From Arthrobacter citreus (GTDB lineage Bacteria > Actinomycetota > Actinomycetes > Actinomycetales > Micrococcaceae): a stretch of 64,000 nucleotides of DNA. Shown piece after piece: positions 1 through 64,000 of the stretch; position 1 is the first letter of the stretch; every line of letters starts with the position of its first letter. The notes below the pieces were generated by a model, which did not search any database, was not told the DNA's origin, and worked only from the letters and a program-made list of their open reading frames with translations. The stretch covers positions 868,001 through 932,000 of the forward strand of contig NZ_CP151657.1 in assembly GCF_038405225.1 (NCBI RefSeq), given 5' to 3'. Position numbers and translations under genes: made by a program.

Positions 1-2
1 CC

Positions 3-617
3 CGCTTGGAACGCCGGGGCCTGACCACCGGGCTGATCACCCAAAACGTTGACCGGCTGCACACCGATGCCGGCAGCGCCCTGTGCGTTGACCTGCACGG
101 GCGCTTCGACCGGGTGCTGTGCCTGGATTGCGGCACCCGCTATTCGCGCCAAACGGTGTCCCGGCTGCTCGAAGAGCTGAATCCCGGATTCCTGGAGCGC
201 ACCCGGCTGGACGGGGACATCGCCCCCGACGCCGATGCCGACGTCGAGGACACCGCGGACTTTGTGGTGGCTGACTGTCCTGTCTGCGGCGGCATGCTCA
301 AGCCCGACTTCGTGTACTTCGGCGAGAACGTGCCCCGGGACCGGGTGGCGGCCGCCTTCGCCATGCTGAACGCAGCCGATGCGCTCGTGGTTGCGGGTTC
401 TTCGCTGACGGTCATGAGCGGGCTGCGCTTTGTTAAGCATGCGCATAAAACCGGTAAGCCGGTGGTGATCATTAACCGGGGGAGCACCCGCGGCGACGAT
501 CTCGCGGACGTGAAAATCGAAGCGGGCGTGGCCACGGCGCTGGAATATCTGGCTTCCGAACTGCCCGACCTCACCCGCCGATTCCCCGATGGGCAGGGGC
601 AACAGGGCTCTGATTAG
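3..617 (+). CDS. Sir2-family NAD-dependent protein deacylase (5'-truncated by window edge)
   Basis: This is the carboxy-terminal part of a sirtuin; the start codon lies before the window. Sirtuins remove acetyl or other acyl groups from protein lysines while consuming NAD+, giving nicotinamide and O-acyl-ADP-ribose. Visible motifs are TQNVDRLH (NAD pocket), DLHG with the catalytic His, two zinc-binding Cys pairs (CLDC and CPVC), the GENVP loop, GSSLTV and an INRG segment near the end. The insert between the two Cys pairs is long and acidic, which suggests the class II/SirT4-like bacterial group rather than CobB; this subclass assignment is inference. The gene stands alone and is followed by a tRNA. 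Confidence 0.93.
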   Translation, partial: RLERRGLTTGLITQNVDRLHTDAGSALCVDLHGRFDRVLCLDCGTRYSRQTVSRLLEELNPGFLERTRLDGDIAPDADADVEDTADFVVADCPVCGGMLKPDFVYFGENVPRDRVAAAFAMLNAADALVVAGSSLTVMSGLRFVKHAHKTGKPVVIINRGSTRGDDLADVKIEAGVATALEYLASELPDLTRRFPDGQGQQGSD

Positions 618-701
618 GTAATTTCCCAAAGCGTCGGGTAAAGTAATTCCTCGTGATGCGGCGCTGATCAAGGAGAACTTGAAAGGCATAACGGTCACAA
701 A

Positions 702-774
702 GGGTCTTTAGCTCAGCTGGTAGAGCGCCACGTTTACACCGTGGATGTCATCGGTTCGATCCCGGTAGGACCCA
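702..774 (+). tRNA. tRNA-Val (UAC)
   Basis: A full cloverleaf can be folded. The acceptor stem gggtctt pairs with aggaccc, and the D arm is gctc/gagc. The anticodon stem ccacg/cgtgg carries the loop tttacac, giving anticodon UAC, and the T arm contains ggttcgatc. The discriminator base is A. The 3' CCA is not encoded. Confidence 0.96.
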
Positions 775-797
775 CCGCAGAAGTAAGCGGTAAACAA

Positions 798-836
798 GAA
801 AACCCCGCCATCCGGTTCCGGACGGCGGGGTTTTCT
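798..836. terminator. Hairpin terminator between tRNA-Val and tmm
   Basis: Perfect 11-bp arms (799-809 and 824-834) have a GC core with flanking A and T runs on both sides, so the hairpin can end transcription from tRNA-Val on + and from tmm on -. Confidence 0.85.
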
Positions 837-851
837 GCTGTCTGCACCCGG

Positions 852-2240
852 CTAGCGGACGGCCAGGGCCTCCTGCGGAAGCTCCGACCCGGACACCGGC
901 CCCGGTGCAAGGTAGGCCTCCAGGGTGTCATCCATCGCCCTAATCCACGGTGTGTGGTGCGGCTGTGACATGGTGCCGGTCATGACCGACCGGTGCACCC
1001 TGTCGCGGTAGCCCATGATGTCCTGCTTCTTCTCCCTCATCCAGGCCTTGAACAGCTCGGAGACGGCGTCCAGATCGAAGGTGGGGTAGTCCGTCCGGTC
1101 CATGAGGTCCCGCACATAGGCGCTTTGGAAATCGGCCTCGTCATCGTGCGTTTCCAGGGCATCCTGCGCCGAATGCCAGGCGGCTATGTCCGCGGCGCGT
1201 GCCTCGGCGGAAGGTATCCCGATCCGGCCCATCATCAGGTCGCGGGCGTACCAGGCCTGCACATCGAACATATTGAACGTGTAGTACTGGTCCTGCATGC
1301 CCAGGTAGATCAGGTTGGGGTTCTCCTGCCACAGGATGCCCTTGTACAGGTTCCCGGGGTAGAGGACGTTGCGCGAGACCAGGGACAGATCAGAGGGCAG
1401 GAAGGGGTACGTGTGGCGGTACCCGGTGCACAGTACGACGGCGTCGAAGTCTTGCGTTGTGCCGTCCAGGAAAGAAGCAGTGCTGCCGTTGAAGCCGGTC
1501 ACCAGCGGGCGCTCCTCAATGCCTTCGGGCCAGTCGTAGCCAAGTTCATGGCTGCGGTAGCTGATGGTGACTGAGCTGGCACCCATCTTGTAGGCCTGCG
1601 AGCCAATGTCCTCCGCGGAATAGCTGCTGCCGATCATCAGGACATTGCGCCCGGCGAAGCGTTCGGCCCCGCGGAAGTCGTGGGCGTGCAGGACCTCGCC
1701 CGGGAACGTATTGATCCCTGCAAACTCCGGTACAACGGGGCTCGAAAAGTGCCCGGTGGCCACCACCAGTTTGTCGAAGACGTGCGTCTCAGTGAGGCCC
1801 GTTACAAGGTTTTCCACCTGAACGGTGAACTCATCGGCGGCCTCGTCCCAGGTGACCCACCGGGCCGCAGTGTTGAAGCGGACGTACCTGCGCACATCGC
1901 TCTTTTCCACCCGGCCCTTGATGTAGTCGAAGAGGACTTCGCGCGGAGGGTAGGAGGAAATAGGGCGGCCGAAGTGTTCGTCAAAGGTGTAGTCGGCAAA
2001 CTCCAGGCACTCCTTGGGTCCGTTGGACCAGAGATGCCGGTACATGCTGGAGTGCACTGGTTCGCCGGCCCCGTCCAGCCCGGTCCGCCAGGTGTAATTC
2101 CACTGCCCGCCCCAGTCCGCCTGTTTCTCGAAGCAGATGATGTCCGGAATTTCCGCTCCGAGCTTGCGTGCCGACTCGAAGGCCCGCAGCTGAGCCATGC
2201 CGCTGGGACCGGCTCCGATGATTCCTACCCGTTGTGTCAT
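852..2240 (-). CDS. tmm: Trimethylamine monooxygenase-type flavin-containing monooxygenase
   Basis: The 462-residue product is a class B flavoprotein monooxygenase. It opens with the FAD-binding GIIGAGPSG, carries the FMO signature FPGEVLHAHDF (FxGxxxHxxxF) around residue 190, then the NADPH-binding MIGSSYSAEDIGSQ. The carboxy half (NLYKGILW, MQDQYYTFNMFDVQAWYARD, MTGTM, HHTPW) matches bacterial Tmm, which oxidises trimethylamine to its N-oxide with NADPH and O2. The ATG at 2240 follows an aaggaga ribosome site; the upstream in-frame extension lacks family similarity. No TMA oxide demethylase or methylamine genes lie beside it, so the true substrate could be another tertiary amine or a sulfide. 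Confidence 0.88.
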   Translation of the reverse strand: MTQRVGIIGAGPSGMAQLRAFESARKLGAEIPDIICFEKQADWGGQWNYTWRTGLDGAGEPVHSSMYRHLWSNGPKECLEFADYTFDEHFGRPISSYPPREVLFDYIKGRVEKSDVRRYVRFNTAARWVTWDEAADEFTVQVENLVTGLTETHVFDKLVVATGHFSSPVVPEFAGINTFPGEVLHAHDFRGAERFAGRNVLMIGSSYSAEDIGSQAYKMGASSVTISYRSHELGYDWPEGIEERPLVTGFNGSTASFLDGTTQDFDAVVLCTGYRHTYPFLPSDLSLVSRNVLYPGNLYKGILWQENPNLIYLGMQDQYYTFNMFDVQAWYARDLMMGRIGIPSAEARAADIAAWHSAQDALETHDDEADFQSAYVRDLMDRTDYPTFDLDAVSELFKAWMREKKQDIMGYRDRVHRSVMTGTMSQPHHTPWIRAMDDTLEAYLAPGPVSGSELPQEALAVR

Positions 2241-2731
2241 GTGTCTCCTTGGTTCGGGGCCCCGGTGCCGCGGTGAGGCGTTCCCGGTCCGGAGGGGGAG
2301 CAGCGGTGCGCAAAAGTGCAAACATCAGCAGCGCCCGTGTTGAGGCTGCTGTTCAGCGAAGCGGAAGTGCAGCGCCCGGATCAGATCCGTCAGGAGAAAG
2401 GGGCGGCAAGTCGTTCAGGCAGAACCGGCAAAAGCGGTGTTCCGGCACAGTTTGCGTACGGCCAGCCCGGGGCCCGTAGCGCCGGCCGGCCGCACTGCAA
2501 CCGAATCAGTTCTGCCGGGGCAAGTCAAAAGTGGCGGAACCAAAGGGCCGCGAAGCGGTGTTGGGCCGGTTGAGCGGGTAGAGTTCTCCGGGCCCTGAAG
2601 GTGAAGTTAGCCACCGGGAGCTTGCGGAGGCCTTGGATTTGCGCCGGAAACCGGTGGGTCACACAGATGACGGACAGGCTCCGCTGCTATTCCTGAATAA
2701 CGGTACGAAACCAGACAGGAACAGGGGGCGC
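2241..2731. other. Intergenic region between tmm and a beta-lactamase-like gene
   Basis: This is about 490 bases between two divergent genes, so both promoters should lie here. Short open frames exist on + (for example around 2316-2573), but they have no convincing ribosome site or recognisable protein. I see no tRNA, repeat or riboswitch. Confidence 0.4.
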
Positions 2732-3715
2732 ATGCTTTTGCAGACGGAATCGTCACGTACTTTTTTTCGGCGGCGTCCGGTCCTCCGGCGAACGCTCGCA
2801 GCGGCTGCTGCCCTGTTGATCCCGCTGACCGCCGGTTGCGCCGGGGTAACGGCAACAGAACAGGTCAAGGCTGCGGCAGAGTCCACCACGAAGGCAGCGC
2901 CGTCCGATGCACTGCCGGAGCAGGAAGCACGCCAGCTCGACGACGCCTTAACGGATTACGCCGCTGAGACCGGCTCCCAGTTTTCCGCGGCAATTTATGA
3001 GAAGTCGACCGGACGGTCCTGGTATTACAACGACGGCGGAACGTATCTGGAAGCCAGCCTGGTGAAGGTCCCGATCCTGCTGACGCTGCTGCGGCAGGCG
3101 ACAGAAGAGGAACGGCAGCTGACGCTGGAAGAGGAATACCTTTCCGTCATGATGATCGAGTACAGCGACAATGACGCGACGACTGAGCTGTACCAGTCCG
3201 TTGGCGGGGCACCTGAGTTGTCCCGGACGTATGAGCTGCTGGGGGTAACGGAAACCAGCGCCACGGAAATCTGGGGAGCCAACGACACCCGGGCCGGGGA
3301 TCAGCTGAAGATCGCCCGTGCGCTCCTAGAAGGGGTGGACTGGATCAGCGGCGGCCTGCAGGATTACGCCGTCGAGCTGATGGAAAACGTGGAGGACAGC
3401 CAGCGGTGGGGGATCAGCGCCGGGCTGGAGGAGAGCGGCGCCAAGATCGCGCTGAAAAACGGTTGGCTTCAGGACGATGACCTGGCGTGGAACGTGGGAA
3501 GCGTCGGCTTTGTGCGCGCCGGCGGCTCTGAATACGCGGTGGTGGTCCTGACAGCCGGAAGCGGATCAATGGAGGACGGCATATCGGCGGTGGAGGAAGT
3601 GGCCGGGGTCATTAACGCTTTCGAAACGACCGGAGGCACCAGTACCGGGATCCCGGGCAGGGACACCGGCGACACGCACGGCTCCGTGTGGCGGGCCGGT
3701 GGCCCGGAAGCATAG
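2732..3715 (+). CDS. Class A beta-lactamase-like serine hydrolase, lipoprotein
   Basis: This 327-residue exported protein has an Arg-rich n-region, a hydrophobic stretch and the lipobox LTAGC (Cys about 36), so it is probably a lipoprotein on the outer face of the membrane. The serine-acylase motifs are SLVK (Ser109, Lys112), SDN in YSDNDA, and KNG in place of KTG. This fits the beta-lactamase 2 / PBP-like hydrolase family. Whether it opens beta-lactams or acts on cell-wall peptides cannot be read from sequence, and the KNG motif argues for a non-classical substrate. The ATG at 2732 is chosen because the signal peptide starts there; an earlier GTG/TTG frame is open for 33 more codons. Confidence 0.82.
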   Translation: MLLQTESSRTFFRRRPVLRRTLAAAAALLIPLTAGCAGVTATEQVKAAAESTTKAAPSDALPEQEARQLDDALTDYAAETGSQFSAAIYEKSTGRSWYYNDGGTYLEASLVKVPILLTLLRQATEEERQLTLEEEYLSVMMIEYSDNDATTELYQSVGGAPELSRTYELLGVTETSATEIWGANDTRAGDQLKIARALLEGVDWISGGLQDYAVELMENVEDSQRWGISAGLEESGAKIALKNGWLQDDDLAWNVGSVGFVRAGGSEYAVVVLTAGSGSMEDGISAVEEVAGVINAFETTGGTSTGIPGRDTGDTHGSVWRAGGPEA

Positions 3716-3791
3716 GCTGGAGGGTGAAGACGGCGGGTGAGCGCCGATCGCCACGCCCCTGGCTGGGGCCCCGAAGAATTCTGGAGAAAAC

Positions 3792-5228
3792 TTGAGCGCA
3801 CAAATTGGCGTCACCGGTCTGGCAGTAATGGGAGCAAACCTGGCCCGTAACCTGGCCCGGAACGGCTATACCGTGGCCCTTCACAACCGGTCCATCGAGA
3901 AGACTGACGCACTGCTGGAAGCACACGGCGACGAGGGCGACTTCATCCGCACCGAATCCCTGCAGGAACTGGTTGATTCGCTGGAAAAGCCGCGCCGGGT
4001 CCTGATCATGGTCAAGGCCGGAGCACCCGTTGACTCCGTCATCGAAAAGCTGGTGCCGCTGCTGGAAGCAGGCGACATCGTCATCGATGCCGGCAACTCC
4101 CATTACGAGGACACCCGCCGCCGTGAGGCTGCGCTGGCCGAAAAGGACCTGCACTTTGTGGGCGTCGGCGTGTCCGGCGGCGAGGAAGGTGCCCTGCTGG
4201 GCCCGTCCATCATGCCCGGCGGCTCCAAGGAATCCTACGATTCCCTGGGCCCGATGCTGGAAAAGATCGCGGCGAAGTACGACGGCGACCCGTGCTGCAC
4301 CTGGATCGGCACCGACGGTGCCGGCCACTTCGTCAAGATGGTGCACAACGGCATCGAATACGCCGACATGCAGGTCATCGGGGAAGCCTATGATCTGCTG
4401 CGTTCGGCCGCAGGCATCGAACCGGCCGAACAGGCCAAGATCTTCACCGAATGGAACACCGGCCAGCTCAGCTCGTTCCTGATTGAAATCACCGCCGAGG
4501 TCCTGGCTCACACCGATGCCAAGACCAGCAAGCCGTTTGTCGACGTCGTCGTGGACTCCGCCGGTCAGAAGGGCACCGGCCGCTGGACCGTCGTTTCCGG
4601 CCTGGACCTGGGCTCGCCCGTGTCCGCCATCGCCGAGTCGGTCTTTGCCCGGGCCCTGTCCTCCCAGCGCGACCAGCGCGAAGAGGCTCAGGAAATCCTG
4701 GCCGGCGGCGAGTCCACCGTGGAACTGCCGGACACCTTCGTGGAAGACGTCCGGCAGGCGCTGTACGCCTCCAAGCTCGTCAGCTACGCGCAGGGCATCG
4801 ACATGCTCACCGGTGCCGCCAAGACCTACGGCTGGGACCTGAAGCTGGATGAGATCGCATCGCTGTGGCGTGCCGGCTGCATCATCCGCGCCGAGCTGCT
4901 GGACGACATCATGAAGGCGTACGCCGGCGATGCCGCTCCGGCGAACCTGCTGCTCGCCCCGGCCTTCGCCGAGTCCATAGCAGCCGCTCTGCCGGCCTGG
5001 CGCCGCGTGGTGTCCGTCGCGGTCCAGCTGGGCATTCCCGTGCCCGTGTTCTCTTCTTCCCTGGCCTACTACGACGGACTGCGCCGCAAGCGCCTGCCCG
5101 CCGCACTGACCCAGGGCCTGCGGGACCTCTTCGGCGCACACACGTACCACCGCGTTGACGACGAAGGCACGTTCCACACACTGTGGGGCGCGGACCGTTC
5201 CGAGATTGCGGCAGTGGACACCCACTAA
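3792..5228 (+). CDS. gndA: 6-phosphogluconate dehydrogenase, decarboxylating (NADP+ type)
   Basis: The 478-residue enzyme oxidises and decarboxylates 6-phosphogluconate to ribulose-5-phosphate, making NADPH in the pentose phosphate pathway. It begins with the dinucleotide fold GLAVMGANLARN and NRS, whose Arg/Ser favour NADP+. The substrate signature VGVGVSGGEEGALLGPSIMPGG lies near 125-145, followed by the catalytic Lys in HFVKMVHNGIEYADMQ. The length equals that of the family (about 470-480). The start is TTG with ggagaaaac in front. It is a single-gene unit closed by a strong hairpin. Confidence 0.97.
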   Translation: MSAQIGVTGLAVMGANLARNLARNGYTVALHNRSIEKTDALLEAHGDEGDFIRTESLQELVDSLEKPRRVLIMVKAGAPVDSVIEKLVPLLEAGDIVIDAGNSHYEDTRRREAALAEKDLHFVGVGVSGGEEGALLGPSIMPGGSKESYDSLGPMLEKIAAKYDGDPCCTWIGTDGAGHFVKMVHNGIEYADMQVIGEAYDLLRSAAGIEPAEQAKIFTEWNTGQLSSFLIEITAEVLAHTDAKTSKPFVDVVVDSAGQKGTGRWTVVSGLDLGSPVSAIAESVFARALSSQRDQREEAQEILAGGESTVELPDTFVEDVRQALYASKLVSYAQGIDMLTGAAKTYGWDLKLDEIASLWRAGCIIRAELLDDIMKAYAGDAAPANLLLAPAFAESIAAALPAWRRVVSVAVQLGIPVPVFSSSLAYYDGLRRKRLPAALTQGLRDLFGAHTYHRVDDEGTFHTLWGADRSEIAAVDTH

Positions 5229-5257
5229 AGAAGCAGCCGCTCCCAGCCGGGAGCATC

Positions 5258-5297
5258 AAAAAGGCCGCCGTCACCCTGAGGGTGGCGGCGGCCTTTT
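5258..5297. terminator. Terminator after gndA
   Basis: A GC-rich hairpin (arms about 5258-5276 and 5280-5297, one mismatch) with a four-base loop is flanked by A and T runs. It lies between the convergent genes gndA and cysE and can serve both. Confidence 0.85.
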
Positions 5298-5339
5298 CCT
5301 GCCCCGAGGCAGGTCAATCAGTTCATCTGCAGTGTCGGC

Positions 5340-5924
5340 TCAGATATAGATGGCCGGATCGATGTACTCCGCCGGATCCACCGCGGGCTGTGTTTCCTTG
5401 ATCTGGCGGTGGCGCCAGCGGGCCGGAATTCCGGTAATGATGGAATCGGCCGGGGCATCCTTCACCACGACGGCGTTGGCACCGACGGCACTGTTCTTGC
5501 CGATCGTCACCGGGCCCAGGATCTTCGCGCCGGCGCCCACGGTCACGCCGTCACAAATGGTCGGGTGCCGCTTGATCCGTGCCAGGGAACGCCCGCCGAG
5601 GGTCACGCCGTGGTACAGCATGACGTCGTCGCCGATCTCGGCCGTTTCACCGATCACTACGCCCATGCCGTGGTCAATAAAAAACCGCCGCCCAATGGTG
5701 GCCCCGGGGTGGATCTCGATCCCGGTGGCAAAGCGGGTTAGCTGGGACAGCACCCGGGCCGGGAAACGCAGCCCCGGCCGGGCCCACATCCGGTGCGTCA
5801 GGCGGTGCATCCAGATGGCGTGAAGCCCCGAGTAGACCACGATGTTCTCGAGGGAGCCGCGCGCGGCCGGATCATGGGACGCGGCGGCGTCGAGGTCTTC
5901 ACGCAGGCGTGCAATCAGGCTCAC
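5340..5924 (-). CDS. cysE: Serine O-acetyltransferase
   Basis: CysE transfers acetyl from acetyl-CoA to L-serine, giving O-acetylserine, the first step of cysteine synthesis. The 194-residue product is the short actinobacterial form. It has an N-terminal helical part, then left-handed beta-helix hexapeptide repeats with [18 protein letters not shown] (catalytic His/Asp), [20 protein letters not shown] and the KRHPTI loop. The GTG at 5924 is preferred because homology begins at [13 protein letters not shown], although its ribosome site is weak. The gene lies 52 bases after cysK on the same strand, so the two are probably one operon. Confidence 0.95.
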
Positions 5925-5976
5925 AGAGGACTTTCTGCTCGGGTGGATCCGGTCGGAAACCGGTGGAAGGCGGGTC

Positions 5977-6912
5977 TCAGCCGCGGATGTCGTCGTACAG
6001 CACGGTGGAGATGTAGCGCTCTCCGAAGTCGCAGACAATGGCGACAATCAGCTTACCGGCGTTCTCCGGGCGTTTGGCCAGCTCCAGGGCTGCCCAGACG
6101 ATGGCTCCGGAGGAGATGCCGCCCAGGATGCCTTCCTGCGTGCCCAGGGCACGGGCAGTGGCCACGGAGTCCTCGATGGATGCGTCAATGACCTCGTCAT
6201 AGATGTCAGTGTCCAGCACCTCGGGGACAAAGTTGGCGCCCAGGCCCTGAATCTTGTGGGGACCGGGGGATCCGCCGTTGAGGATCGCCGAGTCCTTGGG
6301 CTCGACGGCCACGATCTGCACGCCGGGATTGCGCTTCTTCAAGACCTGTCCGACGCCGGTGACCGTACCGCCGGTGCCGACGCCGGCGACAAAGATGTCA
6401 ATCTTGCCGTCGGTGTCTTCCCAGATTTCCTCAGCGGTGGTCTGGCGGTGCACCTCGGGGTTGGCGGCATTGGCGAACTGCTGAGCCCAAATGGCGTTCT
6501 CCGTGGTTGCCACGATTTCCTTGGCCTTGTCCACGGCGCCGCGCATGCCTTCGGATCCGGGGGTCAGGACAATCTCGGCACCGTAGGCCCGGAGCATGAC
6601 ACGGCGTTCCGTGGACATGGTTTCCGGCATGGTGAGGATGACCTTGTAGCCGCGGGCGGCTCCGACCATGGCCAGGGCGATGCCGGTGTTGCCGGAGGTG
6701 CCTTCAACGATGGTGCCGCCGGGCTTCAGCGCACCTGCCTTTTCCGCGGCATCCACAATGGCGACGCCAATCCGGTCCTTCACGCTGTTGGCCGGGTTGT
6801 AGAACTCCAGCTTGACGGCGACCTCAGCGTCCAGGCCCTTCGTCAGCCGGTTCAGCCTCACCAGCGGCGTGCCGCCGACCAGCTGCGTCACGTCGTCGTA
6901 AATCCTTGCCAT
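5977..6912 (-). CDS. cysK: Cysteine synthase A (O-acetylserine sulfhydrylase)
   Basis: This PLP enzyme of 311 residues makes L-cysteine from O-acetylserine and sulfide. The PLP lysine is in NSVKDRIG (about residue 44), the substrate loop is [12 protein letters not shown], the phosphate-binding glycines are [12 protein letters not shown], and GISSGA lies near the carboxy end. It is collinear with cysE downstream, which supplies its substrate; CysE and CysK are known to form a complex in other bacteria. The ATG is at 6912 in an aaggac-type context. No sequence features of CysR or T-box control were recognised upstream. Confidence 0.97.
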
Positions 6913-7021
6913 GGTGTGTCCTCAATCCGTTGGAGTGTCTTCGAAGTGCTGCGCCTCAACGCCGGTGGAAGATAGCTGCAGCGGGGGCCCGCTCCAGCTT
7001 ATCCTCCAGCACGGGTGAGTA

Positions 7022-7546
7022 TCAGTTGTCAAGCCATTCGGCGTAATATTTCCGGGCCTTGGCGAGCTTGGGGTTGATGATCACCTGGCAGTAGCCCTGT
7101 TCGGGGTGCTTCGCGTAGAAGTTCTGGTGTTCCTCTTCCGCCACATGGAACTCGGGCAGCGGAGAGATTTCCGTCACGATCGGATTGTCCCAATGTGCCT
7201 GGGCGCGGTCCCGCGCCTTCTCGAATTCCTCACGCTGGGTCTCGTCCGAGTAGAACATCGAGGACCGGTACTGCGTGCCGACGTCATAGCCCTGACGGTT
7301 CAGCGTGGTGGGGTCATGCGAGATGAAGAACATGTCCAGGATGACTTCGCCAGGGACGATGTCCTCGTCAAATGTGACCGCAACAACCTCTGCGTGGCCC
7401 GTGGTTCCCGAGCAGACGCTGTAGTAATCCGGCCGGGCGGTGTGTCCGCCGGTGTAGCCGGAAACAACCTCGGTGACCCCTCGGGTCTTTTGATAGAGCG
7501 CGTCGAGGCACCAAAAGCAGCCTCCGCCAAGTACATAGGTCTTCAT
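7022..7546 (-). CDS. msrA: Peptide methionine (S)-S-oxide reductase
   Basis: MsrA reduces methionine-S-sulfoxide in oxidised proteins. The 174-residue product starts with the active-site motif GGGCFWC (Cys10 and Cys13), followed by GYTGG, the YYSVCSGTTGHAEVV block and the tail motif YCQVIINPK, whose Cys is a usual resolving residue. The ATG at 7546 gives the normal family start. A TTG four codons earlier is also open, and neither has a strong ribosome site, so the start is moderately uncertain. The gene is monocistronic, upstream of cysK on the same strand and divergent from the Nif3-like gene. Confidence 0.95.
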   Translation of the reverse strand: MKTYVLGGGCFWCLDALYQKTRGVTEVVSGYTGGHTARPDYYSVCSGTTGHAEVVAVTFDEDIVPGEVILDMFFISHDPTTLNRQGYDVGTQYRSSMFYSDETQREEFEKARDRAQAHWDNPIVTEISPLPEFHVAEEEHQNFYAKHPEQGYCQVIINPKLAKARKYYAEWLDN

Positions 7547-7699
7547 ACCCTCTATCAATGCACGCGGGCCCGGAACAATTCCCGGCTAGCGGTTTGCTCC
7601 GGGGCCACGGCCTGTGCCGCGCCACAGGCGGCCCGGAACTCCGGGCGGCACGGCGCGGCCGAATTGAGCGGGGGTACCCGAGCGGGTACAACTGAAACT

Positions 7700-8662
7700 A
7701 TGGAAACAGACAAGCCCGCCGAAGGCAGCGCACCGGCGGCACCGGGAACGGTCCCCGCAGCGCCGGATGACAGCACGAAGCCCGCAGCAGCGGGGGATTC
7801 CGCTGAAGCGGCAACAGGCTCCGTTCCTACCCTTGGCGATGTCCTGCTTGCTGCCGAGGAACTGTGGCCCGAAGCATTGGCCGAAGGCTGGGACGCCGTC
7901 GGTTTGGTGGCCGGCCGCCCCTCCCGCCCCGTGGAACGCATCCTGTTTGCCGTGGACCCCACCACTGAGGTGATCGACGAGGCCCTGGAATGGGGCGCGG
8001 ACCTGCTGCTGACCCATCACCCGCTGTTCCTGAAGCCGGTCCATTCGGTGGCCGGAACCGGATTCAAAGGTGACGTGGTCCACCGCCTGATTGAAGGCGG
8101 CTGTGCGCTGCTGACCGTGCATACCAACGGAGACAGCGCCGTCGGCGGTGTGTCCGATGTGTTGGCGGATGCCTTCGGCCTCGGAAACGTTGAACCGCTG
8201 GTCCGTGCCGAGGACGGACTGCCCGAGGAAGGCATTGGCCGGGTGGGGGACCTGCCCGAGGCCACCACCCTCGCGGACTTCGCGAAACTTGTCTTCAGCA
8301 TCATGCCCGCCGTGGCCGGCGGTGTCCGCGTGGCCGGTGATCCGCACGGACTTGTCCGCCGGGTTGCTGTCTGCGGCGGCGCCGGAGACAGCCTTTTTGA
8401 CGCCGTTCGCCGGCATCACGCTGACGTTTACGTCACAGCGGACCTGCGCCACCATCCGGCGTCGGAGGCCCGGGAAGCCGCCGTCAACGGGCGGCCGTAC
8501 CTGATCGATGTGTCCCATTTTGGCAGTGAATGGCTGTGGTTGACCCCTGCGGCCAACGCCCTCGAGAACGTCCTCAATGACCAGGGCTTTACCGCGGAGA
8601 TCCGGATCAGCGGCACCAACACCGATCCATGGGACTTTGTGCTGACCCCCGGGCTGAACTGA
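7700..8662 (+). CDS. Nif3-like dinuclear metal centre protein
   Basis: The 320-residue protein belongs to the Nif3/YbgI family of toroid-forming proteins with a two-metal site. Family members are often labelled GTP cyclohydrolase I type 2, but no clear cellular role is proven. The metal-binding His residues appear in THHPLFLKP and in HTNGDSAVGG, with a further set in the carboxy half (YVTADLRHHPA, LIDVSHFGSEW). The first 45 residues are an Ala/Pro-rich extension before homology starts at LGDVLLAAEELWPE. It opens a three-gene operon with the zinc-ribbon and RNase H genes, an order also found in mycobacteria. Confidence 0.9.
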   Translation: METDKPAEGSAPAAPGTVPAAPDDSTKPAAAGDSAEAATGSVPTLGDVLLAAEELWPEALAEGWDAVGLVAGRPSRPVERILFAVDPTTEVIDEALEWGADLLLTHHPLFLKPVHSVAGTGFKGDVVHRLIEGGCALLTVHTNGDSAVGGVSDVLADAFGLGNVEPLVRAEDGLPEEGIGRVGDLPEATTLADFAKLVFSIMPAVAGGVRVAGDPHGLVRRVAVCGGAGDSLFDAVRRHHADVYVTADLRHHPASEAREAAVNGRPYLIDVSHFGSEWLWLTPAANALENVLNDQGFTAEIRISGTNTDPWDFVLTPGLN

Positions 8663-8732
8663 CCCGCGCCCTTGGCATAGGCTAGGGGGAAGAACCGGCC
8701 AAGTTGGTCCGGTCATAGGTGGAGGTTTTTCG

Positions 8733-9473
8733 GTGGCAAAAGCATCGTCGGCGGAGCAGCTGAGGCTGCTCGATTTGCAGGCTCTGGACAGTAATATTCG
8801 TAAACTCCGGAACCGGGCTCGCAGCGTCAGCGACAACTCGGCCATCGCGGACCTTGGCGTGCAGCGCGCCGCCGCGCAGAGCAAGCTGGTGGCAGCATCC
8901 ACCGAGGCGGCGGATGTTTCCCGCGAACTCACCCGCGCAGAGGCCGATGTTGCCTCTGTCGTAGCGCGCATTGAGCGCAACCAGAACCACCTGGACAGCG
9001 GAAAGGGCAGCTCCAAGGAACTCACTGCCCTGCAAAGCGAAATGGAATCGCTGAAACGCCGGCGCTCCGACCTGGAGGACGTGGAGCTCGAAGTCATGGA
9101 GCGACTGGAGGCAGCGAAAGCCGCCGAGGAGCAGTTCCGGGACGCAGCCCGTGCCCTGGACGCCGAGGTGGCAGTCCTGGAGGAAGCACGCGACGCCGAA
9201 CTGGCGGAGATTGAGGCCGAGCGTGCCGCCGCTGTTGCCGAGCGCGCCGAACTGGCCGATACCTTTGAGCCGGCCCTGCTTGCGGTGTACGAGAAGACCC
9301 TCGCCAAGAACGGCATTGGCGCCGCGCGGCTGTTCAACGGCACATCCGAAGGCTCCGGCATGCAGCTGAGCCCCGGTGACCTTGCCGACATCCGCCGCGC
9401 CGCCGAGGACGATATTGTGTTTTGCCCGGATTCCGGCTGCATCCTGGTCCGTTCCGCCGAGTGGGGCAGCTGA
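8733..9473 (+). CDS. C4-type zinc-ribbon family coiled-coil protein with half of the zinc site lost
   Basis: The 246-residue protein is mostly a long charged coiled coil (about 5-180, rich in Glu, Ala, Arg) followed by a small carboxy-terminal domain. The domain position and the operon place match the actinobacterial zinc-ribbon (DUF164-type) family. The usual first CxxC is replaced (NGTSEGSGMQLSP), and only the second pair remains, as CPDSGC, so classical four-Cys zinc binding is unlikely. The GTG at 8733 follows gtggagg. It sits 70 bases after the Nif3-like gene and 3 bases before the RNase H gene. Confidence 0.85.
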   Translation: MAKASSAEQLRLLDLQALDSNIRKLRNRARSVSDNSAIADLGVQRAAAQSKLVAASTEAADVSRELTRAEADVASVVARIERNQNHLDSGKGSSKELTALQSEMESLKRRRSDLEDVELEVMERLEAAKAAEEQFRDAARALDAEVAVLEEARDAELAEIEAERAAAVAERAELADTFEPALLAVYEKTLAKNGIGAARLFNGTSEGSGMQLSPGDLADIRRAAEDDIVFCPDSGCILVRSAEWGS

Positions 9474-9476
9474 TCC

Positions 9477-10526
9477 GTGACCCTGTTTGACCCGTCCGAC
9501 ACTGCCGATCTTTCCGAAGGTGCCGGTGCTCCCCAAAGCGCGGCTCCTGCCGGTGGACGGACCGCGGCAGCAACCCGCCGCACCCTCATTGTGGAGGCCG
9601 ACGGCGGTTCCCGCGGCAACCCGGGGCACGCCGGCTACGGCGCGCTGGTGCGCGATCCGGAAACCGGGGTAATCCTGGCGGAAAAGGCCGAGTACATCGG
9701 TAAGGCGTCCAACAACGTGGCCGAGTATTCCGGGTTGCTTGCAGCGCTGGAGATGGCCCACGAGATTGATCCCGACTGCTGGATCCTCGCCAAGATGGAC
9801 TCCAAGCTTGTGGTGGAGCAAATGAGCGGGCGCTGGAAAATCAAGCATGAGGACATGCAGCGGCTCGCCGCCAAGGCACGCGGGATCGTCAACCCGCGCC
9901 GGGTGAAGTACCAGTGGATTCCGCGTGAGCTGAACAAGGACGCCGACCGGCTGTCCAACGAGGCCATGGACGCCGGGATGGCCGGGGTCCCCTGGGTCCA
10001 CAAGGGGGGTCTGGCGCTCCAGGGCGGGGCGGCATTCGCTGCTTCCCGTGGTGAAACCGATGTCACGGCCGGGCAGGCCAGTAGTACAGCCGGGGACGCT
10101 GAAGAAAGCCAAGACCCACCCGTTGAAGCCCCCGTGCCGACCGGTCGGATCCACCACACGGAGCTCTGGGTCCGGGACTTTCCGGCCGCGGAAGCATCCC
10201 TGGGCTGGCTGCTGGAACGCCTGGGCTACGTGCGCGCCGACTCCTGGGACACCGGTGCGAAGTGGCAGGGCGCCGACGGTTATATCGTCATCGAGTCCGG
10301 GCCCGATGTGCTGGATGCCGCCCATGAGCGCCGGCGCCCGGGGCTCAACCACCTCGCTTTCCACGCAGGCGCACGGGCCGAGGTGGATCTGCTTGTCCGC
10401 CGGGCGGACAGCCACGGCTGGACACTGCTTTTTGCGGACAAGCACCCGCACGCCGGCGGGCAGAACCACTACGCCGCATATCTCGAAAACGCCGAAGGCT
10501 TCGAAGTGGAGCTTGTGGCGGACTAA
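9477..10526 (+). CDS. RNase HI-like domain fused to a VOC (glyoxalase-like) domain
   Basis: In this 349-residue two-domain protein, residues about 35-165 are RNase H type I. The acidic set is EADGGSRGNPG (Asp), NNVAEYSGLLAALE (Glu), KMDSKLVVEQMSG (Asp) and NKDADRLSNEAMD (Asp), enough to cleave RNA in RNA:DNA hybrids. A linker of about 55 residues leads to a VOC fold (about 222-349) with IHHTELWVRDF, GLNHLAFHAG and GFEVELVAD, which supply metal-ligand-like His and Glu. In mycobacteria the same operon position holds an RNase H fused to a phosphatase-like domain, so a partner swap is suggested. The GTG start is 3 bases after the previous stop. The end overlaps yaaA by 4 bases, convergently. Confidence 0.9.
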   Translation: MTLFDPSDTADLSEGAGAPQSAAPAGGRTAAATRRTLIVEADGGSRGNPGHAGYGALVRDPETGVILAEKAEYIGKASNNVAEYSGLLAALEMAHEIDPDCWILAKMDSKLVVEQMSGRWKIKHEDMQRLAAKARGIVNPRRVKYQWIPRELNKDADRLSNEAMDAGMAGVPWVHKGGLALQGGAAFAASRGETDVTAGQASSTAGDAEESQDPPVEAPVPTGRIHHTELWVRDFPAAEASLGWLLERLGYVRADSWDTGAKWQGADGYIVIESGPDVLDAAHERRRPGLNHLAFHAGARAEVDLLVRRADSHGWTLLFADKHPHAGGQNHYAAYLENAEGFEVELVAD

Positions 10527-11284
10527 GCCAGGATGATGTTCAGCGCGAACGGCTTGCGGGCGGTGGCCGGCACCAGCTCCGCCTCCCACTTTTCCTGCGC
10601 TGCCGCTAGTAGCTCTTCCGGTGTGGCGGGATCGCTGCCGTCCCGGGTGAGCAGATGACGGGCGAGCTCCCCACGGGTGTGCTTGGCGAAGTGTGAAACC
10701 ACGGTCCGTTTTCCGTTGCGCACCTGGAAGACGTTGACGGCGGCGGCCGTCGACGGTTCCGGCCCCCACGCCGCCGCATAGGTGCTGGACCGGCAGTCCA
10801 CCACCAGATGCCCGGCCGAGTACTCGTCCAAGACCCCAGTCAGGTGCTTCTTCCAGAAGGACGCCAGTTTGCCGGTTTCCGGCAGTTTTACGGCCATCGA
10901 CAGCCGGTACGCGGGAATCGGATCGCTGAAGCCCAGGGCACCCCACAGTCCGGAGATGACGACGACGGCGGCGTCGGCTTTGGCCTGCTGCGCGGGTGTC
11001 ATATCCGCATAGCCCAGGGCGTCATACAGGACGCCGGAGTAGATGCGGTGGGCCGGGGCACAGGGCTCGTTGTGGAGCACGGCGTTTCGGCGCACCTCAG
11101 CCGCCAGCGACGGACCGACGCCCAAAATGGTGTGAGCGTCGTCGGCTGCGCTGGCCTCTGCCAGGGCTGCCAACACCTTTTTTCGCGCATCGGTGAGCCC
11201 GGGGAAGTGCAGTTTGTCGGGGTCAAAGGCGGAACCGGTGACAGCCGGTGTTTTTCCTTCGGAGGGAGGCAGCAGAATCAGCAC
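10523..11284 (-). CDS. yaaA: YaaA-family peroxide stress protein
   Basis: The 253-residue DUF328/YaaA protein starts LILLPPSEGKT and carries YSGVLYDALGY, SGLWGALGFSDPIPAYRLSM and the DNA-binding-like FKHTRGEL-type segment (HFAKHTRGELARHLL). In E. coli, YaaA limits intracellular free iron and DNA damage under H2O2. The GTG at 11284 sits six to seven bases after aggat and gives the family start; a TTG one codon earlier is the alternative. It stands alone, and its last bases overlap the RNase H-VOC gene on the other strand. Confidence 0.93.
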   Translation of the reverse strand: MLILLPPSEGKTPAVTGSAFDPDKLHFPGLTDARKKVLAALAEASAADDAHTILGVGPSLAAEVRRNAVLHNEPCAPAHRIYSGVLYDALGYADMTPAQQAKADAAVVVISGLWGALGFSDPIPAYRLSMAVKLPETGKLASFWKKHLTGVLDEYSAGHLVVDCRSSTYAAAWGPEPSTAAAVNVFQVRNGKRTVVSHFAKHTRGELARHLLTRDGSDPATPEELLAAAQEKWEAELVPATARKPFALNIILA

Positions 11285-11370
11285 CAATTAATCCTACGCG
11301 AGGCCCGCGTGCCCTCCGTCCGGGACCCCCGAATCAGGAGAACCATGCGCAAGGCGGTAGCATTGAGGCT

Positions 11371-11782
11371 GGACGGGTTGGCCAGGCGATCGCGTTGGTT
11401 CCTTTTTTCGAAAGGGAGCCGCCGAGGAAAGTCCGGGCTCCGCAGAGCAGGGTGGTGGGTAACGCCCACTCGGGGAAACCCGCAGGCCAGTGCCACAGAA
11501 AAGAAACCGCCGCGGGCAGTGTTCCTCTTATAGGGAATGATTGCCCTCGGTAAGGGTGAAAAGGTGGTGTAAGAGACCACCAGCGTTCCGGGTGACCGGA
11601 GCGGCTAGGTAAACCCCACCCGGAGCAAGGCCATACAGGACACGTTTGAGGGCTGCTCGCCCGATGTGTCCGGGTAGGCCGCTTGAGGGCGCCGGCAACG
11701 GCGTTCCTAGATGGATGATTGCCGCCTCCGGTTTCGGTAACGGTCCGGAGCTACAAAACCCGGCTTATCGGCCAACCCGTCC
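11371..11782 (+). ncRNA. rnpB: RNase P RNA, bacterial class A
   Basis: This is the catalytic RNA that trims tRNA 5' leaders. Its outer ends pair (ggacgggttggcc at 11371 with ggccaacccgtcc ending at 11782), closing P1. The universal blocks appear in order: gaggaaagtccgggct (P4 5' side, near 11430), the cagaa..gaaaccgcc segment, ggtaagggtgaaaaggtg, the paired agagaccacca region, aggtaaacccc, tagatggatgattgccgcc, and the closing acaaaacccggcttatcgg. About 412 nt is normal for actinobacteria. Upstream it is divergent from yaaA. Confidence 0.97.
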
Positions 11783-11820
11783 CCTAAAACACGAAAACGC
11801 GTTCAGCCCCCGCGGATTCT

Positions 11821-11840
11821 CCCGGCACAAGAGTGCCGGG
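11821..11840. other. Perfect hairpin after rnpB
   Basis: Eight-base arms cccggcac/gtgccggg around a four-base loop lie 38 bases after rnpB and upstream of the MFS gene. No T run follows at once; a ggttttt tract comes 12 bases later. It may be the rnpB processing or termination hairpin. Confidence 0.4.
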
Positions 11841-11925
11841 GCCCTGATGCCGGTTTTTCCACAGGATTTGCGAAAGACTGCCGCAATTAACGTGGCGCCG
11901 CTGCTCCCGGGACTATTCTGTGGCA

Positions 11926-13209
11926 ATGTCCCGAACGATGACAAAGCCCCGGCCGCTGGTGGTCCGCAACGCGAATTTCCGTGCGCTGTGGGTTTCATCA
12001 ACGGCGGGAATCTTCGGCACATCCGTTGCGGCCGTGGCTCTTCCCCTGATCGCGGCAGTGGAGTTGAATGCTTCAGACTTCGCCGTGGCGGCCCTGTCCG
12101 GCGTGGGCTTCCTACCCTGGCTTCTGTTTGGCCTGCCGATCGGCGCCCTGGTGGACAGGTACCGACGAAAACCCGTGGTCATGACCGCGCTGGTACTGAG
12201 GATTACCGTGCTGCTGTCTCTTCCGGTGGCGTTTTGGCTGGACCGCCTCACCGTGACGCAATTGTTCGTGGTCTCTTTCCTCTCCGGGCTGGCAGCCGTG
12301 TTTTCCATGCTGGCCGAGTCGGCTTTGCTGCCGCGGGCAGTGCCGCGCGGGGAACTGATCGAAGGCAACGGCCTGATGACGGGCTCAGCCGCCTCGGCCG
12401 ACGCCGTCGGGCGCAGTTTGGGCGGGTGGCTGACGGGGGCGTGGGGCGCCTCGAACTCGCTCCTGCTGCAGGTGGGCGCATCCGCGGCGTCCCTGGCCTC
12501 CGTCGCAACCCTGAAGGTTTCCGAAACCGTGGCTGAACCCGGCGCCCCGAGCCGGATCTTTCGGGACATGGGGGACGGACTGCGCTACAGCTTCAGCACA
12601 GCACCGCTGCGGACCATCCTCCTCGCCGGTGCGCTGTGGAACCTGGGCGGAGCCATTGTTGTCTCCCTCATGGTGATCCTCGTGGTGCGCACCCTGGGGG
12701 AGTCGGGGGCGATGCTGGGCTTCCTGACCGCTTCCACCGCCCTGGGCGGCACCCTGGGAGGGCTCACCGTTACCCGCGCCACCCAGCGCTGGGGTTCCGG
12801 AACCGTCTGGCGGTTTTCCATGATCCCCGCAGTGCTGGGCTACGCAAGCCTGCTCCTGATGACCCCCGGCTGGGGCCTGGTTCCCGGCTTCATCGGCCTC
12901 TTCCTGGCCGGCTACGCCATCTCCATGAACGTTGTTGTCGGCACGAGTTTCCGCCAGCGCGTTTGCCCGCCGGGCATGCTGGGCAGGCTCGGATCAGCAT
13001 CCCGCATGGTGACCTGGGGAATGCTGGCCATAGCCGGAGTCATCGGCGGAGCCCTCGTGGACCCGCTCGGCGTCCGCGGCGCCATCATCGCCGGCCTCGG
13101 CATCGCTGTCCTGGCACCGGCGGTGGCGGCCTTCGGCCCGCTGCGCAGCATCAAGCATCTGGAGGATCTGGAGCCTGCCCAGGAGGGGACCGCAGCCGAA
13201 AGCCGCTAG
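11926..13209 (+). CDS. MFS transporter, EntS/DHA3-like
   Basis: This multi-pass membrane protein of about 427 residues has roughly 12 hydrophobic helices, starting at LWVSSTAGIFGTSVAAVALPLIA. The MFS loop 2-3 signature is GLPIGALVDRYRRKPVVM (about 70-88). Closest in style are enterobactin-exporter-like or macrolide-efflux-like permeases; the substrate is unknown. A second break (RAVPRGELIEGNGLMTGSAASADAVGRSLGG) is typical of that group. Start choice is uncertain: GTG 11920, ATG 11926 or ATG 11938, none with a good ribosome site, so the mRNA could be leaderless. No regulator or drug target gene is adjacent. Confidence 0.85.
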   Translation: MSRTMTKPRPLVVRNANFRALWVSSTAGIFGTSVAAVALPLIAAVELNASDFAVAALSGVGFLPWLLFGLPIGALVDRYRRKPVVMTALVLRITVLLSLPVAFWLDRLTVTQLFVVSFLSGLAAVFSMLAESALLPRAVPRGELIEGNGLMTGSAASADAVGRSLGGWLTGAWGASNSLLLQVGASAASLASVATLKVSETVAEPGAPSRIFRDMGDGLRYSFSTAPLRTILLAGALWNLGGAIVVSLMVILVVRTLGESGAMLGFLTASTALGGTLGGLTVTRATQRWGSGTVWRFSMIPAVLGYASLLLMTPGWGLVPGFIGLFLAGYAISMNVVVGTSFRQRVCPPGMLGRLGSASRMVTWGMLAIAGVIGGALVDPLGVRGAIIAGLGIAVLAPAVAAFGPLRSIKHLEDLEPAQEGTAAESR

Positions 13210-13415
13210 GTGATGTGACAAACATCTCCTGCAGCGTGCGGATGTGTCATGTGTGTCCTAATACACTTGGAGGGACCGAGGCGCGGGATATCCGCGGCCT
13301 CGGACGCACGTCGCACGTCCGCAGGTCCTGCAGCCATGAGCCGCAGTGCACCGCGGCGCAGTGGCCTGACCAACCGGCACAGAGCAGTGCCGGCTGAGAG
13401 AAGGATGTGAAAATC

Positions 13416-14882
13416 TTGAGCCAGATCTCCGATGCCTGCCTTGATACCTGGATGGACCGTGAGGCCATCGCCGAGGCAATGATCCCGCTGATCGGGCGGC
13501 TGTACCGGGAAAACAGTGTGGTCACTTCCGTTTACGGGCGGCCGCTGGTGAACCGGTCAGTCATCGACATTCTCAAGGCGCACCGCTTTGCCCGGCAGAT
13601 CGACGAGGTGGAGTTGCCGGTCTCCGACACGTTCCCGCTGCTGCAGGCCCTCTCCGGGCTGGAACTTGGCGCGGCATCCATTGACCTCGCCCGCCTGAGC
13701 CTGAAGTACAAGTCCGAGGGCAACGGAACGGATCTGGTCGAGTTCCTCCGCGCGGAGCTGGCCGGTGTGGCCGGCAGGCACGGTGCTGACGACCGCACCA
13801 GCACCGACGTCGTGCTCTATGGCTTTGGCCGCATCGGACGCCTGCTGGCCCGCATTCTCATCGACCACGCCGGCGGCGGGCAGGGCCTTCGGCTGCGCGC
13901 CATCGTGGTTCGCCGGGGCTCGGACAATGACCTGGTCAAGCGCGCGTCGCTGCTGCGCCGTGACTCGGTCCACGGCGCCTTTGACGGCACCATCACGGTG
14001 GACGAAGAGAACAACACGATCCTCGCCAACGGCACGCTGATCCAGGTCATCTACTCCAATGATCCGGCCAGCGTGGACTACACGGCCTACGGCATCAACA
14101 ACGCCGTTGTGGTGGACAACACGGGCCGCTGGCGCGACGAAGAGGGACTGTCCCAGCACTTGGCCGCCAAGGGCGTCTCACGGGTGCTGCTCACGGCTCC
14201 GGGCAAGGGCAACCTGAAGAACATCGTGCACGGCATCAACCACGCGTCGATCAGCGACGACGACAAGATCATCACCGCCGCATCCTGCACCACCAACGCC
14301 ATCACCCCGGTGCTGAAGGTCCTCAACGACAAGTACGGGATTATTCACGGCCATGTGGAAACGGTGCACTCGTTCACGAATGACCAGAACCTCATCGACA
14401 ACTTCCACAAGGGTGACCGCCGCGGCCGTTCCGCCGCACTGAACATGGTCATCACGGAAACGGGCGCCGCCAAGGCCGTGGCCAAGGCCCTCCCGGAGCT
14501 GGCCGGCAAGCTCAGCGGCAACGCCATCCGCGTGCCCACCCCGGATGTGTCCATGGCGATCCTGAACCTGAACTTCGAGACGTCCACCACCAAGGAAGAA
14601 ATCAACGCGTTCCTGCGGGAAACGTCGCTGAATTCGGACCTGCACAAGCAGATCGACTACATCGATTCGCCGGAGGTCGTGTCCACCGACTTCGTGGGAT
14701 CCAAGCGCGCCGGCATCGTGGACGGCCTGGCCACCATTTCCAACGGCAAGAACGCCGTGCTTTACGTCTGGTACGACAACGAGTTTGGCTACAGCTGCCA
14801 GGTCATCCGTGTGCTGGAGGAAATGGCGCACGTGAACCCGCCGGCCTTCCCGCGCGTCGAGGAGCTTGCCGCCTCGCTCTAA
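13416..14882 (+). CDS. gap: Glyceraldehyde-3-phosphate dehydrogenase, long GapB-type
   Basis: The product has 488 residues, against about 335 for ordinary GAPDH. An N-terminal extension of about 125 residues (MDREAIAEAMIPLIGRLYREN, VNRSVIDILKAHRFAR) precedes the NAD-binding fold YGFGRIGRLLARIL. The catalytic Cys lies in AASCTTNAITP, then WYDNEFGYSCQ. This long form is known in Corynebacterium glutamicum as GapB (GapX), where it favours the gluconeogenic direction with NADP(H); that role is inferred here. The TTG at 13416 is preferred because gaagga lies 10 bases before it, whereas GTG 13407 is too close. It ends just before a 56-bp palindrome. Confidence 0.93.
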   Translation: MSQISDACLDTWMDREAIAEAMIPLIGRLYRENSVVTSVYGRPLVNRSVIDILKAHRFARQIDEVELPVSDTFPLLQALSGLELGAASIDLARLSLKYKSEGNGTDLVEFLRAELAGVAGRHGADDRTSTDVVLYGFGRIGRLLARILIDHAGGGQGLRLRAIVVRRGSDNDLVKRASLLRRDSVHGAFDGTITVDEENNTILANGTLIQVIYSNDPASVDYTAYGINNAVVVDNTGRWRDEEGLSQHLAAKGVSRVLLTAPGKGNLKNIVHGINHASISDDDKIITAASCTTNAITPVLKVLNDKYGIIHGHVETVHSFTNDQNLIDNFHKGDRRGRSAALNMVITETGAAKAVAKALPELAGKLSGNAIRVPTPDVSMAILNLNFETSTTKEEINAFLRETSLNSDLHKQIDYIDSPEVVSTDFVGSKRAGIVDGLATISNGKNAVLYVWYDNEFGYSCQVIRVLEEMAHVNPPAFPRVEELAASL

Positions 14883-14910
14883 GCGGGGGCCCGCGAACAG
14901 TTCCCGTCCG

Positions 14911-14966
14911 CGAACTGGCAGAAGGTGCGCTTCCCAGGCCTGGGAAGCGCACCTTCTGCCAGTTCG
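14911..14966. terminator. Perfect 56-bp palindrome between convergent gap and def
   Basis: Bases 14911-14938 are the exact reverse complement of 14939-14966, with no spacer. The arms are 28 bases (cgaactggcagaaggtgcgc then ttcccagg). It sits 29 bases after the gap stop and 13 bases after the def stop, so it is best read as a bidirectional terminator or mRNA-end hairpin, although no long T run follows on either strand. Confidence 0.75.
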
Positions 14967-14978
14967 GCGGGTGCTTTG

Positions 14979-15551
14979 CTAGTGGCCGAACGGATCGGGG
15001 TCCACGCCCGGCATCCAGGTCAGCCCCGGAACGTTCCAGCCGTTGGCCTTGATGGCCTTGCGGGCCTTGCGGCTCCACCGGTCGTTGAGCTTGTCCACGT
15101 ACAGCTTGCCGTCCAGATGGTCGTACTCGTGCTGCAGGACCCGGGCAAACCAGCCGGTGGCCTCAAATTCCAGCGGTTTCCCGAACTCGTCACTACCGGA
15201 GATCTTGACCCACTCGGCGCGGTTCACCGGGAAATTCTCCCCGGGCACCGAGAGGCAGCCTTCGGCGTCCTCTTCCGGATCCGGGGCGGAACCGGGCACC
15301 TTGGAGGTGATGAGCACGGGATTGATGACGACGCCGCGGTCCGGTGCGTCGTCGTCGTTCTGGTAGGCAAAGGTGAACAGCCGCAGTCCCACGCCAACCT
15401 GCGTGGCTGCCAGCCCCACGCCGTTCGCCACATCCATGGTTTCGTACATGTCGGCAACCAGGGTGCGCAGTTCGTCATCGAACTTTTCCACCGGAAGGGC
15501 CCGGCGGTGCAGTACGGGTTCGCCGTGGATGACAATGGGACGGACGGTCAT
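14979..15551 (-). CDS. def: Peptide deformylase
   Basis: This metalloenzyme removes the formyl group from N-terminal fMet of new proteins. The 190-residue product carries all three motifs: GVGLAATQVG, EGCLSVPG (metal Cys) and QHEYDHLDG (two metal His and the catalytic Glu). It has an actinobacterial acidic insert (PDPEEDAEGCLS) and a Trp-rich tail. The ATG at 15551 lies 39 bases after the acyl-CoA dehydrogenase stop on the same strand, with ggaaggggag nearby, so co-transcription is likely. Confidence 0.97.
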   Translation of the reverse strand: MTVRPIVIHGEPVLHRRALPVEKFDDELRTLVADMYETMDVANGVGLAATQVGVGLRLFTFAYQNDDDAPDRGVVINPVLITSKVPGSAPDPEEDAEGCLSVPGENFPVNRAEWVKISGSDEFGKPLEFEATGWFARVLQHEYDHLDGKLYVDKLNDRWSRKARKAIKANGWNVPGLTWMPGVDPDPFGH

Positions 15552-15590
15552 TGCTGGTCTTTCTCTAGGACGGATGGAAGGGGAGATCGG

Positions 15591-16748
15591 CTACGCGGTG
15601 ATCTGCCGGCCGATGACTTCGCGCATGATCTCGGAGGTGCCGCCGAAAATGGTCAGCAGCCGGGCGGCGAGGAATGCCTGGGCCACCGGGTACTCCAGGA
15701 TGTAGCCGTAGCCGCCGTGCAGCTGCAGGCAGCGGTCGGTGATGGACTTGACGCGTTCGCTGGCCCACAGCTTGGCCTTGGCCGCGGAAACGGCGTCCAG
15801 CTTGCCCTCATTGAAGGCCAGGATGGCCGAGTCCACGTAGGCTTCGGTCACCTCCACCTCGGTGAGGATGTCGGCGAGGACAAACCTGCTGTTCTGGAAG
15901 TCGGCCACACGCTCACCGAAGGCATTGCGTTCCTTCGTGTACTGCACGGTGGCTTCGTAGATCTGCCGGGCGACGGCGGAGGATGCGACGGCGATGGCCA
16001 GGCGGCCCTGCGGGAGCTGGCCGGCGGCGTACTCCAGTCCGCTGCCCACTTCGCCCACCAGGTTGCCCTCCGGGACGATGACGTTGTCGAAGAAGAGCTC
16101 GGCGGTGTCTGATGCCTTCAGGCCCATCTTGTCCAGCTGTCCGCCGGTCTTGTAGCCCTCGGTCTTTTCCACCATGAACATGCTGAAGGAGTCTTTGCCG
16201 CCGCGGCCGGTGCTGCCGTCAGTGCGGGCCAGGACCAGCGATGCGTCACCGCTGATGCCGTTGCCAATAAACGTCTTCTGGCCGCTCAGGCGCCAGCCGC
16301 CGTCGTCGGCACGCACTGCCTTGGTGCGGATCCCGCGCAGGTCGCTGCCGGCACCCGGCTCGGTCCAGGCGACCGAGGTGACTTTCTCGCCGCTGACCAT
16401 GTCCGGCAGGAAACGCTGCTTCAGGTCATCGGAGCCGTAGGCCAGCAGGTGGGGGAGAACCATGTCGTCGTGCAGGTGGAAGGCCAGGCCGACGGCGAGG
16501 TGGTTGGCCCTGGCGAATTCCTCGTCCATGACGGCGCGGTAGCGGTAGTCGGGCATGCCGGCGCCGCCGAATTCCTCCGGAACCGCCAGGCCCAGCAGGC
16601 CCTGTTCGCCGGCGGCCTTCCACAGCTGCCGGGGCATGATGTGCTCGGCGTCCCACTGCGCGTACCCGGGAGCAACCTCGCGGGAGTTGAACTCCCGGGC
16701 GAGGTCGCGGAAAAGCTCATGGTCTTCTTCGAACAATCTGCGCTCCAA
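15591..16748 (-). CDS. Acyl-CoA dehydrogenase
   Basis: This 385-residue FAD enzyme introduces a trans-2 double bond into acyl-CoA thioesters. FAD/substrate motifs are AWTEPGAGSDLRGIRTKA, GQKTFIGNG and KMGLKASDTAELFFDNVIVP. The carboxy domain has QGRLAIAVASSAVARQIYEATVQYTKERNAFG and LQLHGGYGYILEYPVAQ, then GGTSEIMREVIGRQI. The catalytic Glu usual for straight-chain acyl substrates fits the IFGGTSEI or YGYILEY region; chain-length preference cannot be told. The TTG at 16748 is supported by gaggaga 8 bases before. It is probably the first gene of a unit with def. Confidence 0.94.
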   Translation of the reverse strand: MERRLFEEDHELFRDLAREFNSREVAPGYAQWDAEHIMPRQLWKAAGEQGLLGLAVPEEFGGAGMPDYRYRAVMDEEFARANHLAVGLAFHLHDDMVLPHLLAYGSDDLKQRFLPDMVSGEKVTSVAWTEPGAGSDLRGIRTKAVRADDGGWRLSGQKTFIGNGISGDASLVLARTDGSTGRGGKDSFSMFMVEKTEGYKTGGQLDKMGLKASDTAELFFDNVIVPEGNLVGEVGSGLEYAAGQLPQGRLAIAVASSAVARQIYEATVQYTKERNAFGERVADFQNSRFVLADILTEVEVTEAYVDSAILAFNEGKLDAVSAAKAKLWASERVKSITDRCLQLHGGYGYILEYPVAQAFLAARLLTIFGGTSEIMREVIGRQITA

Positions 16749-16880
16749 GGCGGCGTCTCCTCATTTGCTGGCCACACAGGGTTTAGTGGCTGAGTTGTCA
16801 TAGTGGCGGTGTCTGCGCTGCGTCAGCACTGTGGCTGTCCCCGCAAGCCCGAACAGCACCGGTTACCAGTCAAACACAGC

Positions 16881-16913
16881 AAAGGCCGCCCCGAATTATC
16901 CGGAGCGGCCTTT
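16881..16913 (-). terminator. Terminator after tRNA-His
   Basis: The hairpin aaaggccgc..gcggccttt lies 25 bases past the tRNA-His 3' end on the minus strand and is followed by a T-rich stretch in that direction. Confidence 0.75.
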
Positions 16914-16938
16914 GGGAAGCTGGACCTGCCAACCTCAT

Positions 16939-17015
16939 TGGGGTGAGTAACGGGGGTTGAACCCGCGACCTCCTGGACCACAACCAGGCGCTCTGCCAAC
17001 TGAGCTATACCCACC
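16939..17015 (-). tRNA. tRNA-His (GUG)
   Basis: On the minus strand the cloverleaf has acceptor GTGGGTA with an extra encoded G at position -1, D arm GCTC/GAGC, anticodon stem cctgg/ccagg with loop ttgtggt (anticodon GUG), and T arm gcgggttcaacccc. The 3' CCA appears to be encoded (16941-16939). Confidence 0.95.
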
Positions 17016-17156
17016 ATGTGCCTCGGATAACATATTCGCAAAGTCCAGGCGAGTGGTCTTTGCGAACTCATTTATCTGAGGCAGCGGAATCAAGCTTACA
17101 CGGTTTTTCGGGTGGCCCTGACCAACTTCGGTTGGAGCACCCCAAATGTGACCGAG

Positions 17157-17759
17157 CTAACCCTTCATGCCCTGGGCGATGTTCTTTGCCGTGGCGGAAT
17201 CCGGGCCCGGAGCCGGGACAAAAATGGCCTCCCGGTAGTAGCGCAGCTCGTTGATGGAATCCACGATGTCGCCGAGCGCGCGGTGGTTTCCGGTCTTCGC
17301 CGGCGCCTGGAAGTACGCGCGGGGGTACCAGCGGCGTGCCAGTTCCTTGATGGTGGATACGTCGATGATCCGGTAATGCAGGTAATCGATCACCTCGGGC
17401 ATGTCCCGGGCCAGGAACATTTTGTCGGTGCCCACGGAGTTGCCGGCCAGCTGGGCCTTCTTGGGCTCCGGGACCCATTTGGTGATGTATTCGATGACCT
17501 GCGCTTCGGCCTCCGCCATGGACATGCCGTTGGGCAGTTCGTCCAGGAGCTTGGATGTCGTGTGCATGTTCCGCACAAAGTCACCCATTTGGGCCAGGGC
17601 TGCGTCATCGGGGCGGATCACCACGTCCACCCCGTCTCCCAGGATGTTCAGCTCGGAGTCGGTCACCAGGACGGCCACTTCGATCAGGGCGTCATCCTTG
17701 ATGTCCAGGCCGGTCATTTCACAGTCAATCCAGACAATGCGTTCATTAGTTATTGGCAC
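17157..17759 (-). CDS. orn: Oligoribonuclease
   Basis: This 200-residue DEDDh exonuclease degrades 2-5 nt RNA fragments and pGpG to mononucleotides. Motifs are WIDCEMTGLD (Asp/Glu), ALAQMGDFVRNMHTTSKLL, GNSVGTDKMFLARDMPEV (Asp) and GNHRALGDIVDSI (His, Asp). The GTG at 17759 gives the family start (PITNERIVWIDCEM). An in-frame extension further upstream is Pro/Arg-rich and is an artefact of high GC. There is no clear ribosome site, and the message may begin at or near the start codon. Confidence 0.96.
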   Translation of the reverse strand: MPITNERIVWIDCEMTGLDIKDDALIEVAVLVTDSELNILGDGVDVVIRPDDAALAQMGDFVRNMHTTSKLLDELPNGMSMAEAEAQVIEYITKWVPEPKKAQLAGNSVGTDKMFLARDMPEVIDYLHYRIIDVSTIKELARRWYPRAYFQAPAKTGNHRALGDIVDSINELRYYREAIFVPAPGPDSATAKNIAQGMKG

Positions 17760-17863
17760 AGAACCAATGTACCGCGCTGCTCCGGGAGGCACGGCAGCGT
17801 GGGATCGGGGCCGGGGAAACGGGTCCGGGGGAGTGGGGCCGGGAGGAAACGGTTCGGAGCGGC

Positions 17864-19177
17864 TCAGAGGCTGGAGTGGCTGCGCTGTTGGCGTTCCGTG
17901 CCGGAGGTGTCGACGGCGGATGCTGCGGCAACGTAGCGCTGGACCGGAAGCTGGCCGGTCTCGGGCGGCCCGAAGACCCGCGTCCACCGGCTTTCGCCGT
18001 CGCTGTTTTCGGCCGTGGCGGCAGTGTCTGTGGCGGCGTTGCCTGTGGCGGCAGTGGCTGCGGAAGCAGCGTCAGCGGCTGCCGTGGCGTCTGCTGGTGC
18101 GTCAGCTGGTACATCGCCTGGTTCATCGGGTGATGCGTCGGCCGGTGCATTGGTTGAGGGACCGGGAACGGATTGCGGACCCGCATCCGAAGCGGGCGCG
18201 GCAGGCGCGGCTCCCGCCGCGGCCTTCCCGGCGTTCTTCTTTTTGGTGGATGCGGCAGCGGCAGCAGCTGCGGCGCGTCGTGCCCGACGGCTGTCAGTGA
18301 CAGCTGCACCGGTGTCGATACCCTGCAGGACAGCACCGGCCGGAGCCGCCGGAACCGCGGGATCCGCCGGGGATGAGCTGCTCCGGGCCGGTGACGTTGC
18401 GGGGCCGGAAGCCGGTTTGCGGGCGAAAACCGAGACCACCGGCATCACTCCGGTTGTGGGGTCGGCGGCGCGCATCTGCTTGCGGGTCAGCGGGGCTTCG
18501 GCGGCGGCCGCCTGGGAAGCCGCCGGGGCAGCTGCCGCCGGAACGGGCACCGGCTCCTTAGCGTTGGCAGCCTTGGCGCGGGTGGTTTCCTCAGCCGCAG
18601 CCATGGCCGACTGATGGTTCTTAGCCGGTTTCGCCACAGCTACCTTCGGCGCCGCAGTTTCCTTTGCCAGCGCAGCTTCGTCCACCGGAGCGGCGGGGGG
18701 CGCAGCCGGAGCGGCAGGGGGAGTGGAGGACACATACCAGACGGCACTGAAGGACAGCAGGAGAAGGAACCCGCAGACCGCAGTTACTTTCCAGTCAATG
18801 CCGGCCCACATCATGGCTGCGGCGGACGTGAGAGCGAGGAAAACCCCCCAACCGAGCAGGTCGTGGTTCCTCCGGACGGATTGCGGCAATGCGGTCCTGG
18901 CAGGCGATGCGGTCCTGACGGGTGCAGTCCGCGTGCTTCGGCTGGAAGTGCGGCGCGGGCGCAGCTGTGCACCGCCGTCGGCCTGTGCTCCGCCGTCGGC
19001 CGGCGACGACGCAGCGGTGCCTTGAGCCGGTTCGGCCGTGTCTTGAGCCGATGCAGCCGCCCCTTGAGCAGCCACACGGGCAATAGTGCCCTCCCCGGGC
19101 ACCGGTTCGGGCGCTGGAATGCGCGGCCCGTCGTCGTGCCGTTGTCTGTCTTCACTGTCTGCCCGGTGGCGCCCCAC
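17864..19177 (-). CDS. Ala/Pro-rich membrane protein, unknown function
   Basis: I do not recognise this gene. The product of about 437 residues has an Arg/Thr/Ser-rich amino part, a two-helix membrane hairpin around residues 108-148 (LLGWGVFLALTSAAAMMWAGI and VTAVCGFLLLLSFSAVWYV) and a long low-complexity carboxy region of Ala, Pro, Lys and Asp. It ends in a less biased segment (SRWTRVFGPPETGQLPVQRYVAAASA) that may be the conserved part. The start is uncertain: GTG 19177 follows aaggcgg at a good distance, and TTG 19207 is the longest option. It is divergent from the mannosyltransferase gene, so an envelope role is possible but unproven. Confidence 0.7.
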   Translation of the reverse strand: MGRHRADSEDRQRHDDGPRIPAPEPVPGEGTIARVAAQGAAASAQDTAEPAQGTAASSPADGGAQADGGAQLRPRRTSSRSTRTAPVRTASPARTALPQSVRRNHDLLGWGVFLALTSAAAMMWAGIDWKVTAVCGFLLLLSFSAVWYVSSTPPAAPAAPPAAPVDEAALAKETAAPKVAVAKPAKNHQSAMAAAEETTRAKAANAKEPVPVPAAAAPAASQAAAAEAPLTRKQMRAADPTTGVMPVVSVFARKPASGPATSPARSSSSPADPAVPAAPAGAVLQGIDTGAAVTDSRRARRAAAAAAAASTKKKNAGKAAAGAAPAAPASDAGPQSVPGPSTNAPADASPDEPGDVPADAPADATAAADAASAATAATGNAATDTAATAENSDGESRWTRVFGPPETGQLPVQRYVAAASAVDTSGTERQQRSHSSL

Positions 19178-19441
19178 AGCCAATACCGCCTTGCCTTGAT
19201 GATCCAAACGGATTTCAGTCTATGTGACGCGCCCCGCATAGCCGTGTTCCGCTTCAGGCGCGTCACTGCCGTGCCGCGGCCGTCCCGGCCATGCAGGTCC
19301 CTCGATGCTAATATTTGGGCTAACTGACGGTCGTTGCCGCTGCGTGCCGCAGCTCGTGAAATCCGGCCTGCGCCGTGAATCCGGCCCGTGCCGCCACGCC
19401 GTTGGGCAATTTGTACGAACCCAAAGATTGGAACCACGCAG

Positions 19442-20980
19442 ATGGCCGCCCAGGTCCCCGCGACCGAGCCTTCGCCTCCGGACACGGAAACGGCGAAAGC
19501 CCACAACCCCAACGTCGCGATTATCCAGGGGCTCGTTGGTTCCCTCATGATGCTCGCGGGTTCCCTTGGTGTCGGCTGGCTGTCGCTGGCTTCCTATGAT
19601 CTTCGCCGCAACCCGGTCATCATGTGGCTGCGCTTTGAACCGGAGGGCTCCGTGCTCTCCGTCTTCCTGCTGGCGCTGGGCGGAATGCTTTTGGTTCGTT
19701 CCTGGCTGCGGCTTGGCCAGCGCATCACTTCCTGGGGACCGGAAAGCCGGCCGGTGGTGCTGAAGGCCGTCATTGCCTGGGGCGCCCCCATGTGCGTTGC
19801 CCTGCCGCTCTTCAGCCGTGACGTTTTCGCGTACATCGCGCAGGGACTGGTCATGGTCAGCGGGCTGAATCCGTATAAGGACGGCTATTCGCAGATCTCC
19901 AACTATCTGCAGATTGGCGCCGACGATCTCTGGGCGCAGAGCCCAACCCCCTACGGCCCGGTGTTCCTGTGGCTCGAGGAACTGGTCATCAGGGTCACCG
20001 ACGGCCAGCCCGAATACTCCATCCTGCTCTTCCGCCTGATCTCCCTGATCGGCGTTGCACTGTGCGTCTACTACGTGCCCAAGCTCGCGGAACTGCACAA
20101 CATCAACCCCAACCGTGCCCTGTGGCTCACTGCAGCCAACCCGCTGTTCCTGACCACCTTCATCGCCAGCATCCACAATGACGCGCTGATGATCGGACTG
20201 GCTTTGGCCGGCCTGTACCTGGCGGCCACCAAGCGCGCCATTCCGGGGATCCTGCTGATCACGCTCTCGGTCGGGATCAAGCCGATCACGCTGATTCTGC
20301 TGCCCTTCGTGGGCCTCCTGTGGGCCGGCAAGGGAGCATCCTGGCGGCGCAAGTTCCTCTACTGGTTCATGACGGCCGGCATTTCCCTGGGCCTGCTGTG
20401 GATCATGGGCGTCATCAACGGATTTGGCTTCGGCTGGGTGGGCGCGCTGAGCACCCCGGGCAGCGTCTGGATCTGGTACGCGCCCATCGGGTTCCTCGGT
20501 ATGCTCGTCGCCACGCTGGGCAACGCCCTGGGCCTTCCCGGCTGGACGTTTGCGGACATCGTGCACACGCTGGGCCGCGTGGCCTCGATCATCATCGTGT
20601 TCTGGCAGATGTTCGTGGGCGAGTACAGCAGGCTGGTGCGCCGCCTGGCCCTGGCGTTCGCCGCCGTCGTGCTCCTGGCGCCGATGATCCAGTCCTGGTA
20701 CGTGGTGTGGCTGATTCCGCTGTTTGCCGTGACCGGGATCCGCAACGACTGGCAGGTCAAGACGCTGTACCTGCTGGTGTCGTTCTTCATGGTCTACGCC
20801 ATCAGTGACCAGCTCGATATCTGGCCCTACTTCGACTTCAGCCTCAGCGCCGCCCGGCAGATTGCTGCCGTGACGGCACTGGGCTTTGCGCTGTACCTGA
20901 TTTTCCTGGACCCCAAAACGAAGGTCCTGTTCCGGAAAAAGCTTACGGAGCCGACTCCGGGCGAACTCCGGAAGCGGTGA
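19442..20980 (+). CDS. mptB: Polyprenol-phosphomannose-dependent alpha-1,6-mannosyltransferase (MptA/MptB type, GT-C)
   Basis: This 512-residue integral membrane protein has about 12-13 hydrophobic helices. The first periplasmic loop carries LFSRDVFAYIAQG, where the Asp is the usual GT-C catalytic residue, followed by NPYKDGY and PTPYGPVFLWLEE, all hallmarks of the MptA/MptB family. In corynebacteria and mycobacteria these enzymes extend the alpha-1,6-mannan core of lipomannan from polyprenyl-phosphomannose; Micrococcaceae also make lipomannan. ATG 19442 is chosen with ggaacc in front; earlier in-frame codons look non-coding. Its last 38 bases overlap the convergent GT87 gene. Confidence 0.88.
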   Translation: MAAQVPATEPSPPDTETAKAHNPNVAIIQGLVGSLMMLAGSLGVGWLSLASYDLRRNPVIMWLRFEPEGSVLSVFLLALGGMLLVRSWLRLGQRITSWGPESRPVVLKAVIAWGAPMCVALPLFSRDVFAYIAQGLVMVSGLNPYKDGYSQISNYLQIGADDLWAQSPTPYGPVFLWLEELVIRVTDGQPEYSILLFRLISLIGVALCVYYVPKLAELHNINPNRALWLTAANPLFLTTFIASIHNDALMIGLALAGLYLAATKRAIPGILLITLSVGIKPITLILLPFVGLLWAGKGASWRRKFLYWFMTAGISLGLLWIMGVINGFGFGWVGALSTPGSVWIWYAPIGFLGMLVATLGNALGLPGWTFADIVHTLGRVASIIIVFWQMFVGEYSRLVRRLALAFAAVVLLAPMIQSWYVVWLIPLFAVTGIRNDWQVKTLYLLVSFFMVYAISDQLDIWPYFDFSLSAARQIAAVTALGFALYLIFLDPKTKVLFRKKLTEPTPGELRKR

Positions 20981-22211
20981 CCCGGCCGCTTCCGCCCGCC
21001 TTTGTCAGACGCACGATCCTCAGCAGGGACCAGCCGAACAGGACCAGGAGCAGGATATTGCGGACCGTGAGCAGCAGCGCAACAACCACGTTCAGGTCGT
21101 TGTACAGAGCTGCGTAGAACATGGGGTAAACCAGCGTGGTCAGCGAAGCAATGACCAGCATCAGGACGGCGGGGACCCGCCAGCTGCGGCCTTCCCAGGC
21201 AACGCCAACGGCCACCACCGCTCCGAGCCACAGCATGAACTGCGGCGAGCCCACCTTGTTGAAGACGATAAACGCCGCCACCAGCGCCAGCGAGCCCGCA
21301 ATCAGCAGCTGGCCGGCGTCGGCGCCGCGGCGCATGGCCCAGAACAGCAGGACGACGACGGCGAGGGCCGCCAGCGCCAGCAGCGGCATCATGAGCGCGG
21401 CCACCGGTTCCCCCAGGGCGCCGCGGACCTCACGGGTGTTGATGAGCTTGTCCTCGTAAATGAAGGCATCGGACCCGCCCAGGATCGCCTGCCACAGCCC
21501 CGGAGTGGTGAACGGAGCCTCCATCTGCATTCCGCGTGCCCCCTGCGCTCCGACGAAGGACAGCAGATGGGACAGGCCGCCGCCGGCGATGACGATTCCG
21601 GCCATTACCAGGGATACCGCGGCGCCGGTCAGCACCAGAGTTCCGCGCCGGCGCCAGGTGACCAGGACCGCCAGAATAACCGCGGCCGGCCAGACCTTCA
21701 TCCAGGTGGCGAACGCCAGCAGCGCCGACGCGATGACGGGACGGCTGGCCAGCAGCAGCAGGGCAATGATGACCAGCGGTGCGGTGAGTCCGTCGATCCG
21801 GCCCACGGCCACCGGACCCAGCAGCCCGGTGGCGAGCAGCCACCAGTAGGCGGACGCATAGCGCGGGGGCGTTCCCGGCTTGCTGATGACAGCCACGGCA
21901 GCGGCGTTCAGGGCCGTAAAGAGAAGGAACCAGATGAGCTGGTACGGCCCCCACCCCAGCACTGCGGCCAGAAGCATGGGAAGCAGGGCGCCGATGGGGT
22001 AGACCCAGTCAGTGCTGATGCCCTGCCAGACGCCGTCATTGATCCCCTGGAAAGCCCACTGCCGGTAGATATTGATGTCGCTGAGAACCCCGCCGGAAAA
22101 AATGAGCGACGACAACGCCGCAAAGAACACCAGATGGACCAGAGCGAAGCAAATCCATAACGATTTCCGGCGCATGAAGCGCTCCTGCAAAGGGGCCAGT
22201 TTCTGCGACAT
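20943..22211 (-). CDS. GT87-family (DUF2029) membrane mannosyltransferase-like protein
   Basis: This 422-residue multi-pass protein has about 10 hydrophobic helices. The amino end has GGVLSDINIYRQWAFQGI, with the loop Asp expected of GT-C enzymes, then YPIGALLPMLL. This matches the GT87/DUF2029 group, which includes PimE, the alpha-1,2-mannosyltransferase for polar PIMs. The exact donor and acceptor are unknown. It ends convergently inside the MptB-like gene, which suggests related timing or mutual antisense effects. The ATG at 22211 has aaggaga 12 bases upstream. Confidence 0.82.
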   Translation of the reverse strand: MSQKLAPLQERFMRRKSLWICFALVHLVFFAALSSLIFSGGVLSDINIYRQWAFQGINDGVWQGISTDWVYPIGALLPMLLAAVLGWGPYQLIWFLLFTALNAAAVAVISKPGTPPRYASAYWWLLATGLLGPVAVGRIDGLTAPLVIIALLLLASRPVIASALLAFATWMKVWPAAVILAVLVTWRRRGTLVLTGAAVSLVMAGIVIAGGGLSHLLSFVGAQGARGMQMEAPFTTPGLWQAILGGSDAFIYEDKLINTREVRGALGEPVAALMMPLLALAALAVVVLLFWAMRRGADAGQLLIAGSLALVAAFIVFNKVGSPQFMLWLGAVVAVGVAWEGRSWRVPAVLMLVIASLTTLVYPMFYAALYNDLNVVVALLLTVRNILLLVLFGWSLLRIVRLTKAGGSGRVTASGVRPESAP

Positions 22212-22328
22212 TCCGGGTGGTTCTCCTTAGGTGATGCAGGTGCCGTGCCCTGTTCGGACACAGCGATAAGGCTACCGGCGGCCGTGCCGCGGCATGCAAT
22301 CCGTCGTTGGACACGGGATACTGGAGGA

Positions 22329-22742
22329 ATGACCGACGGAACAGAACACGTAATCACGGCCGATTTTGATGTCTCGGAATGGGAACCCACGCCTTATCAG
22401 GTTGAAGGAACCAACAGTGAACTCTCCACAGTCCGGGCAGTGAAAATCTTCGAAGGGGACATTGTCGGCACCAGTGTCGCAGACCTCATCATGGCCGGAA
22501 ACGCCGTCGGTGCCGGGTACGTCTGCTCCGAGGTGTTTGCCGGCTCAATCAACGGGCGTGAAGGCACCATGGTCATTCAGCACTGGGGAGTGGCCGAAGG
22601 CACCGCCACCGCCAGCTCAGGCCACATCATTCCCGGTTCCGGCACGGACGGACTGGCGGGAATCTCCGGCAAGGCGATCTTCACCCAGGAACCCGATGGC
22701 CAGCACCGGCTCGAGCTGCGTGTGACACTGCCCGAAGAGTAA
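22329..22742 (+). CDS. DUF3224 domain protein
   Basis: This small beta-rich protein of 137 residues belongs to DUF3224 (a lipocalin-like or AOC-barrel-like fold). Recognisable pieces are FDVSEWEPTPY near the start and GTMVIQHWGVAEG and GSGTDGLAGISGKAIF in the middle. The function is unknown; no catalytic residues are assigned to this family. The ATG follows ggagga closely. It is convergent with the M50B peptidase gene (8 bases between) and divergent from the GT87 gene. Confidence 0.85.
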   Translation: MTDGTEHVITADFDVSEWEPTPYQVEGTNSELSTVRAVKIFEGDIVGTSVADLIMAGNAVGAGYVCSEVFAGSINGREGTMVIQHWGVAEGTATASSGHIIPGSGTDGLAGISGKAIFTQEPDGQHRLELRVTLPEE

Positions 22743-22750
22743 TCGCCGGG

Positions 22751-23509
22751 TCAGGTCCCCCAGGCACCGACGGCGGGGCGGGCCCACCAGAGGGCACCGG
22801 CCGCCGACAAGGCGATAACCGCGGCAAAGGCCACCAGCCAGACCGCTGACGGAACACCGGTGCGCTGGTACAGGATGTACGCGTCCGAGCTTTGCAGGGA
22901 CCGCCGGCGCCGGGTGTGGACGCTGAGGACATTCAGCCAGTCCCGGACCGAGCCGGCCAGCAGCGCCATCCCCACCGCCAGCGTGATGCACGAAACGGCC
23001 AAGGGCGAAGCAAACCACACCAGCAGCACCGAGACCGCCGCGCAGCTGAAGGCGATCAGGAACCCCTGCGCATTGCGGATGAACAGCAGTGCCGCGAGCA
23101 GGACCAGCGCCCCGGCGGACAACGCGAAGCCGGCCCAGCCGGAAAAAGCAGCCCACACCAGGACAGCGCCCGTGACGGCGGGAACGGGGTAGCCCCAGAA
23201 GCCCGTCCACGCGGCGGCAAACCGGCTGTGTCCCATGCTGCGCATCTGTCCGGAATGATCGAACCTCAGCTGGATACCCTTCACCACCTGCCCGGTCATC
23301 AGGGCGGCAAAGGCATGTCCGAGCTCGTGGACAAAAGTGACAAACAGTCCGAACCACCGCCACACCGGCCGGGGAATGGTGAGCGCTGCGGCCGCCGCGG
23401 CTATCAGCAGCAGGACCTGCGGCGCCACCTCCAGGGGAGTGCCGCGCGTAAAGCCTTCCATCACCCGGTCCCACCACTGGCCTGCGACGTCCAAGAAGGA
23501 AGTGCCCAA
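22751..23509 (-). CDS. M50B-type membrane metallopeptidase-like protein
   Basis: This 252-residue protein has about 6-7 membrane helices. The zinc motif HELGH lies in the second helix region (VTFVHELGHAFAALMTG, about residue 60), and the PF13398-type second motif is GYPVPAVTGA. The classical S2P LDG motif is not present, so this is the M50B group rather than RseP/Rip1. The TTG start directly follows the stop of the anti-sigma gene, implying translational coupling. Because intramembrane proteases release sigma factors from RskA-like anti-sigmas elsewhere, a role in that signalling is an attractive guess, not shown. Confidence 0.83.
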   Translation of the reverse strand: MGTSFLDVAGQWWDRVMEGFTRGTPLEVAPQVLLLIAAAAAALTIPRPVWRWFGLFVTFVHELGHAFAALMTGQVVKGIQLRFDHSGQMRSMGHSRFAAAWTGFWGYPVPAVTGAVLVWAAFSGWAGFALSAGALVLLAALLFIRNAQGFLIAFSCAAVSVLLVWFASPLAVSCITLAVGMALLAGSVRDWLNVLSVHTRRRRSLQSSDAYILYQRTGVPSAVWLVAFAAVIALSAAGALWWARPAVGAWGT

Positions 23510-24319
23510 CTAGATGTCCAACTGGCCGCGCAGGATCGAATCGCCCGAGTGCGCAGGATCGCCGTCGTAGGGTTCGTCCGAAATATCCACTACCGGGTAC
23601 TGGCTCAGGTCGAGGTCCGCGGGCAGCTCGAAGGAGGCCTCGGTGCCTTCCATCGTCCCGAGGCTGACCATGGATGCCGCATCCGGTGCGAGGAGCCACA
23701 CCTCCCGGTAGCCCTGGGCTGAATCACTGCTGGAGGTCACCACCAGTTCACGCCGGCCGTCCGGCAGCCGGTCGATGACCGCGCTTCCGGTATCCGAATA
23801 CGAGGCCAGGGGTGCCAGCTCCGCCGAAGCAACCACTTCCGGACCCGGGGCCGGGTCCACCGCGCTCACTGCGCCCCAAACACCTGCTCCGGCGACGACG
23901 ACGGCGGCTGCCGCAGCGGCGAGCCAGGTTCCGGTTCTCCTCCGGCGGGCAGCAGCCAGTGACGTCACCGAAGCTCCGGCCGGGGGAGAGACCGGGGACG
24001 CGCCGTGAGCGTCGGAGGACAGCGGGTCCTGCCGAAGGTCTTCGCTGAGGTTCAGTTCACGGTGAATGCCGGCCCACACGGAGGAATCCGGGGCCTGCAG
24101 CGGCTCCCCGGGACCGCTGACGACCGCAGCTGAGCCGTCCGGCACCCCGCCGTCGTCGTTCTCCACGGTTCCGGCACGCCTTGCCGCAGTGACGACCCGG
24201 GAAAATGAACCCAGATCGGCTCGGCAGCGGGGGCAGTCCTGTAAATGGGACGCTTCTTCATCAGTGGCAGTTTCGCCTAACGCCAGGAGGGTGAGCGCGT
24301 CATCATGCAGGTGCTGCAT
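23510..24319 (-). CDS. RskA-like anti-sigma factor
   Basis: This 269-residue single-pass membrane protein has a zinc-associated HxxxCxxC-type anti-sigma domain at the amino end (SHLQDCPRCRADL), an Ala-rich membrane helix (WLAAAAAAVVVAGAGVWGAVSAV, about residues 130-150) and an outer RskA domain (GSAVIDRLPDGRRELVVTSS, YREVWLLAPDAASMVSLG). It should hold the neighbouring ECF sigma factor at the membrane. ATG 24319 is chosen because ggaggt lies five bases before it; a GTG one codon earlier is less well spaced. It overlaps the end of the sigma gene by 17 bases, the usual arrangement for coupled sigma/anti-sigma pairs. Confidence 0.9.
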   Translation of the reverse strand: MQHLHDDALTLLALGETATDEEASHLQDCPRCRADLGSFSRVVTAARRAGTVENDDGGVPDGSAAVVSGPGEPLQAPDSSVWAGIHRELNLSEDLRQDPLSSDAHGASPVSPPAGASVTSLAAARRRRTGTWLAAAAAAVVVAGAGVWGAVSAVDPAPGPEVVASAELAPLASYSDTGSAVIDRLPDGRRELVVTSSSDSAQGYREVWLLAPDAASMVSLGTMEGTEASFELPADLDLSQYPVVDISDEPYDGDPAHSGDSILRGQLDI

Positions 24320-24872
24320 CACTGACCTCCAATCTTTGCCTCAGGTGTACGAGGCTTCGGCGTATATGGCTCTTAACGGTTCCCAGCGGCATTTCGAGCC
24401 GGTCGGCGATTTGCTGGTGGGTCAGGTCCTCGTGGAAGGCCAGCCGGAGGATTGAACCCTGCGGCTCACCAAGCCGGTCAAGTTCAGCTTCGATGACCAC
24501 CTTGTCGGCAACCCGGTCGGGGTTCCCGGCGCCGTCGTCCACCTCATCCCGGCGCTGGGAGGCCTCGGTTTCCCAGACGCTGACTTCGCGGCCCCGGGAG
24601 GTGCCCATCCCGGTGGCGACATTGCGGGTAATGCCGACCAGCCAGGACAGGAGCCCCGACTGTTCGGGGGAGTAGCTCGCCCGGTATTTCCAGGCCCGGA
24701 TGAAGACTTCCTGCACCACGTCGTCTGCGGCGGCGGAGTCGAAAAGGCGCCTGAGTGCCAGTGAACGGATCAGGGGAGCAAACCGGCGGTATGCCTCGGC
24801 GAGCGCAGTTTCGCTGCCCGAAGCGAAGGCACGGTCAAGGGCCGTGTCCTGCTCCACGGAACCGGCTGGCAT
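24303..24872 (-). CDS. sigK: SigK-like ECF RNA polymerase sigma factor
   Basis: The product of 189 residues has sigma region 2 (AYRRFAPLIRSLALRRLFDSAAADDVVQEVFIRAWKY) and region 4 with a helix-turn-helix (LAFHEDLTHQQIADRLEMPLGTVKSHIRRSLVHLRQRL). The link with an RskA-domain anti-sigma places it in the SigK/ECF19 group. In mycobacteria SigK drives secreted antigens and its own locus; the DUF4397 and sortase genes nearby are candidate targets here. ATG 24872 is chosen at the start of conserved sequence (aggaga 11 bases upstream); an earlier frame is open for 21 codons. Confidence 0.93.
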   Translation of the reverse strand: MPAGSVEQDTALDRAFASGSETALAEAYRRFAPLIRSLALRRLFDSAAADDVVQEVFIRAWKYRASYSPEQSGLLSWLVGITRNVATGMGTSRGREVSVWETEASQRRDEVDDGAGNPDRVADKVVIEAELDRLGEPQGSILRLAFHEDLTHQQIADRLEMPLGTVKSHIRRSLVHLRQRLEVSDAAPA

Positions 24873-24952
24873 CGGGTGCGGTCTCCTGATCTCGGGAAGC
24901 CGGCCCTGTGTGGGGCGGCCGTCCGGCCGGCCCACCGGGTCGGCAGTTTTCC

Positions 24953-25675
24953 CTATGATAGCGGTGCCGCTGTCAGGACGACGTTATCTTCATAGTCATC
25001 CTGTGCCTCCAGCCATTCTCCGCCGCAGGTAACCAGTTTGAGACGCGGCTCGCCGGTGCGGTCAAAAAGGCGGTGCCCGTCCAGGCTCCTCTTCGCGATG
25101 TTTTCGACTCCCTCCGTTGCATAGCGCAGCACTGATCCGTCTTCCCGGGTCACCGTCAGGATGGTTCCCTCGGCCACGTCCTTCAACCCGGCTATTGGCA
25201 GCTGCTCGGTGCGCGAGTCCACATGGGCGGCCAGCACGCTTGAGCCTTCGTCCGCGCCGGGGGCCGGACCATAGCGGTACCAGGCGGCTTGGTAATGGTT
25301 GTCCGGCAGGGCCATGGCCCCGTTTTCCTCAACTCCTCCCGGAATCACTTCAAGGTCAATCCCTGTTCCTTCCACCTGGACCCGCACCGGCCGCGGGATG
25401 GTTACCTCCGGCTCCGGAACGGCGGGGCGGATCTGGACAGCGGCGGGACCCGGAATTTGGGCCGGGGTCTGGGCTGGTGCCGGGGTTTGGGCCCCCGGTG
25501 AGGCCTCGGCACCCTGGGCAGGCGCCGAGGGGGTGACCGTCGCCGTCGCAGTGCCGGATCCGGTGGAGGCCGGCCCGTTCCCGGCTTCCATCCCGCAGGC
25601 GGCACTACCGGCGGCCAATGCTCCCGCCAGGGCAGCACCGGTCAACAGGCGGCGGATGGAGGTGGTGCGGGGCAT
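24953..25675 (-). CDS. Class F sortase-like lipoprotein
   Basis: This 240-residue exported protein has the signal peptide LLTGAALAGALAAGSAAC with a lipobox Cys at 27, then a Pro/Ala/Thr linker (40-95) and a sortase barrel. The catalytic His151 is in AAHVDSRT and Cys217 is in LKLVTCGG. No Arg occurs anywhere after the Cys, although sortases normally have a catalytic Arg there, so activity is doubtful or uses another residue. It follows the DUF4397 gene and precedes the sigK-like gene on the same strand. Sortases attach surface proteins; no LPXTG substrate is seen in the window. Confidence 0.86.
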   Translation of the reverse strand: MPRTTSIRRLLTGAALAGALAAGSAACGMEAGNGPASTGSGTATATVTPSAPAQGAEASPGAQTPAPAQTPAQIPGPAAVQIRPAVPEPEVTIPRPVRVQVEGTGIDLEVIPGGVEENGAMALPDNHYQAAWYRYGPAPGADEGSSVLAAHVDSRTEQLPIAGLKDVAEGTILTVTREDGSVLRYATEGVENIAKRSLDGHRLFDRTGEPRLKLVTCGGEWLEAQDDYEDNVVLTAAPLS

Positions 25676-25721
25676 ACGGACGGCCTTTCGTTTTGCTGCA
25701 GTTACAGGAGAAGCGGTGAAA

Positions 25722-25786
25722 CAGATGAAGCAGTGGGGGCAGATAAAGCAGCGGGTCAGGTGAAGCAGTGGGACAGGTAAAGCGGG
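25722..25786. repeat. Short tandem repeat upstream of the sortase-like gene
   Basis: There are about four tandem units of 17-18 bases (starts near 25722, 25740, 25757, 25774), with consensus like cagrtraagcagyggg. They lie 47-111 bases upstream of the sortase start on its leader side. Confidence 0.7.
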
Positions 25787-25789
25787 AAG

Positions 25790-25829
25790 CGGGGCCAGCC
25801 GCCGGGAAGAGTCCCGGCCGCTGGCCCCG
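25790..25829 (-). terminator. Hairpin after the DUF4397 gene
   Basis: Ten-base arms cggggccagc/gctggccccg enclose a second 7-bp stem (25801-25807 with 25812-25818). It lies about 50 bases past the DUF4397 stop and before the sortase gene, so the two are probably separately transcribed or attenuated. Confidence 0.65.
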
Positions 25830-25881
25830 TTACCGTCACGGATGGTTCCGGGAGAACCTGCCGCGTCGGTGCCGGAATAAC

Positions 25882-26700
25882 CTACCGGCGGGCCGCTGCC
25901 GCACTGTTGCGGCGAACCACTACTGCGGTTCCGGCGAGAAGCAGGACCGCAAGGCCGGCACCTGCTGCGAGTACCTGCCCGTTGCCCTCGTTTGACGAGG
26001 CCAACGCACCGGGCACTGCATTCGGGGCTGATTCCATGCCCCCAATGGTCTGGGTTGCCAGGGCCAGGTTTCCGTCTTCCAGCGAGCCCCAGGCGTAAAC
26101 GAAGGTGTGGGTGCCTTCCGCGAGGGTGAGGTCGGCCGGGCCAATGACAGGCTCGGTGGTTCCGGCCGCTGCCACGGAAGCTGAGATGGTGCCGGCGTCA
26201 ACTGCCAGCGTCTCCTCACCCGGGTTCTCCAAACCGCTGATGACTGGGGTTCCGCCGGCCAGGACGTCGACGGCGGGGGCTGCCGCGGTGTGCCGGACCG
26301 TGAGGTGCGACTTCCCCGGAGCCACGGTTGAAAGGTCGTTCGTGTAGAAGTTTGCTGTTGGCGCGCCCGTGGCATCCAGATTGGCTACGGCGGTGTAGTT
26401 GCCTCCTGCAGCCATTTCGACCGTGACCGGCCCGATGATCGGCGCGGAAGCATCCGCGGCGTCCGGAGCGGTGATCGCGAGATCGTAACTTCCCGCGGGG
26501 AGGTCAAGCGGCCCGGCAAGCGTTCCGGGGGTGAAGTCGTCCAGGGTCAGTGCCCCGTTGACGTAAACATCCACTGTGGTGTCAGGGACTGCGTGCAGGA
26601 CGGAGAGCTGGGCCGTGTCAGCGGCTGCAGCCGGAGTCAGGAACCCGATTCCGGCGGTCAGGCCTGCAGCTGCTGCGAGGGCGGTGACGGTCTTGCGCAT
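25882..26700 (-). CDS. Secreted DUF4397 protein with a C-terminal membrane anchor
   Basis: The 272-residue protein has a signal peptide (MRKTVTALAAAAGLTAGIGFLTPAAAA), two DUF4397 beta-sandwich repeats (AQLSVLHAVPDTTVDVYVNG.. and SHLTVRHTAAAPAVDVLAGG..), a Ser/Asn/Gly linker, and a terminal hydrophobic helix followed by RRNSAAAARR. That tail resembles a cell-wall sorting signal but has no LPXTG-like motif, so it may simply be membrane-anchored. The start ATG 26700 has aaggaga at ideal distance. DUF4397 proteins are surface proteins of unknown role; the neighbouring SigK-like system is a plausible regulator. Confidence 0.88.
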   Translation of the reverse strand: MRKTVTALAAAAGLTAGIGFLTPAAAADTAQLSVLHAVPDTTVDVYVNGALTLDDFTPGTLAGPLDLPAGSYDLAITAPDAADASAPIIGPVTVEMAAGGNYTAVANLDATGAPTANFYTNDLSTVAPGKSHLTVRHTAAAPAVDVLAGGTPVISGLENPGEETLAVDAGTISASVAAAGTTEPVIGPADLTLAEGTHTFVYAWGSLEDGNLALATQTIGGMESAPNAVPGALASSNEGNGQVLAAGAGLAVLLLAGTAVVVRRNSAAAARR

Positions 26701-26939
26701 GGTGTCTCCTTGCTGGTCGCATCTCCACCGGTTAGCGAAGATGTGGAACATGTGGTGTTGCTTACAACCCCTCTACTTCCGCGCGTCCGGGTTTGGATGC
26801 AGGCTCTGTGAAAATATTTGGAAAATTGCTGAGATAAGGGATCCGCAGCGCAAATGAAGGATCGGCAATATGTGGAGTGAGGGTCCGGCCGGCGGCGCGT
26901 CGGGGAGTGGGACCCGCTGCGTAGTATTATCGACAGGTC

Positions 26940-27012
26940 GCCTCCGTAGCTCAGGGGATAGAGCAGGAGCCTTCTAATCTCTTGGTCGCAGGTTCGAATC
27001 CTGCCGGGGGCA
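26940..27012 (+). tRNA. tRNA-Arg (UCU)
   Basis: Acceptor GCCTCCG pairs with CGGGGGC (one G-U), the D arm is GCTC/GAGC, the anticodon loop is CTTCTAA (anticodon UCU), and the T arm is GCAGG-TTCGAAT-CCTGC. The total is 73 nt with discriminator A, and CCA is not encoded. A tattat box lies about 10 bases upstream. Confidence 0.95.
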
Positions 27013-27018
27013 CATGAA

Positions 27019-27075
27019 TGACCGACCTCCTTGCCCGCAGCATTAATCGCTGTGGGCGGGGAGGCCGGTCTTTTT
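27019..27075 (+). terminator. Terminator after tRNA-Arg
   Basis: A long hairpin with gaccgacctcc..ggaggccggtc outer arms and gcccgcag..ctgtgggc inner arms is followed by ttttt. This is a typical intrinsic terminator. Confidence 0.9.
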
Positions 27076-27242
27076 CGTTTAACTCCGGCCCTCCACAGCC
27101 CCTGAAACACAGCCGGCCGTCCACATTCTCCGCCGGCACTCTCCGCCTCCCGGCCCGGTGACACCAGACTTTCTCCTGCCGCGCAGAAATCGGCGGATAC
27201 GGATAGATCACGGGAATCTCTCAAAGGCAGGCAGGGAACAAC

Positions 27243-27809
27243 ATGAGCGACACCATTACTCTCCGGGGCTATGTAGCCACGGAAGTGCGGAGCACCACGG
27301 CCGACAGCGGGCTCGCCATCGCGAATTTTCGGATGTGCACCACGGAGCGCCGCTATGACCGGGAAGCCGGCAGCTGGGTGGACGGGCAGACAAACTGGTA
27401 TTCCGTCAGCCTGTTTCGGCAGCTGGCCACCAACGCCGCCTTCAGTGTGCATAAGGGGGACCGCGTCATAGTGACCGGACGGCTCAAAGTACGGCAGTGG
27501 GCCTTGGACGACGGCCGCAGCGGCACGTCCGTTGACGTAGACGCGGAGAGCATCGGACACGATCTGATGTGGGGCACTGCCAGTTACCGGCGTAACGTCC
27601 AGGACCGCGCCGGGGCCGGCGCCTCCGGCCAGGAAGAACCCGGAACTGACGATCTGCCGGCGGATTTGGATGTGGAGACCGGAGAGCTCGTGGGCACGGG
27701 GACCGGCGGGGAAACGGGTGGCGGCACTGATGACGGTCCGGACGATCCCTTTGCCGCAGCTGCCGCCGCCGAAGTATCCGGGCGGGGGCATGGCACAATG
27801 GGCGGATGA
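27243..27809 (+). CDS. ssb: Single-stranded DNA-binding protein, paralogue
   Basis: The 188-residue protein has an OB fold in residues 1-110 (TITLRGYVATEVRS, ANFRMCTTERRYDREAGSWVDGQTNWYSVSLFRQLA, GDRVIVTGRLKVRQW) and an acidic Gly/Thr/Asp-rich tail (DDGPDDPFAAA). The tail does not end in the usual DDDIPF-type tip, the segment that binds partner proteins. It stands away from rpsF/rpsR, so it is likely the second, SsbB-like paralogue known in actinobacteria, used in chromosome segregation, stress or uptake. The ATG is preceded by ggcaggga. Its stop overlaps the next ATG (ATGA). Confidence 0.92.
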   Translation: MSDTITLRGYVATEVRSTTADSGLAIANFRMCTTERRYDREAGSWVDGQTNWYSVSLFRQLATNAAFSVHKGDRVIVTGRLKVRQWALDDGRSGTSVDVDAESIGHDLMWGTASYRRNVQDRAGAGASGQEEPGTDDLPADLDVETGELVGTGTGGETGGGTDDGPDDPFAAAAAAEVSGRGHGTMGG

Positions 27810-28306
27810 TTCGCACACCGCACAGCCGCCGGCTCCCACTGCTGACCCTGACCGTTCTGGTGGCTGGAACCGCGGCGATTCTTGCCCCGGCAGCGGTTCC
27901 GGCAAGCCCGGGCATGACGTCGGAGTCCGCCGCAGCTGTCGGACTCCGCGAAGCTGCTGCTCCGGGATTGTCCGCGGCGTCGGTGCTTCCGGCCCAGCCG
28001 GCGCTTCCGCTGGCATCGGAGGTGACGGGTGACGGACTGACCGCTGCACTGACCGCGCTCGCCGCAACAAAACCGAGTCCCAACCGGGATGAGGTGCGGA
28101 AAGCCTTCGCCGATGCAGGGTTCCCGGCAGATTCCGTGGAAGTTTCCCTGGACCAAACCCCCACGGGCCTGGCCGTCGATTCGATTCGCGGCGCAGCCAT
28201 GAACGGTGACACGTGCCTCTTCGGCGAGGTGCGCGAGGGACAGGTTTCGGTGACGGCCCTTCCCAAGCTGGATTCGGGCTACTGCTTCGTGGGGGACCAG
28301 CGATAG
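27806..28306 (+). CDS. Small secreted protein (DUF6993-like), unknown function
   Basis: This 166-residue protein has a signal peptide (RRLPLLTLTVLVAGTAAILAPAA, cleavage likely near residue 33) and a small mature domain: LTALAATKPSPNRDEVRKAFADAGFPADSVEVSLDQTPTG, then two Cys (GDTCLFGEV, SGYCFVG) that could form a disulfide. It resembles small secreted proteins found in many Micrococcales. No function is known. The ATG overlaps the ssb stop by four bases, so translation is coupled. Confidence 0.82.
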   Translation: MIRTPHSRRLPLLTLTVLVAGTAAILAPAAVPASPGMTSESAAAVGLREAAAPGLSAASVLPAQPALPLASEVTGDGLTAALTALAATKPSPNRDEVRKAFADAGFPADSVEVSLDQTPTGLAVDSIRGAAMNGDTCLFGEVREGQVSVTALPKLDSGYCFVGDQR

Positions 28307-28416
28307 GCTTCCGGGCCATGAATTGAGCTTCGCCGCGCGGCAGGGCCGGGGTGGCGGGAGTCAGCGAATCCGGGCCAAATGGCACTTATCCCGGTTGACG
28401 CACTAGCCTTGGGAGT

Positions 28417-30099
28417 ATGGCGGAATTTATCTACACGATGACCAAGGCCCGCAAGGCCGTTGGCGACAAAGTTATCCTCGACGACGTAAGCATGTCCTTC
28501 TACCCCGGTGCCAAGATCGGCGTGGTGGGTCCCAACGGTGCGGGTAAGTCCACCATCCTCAAGATCATGGCCGGACTGGATACCCCGTCCAACGGTGAGG
28601 CCCGGCTCAGCGCCGGCTACACCGTGGGCATCCTGCTCCAGGAACCGCCGCTGAATGAGGAAAAGACCGTACTCGGCAACGTCCAGGAGGGCGTTGGCGA
28701 GATTTATGCAAAAATTCAGCGGTTCAACGAAATTTCAGAAGCTATGGCAGAGCCTGACGCAGACTTTGACAGCCTGCTGGAGGAAATGGGCAAGCTGCAG
28801 GAAGCCATTGACGCCGCTGATGCCTGGGATATCGACTCCCAGCTCGAGCAGGCCATGGACGCACTGCGCTGCCCGCCGCCCGAGGCTGACGTAACACTGC
28901 TCTCCGGTGGTGAGCGCCGGCGTGTGGCATTGTGCAAGCTGCTGCTGCAGAAGCCTGACCTGCTGCTCCTCGATGAGCCCACCAACCACTTGGACGCCGA
29001 GAGCGTTCTGTGGCTCGAGCAGCACCTGTCCGCGTACCACGGCGCCGTTCTGGCCGTGACCCACGACCGGTACTTCCTGGACCACGTGGCCCAGTGGATC
29101 GCCGAAGTGGACCGCGGACACCTGTACCCCTACGAAGGCAACTACTCCACGTACCTGGAGAAGAAGCGTGCCCGTCTCGAGGTCCAGGGCAAGAAGGACC
29201 AGAAGCTGGCCAAGCGCCTGACGGAGGAACTGGACTGGGTCCGTTCCAACGCCAAGGGCCGCCAGACCAAGTCCAAGGCCCGTCTGGCCCGCTACGAGGA
29301 AATGGCCGCCGAGGCGGACCGCACCCGCAAGCTGGACTTCGAAGAAATCCAGATTCCGCCGGGCCCGCGCCTGGGCTCCCTAGTGCTGGAAGCCAAGGAC
29401 CTGCAAAAGGGCTTCGGCGACCGCCAGCTCATCGAGGGTCTGTCCTTCTCCCTGCCGCGCAACGGCATCGTAGGCGTGATCGGTCCGAACGGTGTGGGTA
29501 AGTCCACGCTGTTCAAGACCATCGTGGGCCTGGAAGAGCTCGACGGCGGTGACCTGAAGATCGGCGATTCGGTCAAGATCTCCTACGTTGACCAGTCCCG
29601 CGGCGGCATCGATCCGGAAAAGAGCCTCTGGGAGGTTGTGTCCGACGGGCACGACTGGATCCAGGTCGGCCAGGTCGAAATGCCTTCGCGTGCCTACGTC
29701 TCGGCGTTCGGCTTCAAGGGCCCGGACCAGCAGAAGAAGGCCGGTGTGCTCTCCGGTGGTGAGCGCAACCGCCTGAACCTGGCGATGACGCTCAAACAGG
29801 GCGGAAACCTGCTCCTGCTCGATGAGCCCACTAACGACCTCGACGTGGAAACCCTCTCCAGCCTGGAGAATGCGCTGCTGGAATTCCCCGGCTGCGCCGT
29901 GGTGGTCTCTCACGACCGGTGGTTCCTGGACCGGGTGTCCACCCACATCCTGGCCTACGAGGGCACCGAAGAGAACCCGGCGAACTGGTACTGGTTCGAG
30001 GGCAACTTCGAGGCCTACGAGCAGAACAAGATCGAGCGCCTGGGCCCGGATGCGGCCAAACCGCACCGCGTGACCCACCGCCGTCTGACGCGCGACTAG
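28417..30099 (+). CDS. ettA: Energy-dependent translational throttle protein EttA (ABC-F ATPase)
   Basis: This 560-residue soluble protein has two ABC cassettes. The first has GPNGAGKST (about 42), LSGGERRRVALCKLLL and LLLLDEPTNHLD. The second has GPNGVGKST (about 358), LSGGERNRLNLAM and LLLLDEPTNDLD. Between them lies the charged linker (EVQGKKDQKLAKRLTEELDWVRSNAKGRQTKSKARLARYEEM) that reaches the ribosome. An insert after Walker A of domain 1 (the arm) supports EttA. In E. coli EttA binds the E site and gates the first elongation step by ADP/ATP ratio. It is a single-gene unit closed by a hairpin. Confidence 0.97.
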   Translation: MAEFIYTMTKARKAVGDKVILDDVSMSFYPGAKIGVVGPNGAGKSTILKIMAGLDTPSNGEARLSAGYTVGILLQEPPLNEEKTVLGNVQEGVGEIYAKIQRFNEISEAMAEPDADFDSLLEEMGKLQEAIDAADAWDIDSQLEQAMDALRCPPPEADVTLLSGGERRRVALCKLLLQKPDLLLLDEPTNHLDAESVLWLEQHLSAYHGAVLAVTHDRYFLDHVAQWIAEVDRGHLYPYEGNYSTYLEKKRARLEVQGKKDQKLAKRLTEELDWVRSNAKGRQTKSKARLARYEEMAAEADRTRKLDFEEIQIPPGPRLGSLVLEAKDLQKGFGDRQLIEGLSFSLPRNGIVGVIGPNGVGKSTLFKTIVGLEELDGGDLKIGDSVKISYVDQSRGGIDPEKSLWEVVSDGHDWIQVGQVEMPSRAYVSAFGFKGPDQQKKAGVLSGGERNRLNLAMTLKQGGNLLLLDEPTNDLDVETLSSLENALLEFPGCAVVVSHDRWFLDRVSTHILAYEGTEENPANWYWFEGNFEAYEQNKIERLGPDAAKPHRVTHRRLTRD

Positions 30100-30141
30100 G
30101 AAGTACCGCGGCTCTGGCCGCAGCAGGCATAGCATCAGACA

Positions 30142-30176
30142 AAAGAACCCGCTCCGTACATCGGAGCGGGTTCTTT
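30142..30176. terminator. Bidirectional terminator between ettA and tesB
   Basis: Fifteen-base perfect arms (aaagaacccgctccg and its complement) with a five-base loop are flanked by A and T runs, between convergent genes. Confidence 0.93.
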
Positions 30177-30237
30177 GGTTTAAGCCCGGGAGCGTCCGGC
30201 GGGACGGGACCGGAAAATCCCGGAGGGGCCGGGAACG

Positions 30238-31128
30238 CTACGGCATGTCCGGAACCCGGACCATGCCTTCCTGCGCGACAGTGGCGACGAGTTCCCCCGC
30301 CTGGTTGAAAATGCGGCCGCTGGCCAGGCCGCGGGCGCCGGAGGCACTGGGGGACTCCTGCACGTACAGCAGCCATTCGTCCACCCGGAGCGGGCGGTGC
30401 CACCACATGGCATGGTCCAGGCTGGCAACGGACATCCCGGGCGCGGACCACGCCAGCCCGTGGCGCCGCAGCACCGATTCGAGCAGGGTGTAGTCGCTGG
30501 CGTAGGCGAGGGCTGCGCGCTGCAGGTTCTGGTCCCCGTGCAGCGGACCAAACGACTTCATCCAGACGGCGTTGCGGGCCACCTTGTCGGGGCCGGCTTC
30601 AAAGTAGACGGGTTTTTCGATATGACGGATATCCATCGGCCGCTGGTGTGACCACGCTTTGGCCACCGGATGGTCGATGCCCTTGAGCAGTTCCGCCGTG
30701 GTGGGCAGAGACTCCGGATCGGGAATGCCCTCGGGCATCTCCACCTGGTGATCAAGGCCCTCGCCGGGCACCTGGAAAGAGGCGATCATCGACAGGATGG
30801 GTACGCCGTTCTGATAGGCGTGGGTCCTGCGCGCCGAGAAGGAGCGGCCGTCACGCAGCCGCTGGACACCGAAGGTGATGGGAATCTCAGTGTCACCGGG
30901 ACGCAGGAAATAGCCGTGCATGGAGTGCATCAGCCGGCCGGGCTCCACCGTGTTTGCGGCAGCAACGAGGGACTGTCCCAGGACCTGCCCGCCGAAGATG
31001 CGCTTCCGGGGTTCCGGCTGTGAGCCGCCCACGAAGATGTCCTCGTCCGTCTGCGCACCGTCCGCTGGGCTGAGGCTCAGCAGTTTTTGCAGTGATGTGG
31101 TGGGGTCGACGGCGTCGTCTAGGGCCAT
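30238..31128 (-). CDS. tesB: Acyl-CoA thioesterase II
   Basis: This 296-residue double-hotdog thioesterase hydrolyses medium- to long-chain acyl-CoA to the free acid and CoA. Seen are RIFGGQVLGQSLVAAANTV, SMHGYFLRPGD, RDGRSFSARRTHAYQNG and, in the second hotdog, ASLDHAMWWHRPLRVDEWLLY, which carries the catalytic Asp. GRIFNQAGELVATVAQEGMVR closes the fold. The family length is about 285-300. The ATG is at 31128. It is divergent from a second, single-hotdog thioesterase gene at 31273, so the two share a promoter region of 144 bases. Confidence 0.95.
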   Translation of the reverse strand: MALDDAVDPTTSLQKLLSLSPADGAQTDEDIFVGGSQPEPRKRIFGGQVLGQSLVAAANTVEPGRLMHSMHGYFLRPGDTEIPITFGVQRLRDGRSFSARRTHAYQNGVPILSMIASFQVPGEGLDHQVEMPEGIPDPESLPTTAELLKGIDHPVAKAWSHQRPMDIRHIEKPVYFEAGPDKVARNAVWMKSFGPLHGDQNLQRAALAYASDYTLLESVLRRHGLAWSAPGMSVASLDHAMWWHRPLRVDEWLLYVQESPSASGARGLASGRIFNQAGELVATVAQEGMVRVPDMP

Positions 31129-31272
31129 GGGGGATTAGTCTCCTCGGACAAACTTAGGGGCAGTGAAGGGGCTGGCGGCATGCCGGGCCCCTCTTCGAGA
31201 TTAGACGCACCCGCGGGGAACCCCCAAGCCGGTGTTTACGCGGTTGCCCCGCAGGTTTGAGAGGATGGGCTC

Positions 31273-31791
31273 ATGCCTATCAATCGTTTTCCGATCCAGC
31301 TGCGCTTCGGCGACGAGGATTCCAACGGGCACGTGAACAACGTGCGCTTTGTCCAGTTCCTGGAAGAGGCGCGCGTGCGGCTCGGTCTTTTGCCTTTGGG
31401 GGAGTCGCTGTGTCCCGGGGATCCGGCGATGAACTTCCGTTCCCTGACCGCGGAATCCGGGATGGCCCTCGTGGCGCGCCAGGAAATCGAGTACCGCTCA
31501 CCGCTGGTGTACCGGCAAACGCCCGTCTGGGTGGAGATCTGGGTCACCGGCATCGGCAGTTCCAGCCTGACCTATGGCTTCCGCATAGCCGACGACGACG
31601 GCACCAGGGTCTACGCCTATGCAGAGGCCACGGTGGTGATGGCCGACCAGAGCGGCCGTCCCCGGCCGTTGTCCGACCTGCAGGTCCGGGTCCTGGAAAG
31701 CTGGCGGGGCGAGCCGGTTCCGTTCCGGAGCACCAACACCGGGCAGACCTCGCCGGCTGCTGCCGCCGAGCCGAGCGGAGCAAGCCGATGA
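31273..31791 (+). CDS. Single-hotdog (4HBT-type) thioesterase
   Basis: The 172-residue protein begins FPIQLRFGDEDSNGHVNNVRFVQFLEEARV, the YbgC/4HBT active-site helix with catalytic Asp (DSNGHVNN). VARQEIEYRSPLVYRQTPVWVEIWVTGIGSSSLTYGF forms the central strands. It should cleave an acyl-CoA or acyl-ACP, and the substrate is open. The ATG is at 31273. Its stop overlaps the next gene by four bases, suggesting a coupled pair. The last 20 residues are an Ala/Ser tail. Confidence 0.9.
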   Translation: MPINRFPIQLRFGDEDSNGHVNNVRFVQFLEEARVRLGLLPLGESLCPGDPAMNFRSLTAESGMALVARQEIEYRSPLVYRQTPVWVEIWVTGIGSSSLTYGFRIADDDGTRVYAYAEATVVMADQSGRPRPLSDLQVRVLESWRGEPVPFRSTNTGQTSPAAAAEPSGASR

Positions 31792-32495
31792 CCGCCTCCC
31801 ACGAAGGGCTTCCCGCCGTTCCGGCCGGGCTGGTCCTGGCCGACCCTCAGGTCACCGCAGACCTGCGCACTTTCGTGATCCGCGCCCGTGCGGCGGACGA
31901 CGGCGCGGTGCGGCTGCAGGCTGTCGGTTCCGTGCTCGCTGCCTATGTATGCGTGCTCCGGCCGCGTGCGCTCGGGGAGGATATACCCACGGTCCTGGGA
32001 ATGCGCACCATGCCGCTGGCGCAGCCGGCACAGCTGGACACCGTGGTGTCCCTCGCCTCGATTGCTGACCGGCTGGCCCGCATGGATGGAGCGGATACCG
32101 TGCTTCCGGTGCCGCCCATGACGGTCACCGAGAGCTGGACGGGGGTCGGCGCACCCCGCAGCGGCTGGGAACGCGGAGCCGATGTTCCCTTCAAACTGCT
32201 GGAGCAGGCAGCTCACCGGGGAATCCGGGAAGTGGCAGCGCTGGTTCCGGCCAGTTCAGGCGCACCGGTGGTTAGCACCGCCCGGGGAGCAGTCTGGGGA
32301 CAGCGGCTGCCGGACACCGAAGCCGCCATACCGGCCGGGGCGGCGTTCGCCGCGCTGACGCTTGGCTTCCTCCCCACCTCCGACGACAGTGAATCAGGGG
32401 CCAGCGCAGCAACCTTCCGCTGCGGACGCTGGACCCGTGTCAGCATGCCCAGAGGGCATGTGCTGGTCCGTTCGGCATCCGTCCTGGGGTTCTGA
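31788..32495 (+). CDS. Conserved protein of unknown function
   Basis: I do not recognise a domain in this 235-residue protein. It has alternating hydrophobic strands (GLVLADPQVTADLRTFVIRARAADDGAVRLQAVGSVLAAYVCVL), a stretch TVLGMRTMPLAQPAQLDTVVSLASIADRLARM, and GWERGADVPFKLLEQAAHRGIREVAALVP near the middle. There is no signal peptide or membrane helix, so it is cytosolic. It is translationally coupled to the thioesterase (ATGA overlap), so a shared role in acyl metabolism is possible only by context. Confidence 0.78.
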   Translation: MTASHEGLPAVPAGLVLADPQVTADLRTFVIRARAADDGAVRLQAVGSVLAAYVCVLRPRALGEDIPTVLGMRTMPLAQPAQLDTVVSLASIADRLARMDGADTVLPVPPMTVTESWTGVGAPRSGWERGADVPFKLLEQAAHRGIREVAALVPASSGAPVVSTARGAVWGQRLPDTEAAIPAGAAFAALTLGFLPTSDDSESGASAATFRCGRWTRVSMPRGHVLVRSASVLGF

Positions 32496-32522
32496 CCCGG
32501 CCTCTCTCAGCAGGAGTTTCGG

Positions 32523-33011
32523 CTAGGCCGAGTTGACCATGGAGTGGGCCGCACGCTCCAGATAGTCCCACAGCGTTGCCTCATGCAGCGGGGACAGGCC
32601 CAGGGAATCAACGGCGTCGCGCATGTGCCCAAGCCAGGCATCACGTGCCTGGGGGGTGACGGCGAAGGGCATGTGCCGCATCCGAAGCCGCGGATGTCCA
32701 CGCTGATCCGAGTACGTCCGCGGGCCGCCCCAATACTGCTCGAGGAACAGCAGCAGCCGCTGCTTGGCGTCGGTGAGGTCCTCCTCCGGATACATGGGCC
32801 GCATGAGGGGGTCCTCGGCGACGCCGCCGTAAAAGACATCGACCAGTTTCACGAATGTCTTATGCCCGCCGACTGCTTCGTAAAAGTTTTCGGTGTAGGC
32901 GGGCTGGGCAAATCCGGGCCTTCCGGACACGGGCAGCTGGGACGCCGACGGCGGCACGGGGGACACAGGCAGCGGGGGCCGGTTCTCGGAAGGTGTTGCC
33001 GGGGTGCTCAC
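32523..33011 (-). CDS. glbO: Group II truncated haemoglobin (trHbO)
   Basis: The 162-residue protein has a Pro-rich leader of about 40 residues and then a 2-over-2 globin: [64 protein letters not shown] with proximal His in [10 protein letters not shown], and the G/H helices ending [11 protein letters not shown]. trHbO binds O2 and has been linked to redox and NO handling. The GTG at 33011 overlaps the MscS stop (GTGA) and has aaggga upstream, so it is co-transcribed with the channel gene. Confidence 0.94.
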
Positions 33012-33778
33012 AGTGATTCTCCCTTGGTGGACGCTGCGGAGTTTGTGGAAGCTGCGGAGTTGGAAATCGGTGCAGCGGCAGGTGCGGCGGGCGCGGCAGC
33101 CGGAGCAGCAGCGGCAGCTGTCGAACCGGCGTCGGCGGCGGCTGCGGGCGCAGTCTCCGGTTCCCCCGCGGGCTCGCGGAAGTCGCCCTGGGACCGGTTT
33201 CCCACCTTGGCCAGCTCGCCGTTGCGGATGTACCAAATGACCCCGCGGTCATCGACAATGCGGGTGATCCGGATGCCAACCGACTGAACAGTTCCGATGG
33301 TGTCGCCAACCTCAATCACGTCACCGATGCCGTACTGGTCTTCAATGGTGATGAAGAATCCGGCCAGGGCGTCGCGGATGAGCTCGCGGGCGCCGAAACC
33401 GAGGGTGATGCCGACAATTCCCACACTGGCGATCAGCGGAGCGATGTCCCAGCCAACGGCTCCGAGCACCATGATGATGACCACAGTCCAGATACACAGG
33501 CTCACGGCGCTGCGCAGGAGCGCGCCGATGGTGTCGGCACGCTGGGCACGGCGCTTCTTGTCCAGGTTCCGCATGACGGGCTGTGCCCATTTCAGCTTCG
33601 ATGAGCTGAAGAGGGCGTAGCCCTTCTGCGCCCGCTGGACAACGCGGTTGATCAGGAATCTTGCTGCCGTCCAGGCAAGGATGCCGACAACAATGATGAT
33701 TCCGGCCTGGATCAGACCGGACCAGTCAAAGTCCTCGATCGGAATGGATGGCGTGTCAGTTTCAGCAGCGGTCAGCAA
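33008..33778 (-). CDS. MscS-family mechanosensitive ion channel
   Basis: This 256-residue protein has an outer helix ([22 protein letters not shown]), a second ([21 protein letters not shown]) and the pore helix [61 protein letters not shown], which matches the MscS pore and beta domain. The cytoplasmic domain is short and is replaced by an Ala/Pro/Ser-rich tail. It probably opens under membrane tension to release solutes. The start TTG 33778 is uncertain. It forms an operon with glbO, overlapping by four bases. Confidence 0.9.
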
Positions 33779-33874
33779 CGGACGGATACCGTCCCTTTCG
33801 TTTGGGGAAGCTTGTCTGCCGTGTTGGAAAGCAAGCTGCGGGCACAGACAAGGCTACCGGGATAGGCTCCCAAC

Positions 33875-34879
33875 ATGCGCATCCTTATTCTTGGCGGAAC
33901 CGTCTTTCTTTCCCGTGAGGTTGCCCGGCAGGCAGTTGCCCGGGGCCACGACGTCACGTGTTTGGCCCGGGGTGAATCCGGGCCGCCTGTCACCGGCGCG
34001 GCCTTCGTGACCGCAGACCGCGACGCCGGACCGGAGGCCTATAAGGACCTGGACGGATCCTGGGACGCAGTGATCGACGTCGCCCGCAGGCCGCAGCAGG
34101 TGTGGGAGGCGCTTCAGGCGCTGGCCGGTCGGAGCAGCTACTGGTCCTTCGTGTCCAGCGCTTCCGTGTATGCGGCGCATGACACCCCGGGTGCGGACGA
34201 AAGCGCGGGTTTGCTGGGACCGCTGGAAGCTGTCCACGGTGTTTACCCGGATCCGGCGGACAGCGAGTACGGCCAGGCGAAGGTTGCCTGCGAGGATTTG
34301 GTGAGGGAGCTTGGCCCCGCGAATGTCCTGGTGACACGTCCGGGCCTGATCGCCGGACCCGAGGATGACAGTGACCGCTTCGGGTACTGGCCGGCGCGGC
34401 TGGCCCAGGAACGCAGCCCGGTGCTGATCCCTTCCAACGCTGAAGTGATGACGCAAACCATTGATGTTCGTGACCTCGCGCTGTGGCTGGTCAGCGGTGC
34501 CGAGGATGCCAGGGCAGGGAGTTTCAACGTCATGGGCCCGTCCGTGCCCTTTGGTGAGCTGCTGACGCTTTCCGCGGACGCGGCCGGCTTCCATGGGAGC
34601 TTCCGTACTGCGGACCCGCAGTGGCTCCATGAGCAGGGCGTGGCGTACTGGGCCGGAAACGAGTCGCTGCCGCTGTGGCTGCCGGAGGAAGGCTACGACG
34701 GATTTTCCACGAGATCGAACGCAGCGGCACTGGCGGCCGGACTTAGCCTCCGCCCGGTGGAGCAGACCGTTCGCGACGTTCTGGAGGACGAGCAGGAGCG
34801 CGGACTGTTCCGTGAGCGGAAAGCCGGACTCTCAGCGGCCCGGGAAACTGTCCTCCTGCAGGCACTGGACGCACTGTAA
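33875..34879 (+). CDS. Atypical SDR, NAD-dependent epimerase/reductase-like
   Basis: The 334-residue protein starts with a Rossmann motif MRILILGGTVFLSREVARQAVARGHDVTCLARG (GGTxFLxR variant). WSFVSSASVYAAHD gives the Ser, and YGQAKVACEDLV is the YxxxK site. LVTRPGLIAGPEDDSDRFGYWPARL follows. This fits the atypical extended SDR group related to chloroplast-stem-loop-binding/UGE-like reductases. The substrate is unknown. The ATG is at 33875, about 100 bases from the divergent MscS gene. Confidence 0.88.
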   Translation: MRILILGGTVFLSREVARQAVARGHDVTCLARGESGPPVTGAAFVTADRDAGPEAYKDLDGSWDAVIDVARRPQQVWEALQALAGRSSYWSFVSSASVYAAHDTPGADESAGLLGPLEAVHGVYPDPADSEYGQAKVACEDLVRELGPANVLVTRPGLIAGPEDDSDRFGYWPARLAQERSPVLIPSNAEVMTQTIDVRDLALWLVSGAEDARAGSFNVMGPSVPFGELLTLSADAAGFHGSFRTADPQWLHEQGVAYWAGNESLPLWLPEEGYDGFSTRSNAAALAAGLSLRPVEQTVRDVLEDEQERGLFRERKAGLSAARETVLLQALDAL

Positions 34880-34894
34880 TTAAGAGGCCCGCAG

Positions 34895-35371
34895 TTAACC
34901 TGTAGTTATGATTTCCGGCTTGTGCAGCACCGGAAAGTTGACGCTGCGGGCAATGAAGCACATCCGGTTGGCCTCAGCGTGCAGTTCTTCCGCCGTGGTG
35001 GTGGAGTTGCCGGCCGCCACCGTCACCTGCGGACGGAGCACGACGCCGGTGAACTCGCCGCTGCCGTCCCGGTTCAGCCGAAGGGTGCCCTCGGCGTCGT
35101 CGTTGTAGGCCAGGACGGTGATGCCGTTTTTCACCGCCACGTGCAGGTAGGAGAGCATATGGCACTGGGAGAGTGCCGTCAGCAGGAGCTGTTCGGGATT
35201 CCAGCGGTCCCGGTCGCCGTGGAAAGTGGGGTCGGCGGTTCCGGCGAGGTCCGGAAGTCCGTCGGCCCGGACGATGTGGTCGCGGCCGTAGCTCCGGTAG
35301 CCGGACGTGCCGGTTCCACGGTTGCCCGTCCATTCCAGGGATACTGCATAGCTGTGCTCGGAGAGATTCAC
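34895..35371 (-). CDS. OsmC-family peroxiredoxin-like protein
   Basis: This 158-residue OsmC/Ohr-fold protein reduces organic hydroperoxides with two Cys: SQCHMLSYLH (about Cys 70) and NRMCFIARSVNFPV (about Cys 138). The early block SYAVSLEWTGNRGTGTSGYRSYGRDH and the spacing fit the OsmC-like YhfA-style subgroup more than Ohr. The electron donor is unknown. It is a single gene, convergent with the SDR gene and upstream of the pepN end. Confidence 0.92.
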   Translation of the reverse strand: MNLSEHSYAVSLEWTGNRGTGTSGYRSYGRDHIVRADGLPDLAGTADPTFHGDRDRWNPEQLLLTALSQCHMLSYLHVAVKNGITVLAYNDDAEGTLRLNRDGSGEFTGVVLRPQVTVAAGNSTTTAEELHAEANRMCFIARSVNFPVLHKPEIITTG

Positions 35372-35428
35372 GGCGGCTGACCTTCCTTCCCGTTCCTGTG
35401 GTGCAGTTCAGCGAAGCGATATGCCCGA

Positions 35429-35465
35429 AGCTCCGTGGTGCTGCATTGTTCAGCACCACGGAGCT
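35429..35465 (-). terminator. Hairpin after pepN
   Basis: Perfect 15-base arms (35429-35443 with 35451-35465) and a seven-base loop lie 17 bases past the pepN stop. There is no strong T run. Confidence 0.7.
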
Positions 35466-35481
35466 CCGGATTTGCTTGTGA

Positions 35482-38034
35482 CTACTTATCGACCGACTGT
35501 GCCTTCAGCGCGCGGACCACGCCGTCGCGGCTTTCCAGGATGAGCCGGCGCAGCGAGGGCGCTTCGTCGCCCAGGGATGCCAGGAAGGCATCCGTGGCGT
35601 CCACAGTGGCCTGCGTCGTCAGCCGGGACGGGTACAGGCCGGTCACGATCTGCTGCGCAATTTCGTGCGTCCGGGTGCTCCACACATTGCGTACGGCGGC
35701 GAAGTACTTCTCCGCGTAGGGCTCCAGCAGCGACGTGTCATGGACCCGGCTAAAGCCCACGATGGCCGAACGCTGGGCTGCGTTGGGCATATCGGTGCGC
35801 TCCACGATCGCATCCCATGCAGCGGCCTTGGATTCGGCGGTGGGAAGAGCGGCACGGGCCATGGCAGCGGCGAGCTGGCCGGTGGCCGTGGCATCCGTCT
35901 CCAGCTCAGCGGCTATGTCCGCTTCGCCCATCCGGCCGCCGGCTACCAAGCCGGTCAGGAGCTCCCAGCGCAGGTCCGCGTCGATGTTCAGGCCCTCCAG
36001 CGTTTGGTCGCCGGACAGCAGCCCGGCCAGGGTGTCCAGATGTTCCTCCGACACGGCGTGGCCGGCGAAGGACTTGACGAACTGCAGCTGCGAATCGGAT
36101 CCGGGAGCTGCCGCACTGGCCAGCTCCCACAGGCTGTCCGCCGCGGCGGCGGTCATGGGCTCCCGGTCGGCCGGTGCAACGTAGAAGGCCAGCGTGGTGG
36201 CCAGCTGGCGCAGCAGGACCTGGACCACGGAGGAATCGGACTCCGAGCCGATGTTCTGCAGCACCAGTTCCACGTAGTTGCGGGCCGGGATCTCGCCGTC
36301 GCGCGTTGCGTCCCAGGCGGAGGCCCACACCAGGGTGCGGGGCAGGGACTCGGAAATGTCGCGCAGGCGCCGGACGGCGGTGTGCTCCGACTTTTCATCG
36401 AGGCGGATCTTGGCGTACGCCAGGTCATCATCGTTGAGCAGCAGCAGGTCCGGACGCTGCCGGCCCACCAGCTCGGCGACCTCGGTCCGTTCACCGTCAA
36501 TGTCCAGCTCCACGCGGTGCGTGCGGTGCAGCTTGCCGTCGTCGCCGCTGTCATAGAAGCCGATGGCGAGCCGGTGCGGCCGCAGTGTCGGATAGTCAGC
36601 CACAGCGCTCTGGAGCACGGCAAATGAGGTGATGACGCCGTCGTCGTCCAGCTCAAGCTCGGGGCGCAGGGTGTTCACGCCGGCGGTTTCCAGCCACAGC
36701 TCGGACCATTCCTTCAGGTCCCGTCCACTGGCCGTTTCCAGTTCCGAGAGCAGGTCCTTGAGCTCGGTGTTGCCCCAGGCATGCTTGCCGAAGTACTCGC
36801 GGACACCGGCCATGAACTGGTCCTGGCCCACCCAGGCAACGAGCTGCTTAAGCACCGAAGCGCCCTTGGCGTAGGTGATGCCGTCAAAGTTGACCTGCAC
36901 GTCTTCCAGATCACGGATTTCGGCGACGATGGGGTGCGTGGTCGGCAGCTGGTCCTGGCGGTAGGCCCAGGCCTTTTCCATGGACGCGAAGGTGGTCCAG
37001 GACTGTTTGAATTCGGTGGCGTCCGCCGCTGCGAGCGTGGACATGAATTCGGCAAAGGACTCGTTGAGCCAGAGATCATTCCACCAGCGCATCGTGACGA
37101 GGTCGCCGAACCACATGTGGGCCAGCTCGTGCAGGATGGTGACGGCGCGGCGCTCGACGGTCGCGTCGGGTACACGGGAACGGAAGACGTAGCTCTCGAG
37201 GAACGTGACGGCTCCGGCGTTTTCCATGGCTCCGGCGTTGAATTCCGGGACAAAGAGCTGGTCGTACTTTTCGAACGGGTACGGCGTGCCGAACTGCTTT
37301 TCGTAGAACTCGAAGCCCTGCCGGGTCAGCTCGAACACGTTCTCCGCGTCCAGGTGCTGCATCAGGGACTTGCGGGCGAAAACGCCCAGCGGAATGGTTC
37401 GGCCGTCGGAGCTGGTGAGTTCGCTGCGGACGGACTGGTAGGGTCCGGCGATCAGCGCGGTGATGTAGGAAGAGATCCGGGGTGTCGGGTCAAAGGACCA
37501 GGTGGCGTGCTTTCCGCCCTCTTCCAGGGATCCGGCCGGAACCGGTTCCGGGGTGGGGGAGTTGGAAATGACGTCCCAGTGCGAGGGCGCCGTGACCGTG
37601 AACCGGAATGTTGCTTTCAGATCCGGCTGTTCGAAGACGGTGAACATGCGGCGGGAGTCCGGGACCTCGAACTGGGAGTAGAGGTAGACCTCGTTGTCCA
37701 CGGGATCCACAAAACGGTGCAGGCCTTCGCCCGTGTTCATGTAATAGGCATCAGCTTCGACAACGAGCTCGTTGGACGCCGCAAGATTCGGGAGCTGGAT
37801 GCGCACGCCGTCGGAGACTTCAGCTGCGTCCAGGTCCACGCCGTTGAGCGTGACGCGGTGTACGGCCGCGGTGACGGCGTCGATAAACGTGGATGCGCCC
37901 TGTTGTGCGGAGAACCGAACCACGGTGGTGCTGCCGAACACCTCATCCCCGCGTGTGAGGTCAAGATTGACGTCATAGGAATCGACACTGATCAGTTCTG
38001 CTCGTTCACGGGCTTCTGAGCGCGTGAGATTCAT
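35482..38034 (-). CDS. pepN: Aminopeptidase N (M1 family)
   Basis: This 850-residue cytosolic zinc peptidase removes N-terminal residues from peptides. The exopeptidase motif GAMEN is in EFNAGAMENAGAVTFLES, and the zinc site is HELAHMWFGDLVTMRWWNDLWLNESFAEF (HExxH-18-E). An ERAP1-like carboxy domain fills the last 330 residues. The length is normal for actinobacterial PepN. ATG 38034 (MNLTRSEARERAELI) is the family start; the open frame runs much further upstream without similarity. It is divergent from rpiB across 262 bases that must hold both promoters. Confidence 0.96.
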   Translation of the reverse strand: MNLTRSEARERAELISVDSYDVNLDLTRGDEVFGSTTVVRFSAQQGASTFIDAVTAAVHRVTLNGVDLDAAEVSDGVRIQLPNLAASNELVVEADAYYMNTGEGLHRFVDPVDNEVYLYSQFEVPDSRRMFTVFEQPDLKATFRFTVTAPSHWDVISNSPTPEPVPAGSLEEGGKHATWSFDPTPRISSYITALIAGPYQSVRSELTSSDGRTIPLGVFARKSLMQHLDAENVFELTRQGFEFYEKQFGTPYPFEKYDQLFVPEFNAGAMENAGAVTFLESYVFRSRVPDATVERRAVTILHELAHMWFGDLVTMRWWNDLWLNESFAEFMSTLAAADATEFKQSWTTFASMEKAWAYRQDQLPTTHPIVAEIRDLEDVQVNFDGITYAKGASVLKQLVAWVGQDQFMAGVREYFGKHAWGNTELKDLLSELETASGRDLKEWSELWLETAGVNTLRPELELDDDGVITSFAVLQSAVADYPTLRPHRLAIGFYDSGDDGKLHRTHRVELDIDGERTEVAELVGRQRPDLLLLNDDDLAYAKIRLDEKSEHTAVRRLRDISESLPRTLVWASAWDATRDGEIPARNYVELVLQNIGSESDSSVVQVLLRQLATTLAFYVAPADREPMTAAAADSLWELASAAAPGSDSQLQFVKSFAGHAVSEEHLDTLAGLLSGDQTLEGLNIDADLRWELLTGLVAGGRMGEADIAAELETDATATGQLAAAMARAALPTAESKAAAWDAIVERTDMPNAAQRSAIVGFSRVHDTSLLEPYAEKYFAAVRNVWSTRTHEIAQQIVTGLYPSRLTTQATVDATDAFLASLGDEAPSLRRLILESRDGVVRALKAQSVDK

Positions 38035-38296
38035 ACCTGGCAAGGTGTTGCCTTTCCAATATGCGAAGGGGTGTCTGCCGTCCCGTGGAAATCGGCTTGA
38101 CGACTTATAACAATTGCAACATTGTCTCACTGGTTGACGCTCAGGAAAGAAAGGAACGGCAAACTCGCGGGAGAAAAATGTCCGGCACTCCCGTGGTCCG
38201 GTGGGTCCGGAGGCCCGTTGACACATTATTTGTGCCCGATGATCAGCGGCTAGGCTGGAATGGCAGGATTTCCCCACCACATGAAACGGATGGAAC

Positions 38297-38773
38297 ATGC
38301 GCGTCCATATTGCAACTGACCACGCGGGCATGGAGCTCAGTGCCCACCTTCTGGCCCACCTCCGCAGCAAGGGCTATGACATGGTGGACCACGGCCCGCA
38401 GGTCTACGACGCAGAGGATGACTATCCCGCATTCTGCATCGCCGCTGCCGAGGCGGTAGTGATCGATCAGCAGAGCGGCGTGGAGGCTTTGGGCATTGTG
38501 CTGGGAGGCTCCGGCAATGGGGAGCAGATTGCCGCCAACAAGGTCCGCGGCATTCGTGCGGCGCTCGCCTGGAACCTCTCGACAGCCAAGTTGGCCCGGG
38601 AGCACAACAACGCGAACGTGATTGCCGTCGGGGGCCGCCAGCACACCGTCGAAGAAGCCACGGAAATCATTGAAGCTTTCCTGGCCGAGCCCTACAGCAA
38701 CGCCGAGCGCCACAACCGCCGGATTGCCAAGATCGCCGAGTACGAAACCACCGGAGCCATCGCGGACTCCTGA
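38297..38773 (+). CDS. rpiB: Ribose-5-phosphate isomerase B
   Basis: The 158-residue enzyme interconverts ribose-5-phosphate and ribulose-5-phosphate. Seen are IATDHAGMELSAHLLAHLRSKGYDMVDHGP (active-site His near residue 9-10), GIVLGGSGNGEQIAANKVRGIRAAL and NVIAVGGRQHTVEEA. Actinobacteria often replace the catalytic Cys of the E. coli enzyme by a Ser in GGSGNG, as here. Together with gndA in the same window it serves the pentose phosphate route. It is followed 16 bases later by a DNA glycosylase gene, so the pair is probably one transcript. Confidence 0.94.
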   Translation: MRVHIATDHAGMELSAHLLAHLRSKGYDMVDHGPQVYDAEDDYPAFCIAAAEAVVIDQQSGVEALGIVLGGSGNGEQIAANKVRGIRAALAWNLSTAKLAREHNNANVIAVGGRQHTVEEATEIIEAFLAEPYSNAERHNRRIAKIAEYETTGAIADS

Positions 38774-38789
38774 CAGGGAAGGGGTCCTG

Positions 38790-39677
38790 ATGCCCGAGGG
38801 GCATTCGATCCACCGGCTGGCCCGGCAGTTTAACTCGGTGTTTGCCGGCCGGCGGCTGGAGGTGTCCAGCCCGCAGGGGCGCTTCGCCGCCGGTGCTGCT
38901 CGGCTCGACGGGCGGATCCTGGTCAACGCTGAGGCTCACGGCAAGCAGCTGTTCCTGGCTTTCGATCACGATCTGTTTCTTCGCATCCACCTCGGCTTGT
39001 ACGGCGCGTTCGATTTTGGCGGCGACTCAAGCTTCCTCGGTGCATCCAGTATTGGTGCGCCGAGGAAGGTGGGGGAGCGCGAAATTGCGTCCGACGACGA
39101 CGGCGCAGCGTACGCAGGTCCGCCTGCACCCAAGGGAGCTGTCCGCGTGCGGATGGTCTCGCCGAACGGGTGGGCTGACCTTCGTGGGCCCACGGCGTGC
39201 GAGGTGATCACTGATGCCGAAAGAGCCGCTGTTGTTGCCCGGCTCGGTCCTGATCCGCTGCAGCAGGATGCGGATGAATCCGAATTTGTTGGCCGGCTTC
39301 GGCGGCGCGCCTCGCCGGTGGGTTTGCTGTTGATGAATCAGGAAATCCTCGCTGGAGTTGGAAACGTTTATCGTGCCGAGGTGCTTTTCCGGCGCCGGCT
39401 CTCTCCTTGGCGTCTGGGTAAGGACGTCAGTGAGGATGAGGCGGCGGCTCTCTGGAGGGACATCGTTTCGATCATGAACGACGGCGTGGCCCAGGGCAGG
39501 ATCATCACGACTCTTCCTGCTGACCGGGACAGCGACACTGAACCTGTTCCACGGGAGGACGCGCACTACGTTTACCAGCGCACCGGCCTGCCCTGCCGGA
39601 AATGCGGGACGGCGGTAGCCCTGACCGAAATGGGCGCCCGGAAGCTGTACTGGTGCCCGCGTTGCCAGGAACGCTGA
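38790..39677 (+). CDS. Fpg/Nei-family DNA glycosylase (Nei2-like)
   Basis: The 295-residue base-excision repair enzyme begins MPEGHSIHRLA, with catalytic Pro2 and Glu3. The helix-two-turn-helix is LLLMNQEILAGVGNVYRAEVLFRRRLSP, and a zinc finger CRKCGTAVALTEMGARKLYWCPRC closes the protein. The H at position 5 and GHS rather than LPE sequence point to the endonuclease VIII (Nei) side, acting on oxidised pyrimidines. The ATG is at 38790, with ggaagggg ahead. Its end faces the PBP-like gene convergently. Confidence 0.94.
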   Translation: MPEGHSIHRLARQFNSVFAGRRLEVSSPQGRFAAGAARLDGRILVNAEAHGKQLFLAFDHDLFLRIHLGLYGAFDFGGDSSFLGASSIGAPRKVGEREIASDDDGAAYAGPPAPKGAVRVRMVSPNGWADLRGPTACEVITDAERAAVVARLGPDPLQQDADESEFVGRLRRRASPVGLLLMNQEILAGVGNVYRAEVLFRRRLSPWRLGKDVSEDEAAALWRDIVSIMNDGVAQGRIITTLPADRDSDTEPVPREDAHYVYQRTGLPCRKCGTAVALTEMGARKLYWCPRCQER

Positions 39678-39715
39678 AGCAAAGTCCCCCCCCGCTGCCC
39701 AGGCCCGTCCTGCTG

Positions 39716-41509
39716 CTAGCCCGCCAGGGCCTCAAGGAACGCCGCTGTCACGGCCACTGCGTCAGCGGAGCTGCCGGGCAGGAAGACGGCGACGGCGAGA
39801 TCGGCCTGGATGGCCGCCACCCAGGCGTGGTCGGGCTTCTCGCCGGCGGTCCCCGCCGTGCCTGCCGCGGCCATGACAGGTTTGCCGGAGACGTATCCCA
39901 GGACCTCCAATTCCTCCGAGGCACGTTCGCCGGCCACATTGGCGCGCAGAATCGACTGCAGCTGTTCCGCCTCGTCGGCGAACAGGTCCGGGGTGTCGCC
40001 GGCGGACGAGGGGGGCGCAGTCTCTCCGTCCCCGGAGCCCTGCCCAGCCTCCGGGTTAGCCTCGGCGTTAAGGACCAGCACGGGAGAGACCCTGTCGCCC
40101 CTGCCCACAGAGGCCGCCACGGCTGCCACGGCGAAGGGCGAAGCGAGTACCGTTCCCGGAACATCCGCGGCCGCTGTCTGCTCGGCTCCGCCGTCCGGCA
40201 CTCCGCCGTAGAACGCCGGCGTCCCCAGACCCTCGGCCGTGCCCAGCCCCAGGCTCTGCGACGCTGCCGCCAGGTCCGCGTCAGCGGGAATGTAAGGTTC
40301 TTCGGTTCCTCCCGCTGCGCCGGCACGGAGCCGGGCCAGCTCGGTAACCGGGAGGAATGAACTGCCCAGGGAGTATTCGCCCAGCAAGGCAGTCTGAGTC
40401 CCCTTGCCTCCGGATGAATTGGCGACGGCCAGGACATGGCCGGTGGAGGGCTGGACTGCCACCAGCGAAGCACCGGGTGTGTCGGAAAGGAGGGCATCTG
40501 CCTGGGACTGGATCCGCAGGTCAAGGGTGGTCTCCAGGGCCACGCCGGGTTCCGCCGGTGCTTCAAAAAGAGGCGGGGACGGAGTGTTGTCCGCGGTCAG
40601 GACACGAACCGTCACCGCGTCTGAGCCCCTGAGCTGGGAATCGTATTCACGCTGGAGTCCGGAGAGCCCGGTGAGGTCCCCCGGAGCCAGCAGGCCGCCA
40701 GCGGCCATCTCATCTGTTGCAGGGCCCACCGTCCCCAACAGGTCTGCCGCAAAGCCGGGGCTGGGACCCAGTACCCGCCTTTCCGGAAGGGCATCGGCGC
40801 CGGGAATGGTTGCGATCTCGGAATCGAAGGTCGGTGACACCTTGTCCTGGCGCACGGTAGTGACTTCAACGAACTCATCGGGCCCGGCAGCCTGGACTTT
40901 TGCCGTGAGTGCGTCAGCATCCAGGCCGAGGAAGAGAGAAAGGTAATAGACCGAAGCGGCGTACTCATTTGCGCCCAGCACTGACTTGTCCAGGATGACC
41001 CGCCAAACCGGCCAGTGGCCCATCAGCACGGACCCGCCAGCGCCCAGAATGTCCGCACGCGTGGGCGGGGATGCCTTGCGCACCAGCCTCTGCCACGGAA
41101 GAAGGTCCGGATGCACCGTGGTGGAACGGAAACGGGTTTGCCAGCCGGTGTCCCTTCCGCGCTCCAGGGTCACAGTGGTCTCGTAGGTGTAGTCCTCCGG
41201 TGACGCGTTGACGTCCCACACGTATTTCAGGGTGGCTACGGCCTCGTCGCCTGAGACTTCGTCGATTTTTGACACGGTGACGGAAGGTTTAATCTTCATG
41301 CCGGAGACCACGTACTCAAGCATGCCGTTCACGGCCTCGACGGTTGAACCGGCGAACTCATTTCCGGTGACGTCCACGCGGGAGAGCCCGTCCGCCAGTG
41401 CGGCGACGGCTTCTTCCGGTCCGGGGCGCTCTTCAGCGGAACATCCGGCCAGCGGAAGGCCCAGGAACGATAACGCAAGGATGGCGGCTGTCAGGCGGTT
41501 CTTCCCCAT
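39716..41509 (-). CDS. PBP-like lipoprotein with degenerate transpeptidase domain
   Basis: The 597-residue product has a signal peptide with lipobox LPLAGC, an NTF2-like MecA_N domain (about 30-150: VAALADGLSRVDVTG, DTGWQTRFRSTTVHPDLLPWQRL), a PBP dimer-like part and a transpeptidase fold. The active-site SxxK appears as GSSFLPV, so Ser383 is kept but the Lys is Leu386. No SxN is found. The KTG region reads AAAGTAGTAGEKPDHAWVAA, lacking Lys. The HAW block after it shows the alignment is right. It is likely a non-catalytic relative that binds wall precursors or partner proteins. ATG 41509 is chosen for the signal peptide. Confidence 0.85.
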   Translation of the reverse strand: MGKNRLTAAILALSFLGLPLAGCSAEERPGPEEAVAALADGLSRVDVTGNEFAGSTVEAVNGMLEYVVSGMKIKPSVTVSKIDEVSGDEAVATLKYVWDVNASPEDYTYETTVTLERGRDTGWQTRFRSTTVHPDLLPWQRLVRKASPPTRADILGAGGSVLMGHWPVWRVILDKSVLGANEYAASVYYLSLFLGLDADALTAKVQAAGPDEFVEVTTVRQDKVSPTFDSEIATIPGADALPERRVLGPSPGFAADLLGTVGPATDEMAAGGLLAPGDLTGLSGLQREYDSQLRGSDAVTVRVLTADNTPSPPLFEAPAEPGVALETTLDLRIQSQADALLSDTPGASLVAVQPSTGHVLAVANSSGGKGTQTALLGEYSLGSSFLPVTELARLRAGAAGGTEEPYIPADADLAAASQSLGLGTAEGLGTPAFYGGVPDGGAEQTAAADVPGTVLASPFAVAAVAASVGRGDRVSPVLVLNAEANPEAGQGSGDGETAPPSSAGDTPDLFADEAEQLQSILRANVAGERASEELEVLGYVSGKPVMAAAGTAGTAGEKPDHAWVAAIQADLAVAVFLPGSSADAVAVTAAFLEALAG

Positions 41510-41701
41510 GCGGGAACGATAGCTGCGCGCAGGGAAAAAGGGACGGGGAAAGCTCCGATTTGCTCTTGCGGGGACCATAATTGGCCGCTCCGGCCAACCC
41601 GTCCAGGAACGCCTTCATCACCGGTCCGCCGGTGCGGCCCAGACACCCGAGAGGGCAGCAGCTCCGAAACTCACGCCTGCCTGTGGTTCGTGAAGGCCAA
41701 C

Positions 41702-41736
41702 AAAAAAGGGCCCCGCACGTAAGTGCAGGACCCTTT
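41702..41736 (-). terminator. Terminator after tRNA-Gly
   Basis: The minus-strand hairpin aaagggtcctgcac..gtgcggggcccttt is followed by a T6 run, 33 bases past the tRNA. Confidence 0.9.
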
Positions 41737-41768
41737 CAAAGCCGGCATCTGCCGGATATATTTTGCAG

Positions 41769-41839
41769 AGGGGATGACGGGAATCGAACCCGCGTGATCA
41801 GTTTGGAAAACTGAGGCTCTACCATTGAGCTACATCCCC
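41769..41839 (-). tRNA. tRNA-Gly (UCC)
   Basis: On the minus strand acceptor GGGGATG pairs with CATCCCC, the D arm is GCTC..GAGC, the anticodon stem tcagt/actga has loop tttccaa (anticodon UCC), and the T arm is cgggttcgattcccg. Total 71 nt; CCA is not encoded. Confidence 0.96.
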
Positions 41840-41978
41840 GGCGCCCTAAGGCAGGTTTTACCTTAGCACGGTAATTCAGCGGTTCGGAAATCCCATCCCG
41901 AATCGGCCTTCAGGAGGGCCGGGCCACACTCAATTGTGCACAAGGCCCTGCATGCCGGTAGGCTGTCAGGTGCACTGA

Positions 41979-42052
41979 CGGGGTGTAGCTCAGCTTGGAA
42001 GAGCGCCTGCTTTGGGAGCAGGAAGTCGCAGGTTCAAATCCTGTCACCCCGA
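41979..42052 (+). tRNA. tRNA-Pro (UGG)
   Basis: Acceptor CGGGGTG pairs with CACCCCG, the D arm is GCTC/GAGC, the anticodon stem cctgc/gcagg has loop tttggga (anticodon UGG), and the T arm is gcaggttcaaatcctgt. Discriminator A. It lies 56 bases upstream of tig. Confidence 0.96.
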
Positions 42053-42107
42053 CTCTGTAGTACACATGGTGCAGACCCAATCCCAGAACCCTCAGGAGAA
42101 CTACGCT

Positions 42108-43478
42108 GTGAAGAGCGCTGTAGAAAACCTCACACCCACGCGGGTAAAGCTCGTTGTCGAAGTTCCGTTTGAGGAATTGAAGCCGAGCATCGAAGAGGCC
42201 TACAAGACCATCGCCACCCAGGTGCAGGTGCCTGGCTTCCGCAAGGGCAAGGTCCCCAACAGGCTCATCGACCAGCGCGTCGGCCGCGGCTACGTTCTGG
42301 AAACCGCCATCAACGACGGCCTGAACGGTTTCTACCAGGAAGCTGTATCGGAAACGGGAATCCGTCCGATGAGCCGCCCCGAGGTTGAAATCAGCGAAGT
42401 TCCGGACCCCGCCACCGACGAAGGCCAGCTGGTCTTCAATGTCGAGCTGGACATCCGCCCGGAAATCGAACTCCCCGATTACTCCGGCCTCGAGGTCACC
42501 GTCGAGCCCGCTGTTGCTTCCGACGACGACGTCACCAAGGCCCTGGACGAACTGCGCGGCCGCTTCGGCACGCTCAAGAGCGTTGACCGTCCCGCCGCCG
42601 ACGGCGACTTCCTCACCATGGATCTCGTAGCCAAGGTTGGCGACGAAGAGATCGATTCCGCTGCTGACCTCTCCTACCAGGTTGGCGCCGGCACCATGCT
42701 CGAGGGCATGGACGAAGCAGTCACCGGCCTGTCCGCTGACGAATCGGCAACCTTCGAGACGAAGCTGGCCGGCGGCGAGCACGCCGGCGAGGACGCCACC
42801 GTCACCGTTACGGTCAAGGCCGTCAAGGAGCGCGAGCTTCCCGAGGCCGACGACGACTTCGCCCAGCTGGCCAGCGAATTCGACACCATCGAAGAACTGC
42901 GCGAAGACCTGACCAAGCGCGCCGCCGAGTCCAAGCTGATGGAGCAGGGCGTCGAAGCCCGCGACAAGGTCCTGGAGAAGCTGCTGGAAATGATCGAGGT
43001 TCCGGTTCCGGAGTCTGTCATCGAAGAGCAGCTCGAGCAGCACTTCAGCTCCGAGAGCGCGCAGTCCCAGGGTGAAGACCACGACACCGAAGAGCACCGT
43101 GCTGAAGTTCGCGAGAACACCGCAGCTGCCTTCAAGAACGAAATCATCCTTGACGCTGTCGCCGACAAGGAAGAGGTGGGCGTCAGCCAGAACGAGCTGA
43201 TCGACTACATCGTTTCCGCCGCCGGCCAGTACGGCATGGATCCGAACCAGTTCGCCCAGCTGATCGACCAGAGCGGCCAGGTCCCGATGATGGTTGGCGA
43301 AGTCCGCCGCCGCAAGGCCCTTGCCAAGGTCCTGGAGCAGGCCAAGGTCACCGACACCGCAGGTGTCGAGATCGACCTCAGCGACTTCGTCCGCCCCGCC
43401 GGCGAAGAAGCACCCGCTGCTGAAGCCGAAGCCCCCGAGGCTGAGGTTGCCGATGAGGCCAAGAGCGACAAGGCATAA
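42108..43478 (+). CDS. tig: Trigger factor (ribosome-associated chaperone and prolyl isomerase)
   Basis: This 456-residue chaperone meets nascent chains at the ribosome exit. The ribosome-binding domain carries [20 protein letters not shown] (the GFRxGKxP loop), the FKBP domain lies at about 160-240 ([37 protein letters not shown]), and the helical cradle fills the rest, ending in an acidic Ala/Glu tail. GTG 42108 is chosen because aggaga lies eight bases before it and family sequence starts [14 protein letters not shown]; an earlier ATG at 42066 is open. It heads the quality-control cluster with clpP1, clpP2 and clpX. Confidence 0.97.
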
Positions 43479-43537
43479 TCTCCTTTTCGGAGACCGCTGA
43501 ACCGCAGACGTGCGCCGCTTGCCCTGACGGGCCGGCG

Positions 43538-43580
43538 GCGCCGTCGTTTAAGATGCGTTGCCCGAGCGCCGTCGTTTAAG
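43538..43580. repeat. 15-bp direct repeat between tig and clpP1
   Basis: The sequence gcgccgtcgtttaag occurs twice (43538-43552 and 43566-43580), 28 bases apart in phase. Confidence 0.75.
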
Positions 43581-43642
43581 GCAAGCCGTTCATGGTGCCG
43601 CTGCTGTGATTCGCGCGTCCGCAGGCTGTGACGGGCATCGTG

Positions 43643-43656
43643 CGCCGTCAGCGAAC
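43643..43656. promoter_or_regulatory. Putative ClgR box upstream of clpP1
   Basis: Read on the minus strand this is GTTCGC-N5-GCG, which matches the ClgR activator site described for clp and lon genes of Streptomyces. It is placed 122 bases before clpP1 and upstream of a possible tagtgt -10 element near 43695. Confidence 0.65.
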
Positions 43657-43777
43657 AGTCCGCGAATCGGGAGCAGATCAGCGCCGCAACAGGTTAGTGT
43701 CCTAGAAGAGATAAACGGCGGGACCAGCTGACGCGGTTAGCGGTTCTGTACCCCGCCAGAGCGAGAGGTCACTCAGT

Positions 43778-44425
43778 ATGGCAATTGCACCCAACACACC
43801 CACAATGGCAACGGTGGACCCGGCGAGCCGGGACGACTACATCTACAATCGTCTGCTGCGCGAGCGGATCATTTGGTTGGGCTCGGAAGTGCGTGATGAC
43901 AACGCCAACGCCATCTGCTCTCAGCTGCTGCTGCTCTCGGCGGAGGATCCCGACAAGGACATCTTCCTGTACATCAACTCTCCCGGTGGATCCGTAACGG
44001 CCGGCATGGCGATCTACGACACGATGCAGTTCATCCCGAACGACGTCGTCACGGTGGCAACAGGTCTGGCCGCATCCATGGGACAGTTCCTGCTCTCCTC
44101 CGGCACCAAGGGCAAGCGCTACGCCACCCCGCACGCCCGCATCCTGATGCACCAGCCGTCCGGCGGCATCGGCGGCACCGCCTCCGACATCCGCATCCAG
44201 GCGGAACTGATTCTCCACATGAAGCAGGTCATGGCCGAACTGACAGCTGAGCAGACCGGGCAGACTGTCGAGACCATCCTGAAGGACAACGACCGCGACA
44301 AGTGGTTCACGGCCCAGGAAGCACTGGAGTACGGCTTCTTCGACAAGATCTCCGCGCATGCCGGCGGCGTCACCGGCGGCGGCGGAACGGACCAGGACAA
44401 GGGCGCAGCGCCGGTCGAGGACTGA
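43778..44425 (+). CDS. clpP: ATP-dependent Clp protease proteolytic subunit (ClpP1)
   Basis: This 215-residue serine peptidase forms one ring of the mixed ClpP1P2 chamber of actinobacteria. The oxyanion and substrate region is [24 protein letters not shown]. The catalytic Ser lies in [14 protein letters not shown], the His in [10 protein letters not shown], and the Asp near DNDRDKWF. A Gly-rich tail ([12 protein letters not shown]) follows. The gene is 47 bases ahead of clpP2 on the same strand and preceded by a ClgR-like site. Mixed P1P2 function is inferred from mycobacterial work. Confidence 0.97.
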
Positions 44426-44472
44426 CGCTTCCTCCCCAGCCAGCGCACTTTCTTAGACTTCAGGAGTAATTT

Positions 44473-45144
44473 ATGAACACCCATTTCGGAACCGCAGGCG
44501 GATCTGCGCCGCAGATGCCGTCCAGCCGTTACGTGCTGCCGCAGTTCGAGGAGCGCACGCCGTACGGCTTCAAGCGCCAGGACCCTTACACCAAGCTGTT
44601 CGAGGACCGGATCATCTTCCTGGGCGTCCAGGTTGACGATGCCTCCGCCGACGACGTCATGGCCCAGCTGCTGGTCCTTGAGTCCAACGACCCGGACCGC
44701 GACATCACCCTGTACATCAACTCTCCGGGCGGTTCGTTCACGGCCATGACGGCCATTTACGACACCATGCAGTACATCCGTCCCGAGATCCAGACGGTGT
44801 GCCTGGGTCAGGCAGCCAGCGCCGCAGCGGTACTGCTGGCCGCCGGAACGCCGGGCAAGCGCCTGGCGCTGCCCAACGCACGCGTCCTGATCCACCAGCC
44901 CGCCCTGGGCGGCGGCGAGCGTGGCCAGGCATCGGACCTCGAGATCCAGGCAGCCGAGGTCATGCGCATGCGGACCTGGCTGGAGGACACCCTGGCCCTG
45001 CACTCGAACCACACGTCCGAGGAAGTGAACCGGGACATCGAGCGCGACAAGATCCTGACCGCCGCCGGTGCTCTGGAGTACGGACTGATTGACCAGGTGC
45101 TTGACTCCCGCAAGATCAAGACCCCGGCGATCAACCGGATGTAA
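44473..45144 (+). CDS. clpP: ATP-dependent Clp protease proteolytic subunit (ClpP2)
   Basis: This 223-residue partner of ClpP1 has an N-terminal extension ([35 protein letters not shown]) typical of ClpP2, which faces the unfoldase. The catalytic Ser is in [14 protein letters not shown] and the His in [39 protein letters not shown] is the conserved centre. The start has aggagtaattt upstream. It is co-transcribed with clpP1; a hairpin follows, separating it from clpX. Confidence 0.97.
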
Positions 45145-45155
45145 CCGCCGTCGGG

Positions 45156-45192
45156 AGGCCCGTGGAGCGAAATATCGCACCACGGGCCTTTC
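45156..45192 (+). terminator. Hairpin between clpP2 and clpX
   Basis: Ten-base arms aggcccgtgg/ccacgggcct are followed by a short T run, 12 bases after clpP2. clpX therefore probably has its own promoter in the remaining 120 bases. Confidence 0.8.
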
Positions 45193-45313
45193 GATTGCTG
45201 AATCGCCCGGCCAATTGTCCTAGAGTGGAACATGGCTGAATGGCATCAGTCTGTCCCGCACGGGACGGATGCCGGCGCTGTTGGAACGATGGACCATCTA
45301 AGGGGACTGAATT

Positions 45314-46606
45314 ATGGCTCGCATTGGTGAGAGCACCGATCTGCTCAAGTGCTCTTTCTGTGGAAAAAGCCAGAAGCAGGTCCGCAAGCTCATTGCCGGC
45401 CCCGGCGTCTACATCTGTGATGAGTGCATTGACCTGTGCAACGAAATCATTGAAGAGGAGCTGTCCGAGGTAGCGGACCTCGGCACCTTTGAGCTGCCCA
45501 AGCCGCGGGAGATCTTCGATTCCCTGCAGGAGTACGTCATTGGCCAGGAACCCGCCAAGCGATCCCTCGCCGTCGCCGTCTATAACCATTACAAGCGCAT
45601 CCAGGCCGGCCACGCACCCCGCAACACCGGAAACCTCTCCGACGCCGTCATGTCCGACGAGGTGGAGATCGGCAAGTCCAATATCCTGCTGATCGGTCCC
45701 ACCGGCTGTGGAAAGACCTACCTCGCACAGACCTTGGCCCGTCGCCTGAACGTGCCCTTCGCCGTCGCCGACGCCACCGCGCTCACCGAGGCCGGCTACG
45801 TGGGCGAGGACGTCGAGAACATCCTGCTCAAGCTGATCCAGGCCGCTGACTATGACGTCAAGAAGGCCGAGCAGGGCATCATCTACATTGACGAGATCGA
45901 CAAGATTTCTCGCAAGAGCGAAAACCCGTCCATCACCCGCGACGTATCCGGTGAAGGCGTGCAGCAGGCGCTGCTCAAGATCCTGGAAGGAACCGTTGCC
46001 TCGGTGCCGCCGCAGGGCGGCCGCAAGCACCCGCACCAGGAATTCATCCAGATCGACACCACCAACGTGCTCTTCATCGTGGCAGGCGCCTTTGCCGGCC
46101 TGGAAGAAATCATTGGATCCCGTTCCGGCCGCAAGGGCATCGGGTTCGGTGCTCCGCTGAACGAGAACGCCAAGGAAGCCGACTCCTACGCGGATGTTAT
46201 GCCGGAGGATTTGCTGAAGTTTGGGCTGATCCCCGAATTCATTGGCCGGCTGCCGGTCATCACCACCGTATCCAGCCTGGACCGCACGGCACTGATCCGG
46301 ATCCTCACCGAGCCGAAAAACGCCCTGGTCAAGCAGTTCCAGAAAATGTTCCAGCTCGACGGCGTGGAGCTCACCTTCGAGCCGGCCGCCCTGGACGCCA
46401 TCGCCGACGCGGCACTGTCCCGGGGCACCGGGGCCCGCGGCCTGCGCGCCATCCTCGAAGAGGTGCTGCTGCCGGTCATGTTCGACCTGCCCAGCCGCGA
46501 CGACGTCGCCACCGTGGTCATCACTGAGGACGTTGTGACGCAGAAGGCCGAGCCAACGCTGATCTCCCAGGCCGTGGCGGCCAAGCGCCGGAACAAATCC
46601 GCCTGA
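45314..46606 (+). CDS. clpX: ATP-dependent Clp protease ATP-binding subunit ClpX
   Basis: This 430-residue AAA+ unfoldase feeds tagged proteins into ClpP. The amino zinc domain is [30 protein letters not shown] (four Cys). Walker A is [15 protein letters not shown], Walker B is [10 protein letters not shown], the pore loop is [13 protein letters not shown], the RKH-type loop is in the 220s, and sensor 2 is [13 protein letters not shown]. An IGF-like loop that docks on ClpP is at [10 protein letters not shown]. It is the family's normal length. Confidence 0.98.
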
Positions 46607-46690
46607 GAACCGGTTGGCTCCAGTAACTGCCGCTTGCGCCTGCAAGCCCGCGGGTCAGCCGCGGTACCGCACCTCATGAAGGAGTTAGCC

Positions 46691-47308
46691 TTGACCTCAC
46701 CCGATGCTGCAGCGAAAGCCGATTTCTGGTTTGACCCCATGTGCCCCTTTGCCTGGGTAACATCCCGCTGGATGGGCGAGGTGGAGCAGGTCCGCGATGT
46801 GAGCACCACATGGCACGTCATGAGCCTGTCCGTTCTCAATGAAGGCCGCGACCTGCCCGAGGACTACCAGAAGGGCATGGAAGCGGGCTGGGGCCCGGTC
46901 CGCGTGATCATTGCCGCGCAGGAGCTGCACGGGGACGAATACGTCAAGAAGCTGTACGACGCCATGGGCACCCGCATCCACATCGGCGGCAACAAGGACT
47001 TCGGCGTCGTGATCCGTGAAGCCCTTGAAGAGGTGGGCCTTCCCGCCGAGCTCGCCAAGTATGCAGACACTGACGAGTACGACCCCCAGCTCCGCGCCTC
47101 GCACCAGGAGGGTATCTCCATGGTGGGCGACGACGTCGGAACCCCGGTGGTCGCGTTCAACGGCACCGCCTTCTTCGGCCCGGTGCTGACCCGCATCCCG
47201 CGCGGCGAGGAAGCGGGCAAGATGTTCGACGGCGCACTGATGCTGGCATCGAACCCCGCCTTCTTCGAAATCAAGCGCAGCCGCACCGAGAACCCGCAGT
47301 TCGACTAA
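46691..47308 (+). CDS. DsbA-fold oxidoreductase, mycothiol-dependent nitroreductase (Rv2466c)-like
   Basis: This 205-residue thioredoxin-fold protein has a DsbA-type helical insert. The start [28 protein letters not shown] and the blocks [28 protein letters not shown] and [57 protein letters not shown] match the Rv2466c family, which reduces nitro-compounds with mycothiol. The usual CPWC active site here reads C18-P-F-A21, so the second Cys is lost; a one-Cys mechanism with mycothiol is still possible. The TTG at 46691 has ggag six bases ahead. It follows clpX by 84 bases. Confidence 0.9.
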
Positions 47309-47351
47309 GCGTTACCGCCAGGCACCAAAAAGCTAATTACCACCGGTGTTA

Positions 47352-47396
47352 AAAGGGAGAACTCCCGGCCGGAATCCGGCCGGGAGTTCTCCCTTT
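47352..47396. terminator. Bidirectional terminator between the DsbA-like gene and valS
   Basis: Perfect 21-base arms around aat, with flanking A and T runs, lie between convergent genes. Confidence 0.94.
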
Positions 47397-47413
47397 AGCT
47401 TTCGGTTATGCGT

Positions 47414-50056
47414 TTACTCGGCCGACGGCACCGGCTCCACCGGGGCCAGGTCCACATTCGAAACCGTCAGTTCGCCGTCGCCCGTTGCCAGGGTCAGCTC
47501 ACGCACGTTTCCGGCTGCCTTCAGGTCGGCAAGGCCGGCCTGCAGCTGGGCAACCTGGGCGGCTGAGGCCGTGACAGTGGCCGTGAGGACCTCCGTGCGC
47601 TGCTTGACCTTGGCCTCGGACTTCGCCTTGCGGATGCCGCCCAGGGCTGTGGCCACCGTGGCCAGGATCCCGGCGTCGGCCTCCGCAACGGCTGCGGACA
47701 GCGCGTCGACGTTCGGCCACGGCGCGCGGTGCACCGAGCCGTGGCGCCACCAGCCCCACACCTCTTCAGTGGCGAAGGGCAGGAACGGCGCGAAGAGGCG
47801 CAGCAGGGCATCCAGCGTGGTGGCCAGAGTGGCCAGCACCGATGCCTGCTCCGCTTCGCCGGACGCGCCGTAAGCGCGGTCCTTTATCAGCTCCACGTAA
47901 TCATCAGTGAAGGACCAGAAGAAGGACTCGGTCAGCTGCAGGGCCTTGGCATAGTCGTAGTTCTCGAAGGCCTTGGTGGAGGCCTTCACGACGTCTGCCA
48001 GCTGCTTGAGCAGCGCGGAGTCCAGATCATTGGTGATCACCGCGGTGTCAGCGGTGACCACGTTGGCCTCGGTGGCGCCCAGGTTCAGCACGAACTTGGA
48101 GGCGTTCAGGAGCTTGATCGCCAGGCGGCGGCCAATCTTCATCTGCGCAATCTCGTAGGCAGTGTCCGCACCCAGCTTGGCCGATGCCGCCCAGTAGCGG
48201 ACGGCGTCGGAGCCGTAGTCATTGAGCACATCGGTGGGAACCACCACGTTGCCCTTGGACTTGGACATCTTCTTGCGGTCCGGGTCCAGGATCCAGCCGG
48301 AGATGGCCGCGTGCTTCCACGGAGCGGCATGGTTCAGCGCATCGGCGCGCACCACGGAGGAGAACAGCCAGGTCCGTATGATGTCGTGCCCCTGCGGGCG
48401 CAGGTCAAACGGGAACACCTTGCTGAAGAGATCCTCGTCGCGGCTCCAGCCGCCGACGATCTGCGGCGTCAGGGAGGAGGTGGCCCAGGTGTCCAGCACA
48501 TCGGCGTCGCCCACAAAGCCGCCTGGCTGGTTGCGCTGGGATTCCTCGTAGCCCGGAGCCGGTTCGGCGGCGGGGTCAACGGGCAGGGACTCGGAGGCCG
48601 GGAGCACCGGGTTGTCGTAGTCCGGGTTGCCGGAGGAATCCAGCGGGTACCAGACCGGGACCGGCACGCCGAAGAAGCGCTGGCGCGACACGAGCCAGTC
48701 GCCGTTGAGCCCTTCGATCCAGTTTTCGTAGCGGGAACGCATAAACGCCGGGTGGAAATCGATCTCCTTGCCGCGGGCGATCAGGCGTCCGCGGCGGTCC
48801 TCGTCGCGTCCGCCGTTGCGGATGTACCACTGGCGGCTGGTGACAACCTCAAGCGGCTTGTCGCCCTTTTCGAAGAAGTTCACCGGGTGGGTGATCTTCT
48901 TCGGCTCGCCCTCCAGGTCTCCGCTTTCGCGCAGCAGCTCCACGACGGCTTCCTTGGCGCTGAAAACGGTCTTGGCGGCCACAGCGGCGTAGTTTTCCTT
49001 CGCCTTATCCGTGGTGATCCAGTCCGGAGTGTCAGCCAGCAGGCGGCCGTCACGGCCGACGACGGCGCGGGTGGGCAGGTTCAGTTCACGCCACCAGGTG
49101 ACGTCGGTCTGGTCACCGAAGGTGCAGATCATGGCGATGCCCGAACCCTTGTCCGGCTTGGCCAGCGGATGCGCGCGGACCTCGACCTCGACGTCGAACA
49201 GCGGGGACTTCACCGTGGTGCCGAAGAGGCGCTGGTAGCGCTCGTCGTCGGGGTGCGCCACCAGCGCCACGCAGGCAGGCAGCAGTTCGGGACGGGTGGT
49301 CTCGATGAAGATCTTCTCGCCGTCGGGGGCGTGGAAGCTGATCCGGTGGTAGGCGCCGGCCTGCTCGCGGTCCTCGACCTCGGCCTGGGCCACGGCGGTG
49401 CGGAAGGTGACGTCCCACAGCGTGGGAGCCTCCGACATGTAGGCGTCGCCGGCCTTGAGGTTCTCCAGGAAGGCGCGCTGGCTGACGGCGCGCGAGTTGT
49501 CATCGATGGTGCGGTAGGTGCGGGTCCAATCGACGGACAGGCCGAGCGTGGAGAAGAGGTCCTCGAAGACCTTCTCGTCCTCCACCGCCAGCTCTTCGCA
49601 CAGCTCGATGAAGTTCCGGCGGGAAATGACATCGAAGTCGCGCTGGTTCTTGGGGGCGGTGGCCGGTGGACGGTAATCCGGATCGTACGGCTTGGTGGGA
49701 TCGCAGCGTACGCCGTAGTAGTTCTGCACCCGGCGTTCGGTGGGCAGGCCGTTGTCGTCCCAGCCCATCGGGTAGAACACGTTCTTGCCGGTCATGCGCT
49801 GGTAGCGGGCCATGACGTCGGTCTGGGTGTAGGAGAACATGTGTCCCACGTGCAGGGAGCCGGAGGCCGTGGGCGGGGGAGTGTCGATCGAGTAGACGTC
49901 CCCGCGGACCGTGTCTTCGTTGAACGCGTACGTTCCCTCTTCGCGCCAGCGGCGGCTCAGGGTTGCTTCAAGGCCCTCGAGGGCGGGCTTGTCGGGGACG
50001 GATACGGTCTTGGGTGCGTTGTCGGGCGTGTCTGTGCCCGGAAAGTTTTCAGCCAT
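47414..50056 (-). CDS. valS: Valyl-tRNA synthetase
   Basis: This class I synthetase of 880 residues charges tRNA-Val. The HIGH motif is GSLHVGHMFSYTQTDVMARYQRM (about residue 65), the editing (CP1) domain follows with ETTRPELLPACVALVAHPDD, KMSKS is at KKMSKSKGNVV, and an anticodon-binding helical domain ends the protein. A long carboxy coiled-coil is absent; the final 70 residues are a short beta-rich segment. The ATG at 50056 (MAENFPGTDTPD) gives the family start. No T-box was seen in the 80-base upstream spacer. Confidence 0.97.
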   Translation of the reverse strand: MAENFPGTDTPDNAPKTVSVPDKPALEGLEATLSRRWREEGTYAFNEDTVRGDVYSIDTPPPTASGSLHVGHMFSYTQTDVMARYQRMTGKNVFYPMGWDDNGLPTERRVQNYYGVRCDPTKPYDPDYRPPATAPKNQRDFDVISRRNFIELCEELAVEDEKVFEDLFSTLGLSVDWTRTYRTIDDNSRAVSQRAFLENLKAGDAYMSEAPTLWDVTFRTAVAQAEVEDREQAGAYHRISFHAPDGEKIFIETTRPELLPACVALVAHPDDERYQRLFGTTVKSPLFDVEVEVRAHPLAKPDKGSGIAMICTFGDQTDVTWWRELNLPTRAVVGRDGRLLADTPDWITTDKAKENYAAVAAKTVFSAKEAVVELLRESGDLEGEPKKITHPVNFFEKGDKPLEVVTSRQWYIRNGGRDEDRRGRLIARGKEIDFHPAFMRSRYENWIEGLNGDWLVSRQRFFGVPVPVWYPLDSSGNPDYDNPVLPASESLPVDPAAEPAPGYEESQRNQPGGFVGDADVLDTWATSSLTPQIVGGWSRDEDLFSKVFPFDLRPQGHDIIRTWLFSSVVRADALNHAAPWKHAAISGWILDPDRKKMSKSKGNVVVPTDVLNDYGSDAVRYWAASAKLGADTAYEIAQMKIGRRLAIKLLNASKFVLNLGATEANVVTADTAVITNDLDSALLKQLADVVKASTKAFENYDYAKALQLTESFFWSFTDDYVELIKDRAYGASGEAEQASVLATLATTLDALLRLFAPFLPFATEEVWGWWRHGSVHRAPWPNVDALSAAVAEADAGILATVATALGGIRKAKSEAKVKQRTEVLTATVTASAAQVAQLQAGLADLKAAGNVRELTLATGDGELTVSNVDLAPVEPVPSAE

Positions 50057-50136
50057 GGTTCCATTCTTCCACGCGGGAGGTATGGCCTGCGGCACGTGTC
50101 TGTCCTTTCACTGCACAGCCGCCGTAGCATCCGGAG

Positions 50137-50544
50137 ATGGCGACAGATAAGGAACAGCCGGGGAGAAGCCAGGAGAAGATCCCGGGAAGCACCCGGGGCC
50201 GGATCCGCACCCGGCGCATCTACGAGGAGCCCGACGGCGGCTACCGGGTCCTGGTGGATCGGCTGTGGCCGCGCGGGGTCTCCAGAGAGAAGGCGGATCT
50301 GGACGAGTGGCTCAAAGACCTGGCGCCAAGCACCGAGCTGCGGAAGTGGTTTGCGCACCGGGAGGACCGCTGGGCCGGATTCCAGGAGCGGTACCGGCAG
50401 GAGTTGGCGGAGAATCCCGCCGTCCCGGACTTTTCCCGCGCCTGCGCATCACGTCCGGACACGGTCCTGCTCTACGGGGCGCGCAGCGAAACGCAGAACG
50501 AGGCCGTAGTGCTGAGGGACTACCTGGTGGAGGGCAGCTCCTAA
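50137..50544 (+). CDS. DUF488 family protein
   Basis: This small basic/acidic cytosolic protein of 135 residues has the family pieces IRTRRIYEEPDGGYRVLVDRLWPRGVSREKADLDEWLKDLAPSTELRKWFAHREDRWAGFQERYRQEL and a strand DTVLLYGARSETQNEAVVLRDYL. DUF488 proteins are common and uncharacterised. The ATG is at 50137; the gene is divergent from valS with 80 bases between. The first hairpin repeat copy starts six bases after its stop. Confidence 0.9.
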   Translation: MATDKEQPGRSQEKIPGSTRGRIRTRRIYEEPDGGYRVLVDRLWPRGVSREKADLDEWLKDLAPSTELRKWFAHREDRWAGFQERYRQELAENPAVPDFSRACASRPDTVLLYGARSETQNEAVVLRDYLVEGSS

Positions 50545-50550
50545 CCCGGA

Positions 50551-50630
50551 CGCACTGGTTCCCACTCTTTGATACCTGCTGGGGCTGCTGGTGTCACATG
50601 GGTAACACCAGCCACGCAGGGTGGGAACCC
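50551..50630. repeat. Hairpin-forming repeat, copy 1 (left of the DUF559 gene)
   Basis: The 80-base element starts cgcactggttcccac. Outer arms 50557-50565 and 50621-50629 pair perfectly (extended to 12 bp with one G-U), and inner arms 50587-50594 and 50605-50612 pair over 8 bp. It aligns with the copy at 51609 in the same orientation. Confidence 0.8.
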
Positions 50631-50752
50631 GTGTTCAGGTGGGGCCAGCATCAGCGGTCCTTTTGTCCCGCACAGCCCCCCAGCTCGTCTTTATATCCAC
50701 ATTTAATGGCCTTGCCCTGATGCGGGCGCCTCCGCGGAACCACTCTCGGGCT

Positions 50753-51562
50753 ATGCAGAGCATTGAAGTCTTCTTGAGGTTTCACCACGGCGCCGCTCGG
50801 TTCAGCACCTTAACCGCCAACGGCTTCAGCCGGGGGCACATCGATCGGGCAGTGAAGGACGGAGCAGTGCAGCGGCCCTCCCCGGGAACCTATGCCCTGC
50901 ACGATGCTCCTGCCGAGCTGCTGTTTGCGGCGGAGCGGGGAGTGTCACTCACCTGCATCAGCGCGGCGCGGGTGCTGGGCTGGTGGGCGCTTCAGGAGCC
51001 CCCGCTGGTGCATGTGACGGCAGACCGGGCAATGAGCCTGCCGGGTGCGGTTGTCCATCGAGGCCCACGGACAGCGAAACGGCTGATCGCAACACCGCTG
51101 CAAATTATCGATTCGGCGTTCCGTTGTCTGCCGCCACTCTCGGCTCTGGTGCTCGCTGAGTGTGCGGTGAGCAGGCACTACATAGGAGTTCCAGCCCTGG
51201 AGCGACACTTTTCCGGTCCCAAGGACTGGAAGGTCAGGCAACTCATTCGGGATATCCCGCTCAGGACGGCGTCGCCACTGGAAGTCTGTGCGCGCTTCCA
51301 CCTCCGGGCGGCAGGGCTGGCGGTGGAGACCGAGGTCCACATACCGGAAGTTGGCAGAGTGGACCTGGTCATCGAAGGGCGGCTGCTGGTGGAAATCGAC
51401 GGCTACGAGTTTCACAACAGCAGAGAGCACTACCGGAAGGACAGGAACCGGTGGAATGCGGCGACGGCAGCAGGATGGAAAACCCTGCGCATCACTGCAG
51501 AAATGGTGCTTCACGACCCCGAAGGGTTCGTGCTGCTTGTCCGGGCTGCTCTGGCCCGCTGA
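50753..51562 (+). CDS. AbiEi/DUF559 protein (antitoxin-like N-domain, Vsr-like nuclease fold)
   Basis: The 269-residue protein has two parts. An AbiEi-type winged-helix region (about 5-115: FLRFHHGAARFSTLTANGFSRGHIDRAVKDGAVQRPSPGTYAL) is followed by a DUF559/very-short-patch-repair-like domain (about 180-265) with PD-(D/E)xK features: VGRVDLVIEGRLLVEIDGYEFHNSREHYRKDRNRWNAATAAGWKTLRITAEMV. No toxin gene adjoins it, so it is not an obvious toxin-antitoxin pair. It lies between two copies of a hairpin repeat. The ATG at 50753 has no clear ribosome site. Orphan genes of this type are frequent in Micrococcaceae; the function is unknown. Confidence 0.82.
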   Translation: MQSIEVFLRFHHGAARFSTLTANGFSRGHIDRAVKDGAVQRPSPGTYALHDAPAELLFAAERGVSLTCISAARVLGWWALQEPPLVHVTADRAMSLPGAVVHRGPRTAKRLIATPLQIIDSAFRCLPPLSALVLAECAVSRHYIGVPALERHFSGPKDWKVRQLIRDIPLRTASPLEVCARFHLRAAGLAVETEVHIPEVGRVDLVIEGRLLVEIDGYEFHNSREHYRKDRNRWNAATAAGWKTLRITAEMVLHDPEGFVLLVRAALAR

Positions 51563-51608
51563 ATCTGCTCTGCCACAGCCGTCGATGAGGCAGCTGCACC
51601 CGGCGTTG

Positions 51609-51690
51609 CGCACTGGTTCCCACCCTTTGATGCCTGCTGAGGCCTGTGGTGCCACAAGCGCCACACCAGTAACGAAGAGTGGGAAGGAGT
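51609..51690. repeat. Hairpin-forming repeat, copy 2 (right of the DUF559 gene)
   Basis: Its first 34 bases match copy 1 at 31 positions. Outer arms ttcccac/gtgggaa (51617-51623 with 51679-51685) and an 8-bp inner stem (51645-51652 with 51658-51665) keep the hairpin even though the inner sequence differs from copy 1. Confidence 0.78.
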
Positions 51691-51802
51691 GCGGGAGGCC
51701 ATGCGGCAGCACAGCACCGAAGTACGCGCCGCAGCGCAGCATCGAAGTAACAGAGTGCCGGAAGCTGTGGCGCCGGCATGCCCAATGACTACAGTTGGCT
51801 GC

Positions 51803-52598
51803 ATGACTTCTCCCCTGGCCACAGAGTCCACGTCCAGCCCGTCTAACCGGCCCCAGCGCGCGGTCGTCACCGGGGCAAGCTCGGGAATCGGAGCGGCTGC
51901 CGTGCGGGCGCTGCGTGCTTCCGGCTGGGACGTCGTCGCCGTCGCGCGCCGGGAAGAGAAACTGAAGGCGCTCGCTGAGGAGACCGGAGCCCAGCCCGTC
52001 ACCGCAGACGTTACTGACGGGGAGTCCGTTGAGCGGATGGCGGCTGAAGTGCTGGCAACCGGGGGAGTGGACGCCCTGGTCAACAATGCCGGCGGCGCCT
52101 GGGGCGTGGATTCGGTGGGTGAGGGCAAGCTCAGCGACTGGGAAGCGATGTACAACGTCAACGTCCTGGGCGCCCTGCGGGTGACGCAGGCCTTCCTGCC
52201 CGCCCTCCGGAACTCCGGCCGGGGATCCATCCTGATGCTGACCTCAACGGCGGCGCTGGCACCGTACGAAGGTGGTGCGGGCTACTGCGCGGCCAAGTCC
52301 GCCGAGCAGGCGCTCGCCGGCACCCTGCGCCTGGAAGAGGCCGAGAATAACGTCCGTGTCATCGAGATCCTGCCAGGCATGGTGAAAACCGAGGAGTTCT
52401 CGCTGAACCGCCTCGGCGACAAGGACGCCGCGGAAAAGGTGTACGCCGGAGTCGAAAAAACCGCTCACCGCCGAGGACGTGGCCGATGTGATGGCGTACT
52501 CGCTGAACCTTCCGCACCACGTGAACCTGGACCGGGTGGTGCTGCGGCCTGTGGCCCAGGCTGCCACCCACAAGGTCATCCGCCGCCCGCTGGGCTAG
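51803..52598 (+). pseudogene. SDR-family oxidoreductase, frameshifted at an A6 run
   Basis: This short-chain dehydrogenase of about 265 residues is NAD(P)-dependent. Seen are VVTGASSGIGAAAVRAL, VDALVNNAGG, the Ser in MLTSTAA, YCAAKSAEQAL (YxxxK) and ILPGMVKTEEFSLNRLGD. After VYAGVEK the frame breaks at six A residues (52455-52460). Reading on with one A fewer gives the expected end (PLTAEDVADVMAYSLNLPHHVNLDRVVLRPV..) and the stop at 52596-52598. In the unshifted frame the product instead gains an odd Arg/Pro-rich tail to 52639. A sequencing error, true mutation or slippage at A6 are all possible. Start ATG 51803. Confidence 0.85.
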
Positions 52599-52679
52599 TC
52601 CGGCCGGAGAACTTCGACATCGCCCCGGCCGTGGCCTAAACTGGCGGAAGCAGCTTTGACCCGGCCATCACCGGTGAGC

Positions 52680-52930
52680 TTCCGGAAGAACGGCCTCGGA
52701 TTTATCAGCAAGGGCCCAGTAGAACCGGACGGGTAAGCCCGTCACAGCAGTCAACGAGCGGCAGCCCGACTCGGCGGCGCAGTGCACTGCGGTTTTGTGC
52801 AGCACGGCGCGGACGACGACGGCGGCAAGCGAGGTGGTACCGCGGATCACCGCAGGCTTTGTGCCGGCAGCGATTCCGCCCTCGCATCCTGTACTTCACC
52901 AGAACTACTTGCCGCTATCAGGATGACGAA
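52680..52930 (+). promoter_or_regulatory. T-box riboswitch leader of ileS
   Basis: The T-box consensus aggtggtaccgcgg is present at 52832-52845; its tggt bulge can pair with the A-CCA end of uncharged tRNA-Ile. Upstream lies a long structured leader, and an atc triplet (52704-52706) followed by a purine inside a stem is a candidate specifier for Ile. The element ends close to the ileS start without a terminator-type T run, which fits the actinobacterial translational class that hides the ribosome site. Exact stem borders are approximate. Confidence 0.88.
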
Positions 52931-52931
52931 T

Positions 52932-55900
52932 ATGCCCTCTATCTATCCCAAGGCCACTACGGCCGCCGCTCCGGCAGAAAACGCCGCCCCTTCTTCACCT
53001 AAGTTTCCGGAACTCGAAGAACTTGTTCTGAAGTACTGGGATGAAGACGGCACCTTCCAGGCGTCCATCGACGCACGCCCCGCCGGCGAAAACGGAGCCA
53101 ACGAATTTGTCTTCTATGACGGCCCGCCCTTCGCCAACGGCCTGCCCCACTACGGTCACCTGCTGACCGGCTACGCCAAGGACCTGGTGGCCCGCTACCA
53201 GACCCAGCGCGGCCGCCGCGTGGAGCGCCGGTTCGGCTGGGACACCCACGGACTGCCCGCCGAACTCGAGGCGATGAAGCAGCTGGGCATGTCCGACAAG
53301 GTCCAGATCGAGAAGATGGGCATCGATAAGTTCAACGATGCCTGCCGTGCCTCCGTCATGGAGTACGCCGGCGAGTGGCGGGACTACGTCACCCGCCAGG
53401 CCCGCTGGGTGGACTTCGAGAACGACTACAAAACGCTCAACGTCGACTACATGGAATCGGTCATCTGGGCGTTCAAGACCCTGCATGAAAAGGGCCTGAC
53501 CTATAGCGGTTTCCGGGTGCTCCCGTACTGCTGGAAGGACGAGACGCCGCTGTCCAACCATGAGCTGCGCATGGACGACGACGTGTACAAGGACCGCCAG
53601 GACCAGACCGTCACGGTCACCTTCCCGATCACCGGCGGCGACAACTCGCTGTCCGCGGAGCTCGACGGCGTGAACGCCATTGCCTGGACCACCACGCCGT
53701 GGACCCTGCCCACCAACATGGCCCTCGCCGTGGGACCCTCCGTCCACTACGCCGTCGTTCCCGCAGGTCCCAACGGCACGCCCCAGGAAAACCCGGAGGC
53801 GCGCTACCTGCTGGCCGAGGACCTGGTCGGTTCCTACGCCAAGGACCTGGGATACGACAACGCCGACGCCGCCCGCGCCGCCGTCACATCCGTCCACCTG
53901 GGCAAGGACCTCGCCGGACTGCGTTATGCGCCGCTGTGGAACTACTACACGGACACCGAAAAGTGGGGCACTGCCAACGCCTGGCAGATCGTCACTGCCG
54001 ATTACGTGACCACCACGGACGGCACCGGAATCGTCCACCAGGCACCCGCCTACGGTGAAGACGACCAGAAGGTCTGCGAGCAGCACGGCATCCCCGTCAT
54101 CCTCTCCGTGGATGAGGGCGGCAAGTTCCTGCCCATGTTCGGCGAGGGCGAGCTGTCCGAAATCGCCGGCCTGCAGGTCTTTGACGCCAACAAGCCCATC
54201 ACCAAGGTGCTGCGCGCCGATGGCCGCCTGCTGCGCCAGGCCAGCTACGAGCACAGCTACCCGCACTGCTGGCGCTGCCGGAACCCACTGATCTACAAGG
54301 CTGTCTCCTCGTGGTTCGTTGAGGTCACCAAGATCAAGGACCGCATGGTCGAGCTGAATCAGCAGATCAACTGGATCCCGGAGAACGTCAAGGACGGGCA
54401 GTTCGGCAAGTGGCTGGAAAACGCCCGCGACTGGTCGATCAGCCGCAACCGTTACTGGGGAAGCCCCATTCCGGTCTGGGTCTCCGATGATCCCAACTAC
54501 CCGCGCACCGACGTGTACGGTTCGCTGGAGGAAATGAAGGCCGACTTCGGCCGGCTGCCGGTGAACAAGGCCGGCGAGCCGGACCTGCACCGCCCCTTCA
54601 TCGACGAGCTGACCCGGCCGAACCCGGACGATCCGCGCACCCCCGAAGAGGGCCAGTCCACCATGCGCCGCGTCGAGGACGTCCTGGACGTCTGGTTCGA
54701 CTCCGGGTCCATGCCCTATGCCCAGGTGCATTACCCGCACGAGAACGCCGAGTGGTTCGAGAACCACAACCCGGGCGACTTCATCGTGGAGTACATCGGC
54801 CAGACCCGCGGCTGGTTCTACACGCTGCACGTCCTGGCGACGGCACTGTTTGACCGTCCGGCCTTCCGCAACGTGATCAGCCACGGCATCGTGCTCGGTT
54901 CGGACGGACAGAAGATGTCCAAGTCCCTGCGCAACTACCCGGACGTCTCCGAGGTGCTGGACCGCGACGGTTCCGACGCCATGCGCTGGTTCCTGATGGC
55001 ATCACCGATCCTGCGCGGCGGAAACCTGGTGGTCACCGAACAGGCGATCCGCGAGGCCGTGCGCCAGGTCATCCTGCCGCTGTGGAACGTGTGGCACTTC
55101 TTCACGCTCTACACCAACGCCGCGAACGGCGGCAACGGCTACGAGGCGAAGCCGCGCTACGAGTCCACCGAACCGCTGGACAACTACATGCTGGCCGCCA
55201 CGGGTGACCTGGTCCGGACCATGACGGAGCAGCTGGACAACTATGACGTGTCCGAGGCCTGCGAAACCCTGCGCCAGTACATGGACACGCTGACCAACTG
55301 GTACATCCGCCGCAGCCGCAACCGGTTCTTCGACGAAGACACACAGGCCTTCGACGTGCTCTACACGTGCCTGGAAACGGTGTGCCGGGTGGCCGCTCCG
55401 CTGCTGCCGCTGATCTCCGAGGAGATCTGGCGCGGCCTCACCGGCGGGCGCTCCGTGCACCTGACGGACTGGCCGGATGCTGAACTGTTCCCGCAGGACG
55501 AGGCGCTCGTGGACCGCATGGACCGCACGCGCCGCATCGCGTCCGTGGGTTCATCGCTGCGCAAGGCTGCGAATCTGCGGGTGCGCCTGCCGCTGTCCGA
55601 AATGACCGTTGTCGCCCCCAACGCGGAGGCGCTGCAGGGCCAGTTTGCCGCCATTATCGCTGACGAGCTGAACCTGAAGTCAGTCCGCCTGATGGAGGCC
55701 GCCGACGCCGACCCGGCTGAGTTCGGCATCACTCAGAAGCTCGTGGTGAATGCCCGTGCCGCGGGTCCGCGCCTGGGCAAGAACGTCCAGACCGCCATCA
55801 AGGCCTCCAAGTCGGGCGACTGGTCGGTGGACGACGCCGGCACGGTCACCGCAGGCGGCCTGGAACTGCAGCCGCAGGAATACACGCTGGAAACGGTCGT

Positions 55901-56231
55901 GGAAACCGGCGACGGCGAATCCGCCAAGGCTGTTTCCGTGCTTCCCGGCGGCGGCTTCCTGGTGCTGAACACCGAAGTTACGCCGGAACTCGCCGCCGAG
56001 GGCACCGCCCGCGACGGCATCCGCGCCATCCAGCAGGCCCGCCGCGACGCGGACCTGCACATCAGCGACCACATCCGCACCGAGGTGGCCACCTCGGCGT
56101 CCTCCGTGGCCGCGCTTGAGGCGAATGCCGAACTGATCAAGTCCGAAACCCTGACCGACGAGCTGGTTCTCACGGCAGTTACCCTTGCCGACGACGCTGA
56201 AGAATTCACCGTCACACTGGAGAAAATCTAA
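52932..56231 (+). CDS. ileS: Isoleucyl-tRNA synthetase
   Basis: This 1,099-residue class I synthetase has HIGH as [15 protein letters not shown], then the WDTHGLP block and an editing domain ([20 protein letters not shown]), KMSKS as [14 protein letters not shown], and an anticodon domain ending in a long beta-rich tail. The size and the [16 protein letters not shown] block mark the long type II (eukaryote/archaeal-like) IleRS, often linked to mupirocin tolerance. ATG 52932 follows tcagg at nine bases; ATG 52923 is too close to that site. It is controlled by the T-box in front and is followed at once by folC. Confidence 0.97.
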
Positions 56232-57611
56232 ATGAGCATGTCTGACGGACCCTCCGGCGCAATCGACGGTTTTTCCGTGGAAAGCGTTTATGCCGAGCTG
56301 CTGAGCCGCGCACCGGAAAACAAAATGGAGCCGCGGATGGCGCCGCTGTTCCGGGCGATGGAGGTGCTCGGGGAGCCGAACAAGGCGTTCCCGATCATCC
56401 ACATCACCGGAACCAACGGCAAGACGTCCACGGCGCGCATGATCGAAGCCGGACTGCGGGCCTATGGGCTGCGCACGGGCCGGTACACCAGCCCGCACCT
56501 GAGCAAGGTGACCGAGCGGATCAGCATTGACGGAGAACCGGTCTCCGATGAAACGTTTGTGCGGATCTGGGACGAAATCCACCCGTACCTGGACATCGTC
56601 GACGGCGAACTCACCGCCGCCGGGGAACCGCGCCTGACCTACTTCGAGGCGGTGACCATCCTGGCGTTCGCCGTTTTTGCCGACGAGCCCGTGGATGTTG
56701 CCGTTATTGAAGTGGGACTGGGCGGCATCACCGACGCCACCAATGTGGGTGACGGTTCGGTGTCCGTGGTCACGCCCATATCGCTGGACCACACCGAGCT
56801 GCTGGGCGACGACGTTGCCGACATCGCGCTGGAAAAGGCCGGCATTATCAAGGAACACGGCTTCCTGATCAGTGCGGCGCAGCCGATGGAAGCGGCGCAG
56901 GTGCTGCTGGAGAAAGCCCGCGAAGTGGGCATTCCGTACCGTTTCGAGGGCGTGGAGTTCGGCGTCGAATCCCGGGTCATGGCAGTGGGCGGGCAGATGC
57001 TGACCATTGCCGGGCTGGCCGGACGCTACGAGGAGCTGCTGCTTCCGCTGCACGGCAAGCACCAGGCGGAGAATGCCGCCGTAGCCGTTGCCGCGCTGGA
57101 GGCCTTCATTGGCGGCGGCACGAAGGAACTGGACGTGGAACTGCTGCGCACCGGTTTCTCCACCGTGAGTTCCCCGGGCCGCCTGGAGGTGGTGCGCACC
57201 GCGCCCACCATCGTGGTGGATGCCGCGCACAACCCCGCCGGAGCCAAGGCCGCCGCTGAGGCCGTGCTGGAAGCGTTCAGCTTCACGTCGCTGGTCCTGG
57301 TGGTCGGAATCCTGGCCGAGAAGGACGCCGTCGGCATCCTCACCGAACTGCGCGAGACGCTCGGCGACCAGATCACCGGAGTCTGCCTCACGCAGTCCAG
57401 TTCGCCGCGGGCGCTGTCCGCTGAGGATCTGGTGCAGGACGCCGTTGACGCCGGATTCGCCGACGAAGACCTGCAGGTTGAGCCGGGCCTGGACAACGCC
57501 ATTGAATGGGCTGTGGCCAAGGCCGAGGAGAACAATGACCTGGCCGGTGGCGTGCTCATCATCGGTTCCATCACCCTGGTGGCCGAAGCGCGCACCCTCC
57601 TCGGAAAGTAA
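56232..57611 (+). CDS. folC: Bifunctional folylpolyglutamate/dihydrofolate synthase
   Basis: This 459-residue Mur-ligase-fold enzyme adds glutamate to folates and dihydropteroate. The P-loop is ITGTNGKTSTARMIEAGL, then YTSPHLSKVTERISIDGEPV, YFEAVTILAFAVFAD, EVGLGGITDATNV and the carboxy-domain VVDAAHNPAGAKAAAEA. The ATG directly follows the ileS stop (TAA ATG), so expression is coupled to the T-box unit, and a six-base gap leads to the next gene. Confidence 0.96.
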   Translation: MSMSDGPSGAIDGFSVESVYAELLSRAPENKMEPRMAPLFRAMEVLGEPNKAFPIIHITGTNGKTSTARMIEAGLRAYGLRTGRYTSPHLSKVTERISIDGEPVSDETFVRIWDEIHPYLDIVDGELTAAGEPRLTYFEAVTILAFAVFADEPVDVAVIEVGLGGITDATNVGDGSVSVVTPISLDHTELLGDDVADIALEKAGIIKEHGFLISAAQPMEAAQVLLEKAREVGIPYRFEGVEFGVESRVMAVGGQMLTIAGLAGRYEELLLPLHGKHQAENAAVAVAALEAFIGGGTKELDVELLRTGFSTVSSPGRLEVVRTAPTIVVDAAHNPAGAKAAAEAVLEAFSFTSLVLVVGILAEKDAVGILTELRETLGDQITGVCLTQSSSPRALSAEDLVQDAVDAGFADEDLQVEPGLDNAIEWAVAKAEENNDLAGGVLIIGSITLVAEARTLLGK

Positions 57612-57616
57612 GGGAC

Positions 57617-58099
57617 ATGGCAAAGCTGACCAAAGCCCAGCGCGAGTGGCGCCCGGGCATGCCCAAAAAGCGGCGGTCCATCCGCATCATGTTTGCGTCG
57701 GTGGTCCTGACGCTGGAAGCGTTCCTGGTGCTCTTCGCAACGCTCGCCGTCTTTGGCCTGCAGCGCGACGAGCTGTCACCGGCGATCATCTTTGGCGGCG
57801 GCCTGGTGCTCTTTGCAGCGCTGATCGGCACCTGTGCCTTCCTGTCCAAGCCGGCCGGCCCGGTGATCGGCTGGATCCTGCAGCTGGCCATCATCGCCAC
57901 CGGTTTTGTGCAGCCGGAGATGTTCCTGGTGGGAGCAATTTTTGCCGCCACCTGGTGGTACGCGCTGAAAACCGGCATGCGCCTGGACCGGGAGAACCGG
58001 CAGCGGGACCGTGAGCAGGCGGAATGGGAAAAGGCGCATCCGGAGGGTTCAGAGGGTTCCGGGGCTCCCGGCACTGCCGGCGAAGCCGCCACAGACTAG
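57617..58099 (+). CDS. DUF4233 membrane protein
   Basis: The 160-residue protein has a basic amino end (KKRRSIRIMFAS), four hydrophobic helices (VVLTLEAFLVLFATLAVFGL, AIIFGGGLVLFAALIGTCAFL, VIGWILQLAIIATGFV, MFLVGAIFAATWWYAL) and a charged tail rich in Arg/Glu. DUF4233 is nearly always found between folC and ndk in actinobacteria; the function is unknown. The ATG lies six bases after folC. Confidence 0.93.
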   Translation: MAKLTKAQREWRPGMPKKRRSIRIMFASVVLTLEAFLVLFATLAVFGLQRDELSPAIIFGGGLVLFAALIGTCAFLSKPAGPVIGWILQLAIIATGFVQPEMFLVGAIFAATWWYALKTGMRLDRENRQRDREQAEWEKAHPEGSEGSGAPGTAGEAATD

Positions 58100-58138
58100 G
58101 CTTGGACCGGAAACCGCAACTTGGCAAGGAGATTTACC

Positions 58139-58555
58139 GTGAGCACCGAGCGCACACTAGTACTGATCAAACCCGACGGCGTGGAGCGCAATCTCTCCGG
58201 CGCCATCTTGGCGCGCGTTGAAGCCAAGGGCTACAAACTGGCCGAGCTGAAGAAGGTGGACGCCACCCGCGCGGTGCTTGAGGAGCACTACGCCGAGCAT
58301 GAGGGCAAGCCGTTCTACGAACCGCTGGTGGAGTTCATGCTCAGCGGCCCGGTTGTTGCCGCAATCTTCGAGGGCGAACGCGTCATCGAAGGTTTCCGGT
58401 CCCTGGCCGGAACCACGGACCCCACCAAGGCTGCCCCGGGCACCATCCGCGGCGATTTTGGCCGCGACTGGGGCACGGCAGTGCAGCAGAACCTGGTGCA
58501 CGGGTCGGATTCCCCGGAGTCCGCCGCCCGTGAAATCGGCATCTGGTTCAGCTAA
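58139..58555 (+). CDS. ndk: Nucleoside diphosphate kinase
   Basis: This 138-residue enzyme balances NTP pools by phosphate transfer from ATP. LVLIKPDGVERNLSG opens the fold, FYEPLVEFMLSGPVVAAIFEGERVI is the Kpn-loop region, GTIRGDFG follows, and the phosphorylated His (about 121) lies in QNLVHGSDSPESAAREI. The GTG at 58139 has aaggag seven bases upstream. It is the last gene of the ileS operon-like run. Confidence 0.97.
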   Translation: MSTERTLVLIKPDGVERNLSGAILARVEAKGYKLAELKKVDATRAVLEEHYAEHEGKPFYEPLVEFMLSGPVVAAIFEGERVIEGFRSLAGTTDPTKAAPGTIRGDFGRDWGTAVQQNLVHGSDSPESAAREIGIWFS

Positions 58556-58572
58556 CAGCGCCTGAACGCAGC

Positions 58573-58627
58573 AAAGACGCGGGGGCCCCGGCACGGTGAT
58601 AAACCGGCCGGGGCCCCCGCGTCTTTT
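58573..58627. terminator. Bidirectional terminator between ndk and mgtE
   Basis: Twenty-base arms 58573-58592 and 58607-58626 enclose a 14-base loop. They are very GC rich, with an outer AAAG/CTTTT. Confidence 0.93.
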
Positions 58628-58628
58628 G

Positions 58629-59987
58629 CTACAGCCCCAGGACAGCCGAGGCGATCAGGAAGTAGATGATCAGCCCCGTGGCATCAACAAACGTGGAAAT
58701 GAAGGGATTGGAAAAGACTGCCGGATCCGCTTTGAGGGCCTTGCCCAGCAACGGCATCAGGGCGCCGACGCTGGCTGCCATGGTGCAGACGCCCAGCAGG
58801 GTCAGGCCGATCACCACGCCCAGCGGCACGGTGAAAATGACGGCGGCTACGGCAAACCCCAGGCTGCCCAGCAGCACGCCCAGCCAGGCACCAACCCGTG
58901 CCTCCCGGGCAAAGACCTTGAGGACGTCCCGCGGCCGCACATCGCCCAGGGCCAGGGCGCGGGTAATGGTGGTCGCGGCCTGGTTGCCGGTGTTGCCGCC
59001 GGTGCCAATGAGCAGGGGAATGAAAAGGGACAGCACCACCTGCTCGGCCAGGGTCGCCTCGAAGGCGCCCATGACCTTGACCGTCAGCGTGGCGCCCAGG
59101 GCGAGCACCAGCAGCCACACGACGCGGGCGCGCACGATGGTGCGCACAGGTGTGGCCAGATAGGGCCGGCGCAGCGGTTCAGCGCCGCCGGACCGTGCAG
59201 CGTCCTCGCTTTCGGCGTCCTCAAGGATTCTGAGGGCATCGTCCACGGTCAGGATGCCCACCAGCCGGCCTTCGGCGTCGACGATCGGCAGCACCAGGAC
59301 CTTGGCGTCAGCGCAGTACCGTGCAGCTTCCTCGGCATCCAAGGTGGCCGGAGCGGAGAGCGGGTCCTTCATCAGGGCCGAAACGGGATCCGTTTCCTCC
59401 GCGCGCAGCACATCCCGCAGCGACACCACGCCCACCAGATGATGGGTCTCATCAACAACGGGAATGGTGTAAACGCTCTCGGCGTCGTCCAGCCTGGCCC
59501 GTACCCTGGCCAGGGCCTGGGCTGCGGTGAACCAGGGGTGCGCCGTGACGAACTGTGGGCTCATGTAGCGGCCGACGGCGCCCTGCGGGTAGCCGAGGAC
59601 CGTGTTGGTGAGTGCGCGCTCCTTGGCATCCAGGCCCAGGAGCAGCCGGTTGGCCACCGAGGCCGGCAGCTCATCAAGCAGGGCCACCCGGTCATCGGGA
59701 CTCAGCCCGGCAAAGACCTCAGCCACCTGCGCATCCTGCAGCCCGGCCACCAGATCCGCCTGGAGCAGGGCATCGAGGCGTTCGAAGACCTCCAGGGCCC
59801 GGCCCTTGGGCAGCGTGCGGAAGGCCAGGGCCCGGTCGATGGTGTTCAGCCGTTCAAGCTGCTCCATGGTTTCGGCTACGGTCAGCGGCTCCAGGGCACG
59901 GGCAACCCCGGGCAGGCTGTTCTGATCCAGTGCATCGGCGAGCAGCTCGGCCCGGGCATCAAACGTCAGGGTGGGGGACTTGATCAT
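58629..59987 (-). CDS. mgtE: Magnesium transporter MgtE
   Basis: This 452-residue Mg2+ channel/transporter has an MgtE N domain of helical repeats (about 10-125: LDALLQADLVAGLQDAQVAEVFAGLSPDDRVALLDELP), two CBS domains (VYTIPVVDETHHLVGVVSLRDVL and VLVLPIVDAEGRLVGILTVDDAL) that sense cytosolic Mg2+, and five membrane helices with the signature LLIGTGGNTGNQAATTITRAL. The ATG at 59987 follows ggagga. The leader of about 360 bases contains a short Pro-rich ORF, which suggests control at the RNA level. Confidence 0.96.
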   Translation of the reverse strand: MIKSPTLTFDARAELLADALDQNSLPGVARALEPLTVAETMEQLERLNTIDRALAFRTLPKGRALEVFERLDALLQADLVAGLQDAQVAEVFAGLSPDDRVALLDELPASVANRLLLGLDAKERALTNTVLGYPQGAVGRYMSPQFVTAHPWFTAAQALARVRARLDDAESVYTIPVVDETHHLVGVVSLRDVLRAEETDPVSALMKDPLSAPATLDAEEAARYCADAKVLVLPIVDAEGRLVGILTVDDALRILEDAESEDAARSGGAEPLRRPYLATPVRTIVRARVVWLLVLALGATLTVKVMGAFEATLAEQVVLSLFIPLLIGTGGNTGNQAATTITRALALGDVRPRDVLKVFAREARVGAWLGVLLGSLGFAVAAVIFTVPLGVVIGLTLLGVCTMAASVGALMPLLGKALKADPAVFSNPFISTFVDATGLIIYFLIASAVLGL

Positions 59988-60352
59988 GATCCGGTTTCCT
60001 CCGGTGGGCGCACACAAATGGCCAGCGGGCGCGCGGCCGTGGTGTGTGCGGAAAATGAGCGGGAATGCGGAAATACCGCTGCCGCACAAGCTCAGGCCCT
60101 AAAGGGAGGTCCGAATAATACTCGAGGGGACCTGGGGTGGAAGGCGAGGCTCACGCGGGGCGGTATATCGACTATGTCCGTCGTCCATGCGTGCGGTTCA
60201 CCTCCTGCCGTTCTCAAGTCTTACGGCCGGGCGCGCCAAAGCGGCGTGCCGGGCCCGGATGATGCTTCGATCGTACTTCACTCAGAGTGTTGCCGTGTGC
60301 CGGTGGTGTGCGGGAGCACGTCACATCACCACCGGTCCGGCTCCTTCCCGCC
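59988..60352 (-). promoter_or_regulatory. mgtE leader region (no full-length gene)
   Basis: These 365 bases separate mgtE from the upstream reductase stop. They hold a 29-codon ORF (60188-60099) with a strong ribosome site, a hairpin-rich stretch between it and mgtE (for example tgcggcagcggtatttccgca around 60067-60087), and GC-rich inverted repeats near 60220-60250. No standard M-box was recognised in the sense orientation. Confidence 0.6.
60099..60188 (-). CDS. Putative Pro-rich leader peptide of mgtE
   Basis: The 29-codon ORF starts ATG at 60188. The anti-Shine-Dalgarno match aggaggtga (60206-60198) is almost perfect, though 9-12 bases from the start, a little long. The product begins MDDGHSRYTAP and continues with a core PREPRLPPQVP, so 5 of 11 core residues are Pro, mixed with Arg and Glu. 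It ends TAG, 111 bases before mgtE. Pro- or acidic/Pro-rich leader peptides that stall or destabilise ribosomes control Mg2+ transporters in enterobacteria; a like role here is inference. Confidence 0.62.
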   Translation of the reverse strand: MDDGHSRYTAPREPRLPPQVPSSIIRTSL

Positions 60353-61501
60353 TCAGGGAATGAGGCGCTCGGCCCGCAGAAGGGCAAAGAGCCCGGTGAA
60401 GGCGTCCTCAGTGCGGCGGTAGCCCGTGAACCCGGCGAGCCGGCTCTTGCTCATATCGGTGAGCACCTCCATTTTCCGGCCAAGATCCGCATCGGTGTGC
60501 CACCACGAGGCCAGCCGGCCGAGGTCCCGCTCCACCAAACCGTGATCCGCAGCGAGCTTCTCCCAGGCTGCGTCCATTCCGGCCATCTGCTCCTCCAGCG
60601 GCCGGGGTGCGGTGTCAAAACCGGCGGGTTCGACGCCGAACCACTCGGCCAGCCGCGGCCAGAGGGAGCGCCAGCGGAACACATCGCCGTTGACCACGTT
60701 GTAGGCCTCATTGGCGGTGCGCGGATCCGTTGCCGCCCACACCATGTGCTCGGCCAGCAGGCCGGCGTCCGTCATGTCGGTGACGGAATTCCACTGTGTT
60801 TCGGAGCCCGGGAAGATGAAGGGCAGGCCAAGCTCCCGGCACAGGGTGGCCTGCGCGGCCAGTGTCTGTCCCATGTTCATGGCGTTGCCGACGGCGAATC
60901 CGATTACCGTGTGCGCCCGGTGCACGGACCAGGCAAAGCCCTGCCGCTCGGCGGCGGCCATCAGCACGTCTTCCTGGGCGTAGTAGAAGTTGTCCACCGG
61001 AAGCCGGGGCTCGTCTTCGGAGAACGGAGTGTCAGGCATGGCACCTTCGCCGTACGCCTCAAAGGGACCCATGTAGTGCTTGAGGCCGGTCATCAGGGCC
61101 ACATGTTCCAGCGGCGCATGCTCCAGCGCTTCCAGCAGATTGGCAACCATGGCCGAGTTGACGGCTATGTTCTCCGCCTCGGTCTCCTGCCGGGACCAGG
61201 ACGTGAAGAAGACGTGCGTCGGGTGCAGGTTTTTTAACGCGGCCGTGAGGTTCTCCGGCGACGTCAGGTCGGCGGCGACGGAGACCACCCGGGCACCTGC
61301 CCCGGAGCCGGGAGAGCCGGCGGCTTCGGCTGAATCGGGTGTTTCAGGGGCGGGCATTCCCTTCCGGGACAGGGCAAGAACGGTCCAGCCCTCCCGGACC
61401 AGCAGGTCCACGAGTGCGGCGCCGGCAATTCCGGTGGCGCCGGCAACGAGGGCGGTGCGCGCTGTGGCTGCGGGCTGGTGTGCGGGGGGAGTGCGAAGCA
61501 T
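60353..61501 (-). CDS. PRISE-type SDR (progesterone 5-beta-reductase/iridoid synthase-like)
   Basis: This 382-residue atypical extended SDR has LVAGATGIAGAALVDLLVREGWTVLALSRKG at the amino end, HVFFTSWSRQETE in the middle, MTGLKHYMGPFEAYGEG, and the active site LPVDNFYYAQEDVL, in which Tyr replaces the usual YxxxK, the mark of the PRISE family. These NADPH enzymes reduce activated C=C bonds of enones; the native substrate in bacteria is unknown. The ATG is at 61501. It is monocistronic, upstream of the mgtE leader. Confidence 0.86.
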   Translation of the reverse strand: MLRTPPAHQPAATARTALVAGATGIAGAALVDLLVREGWTVLALSRKGMPAPETPDSAEAAGSPGSGAGARVVSVAADLTSPENLTAALKNLHPTHVFFTSWSRQETEAENIAVNSAMVANLLEALEHAPLEHVALMTGLKHYMGPFEAYGEGAMPDTPFSEDEPRLPVDNFYYAQEDVLMAAAERQGFAWSVHRAHTVIGFAVGNAMNMGQTLAAQATLCRELGLPFIFPGSETQWNSVTDMTDAGLLAEHMVWAATDPRTANEAYNVVNGDVFRWRSLWPRLAEWFGVEPAGFDTAPRPLEEQMAGMDAAWEKLAADHGLVERDLGRLASWWHTDADLGRKMEVLTDMSKSRLAGFTGYRRTEDAFTGLFALLRAERLIP

Positions 61502-61625
61502 GGTTCTCCTGGAACGGTTGAAGCGGGGGACCGGATGCGGACTGGCGCATGCCGGTGAAGGCGATAACGGGACACTGCACCGGGAAATTCCTGACGCTCC
61601 GGGCAGCTGCGCTTAGGCTGGGCGC

Positions 61626-62261
61626 ATGGCACACATTTACCAAGCAGATCTGAACCCCGGCAAAATGGAACTTATCTCCGCCTGGCTGCCCTCCGCCTCA
61701 TGGTTTCCCGGCACAGCCGAGCTGGCCATTGAACGCGTGGGTTCCTTCCGGTTCGATGACCCTGAAGGAGACGTGGGCCTTGAAACACATCTTGTGGCAG
61801 CCGGCGCCAACGTCCTGCAGGTGCCGCTGAGCTACCGGGGTGCGCCGCTGGAAGGCGCGGAGGACCACTTCATCGGGACCATGGAGCACTCGGTGCTGGG
61901 GCGCCGGTGGGTTTATGACGCCTGCGGGGACCCGGTGTACGCCCAGGCGCTCGCGGCGTCAATCCTCTCCGGTGAAGGACAGGCGGACCAGTACTTCGAG
62001 AACAACGGCGTTCGGGAAGAGATACCGCCCACCCTTGATGTCCTGGCCAGCGGCCTGCCCGACGGCGGGGAACTGGTGGAGGGCCCCCAACCGGGTCCGG
62101 CCGACCTGACGGTGGAGCGGATCAGCACCGGGGACTGGGAGCTTTCAGTGGTGCGGGTCCTGGACCTCGGGGGAGAGGCAACCGCCGATCCTGCGCTGAC
62201 GGCACAGTGGAACGGCCAGGATGTTCCGGTTCTTCTCGCCTGGGCGCTCCCGGCCAGTTAG
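61626..62261 (+). CDS. Maltokinase N-terminal cap-like domain protein
   Basis: This 211-residue protein opens with AHIYQADLNPGKMELISAWLPSASWFPG and continues with SYRGAPLEGAEDHFIGTMEHSVLGRRWVYDACGDPVYAQALAASIL, the pattern of the Mak_N_cap domain found at the front of mycobacterial maltokinase. The kinase domain itself is missing, so the protein is a stand-alone cap-like protein; these are common in actinobacteria and have no proven role. The start ATG is at 61626, 124 bases from the divergent reductase gene. No trehalose/glgE genes lie in the window. Confidence 0.85.
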   Translation: MAHIYQADLNPGKMELISAWLPSASWFPGTAELAIERVGSFRFDDPEGDVGLETHLVAAGANVLQVPLSYRGAPLEGAEDHFIGTMEHSVLGRRWVYDACGDPVYAQALAASILSGEGQADQYFENNGVREEIPPTLDVLASGLPDGGELVEGPQPGPADLTVERISTGDWELSVVRVLDLGGEATADPALTAQWNGQDVPVLLAWALPAS

Positions 62262-62288
62262 CTGCCTCCCGGCGGGCGGCGGGGCCGC

Positions 62289-62912
62289 CTAGCCGAGGAA
62301 GGAGTTGATGAACCTGAAGAAGATGGAGGCGGCGGTGGCCACCCAGAACAGGGCGACAATGACCCACGCCCACTCGGACGTGAACTTCACCAGCCCTGCC
62401 GGCGCCGGCAGGACGCCGTGTGCCATGTTGCGGATGGTCGTGAAGACAAACATCGGAATCATGGCAGTCCACACCACAATGCAGTAGATGCACAGGACGT
62501 AGATGTCGAAGAGCGCCTGGCTCCACAGCCAGACAACAAACACCATTCCCAGGGTGACTCCGGCCTGCAGCCCCAGCCAGTACCAGCGCTTGAAGGAGGC
62601 GCCGGCCAGCATGGCGACGGCGGTGGTGATGACGACGGCGAACGCCACGATCCCGATCAGCGGGTTGGGGAAGCCGAAGATCGAGGCCTGCCATGTTTGG
62701 AAGACCGTGCCGCAGGACACCCAGGGATTGATGTCGCAGCTGGTGATGTAGTTGGCATCGGCGTAGACCCGCAGCCGTTCCAAAACGAGGACGGCGGAGG
62801 CTGCCCAGCCGATGACGCCCGTGATAAGCAGGATCCAGGCGAAGCCGCGTTCCTGGACATGCGGTTCGGCGGCCCGGCGGGTGGCTTGCTGACTGGCGGC
62901 GCTGGACGGCAC
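62289..62912 (-). CDS. Vitamin K epoxide reductase (VKOR) family protein
   Basis: This 207-residue membrane protein has five or so helices. Bacterial VKOR reoxidises DsbA-like thiol oxidases using quinone. The loop Cys pair is in ITSCDINPWVSCG (about 53-62) and the active CxxC is CIYC (about 137), with Trp/Ser-rich loops around it. GTG 62912 has aaggag eight bases ahead. A fused thioredoxin domain, present in some relatives, is absent. It is divergent from rne. Confidence 0.94.
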   Translation of the reverse strand: MPSSAASQQATRRAAEPHVQERGFAWILLITGVIGWAASAVLVLERLRVYADANYITSCDINPWVSCGTVFQTWQASIFGFPNPLIGIVAFAVVITTAVAMLAGASFKRWYWLGLQAGVTLGMVFVVWLWSQALFDIYVLCIYCIVVWTAMIPMFVFTTIRNMAHGVLPAPAGLVKFTSEWAWVIVALFWVATAASIFFRFINSFLG

Positions 62913-63340
62913 GAAAATCTCCTTTGGCGGGTGTGTCTATACGTGTCGAGTGTATGCGCTGCTGGAGGCCAAAAAGACGGGTGTGTGAGATAATGACTGT
63001 GGCTGACGGCGGAACCACATTCCGCTGACGGTCCAGCGACAGGCTTCCGGTTCTGTCGGTGACGCTTCCCATGCAGTTTGCCCATCAACCCGGATGGGAA
63101 CCAGGGAATCCGCCGATTAGACCTACCCGTAACGGCAACGTCGTGAACGTGCCGACAGGTAGCAGGAAAAGCGCCGCTGGTCTTCGAGTGATACCGCGCC
63201 CTACAGCTGGCACGACCTCGGATGACATCCAGACGACTTCCGGCTGGCGGCAGGCAATTGATGCCCCCCGTACAGCCGACACATTGCCCGCTGGGCATTG
63301 GAATGTGGCCAGTGCCGCAGGGGCCGGAGCGTAGCCTTTT
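62913..63340 (+). promoter_or_regulatory. Long rne leader region (no gene)
   Basis: These 428 bases separate the VKOR and rne starts. They contain an extended -10 promoter on + near 62986-62994, then about 345 bases that would be 5' UTR, with small repeats (gctgacgg twice, 63002-63036) and a tgccc-gct-gggca hairpin near 63285-63297. An open frame 63059-63334 exists, but it has no ribosome site or known similarity. Confidence 0.5.
62986..62994 (+). promoter_or_regulatory. Extended -10 promoter, likely for rne
   Basis: TG-A-GATAAT (62986-62994) matches an extended -10 box. A clear -35 hexamer is not seen 17 bases upstream, as is common for extended -10 promoters. Confidence 0.5.
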
Positions 63341-64000
63341 ATGAGTGATGCACTGAATAATGACCTAGCAGCCAACGGCGGTCTAACTGCCGGGGAAAAG
63401 ACTGCGGATTCCGCACAGGGCGAATCCGCACCGACAGATTCCACACCGGTCAAAGAGCCGGTAAAGAGGGCCACTCGCAGCCGCCGCAAGTCGGTGGCTG
63501 CTTCTGCACCGGCAGCGTCTTCCGACGCCGCTGAGAAGACTGCAGCCGATGCCAAGGCTCCCGCTGACGTGTCCGCAGAAGTTCCCGCAGAAGCTGCGCC
63601 GGCGGAAAAGCCGAAGCGCGTGCGGGCAACACGGCGCAAGACGGTTCCGGCCGCCGAAGCCGCAACCGAGGCTTCCCCCGAAGCCGTGCCGGAAGCTGCA
63701 ACCGCAGCTTCCCCCGAGGCCGCTGAAGTAACAGCCGCTGAAGCGACAGCCGCTGAAGCGGCAGCCGCACCCGAGACAGCGGCACCCGCGAAGGCCGTGC
63801 GCCGTCGTCGTGCCCCTGCCAAGAAGGCAGCGGACGCAACCGACACAACAACGGTTCCCGAGTCTGCAGCCGCCCCGGCCGCTTCGCCTGAAGCCGCCGC
63901 TTCGGAACCTGCCCAGCCCGAAACCGCAGAGGCTCCGGCAGCTGAGGCCAAGGCTGCACCGAAGACACGCACCCGCCGCCGCCCCGCCAAGGCCGCCGAG
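63341..64000 (+). CDS. rne: Ribonuclease E/G, amino-terminal part (runs off the window)
   Basis: This is an ATG-initiated frame open to the window end (220 codons so far). It codes for an Ala/Glu/Lys/Pro-rich disordered region with repeated basic clusters (TRSRRKS, RVRATRRKT, VRRRRAPAKK, TRTRRRPAK) and PEAA-type acidic spacers. In actinobacteria such a region precedes the S1 and RNase E/G catalytic core, and the position just downstream of folC-ndk and VKOR is the usual place of rne. The catalytic domain is not in view, so the assignment is from context and composition. Confidence 0.8.
   Translation, partial: MSDALNNDLAANGGLTAGEKTADSAQGESAPTDSTPVKEPVKRATRSRRKSVAASAPAASSDAAEKTAADAKAPADVSAEVPAEAAPAEKPKRVRATRRKTVPAAEAATEASPEAVPEAATAASPEAAEVTAAEATAAEAAAAPETAAPAKAVRRRRAPAKKAADATDTTTVPESAAAPAASPEAAASEPAQPETAEAPAAEAKAAPKTRTRRRPAKAAE

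Follow-up and report, generated by a model that had tools for sequence, protein, structure and literature searches.

Why is mgtE, the gene of a Mg2+ transporter, preceded in Arthrobacter citreus by a 29-codon open reading frame with a ribosome-binding site of its own? A first-pass annotation of the window, i.e., the whole stretch of 64,000 nucleotides analyzed here, had placed this upstream ORF (uORF) 111 bases before mgtE, credited it with a near-perfect aggaggtga ribosome site and recognized no M-box on this strand. All three observations hold: the uORF runs from ATG to TAG, its stop codon is separated by 111 nt from the mgtE start (ATG 59987, preceded by GGAGG), 9 nt lie between the end of its Shine-Dalgarno sequence and its start codon, and an Rfam scan of the window leader yielded neither an M-box nor any other family, all three matches being far under the gathering scores (Table 1). 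The mechanical list of ORFs opens the mgtE frame further upstream, at TTG 60089. The leader (59970-60260) is structured, with a fold z of -2.32 and 4 of 200 shuffles folding equally well. The genome carries one mgtE, with two further, partial matches of 30 and 38% identity, and one corA. The pattern TA[ACG][ACG]AT, represented in the window by TACGAT, is found 87-118 nt 5' of the uORF in 23 of 31 Arthrobacter-type leaders, compared with 1.6 expected from mononucleotide shuffles. Transcription probably starts at this -10-like box, and the uORF would thus lie within the leader transcript.

Table 1. Features of the mgtE leader in the window
Feature	Position	Strand	Basis
-10-like box TACGAT, putative leader promoter	60270..60275	-	pattern kept in Arthrobacter-type leaders
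uORF Shine-Dalgarno AGGAGGTGA	60198..60206	-	sequence; GAGGTG-led uORF in 83/130 leaders vs 48/2860 shuffles
uORF, 29 codons, MDDGHSRYTAPREPRLPPQVPSSIIRTSL	60099..60188	-	sequence, conservation and codon changes
Acidic codons 2-3 (GAC GAC)	60180..60185	-	codon 2 D/E in 53/53; codon 3 acidic in 47/53
Rare codons AGT CGA (codons 6-7), near-invariant	60168..60173	-	CGA 53/53, AGT 50/53
Segment 1, helix 5' arm within the uORF	60149..60166	-	AUACCGC and CGCGUGAGC pair with segment 2; covariation
Segment 2, helix 3' arm	60073..60091	-	GCUUGUGCG and GCGGUAU
C-rich, G-poor stretch, candidate Rho-loading site	60042..60069	-	C minus G composition
Stem-loop CGCACACA / TGTGTGCG adjoining the mgtE ribosome site	60009..60050	-	consensus fold, 23 leaders; weak covariation term
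Small hairpin CCGG-AGGAAA-CCGG with the mgtE ribosome site	59991..60004	-	consensus fold
mgtE, 452 aa Mg2+ transporter	58629..59987	-	Pfam MgtE_N, CBS and MgtE above cut-off

Conservation of the uORF was assessed in 143 distinct mgtE leaders with a criterion blind to the peptide, namely, GAGGTG, a start codon 4-12 nt on, and an ORF of 12-60 codons. Such a GAGGTG-led small ORF lies 5' of mgtE in 83 of 130 actinobacterial leaders, whereas shuffling gave one in 48 of 2860 leaders and the reverse strand in 5 of 143. When the 13 leaders fetched after their uORF had been seen (L231-L242 and L257, from a draw of 40 leaders whose uORF-less members were not carried over) are included, the count is 96 of 143, with the uORF absent from the other 47; that draw, made separately from mgtE leaders of the family, gave 19 with the uORF and 21 with none. 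Because it is conserved in relatives, the 29-codon ORF is confirmed, on comparative grounds, as real and more than a chance occurrence. At the DNA level, the leader matched in 11 of 59 near genomes (its own included), all from one genus; these are the genomes of the genus that have a strong mgtE match, and in its other genomes the best mgtE match has an E of ~1e-14. A strict pattern of the element occurs in 17 of 158 family genomes, once in each and always upstream of mgtE, and the reversed pattern, used as a control over the same 158 genomes, gave no match; the window misses the strict pattern by its final base, codon 8 being TAT. An RNA model of the uORF start, run against 246 genomes of the phylum, made the window's own genome stand out (2.3e-7). 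The weak matches fetched (best, 4.5e-4) were rejected as mgtE leaders because, among the 30 loci fetched, only the own locus holds mgtE within the fetched stretch.

The peptides encoded by these uORFs begin with MDDG, MEDG, MDGS, VEDS, LDES or MDSES in the window's family, with MSSDS, MSGDS or MPSDS in Microbacterium and Leucobacter records, and with MRSEPPS in further genomes of the class. An acidic residue is present in codons 2-4 of 77 of the 83 uORFs (90 of 96 with those fetched later), compared with 386 of the 2334 remaining starts of these leaders; among the six exceptions, five are acidic further on and the remaining one, L139, looks unrelated. Codon changes were counted, per uORF nucleotide, on a tree of 53 MgtE proteins, which covers 53 of the 96 uORFs, the rest belonging to other families or being read in a different register (L045, L047, L048, L232-L235, L252 and L255). 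Codons 2-4 accumulated 2, 2 and 21 changes at positions 1, 2 and 3, so that 21 of 25 are third-position changes (binomial p 2.6e-7; given that the sequences are related by descent, neither binomial nor shuffle p-values in this work are strict probabilities). On a 45-row tree, without the eight rows fetched after sight, the counts are 1, 2 and 15 (15 of 18, p 1.9e-5). In codon 2, every one of the 12 changes is at the third position and D or E is retained in all 53 rows. Codons 9-16 show no such excess, with 47, 73 and 69 changes (p 0.20) on the 53-row tree and 34, 56 and 59 (p 0.064) on the 45-row tree. The third-position excess in codons 2-4, and none in 9-16, thus indicates that the acidic start is kept as peptide, with selection acting on M-[D/E]-D-[G/S]; the same codon behavior suggests that the uORF is translated. 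Codons 6-8, AGT CGA TCT, scarcely change (AGT in 50, CGA in 53 and TCT in 47 of 53 rows), and in the mgtE genes of 31 loci AGT makes up 4.6% of the serine codons, CGA 2.7% of the arginine codons and TCT 1.8% of its family, so these rare codons appear to be kept as codons or as nucleotides. AGT falls within codons 3-7 in 85 of the 96 uORFs.

The uORF's 3' half can pair with a stretch situated about 100 nt 5' of mgtE (segments 1 and 2 in Table 1). The 38 distinct Arthrobacter-type leaders were reduced to 34 for arm swaps by dropping 4 near-duplicates and to 31, by then dropping L045, L047 and L048, which have another 3' part, for ribosome-site access and for residue and codon counts. The core of segment 2 was located by an automatic rule in 28 leaders, where it begins 94-141 nt 5' of mgtE; with L036 and L039 added by hand and L011 removed, the helix counts use 30 leaders, 23 of which entered the consensus fold. 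In the 30 leaders, 81.3% of the cells of 17 pairs are paired, compared with 27-48% for slid arms, and 16 cells are changed on both sides, compared with 6.2 in shuffles (0 of 500 as high); two of the five measures are not above shuffles, namely, pairs changed on both sides (139/500) and further pair types (201/500). In a second clade with different sequences (12 of 17 rows, those with GAGTTCG), a helix is found at the corresponding place, with 97.2% of the cells of 9 pairs formed and 10 double changes compared with 4.1 in shuffles (0 of 500 as high); the exchanges in adjoining pairs include C-G to U-A and A-U to G-C, and neither pairs changed on both sides (319/500) nor further pair types (500/500) are raised. 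Arm swaps between species gave a mixed result, with means of -32.0 kcal/mol for own and -29.2 kcal/mol for foreign arms, and 17 of 33 foreign arms matching the window's own. Dinucleotide shuffling of the arms gave z < -2 in 14 of 35, 5 of 24 and 4 of 35 leaders in three groups. The last group, which mixes other families with a few Micrococcaceae, has arms about as complementary as expected by chance (mean z, -0.49). The comparison of sequences thus shows a helix with compensatory changes in two clades, both from one family, and this is as far as it reaches. Separately, CGGGAA late in the uORF (codons 19-20) and TTCCC 5' of segment 2 recur in many Arthrobacter-type leaders and could lengthen the helix.

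These results divide the earlier reading of the uORF as a selected leader peptide. The first-pass annotation had expected the start, the ribosome site, a synonymous excess and a proline core to be conserved in relatives; the start and the ribosome site are indeed kept, the excess is present in the acidic N-terminus, and the proline core, which it had emphasized, did not bear scrutiny. A P-P pair at codons 17-18 occurs in 1 of the 31 Arthrobacter-type leaders, the window's own, and in the congeners L013 and L014 a 1-nt deletion alters the peptide after codon 8 while the helix is retained (-41.8 and -37.8 kcal/mol). Among the same 31 leaders, 29 retain P11, 21 retain E13 and 20 retain P14; this region supplies the 5' strand of the long-range helix, and the retention of these residues is therefore explained by RNA pairing. 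With codons 9-16 lacking a third-position excess, the proline core was rejected as a selected feature.

Directly behind segment 2 lies a C-rich, G-poor stretch (C, 0.47; G, 0.11; 28 leaders), in which C minus G averages 10.1 per 28 nt, a value reached by 0 of 20000 random placements. Judging from this composition, the stretch could serve as a Rho-loading site. An intrinsic terminator at the T-run behind segment 2 was dismissed because the run is missing from part of the leaders, and the pairing of segment 2 with the C-rich stretch when segment 1 is masked, frequent in single folds, was set aside as inconsistent. Closer to the gene, the consensus fold contains a stem-loop adjoining the mgtE ribosome site and a small CCGG hairpin around the site itself, the latter being retained in the 3 of 23 sequences where a G-C pair has become U-G. 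In several of the leaders L236-L251, the hairpin that contains or flanks this site is CCAAAC/GTTTGG, where the window has CCGG. Masking of segment 1 had no consistent effect on how open the mgtE ribosome site was predicted to be (mean, 0.385 vs 0.409 free; 31 leaders), nor had four states of the ribosome on the uORF in the same 31 leaders, and sequestration of the site by the long-range helix was rejected on this ground. Because predicted access to the ribosome site is not consistently changed, the modeling favors regulation of transcription over regulation of translation.

Taken together, these features are probably best explained by a cis-acting, translated mgtE leader in which ribosome progress sets the RNA fold and, hence, mgtE expression. 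Ribosomes would load at the near-maximal ribosome site and make a peptide opening M-[D/E]-D-[G/S]-x-S-R-S. A ribosome that moves beyond codon 8 would unzip the long helix that joins segment 2 to the 3' half of the uORF, whereas loss or halting of the ribosome early on would let the helix form. When Mg2+ is low, the acidic start and the rare AGT-CGA-TCT behind it would destabilize the ribosome, the helix would form, the C-rich Rho-loading stretch would go unused and mgtE would be transcribed; at high Mg2+, the uORF would be read through and transcription would stop before mgtE. Mg2+ as the signal fits the identity of the gene and the resemblance to MgtL, and it is by analogy with MgtL that we propose ribosome drop-off, the involvement of Rho and the direction of switching.

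In the published accounts of MgtL, ribosome drop-off at an acidic and proline-containing start at low Mg2+ alters the RNA fold and reduces Rho termination, and corL/corA is described as following the same leader logic as mgtL/mgtA (PMC11282234, PMC11552253); one of these accounts reports that, for E. coli mgtA, an involvement of Rho was not observed (PMC11552253). With MgtL and CorL of enterobacteria, as described there, the present leader shares a short uORF ahead of a Mg2+ transporter gene, a uORF lying in one arm of an RNA stem (here, in two clades of one family) and a pyrimidine- or C-rich region as a possible Rho site (here, the C-rich, G-poor stretch). Acidic residues near the N-terminus, here kept by selection, are a further likeness to MgtL, whereas the proline of the MgtL start is not kept. 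The order of elements is also like that of MgtL in kind: an acidic start, rare codons, a part of the uORF to be unpaired, and a C-rich stretch. However, the transporter (MgtE) and the phylum are different, the likeness is one of anatomy, and we do not class the leader as an MgtL. From this analogy, we think it reasonably likely that the leader works like MgtL of mgtA, on another transporter in another phylum.

Other known leaders are more distant. The M-box (ykoK) riboswitch also controls genes of the MgtE type from the leader and is described with uORFs in mycobacteria (PMC12810186), but its covariance model (RF00380) has no match in the window or in the mgtE leaders of 20 related loci, where the sole M-box, in L142, is outside the mgtE leader. 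In Bacillus subtilis, mgtE is reported to be controlled by a riboswitch (PMC12288461, PMC3641672). Ribosome profiling of Mycobacterium abscessus is reported to have revealed ribosome-protected uORFs before mgtC and mgtE (PMC4974804); the one ahead of this actinobacterial mgtE resembles the present case, but it is described as overlapping an M-box and is called a vcgB homolog (PMC4974804). Among our loci, the Mycobacterium-type mgtE leaders L071, L079, L095 and L102 lack a GAGGTG-led uORF such as this one. The Thioalkalivibrio mgtE motif is likewise a structured leader ahead of mgtE, but its description sets it apart, with occurrence in one genus only, the AUG of the gene in the P4 stem, and a uORF not mentioned in the part consulted (PMC11109978). 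The ilvB attenuator of Corynebacterium, as described, combines an actinobacterial uORF with alternative stems but differs in the reading of amino-acid codons, the intrinsic terminator and the gene controlled (PMC11109978, PMC10272879). In the passages retrieved from the open full texts searched, M-box leaders are described and the present element is not.

Several other explanations of the uORF were weighed. That it is a functionless chance ORF is suggested by its shortness alone and contradicted by its conservation and codon behavior, and the probability of this is next to nothing. A different reading accepts translation and makes the uORF a codon-reading attenuator, with AGT-CGA-TCT slowing the ribosome in response to charged Ser/Arg tRNA or general translation stress rather than Mg2+. 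The retention of these codons despite their low usage in mgtE, along with the recurrence of AGT in codons 3-7, speaks for such a device, but there are just two or three codons of this kind, the acidic pair ahead of them would be superfluous, and the gene downstream encodes a Mg2+ transporter rather than belonging to an amino-acid pathway whose codons the uORF would be expected to hold, with no run of such codons beyond AGT-CGA-TCT. We consider this attenuator unlikely.

The near-invariance of the nucleotides in codons 6-8 would also be compatible with a metal-binding RNA aptamer, i.e., a riboswitch, at the uORF start, with the ORF as no more than a by-product or the expression platform. A GAY-7nt-RUC hairpin can be drawn there, 95.6% of its three inner pairs form, and over five pairs both the fraction of paired cells (0/500) and the covariation score (2/500) exceed shuffles. 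However, double changes are at the shuffle level (69/500), the closing pair is lost in L232, L233, L234 and L252, which have GAG at codon 3, there is no Rfam match in the scanned leader, and the third-position excess in codons 2-4 is the behavior of codons; this makes the aptamer quite improbable. The GAC/GUC mini-hairpin (80% paired over five pairs) was not accepted as an established structure, given the same level of double changes and the loss of the closing pair with GAG. Translational coupling or ribosome-site sequestration, in which uORF translation would alter access to the mgtE ribosome site, could draw on the placement of that site within a conserved small hairpin beside a stem, but 111 nt separate the uORF stop from the mgtE start and predicted access is not consistently changed across four states in 31 leaders, so that we give this explanation a very small chance.

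If the preferred reading, a translated leader in which the ribosome responds to Mg2+, is correct, Mg2+ sensing by an unstable ribosome on a leader peptide, known from enterobacterial mgtA, would have a second case in a distant phylum and on another transporter, making it a general way to measure Mg2+. Natural variants in the acidic positions and the helix arms make the ribosome-destabilizing residues and codons directly testable. A wider possibility, about which we are rather more doubtful, is that Actinomycetota have their own, independently evolved Mg2+ leader-peptide switch, with the acidic start and rare codons turning the ribosome into the sensor and the helix reading its progress, and with the M-S-S-D-S, M-D-E-S-S and M-R-S-E-P-P-S forms belonging to one phylum-wide system. 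The same window contains an ABC-F gene of the ChvD/EttA type above the TIGR03719 cut-off (28423-30087, plus strand), which we take to be EttA and count in favor of the preferred reading. In E. coli, EttA is described as rescuing ribosomes on acidic leader codons (PMC11282234).

Some related loci have peculiarities of their own. L142, an actinobacterial locus, combines an mgtE that has a uORF of the MRRRSS..DSEPSHS form with the M-box riboswitch mentioned above (3156-3330, minus strand; 106.8 bits). The record of L043 is titled Sporosarcina beigongshangi and holds a typical Arthrobacter-type mgtE with its leader; it is probably mislabeled. In the congeners L007-L013, a tRNA gene (called in L009, with the same 3' end in L007, L008 and L010-L013) and a terminator-like hairpin lie 5' of the mgtE leader, replacing the upstream gene of the window.
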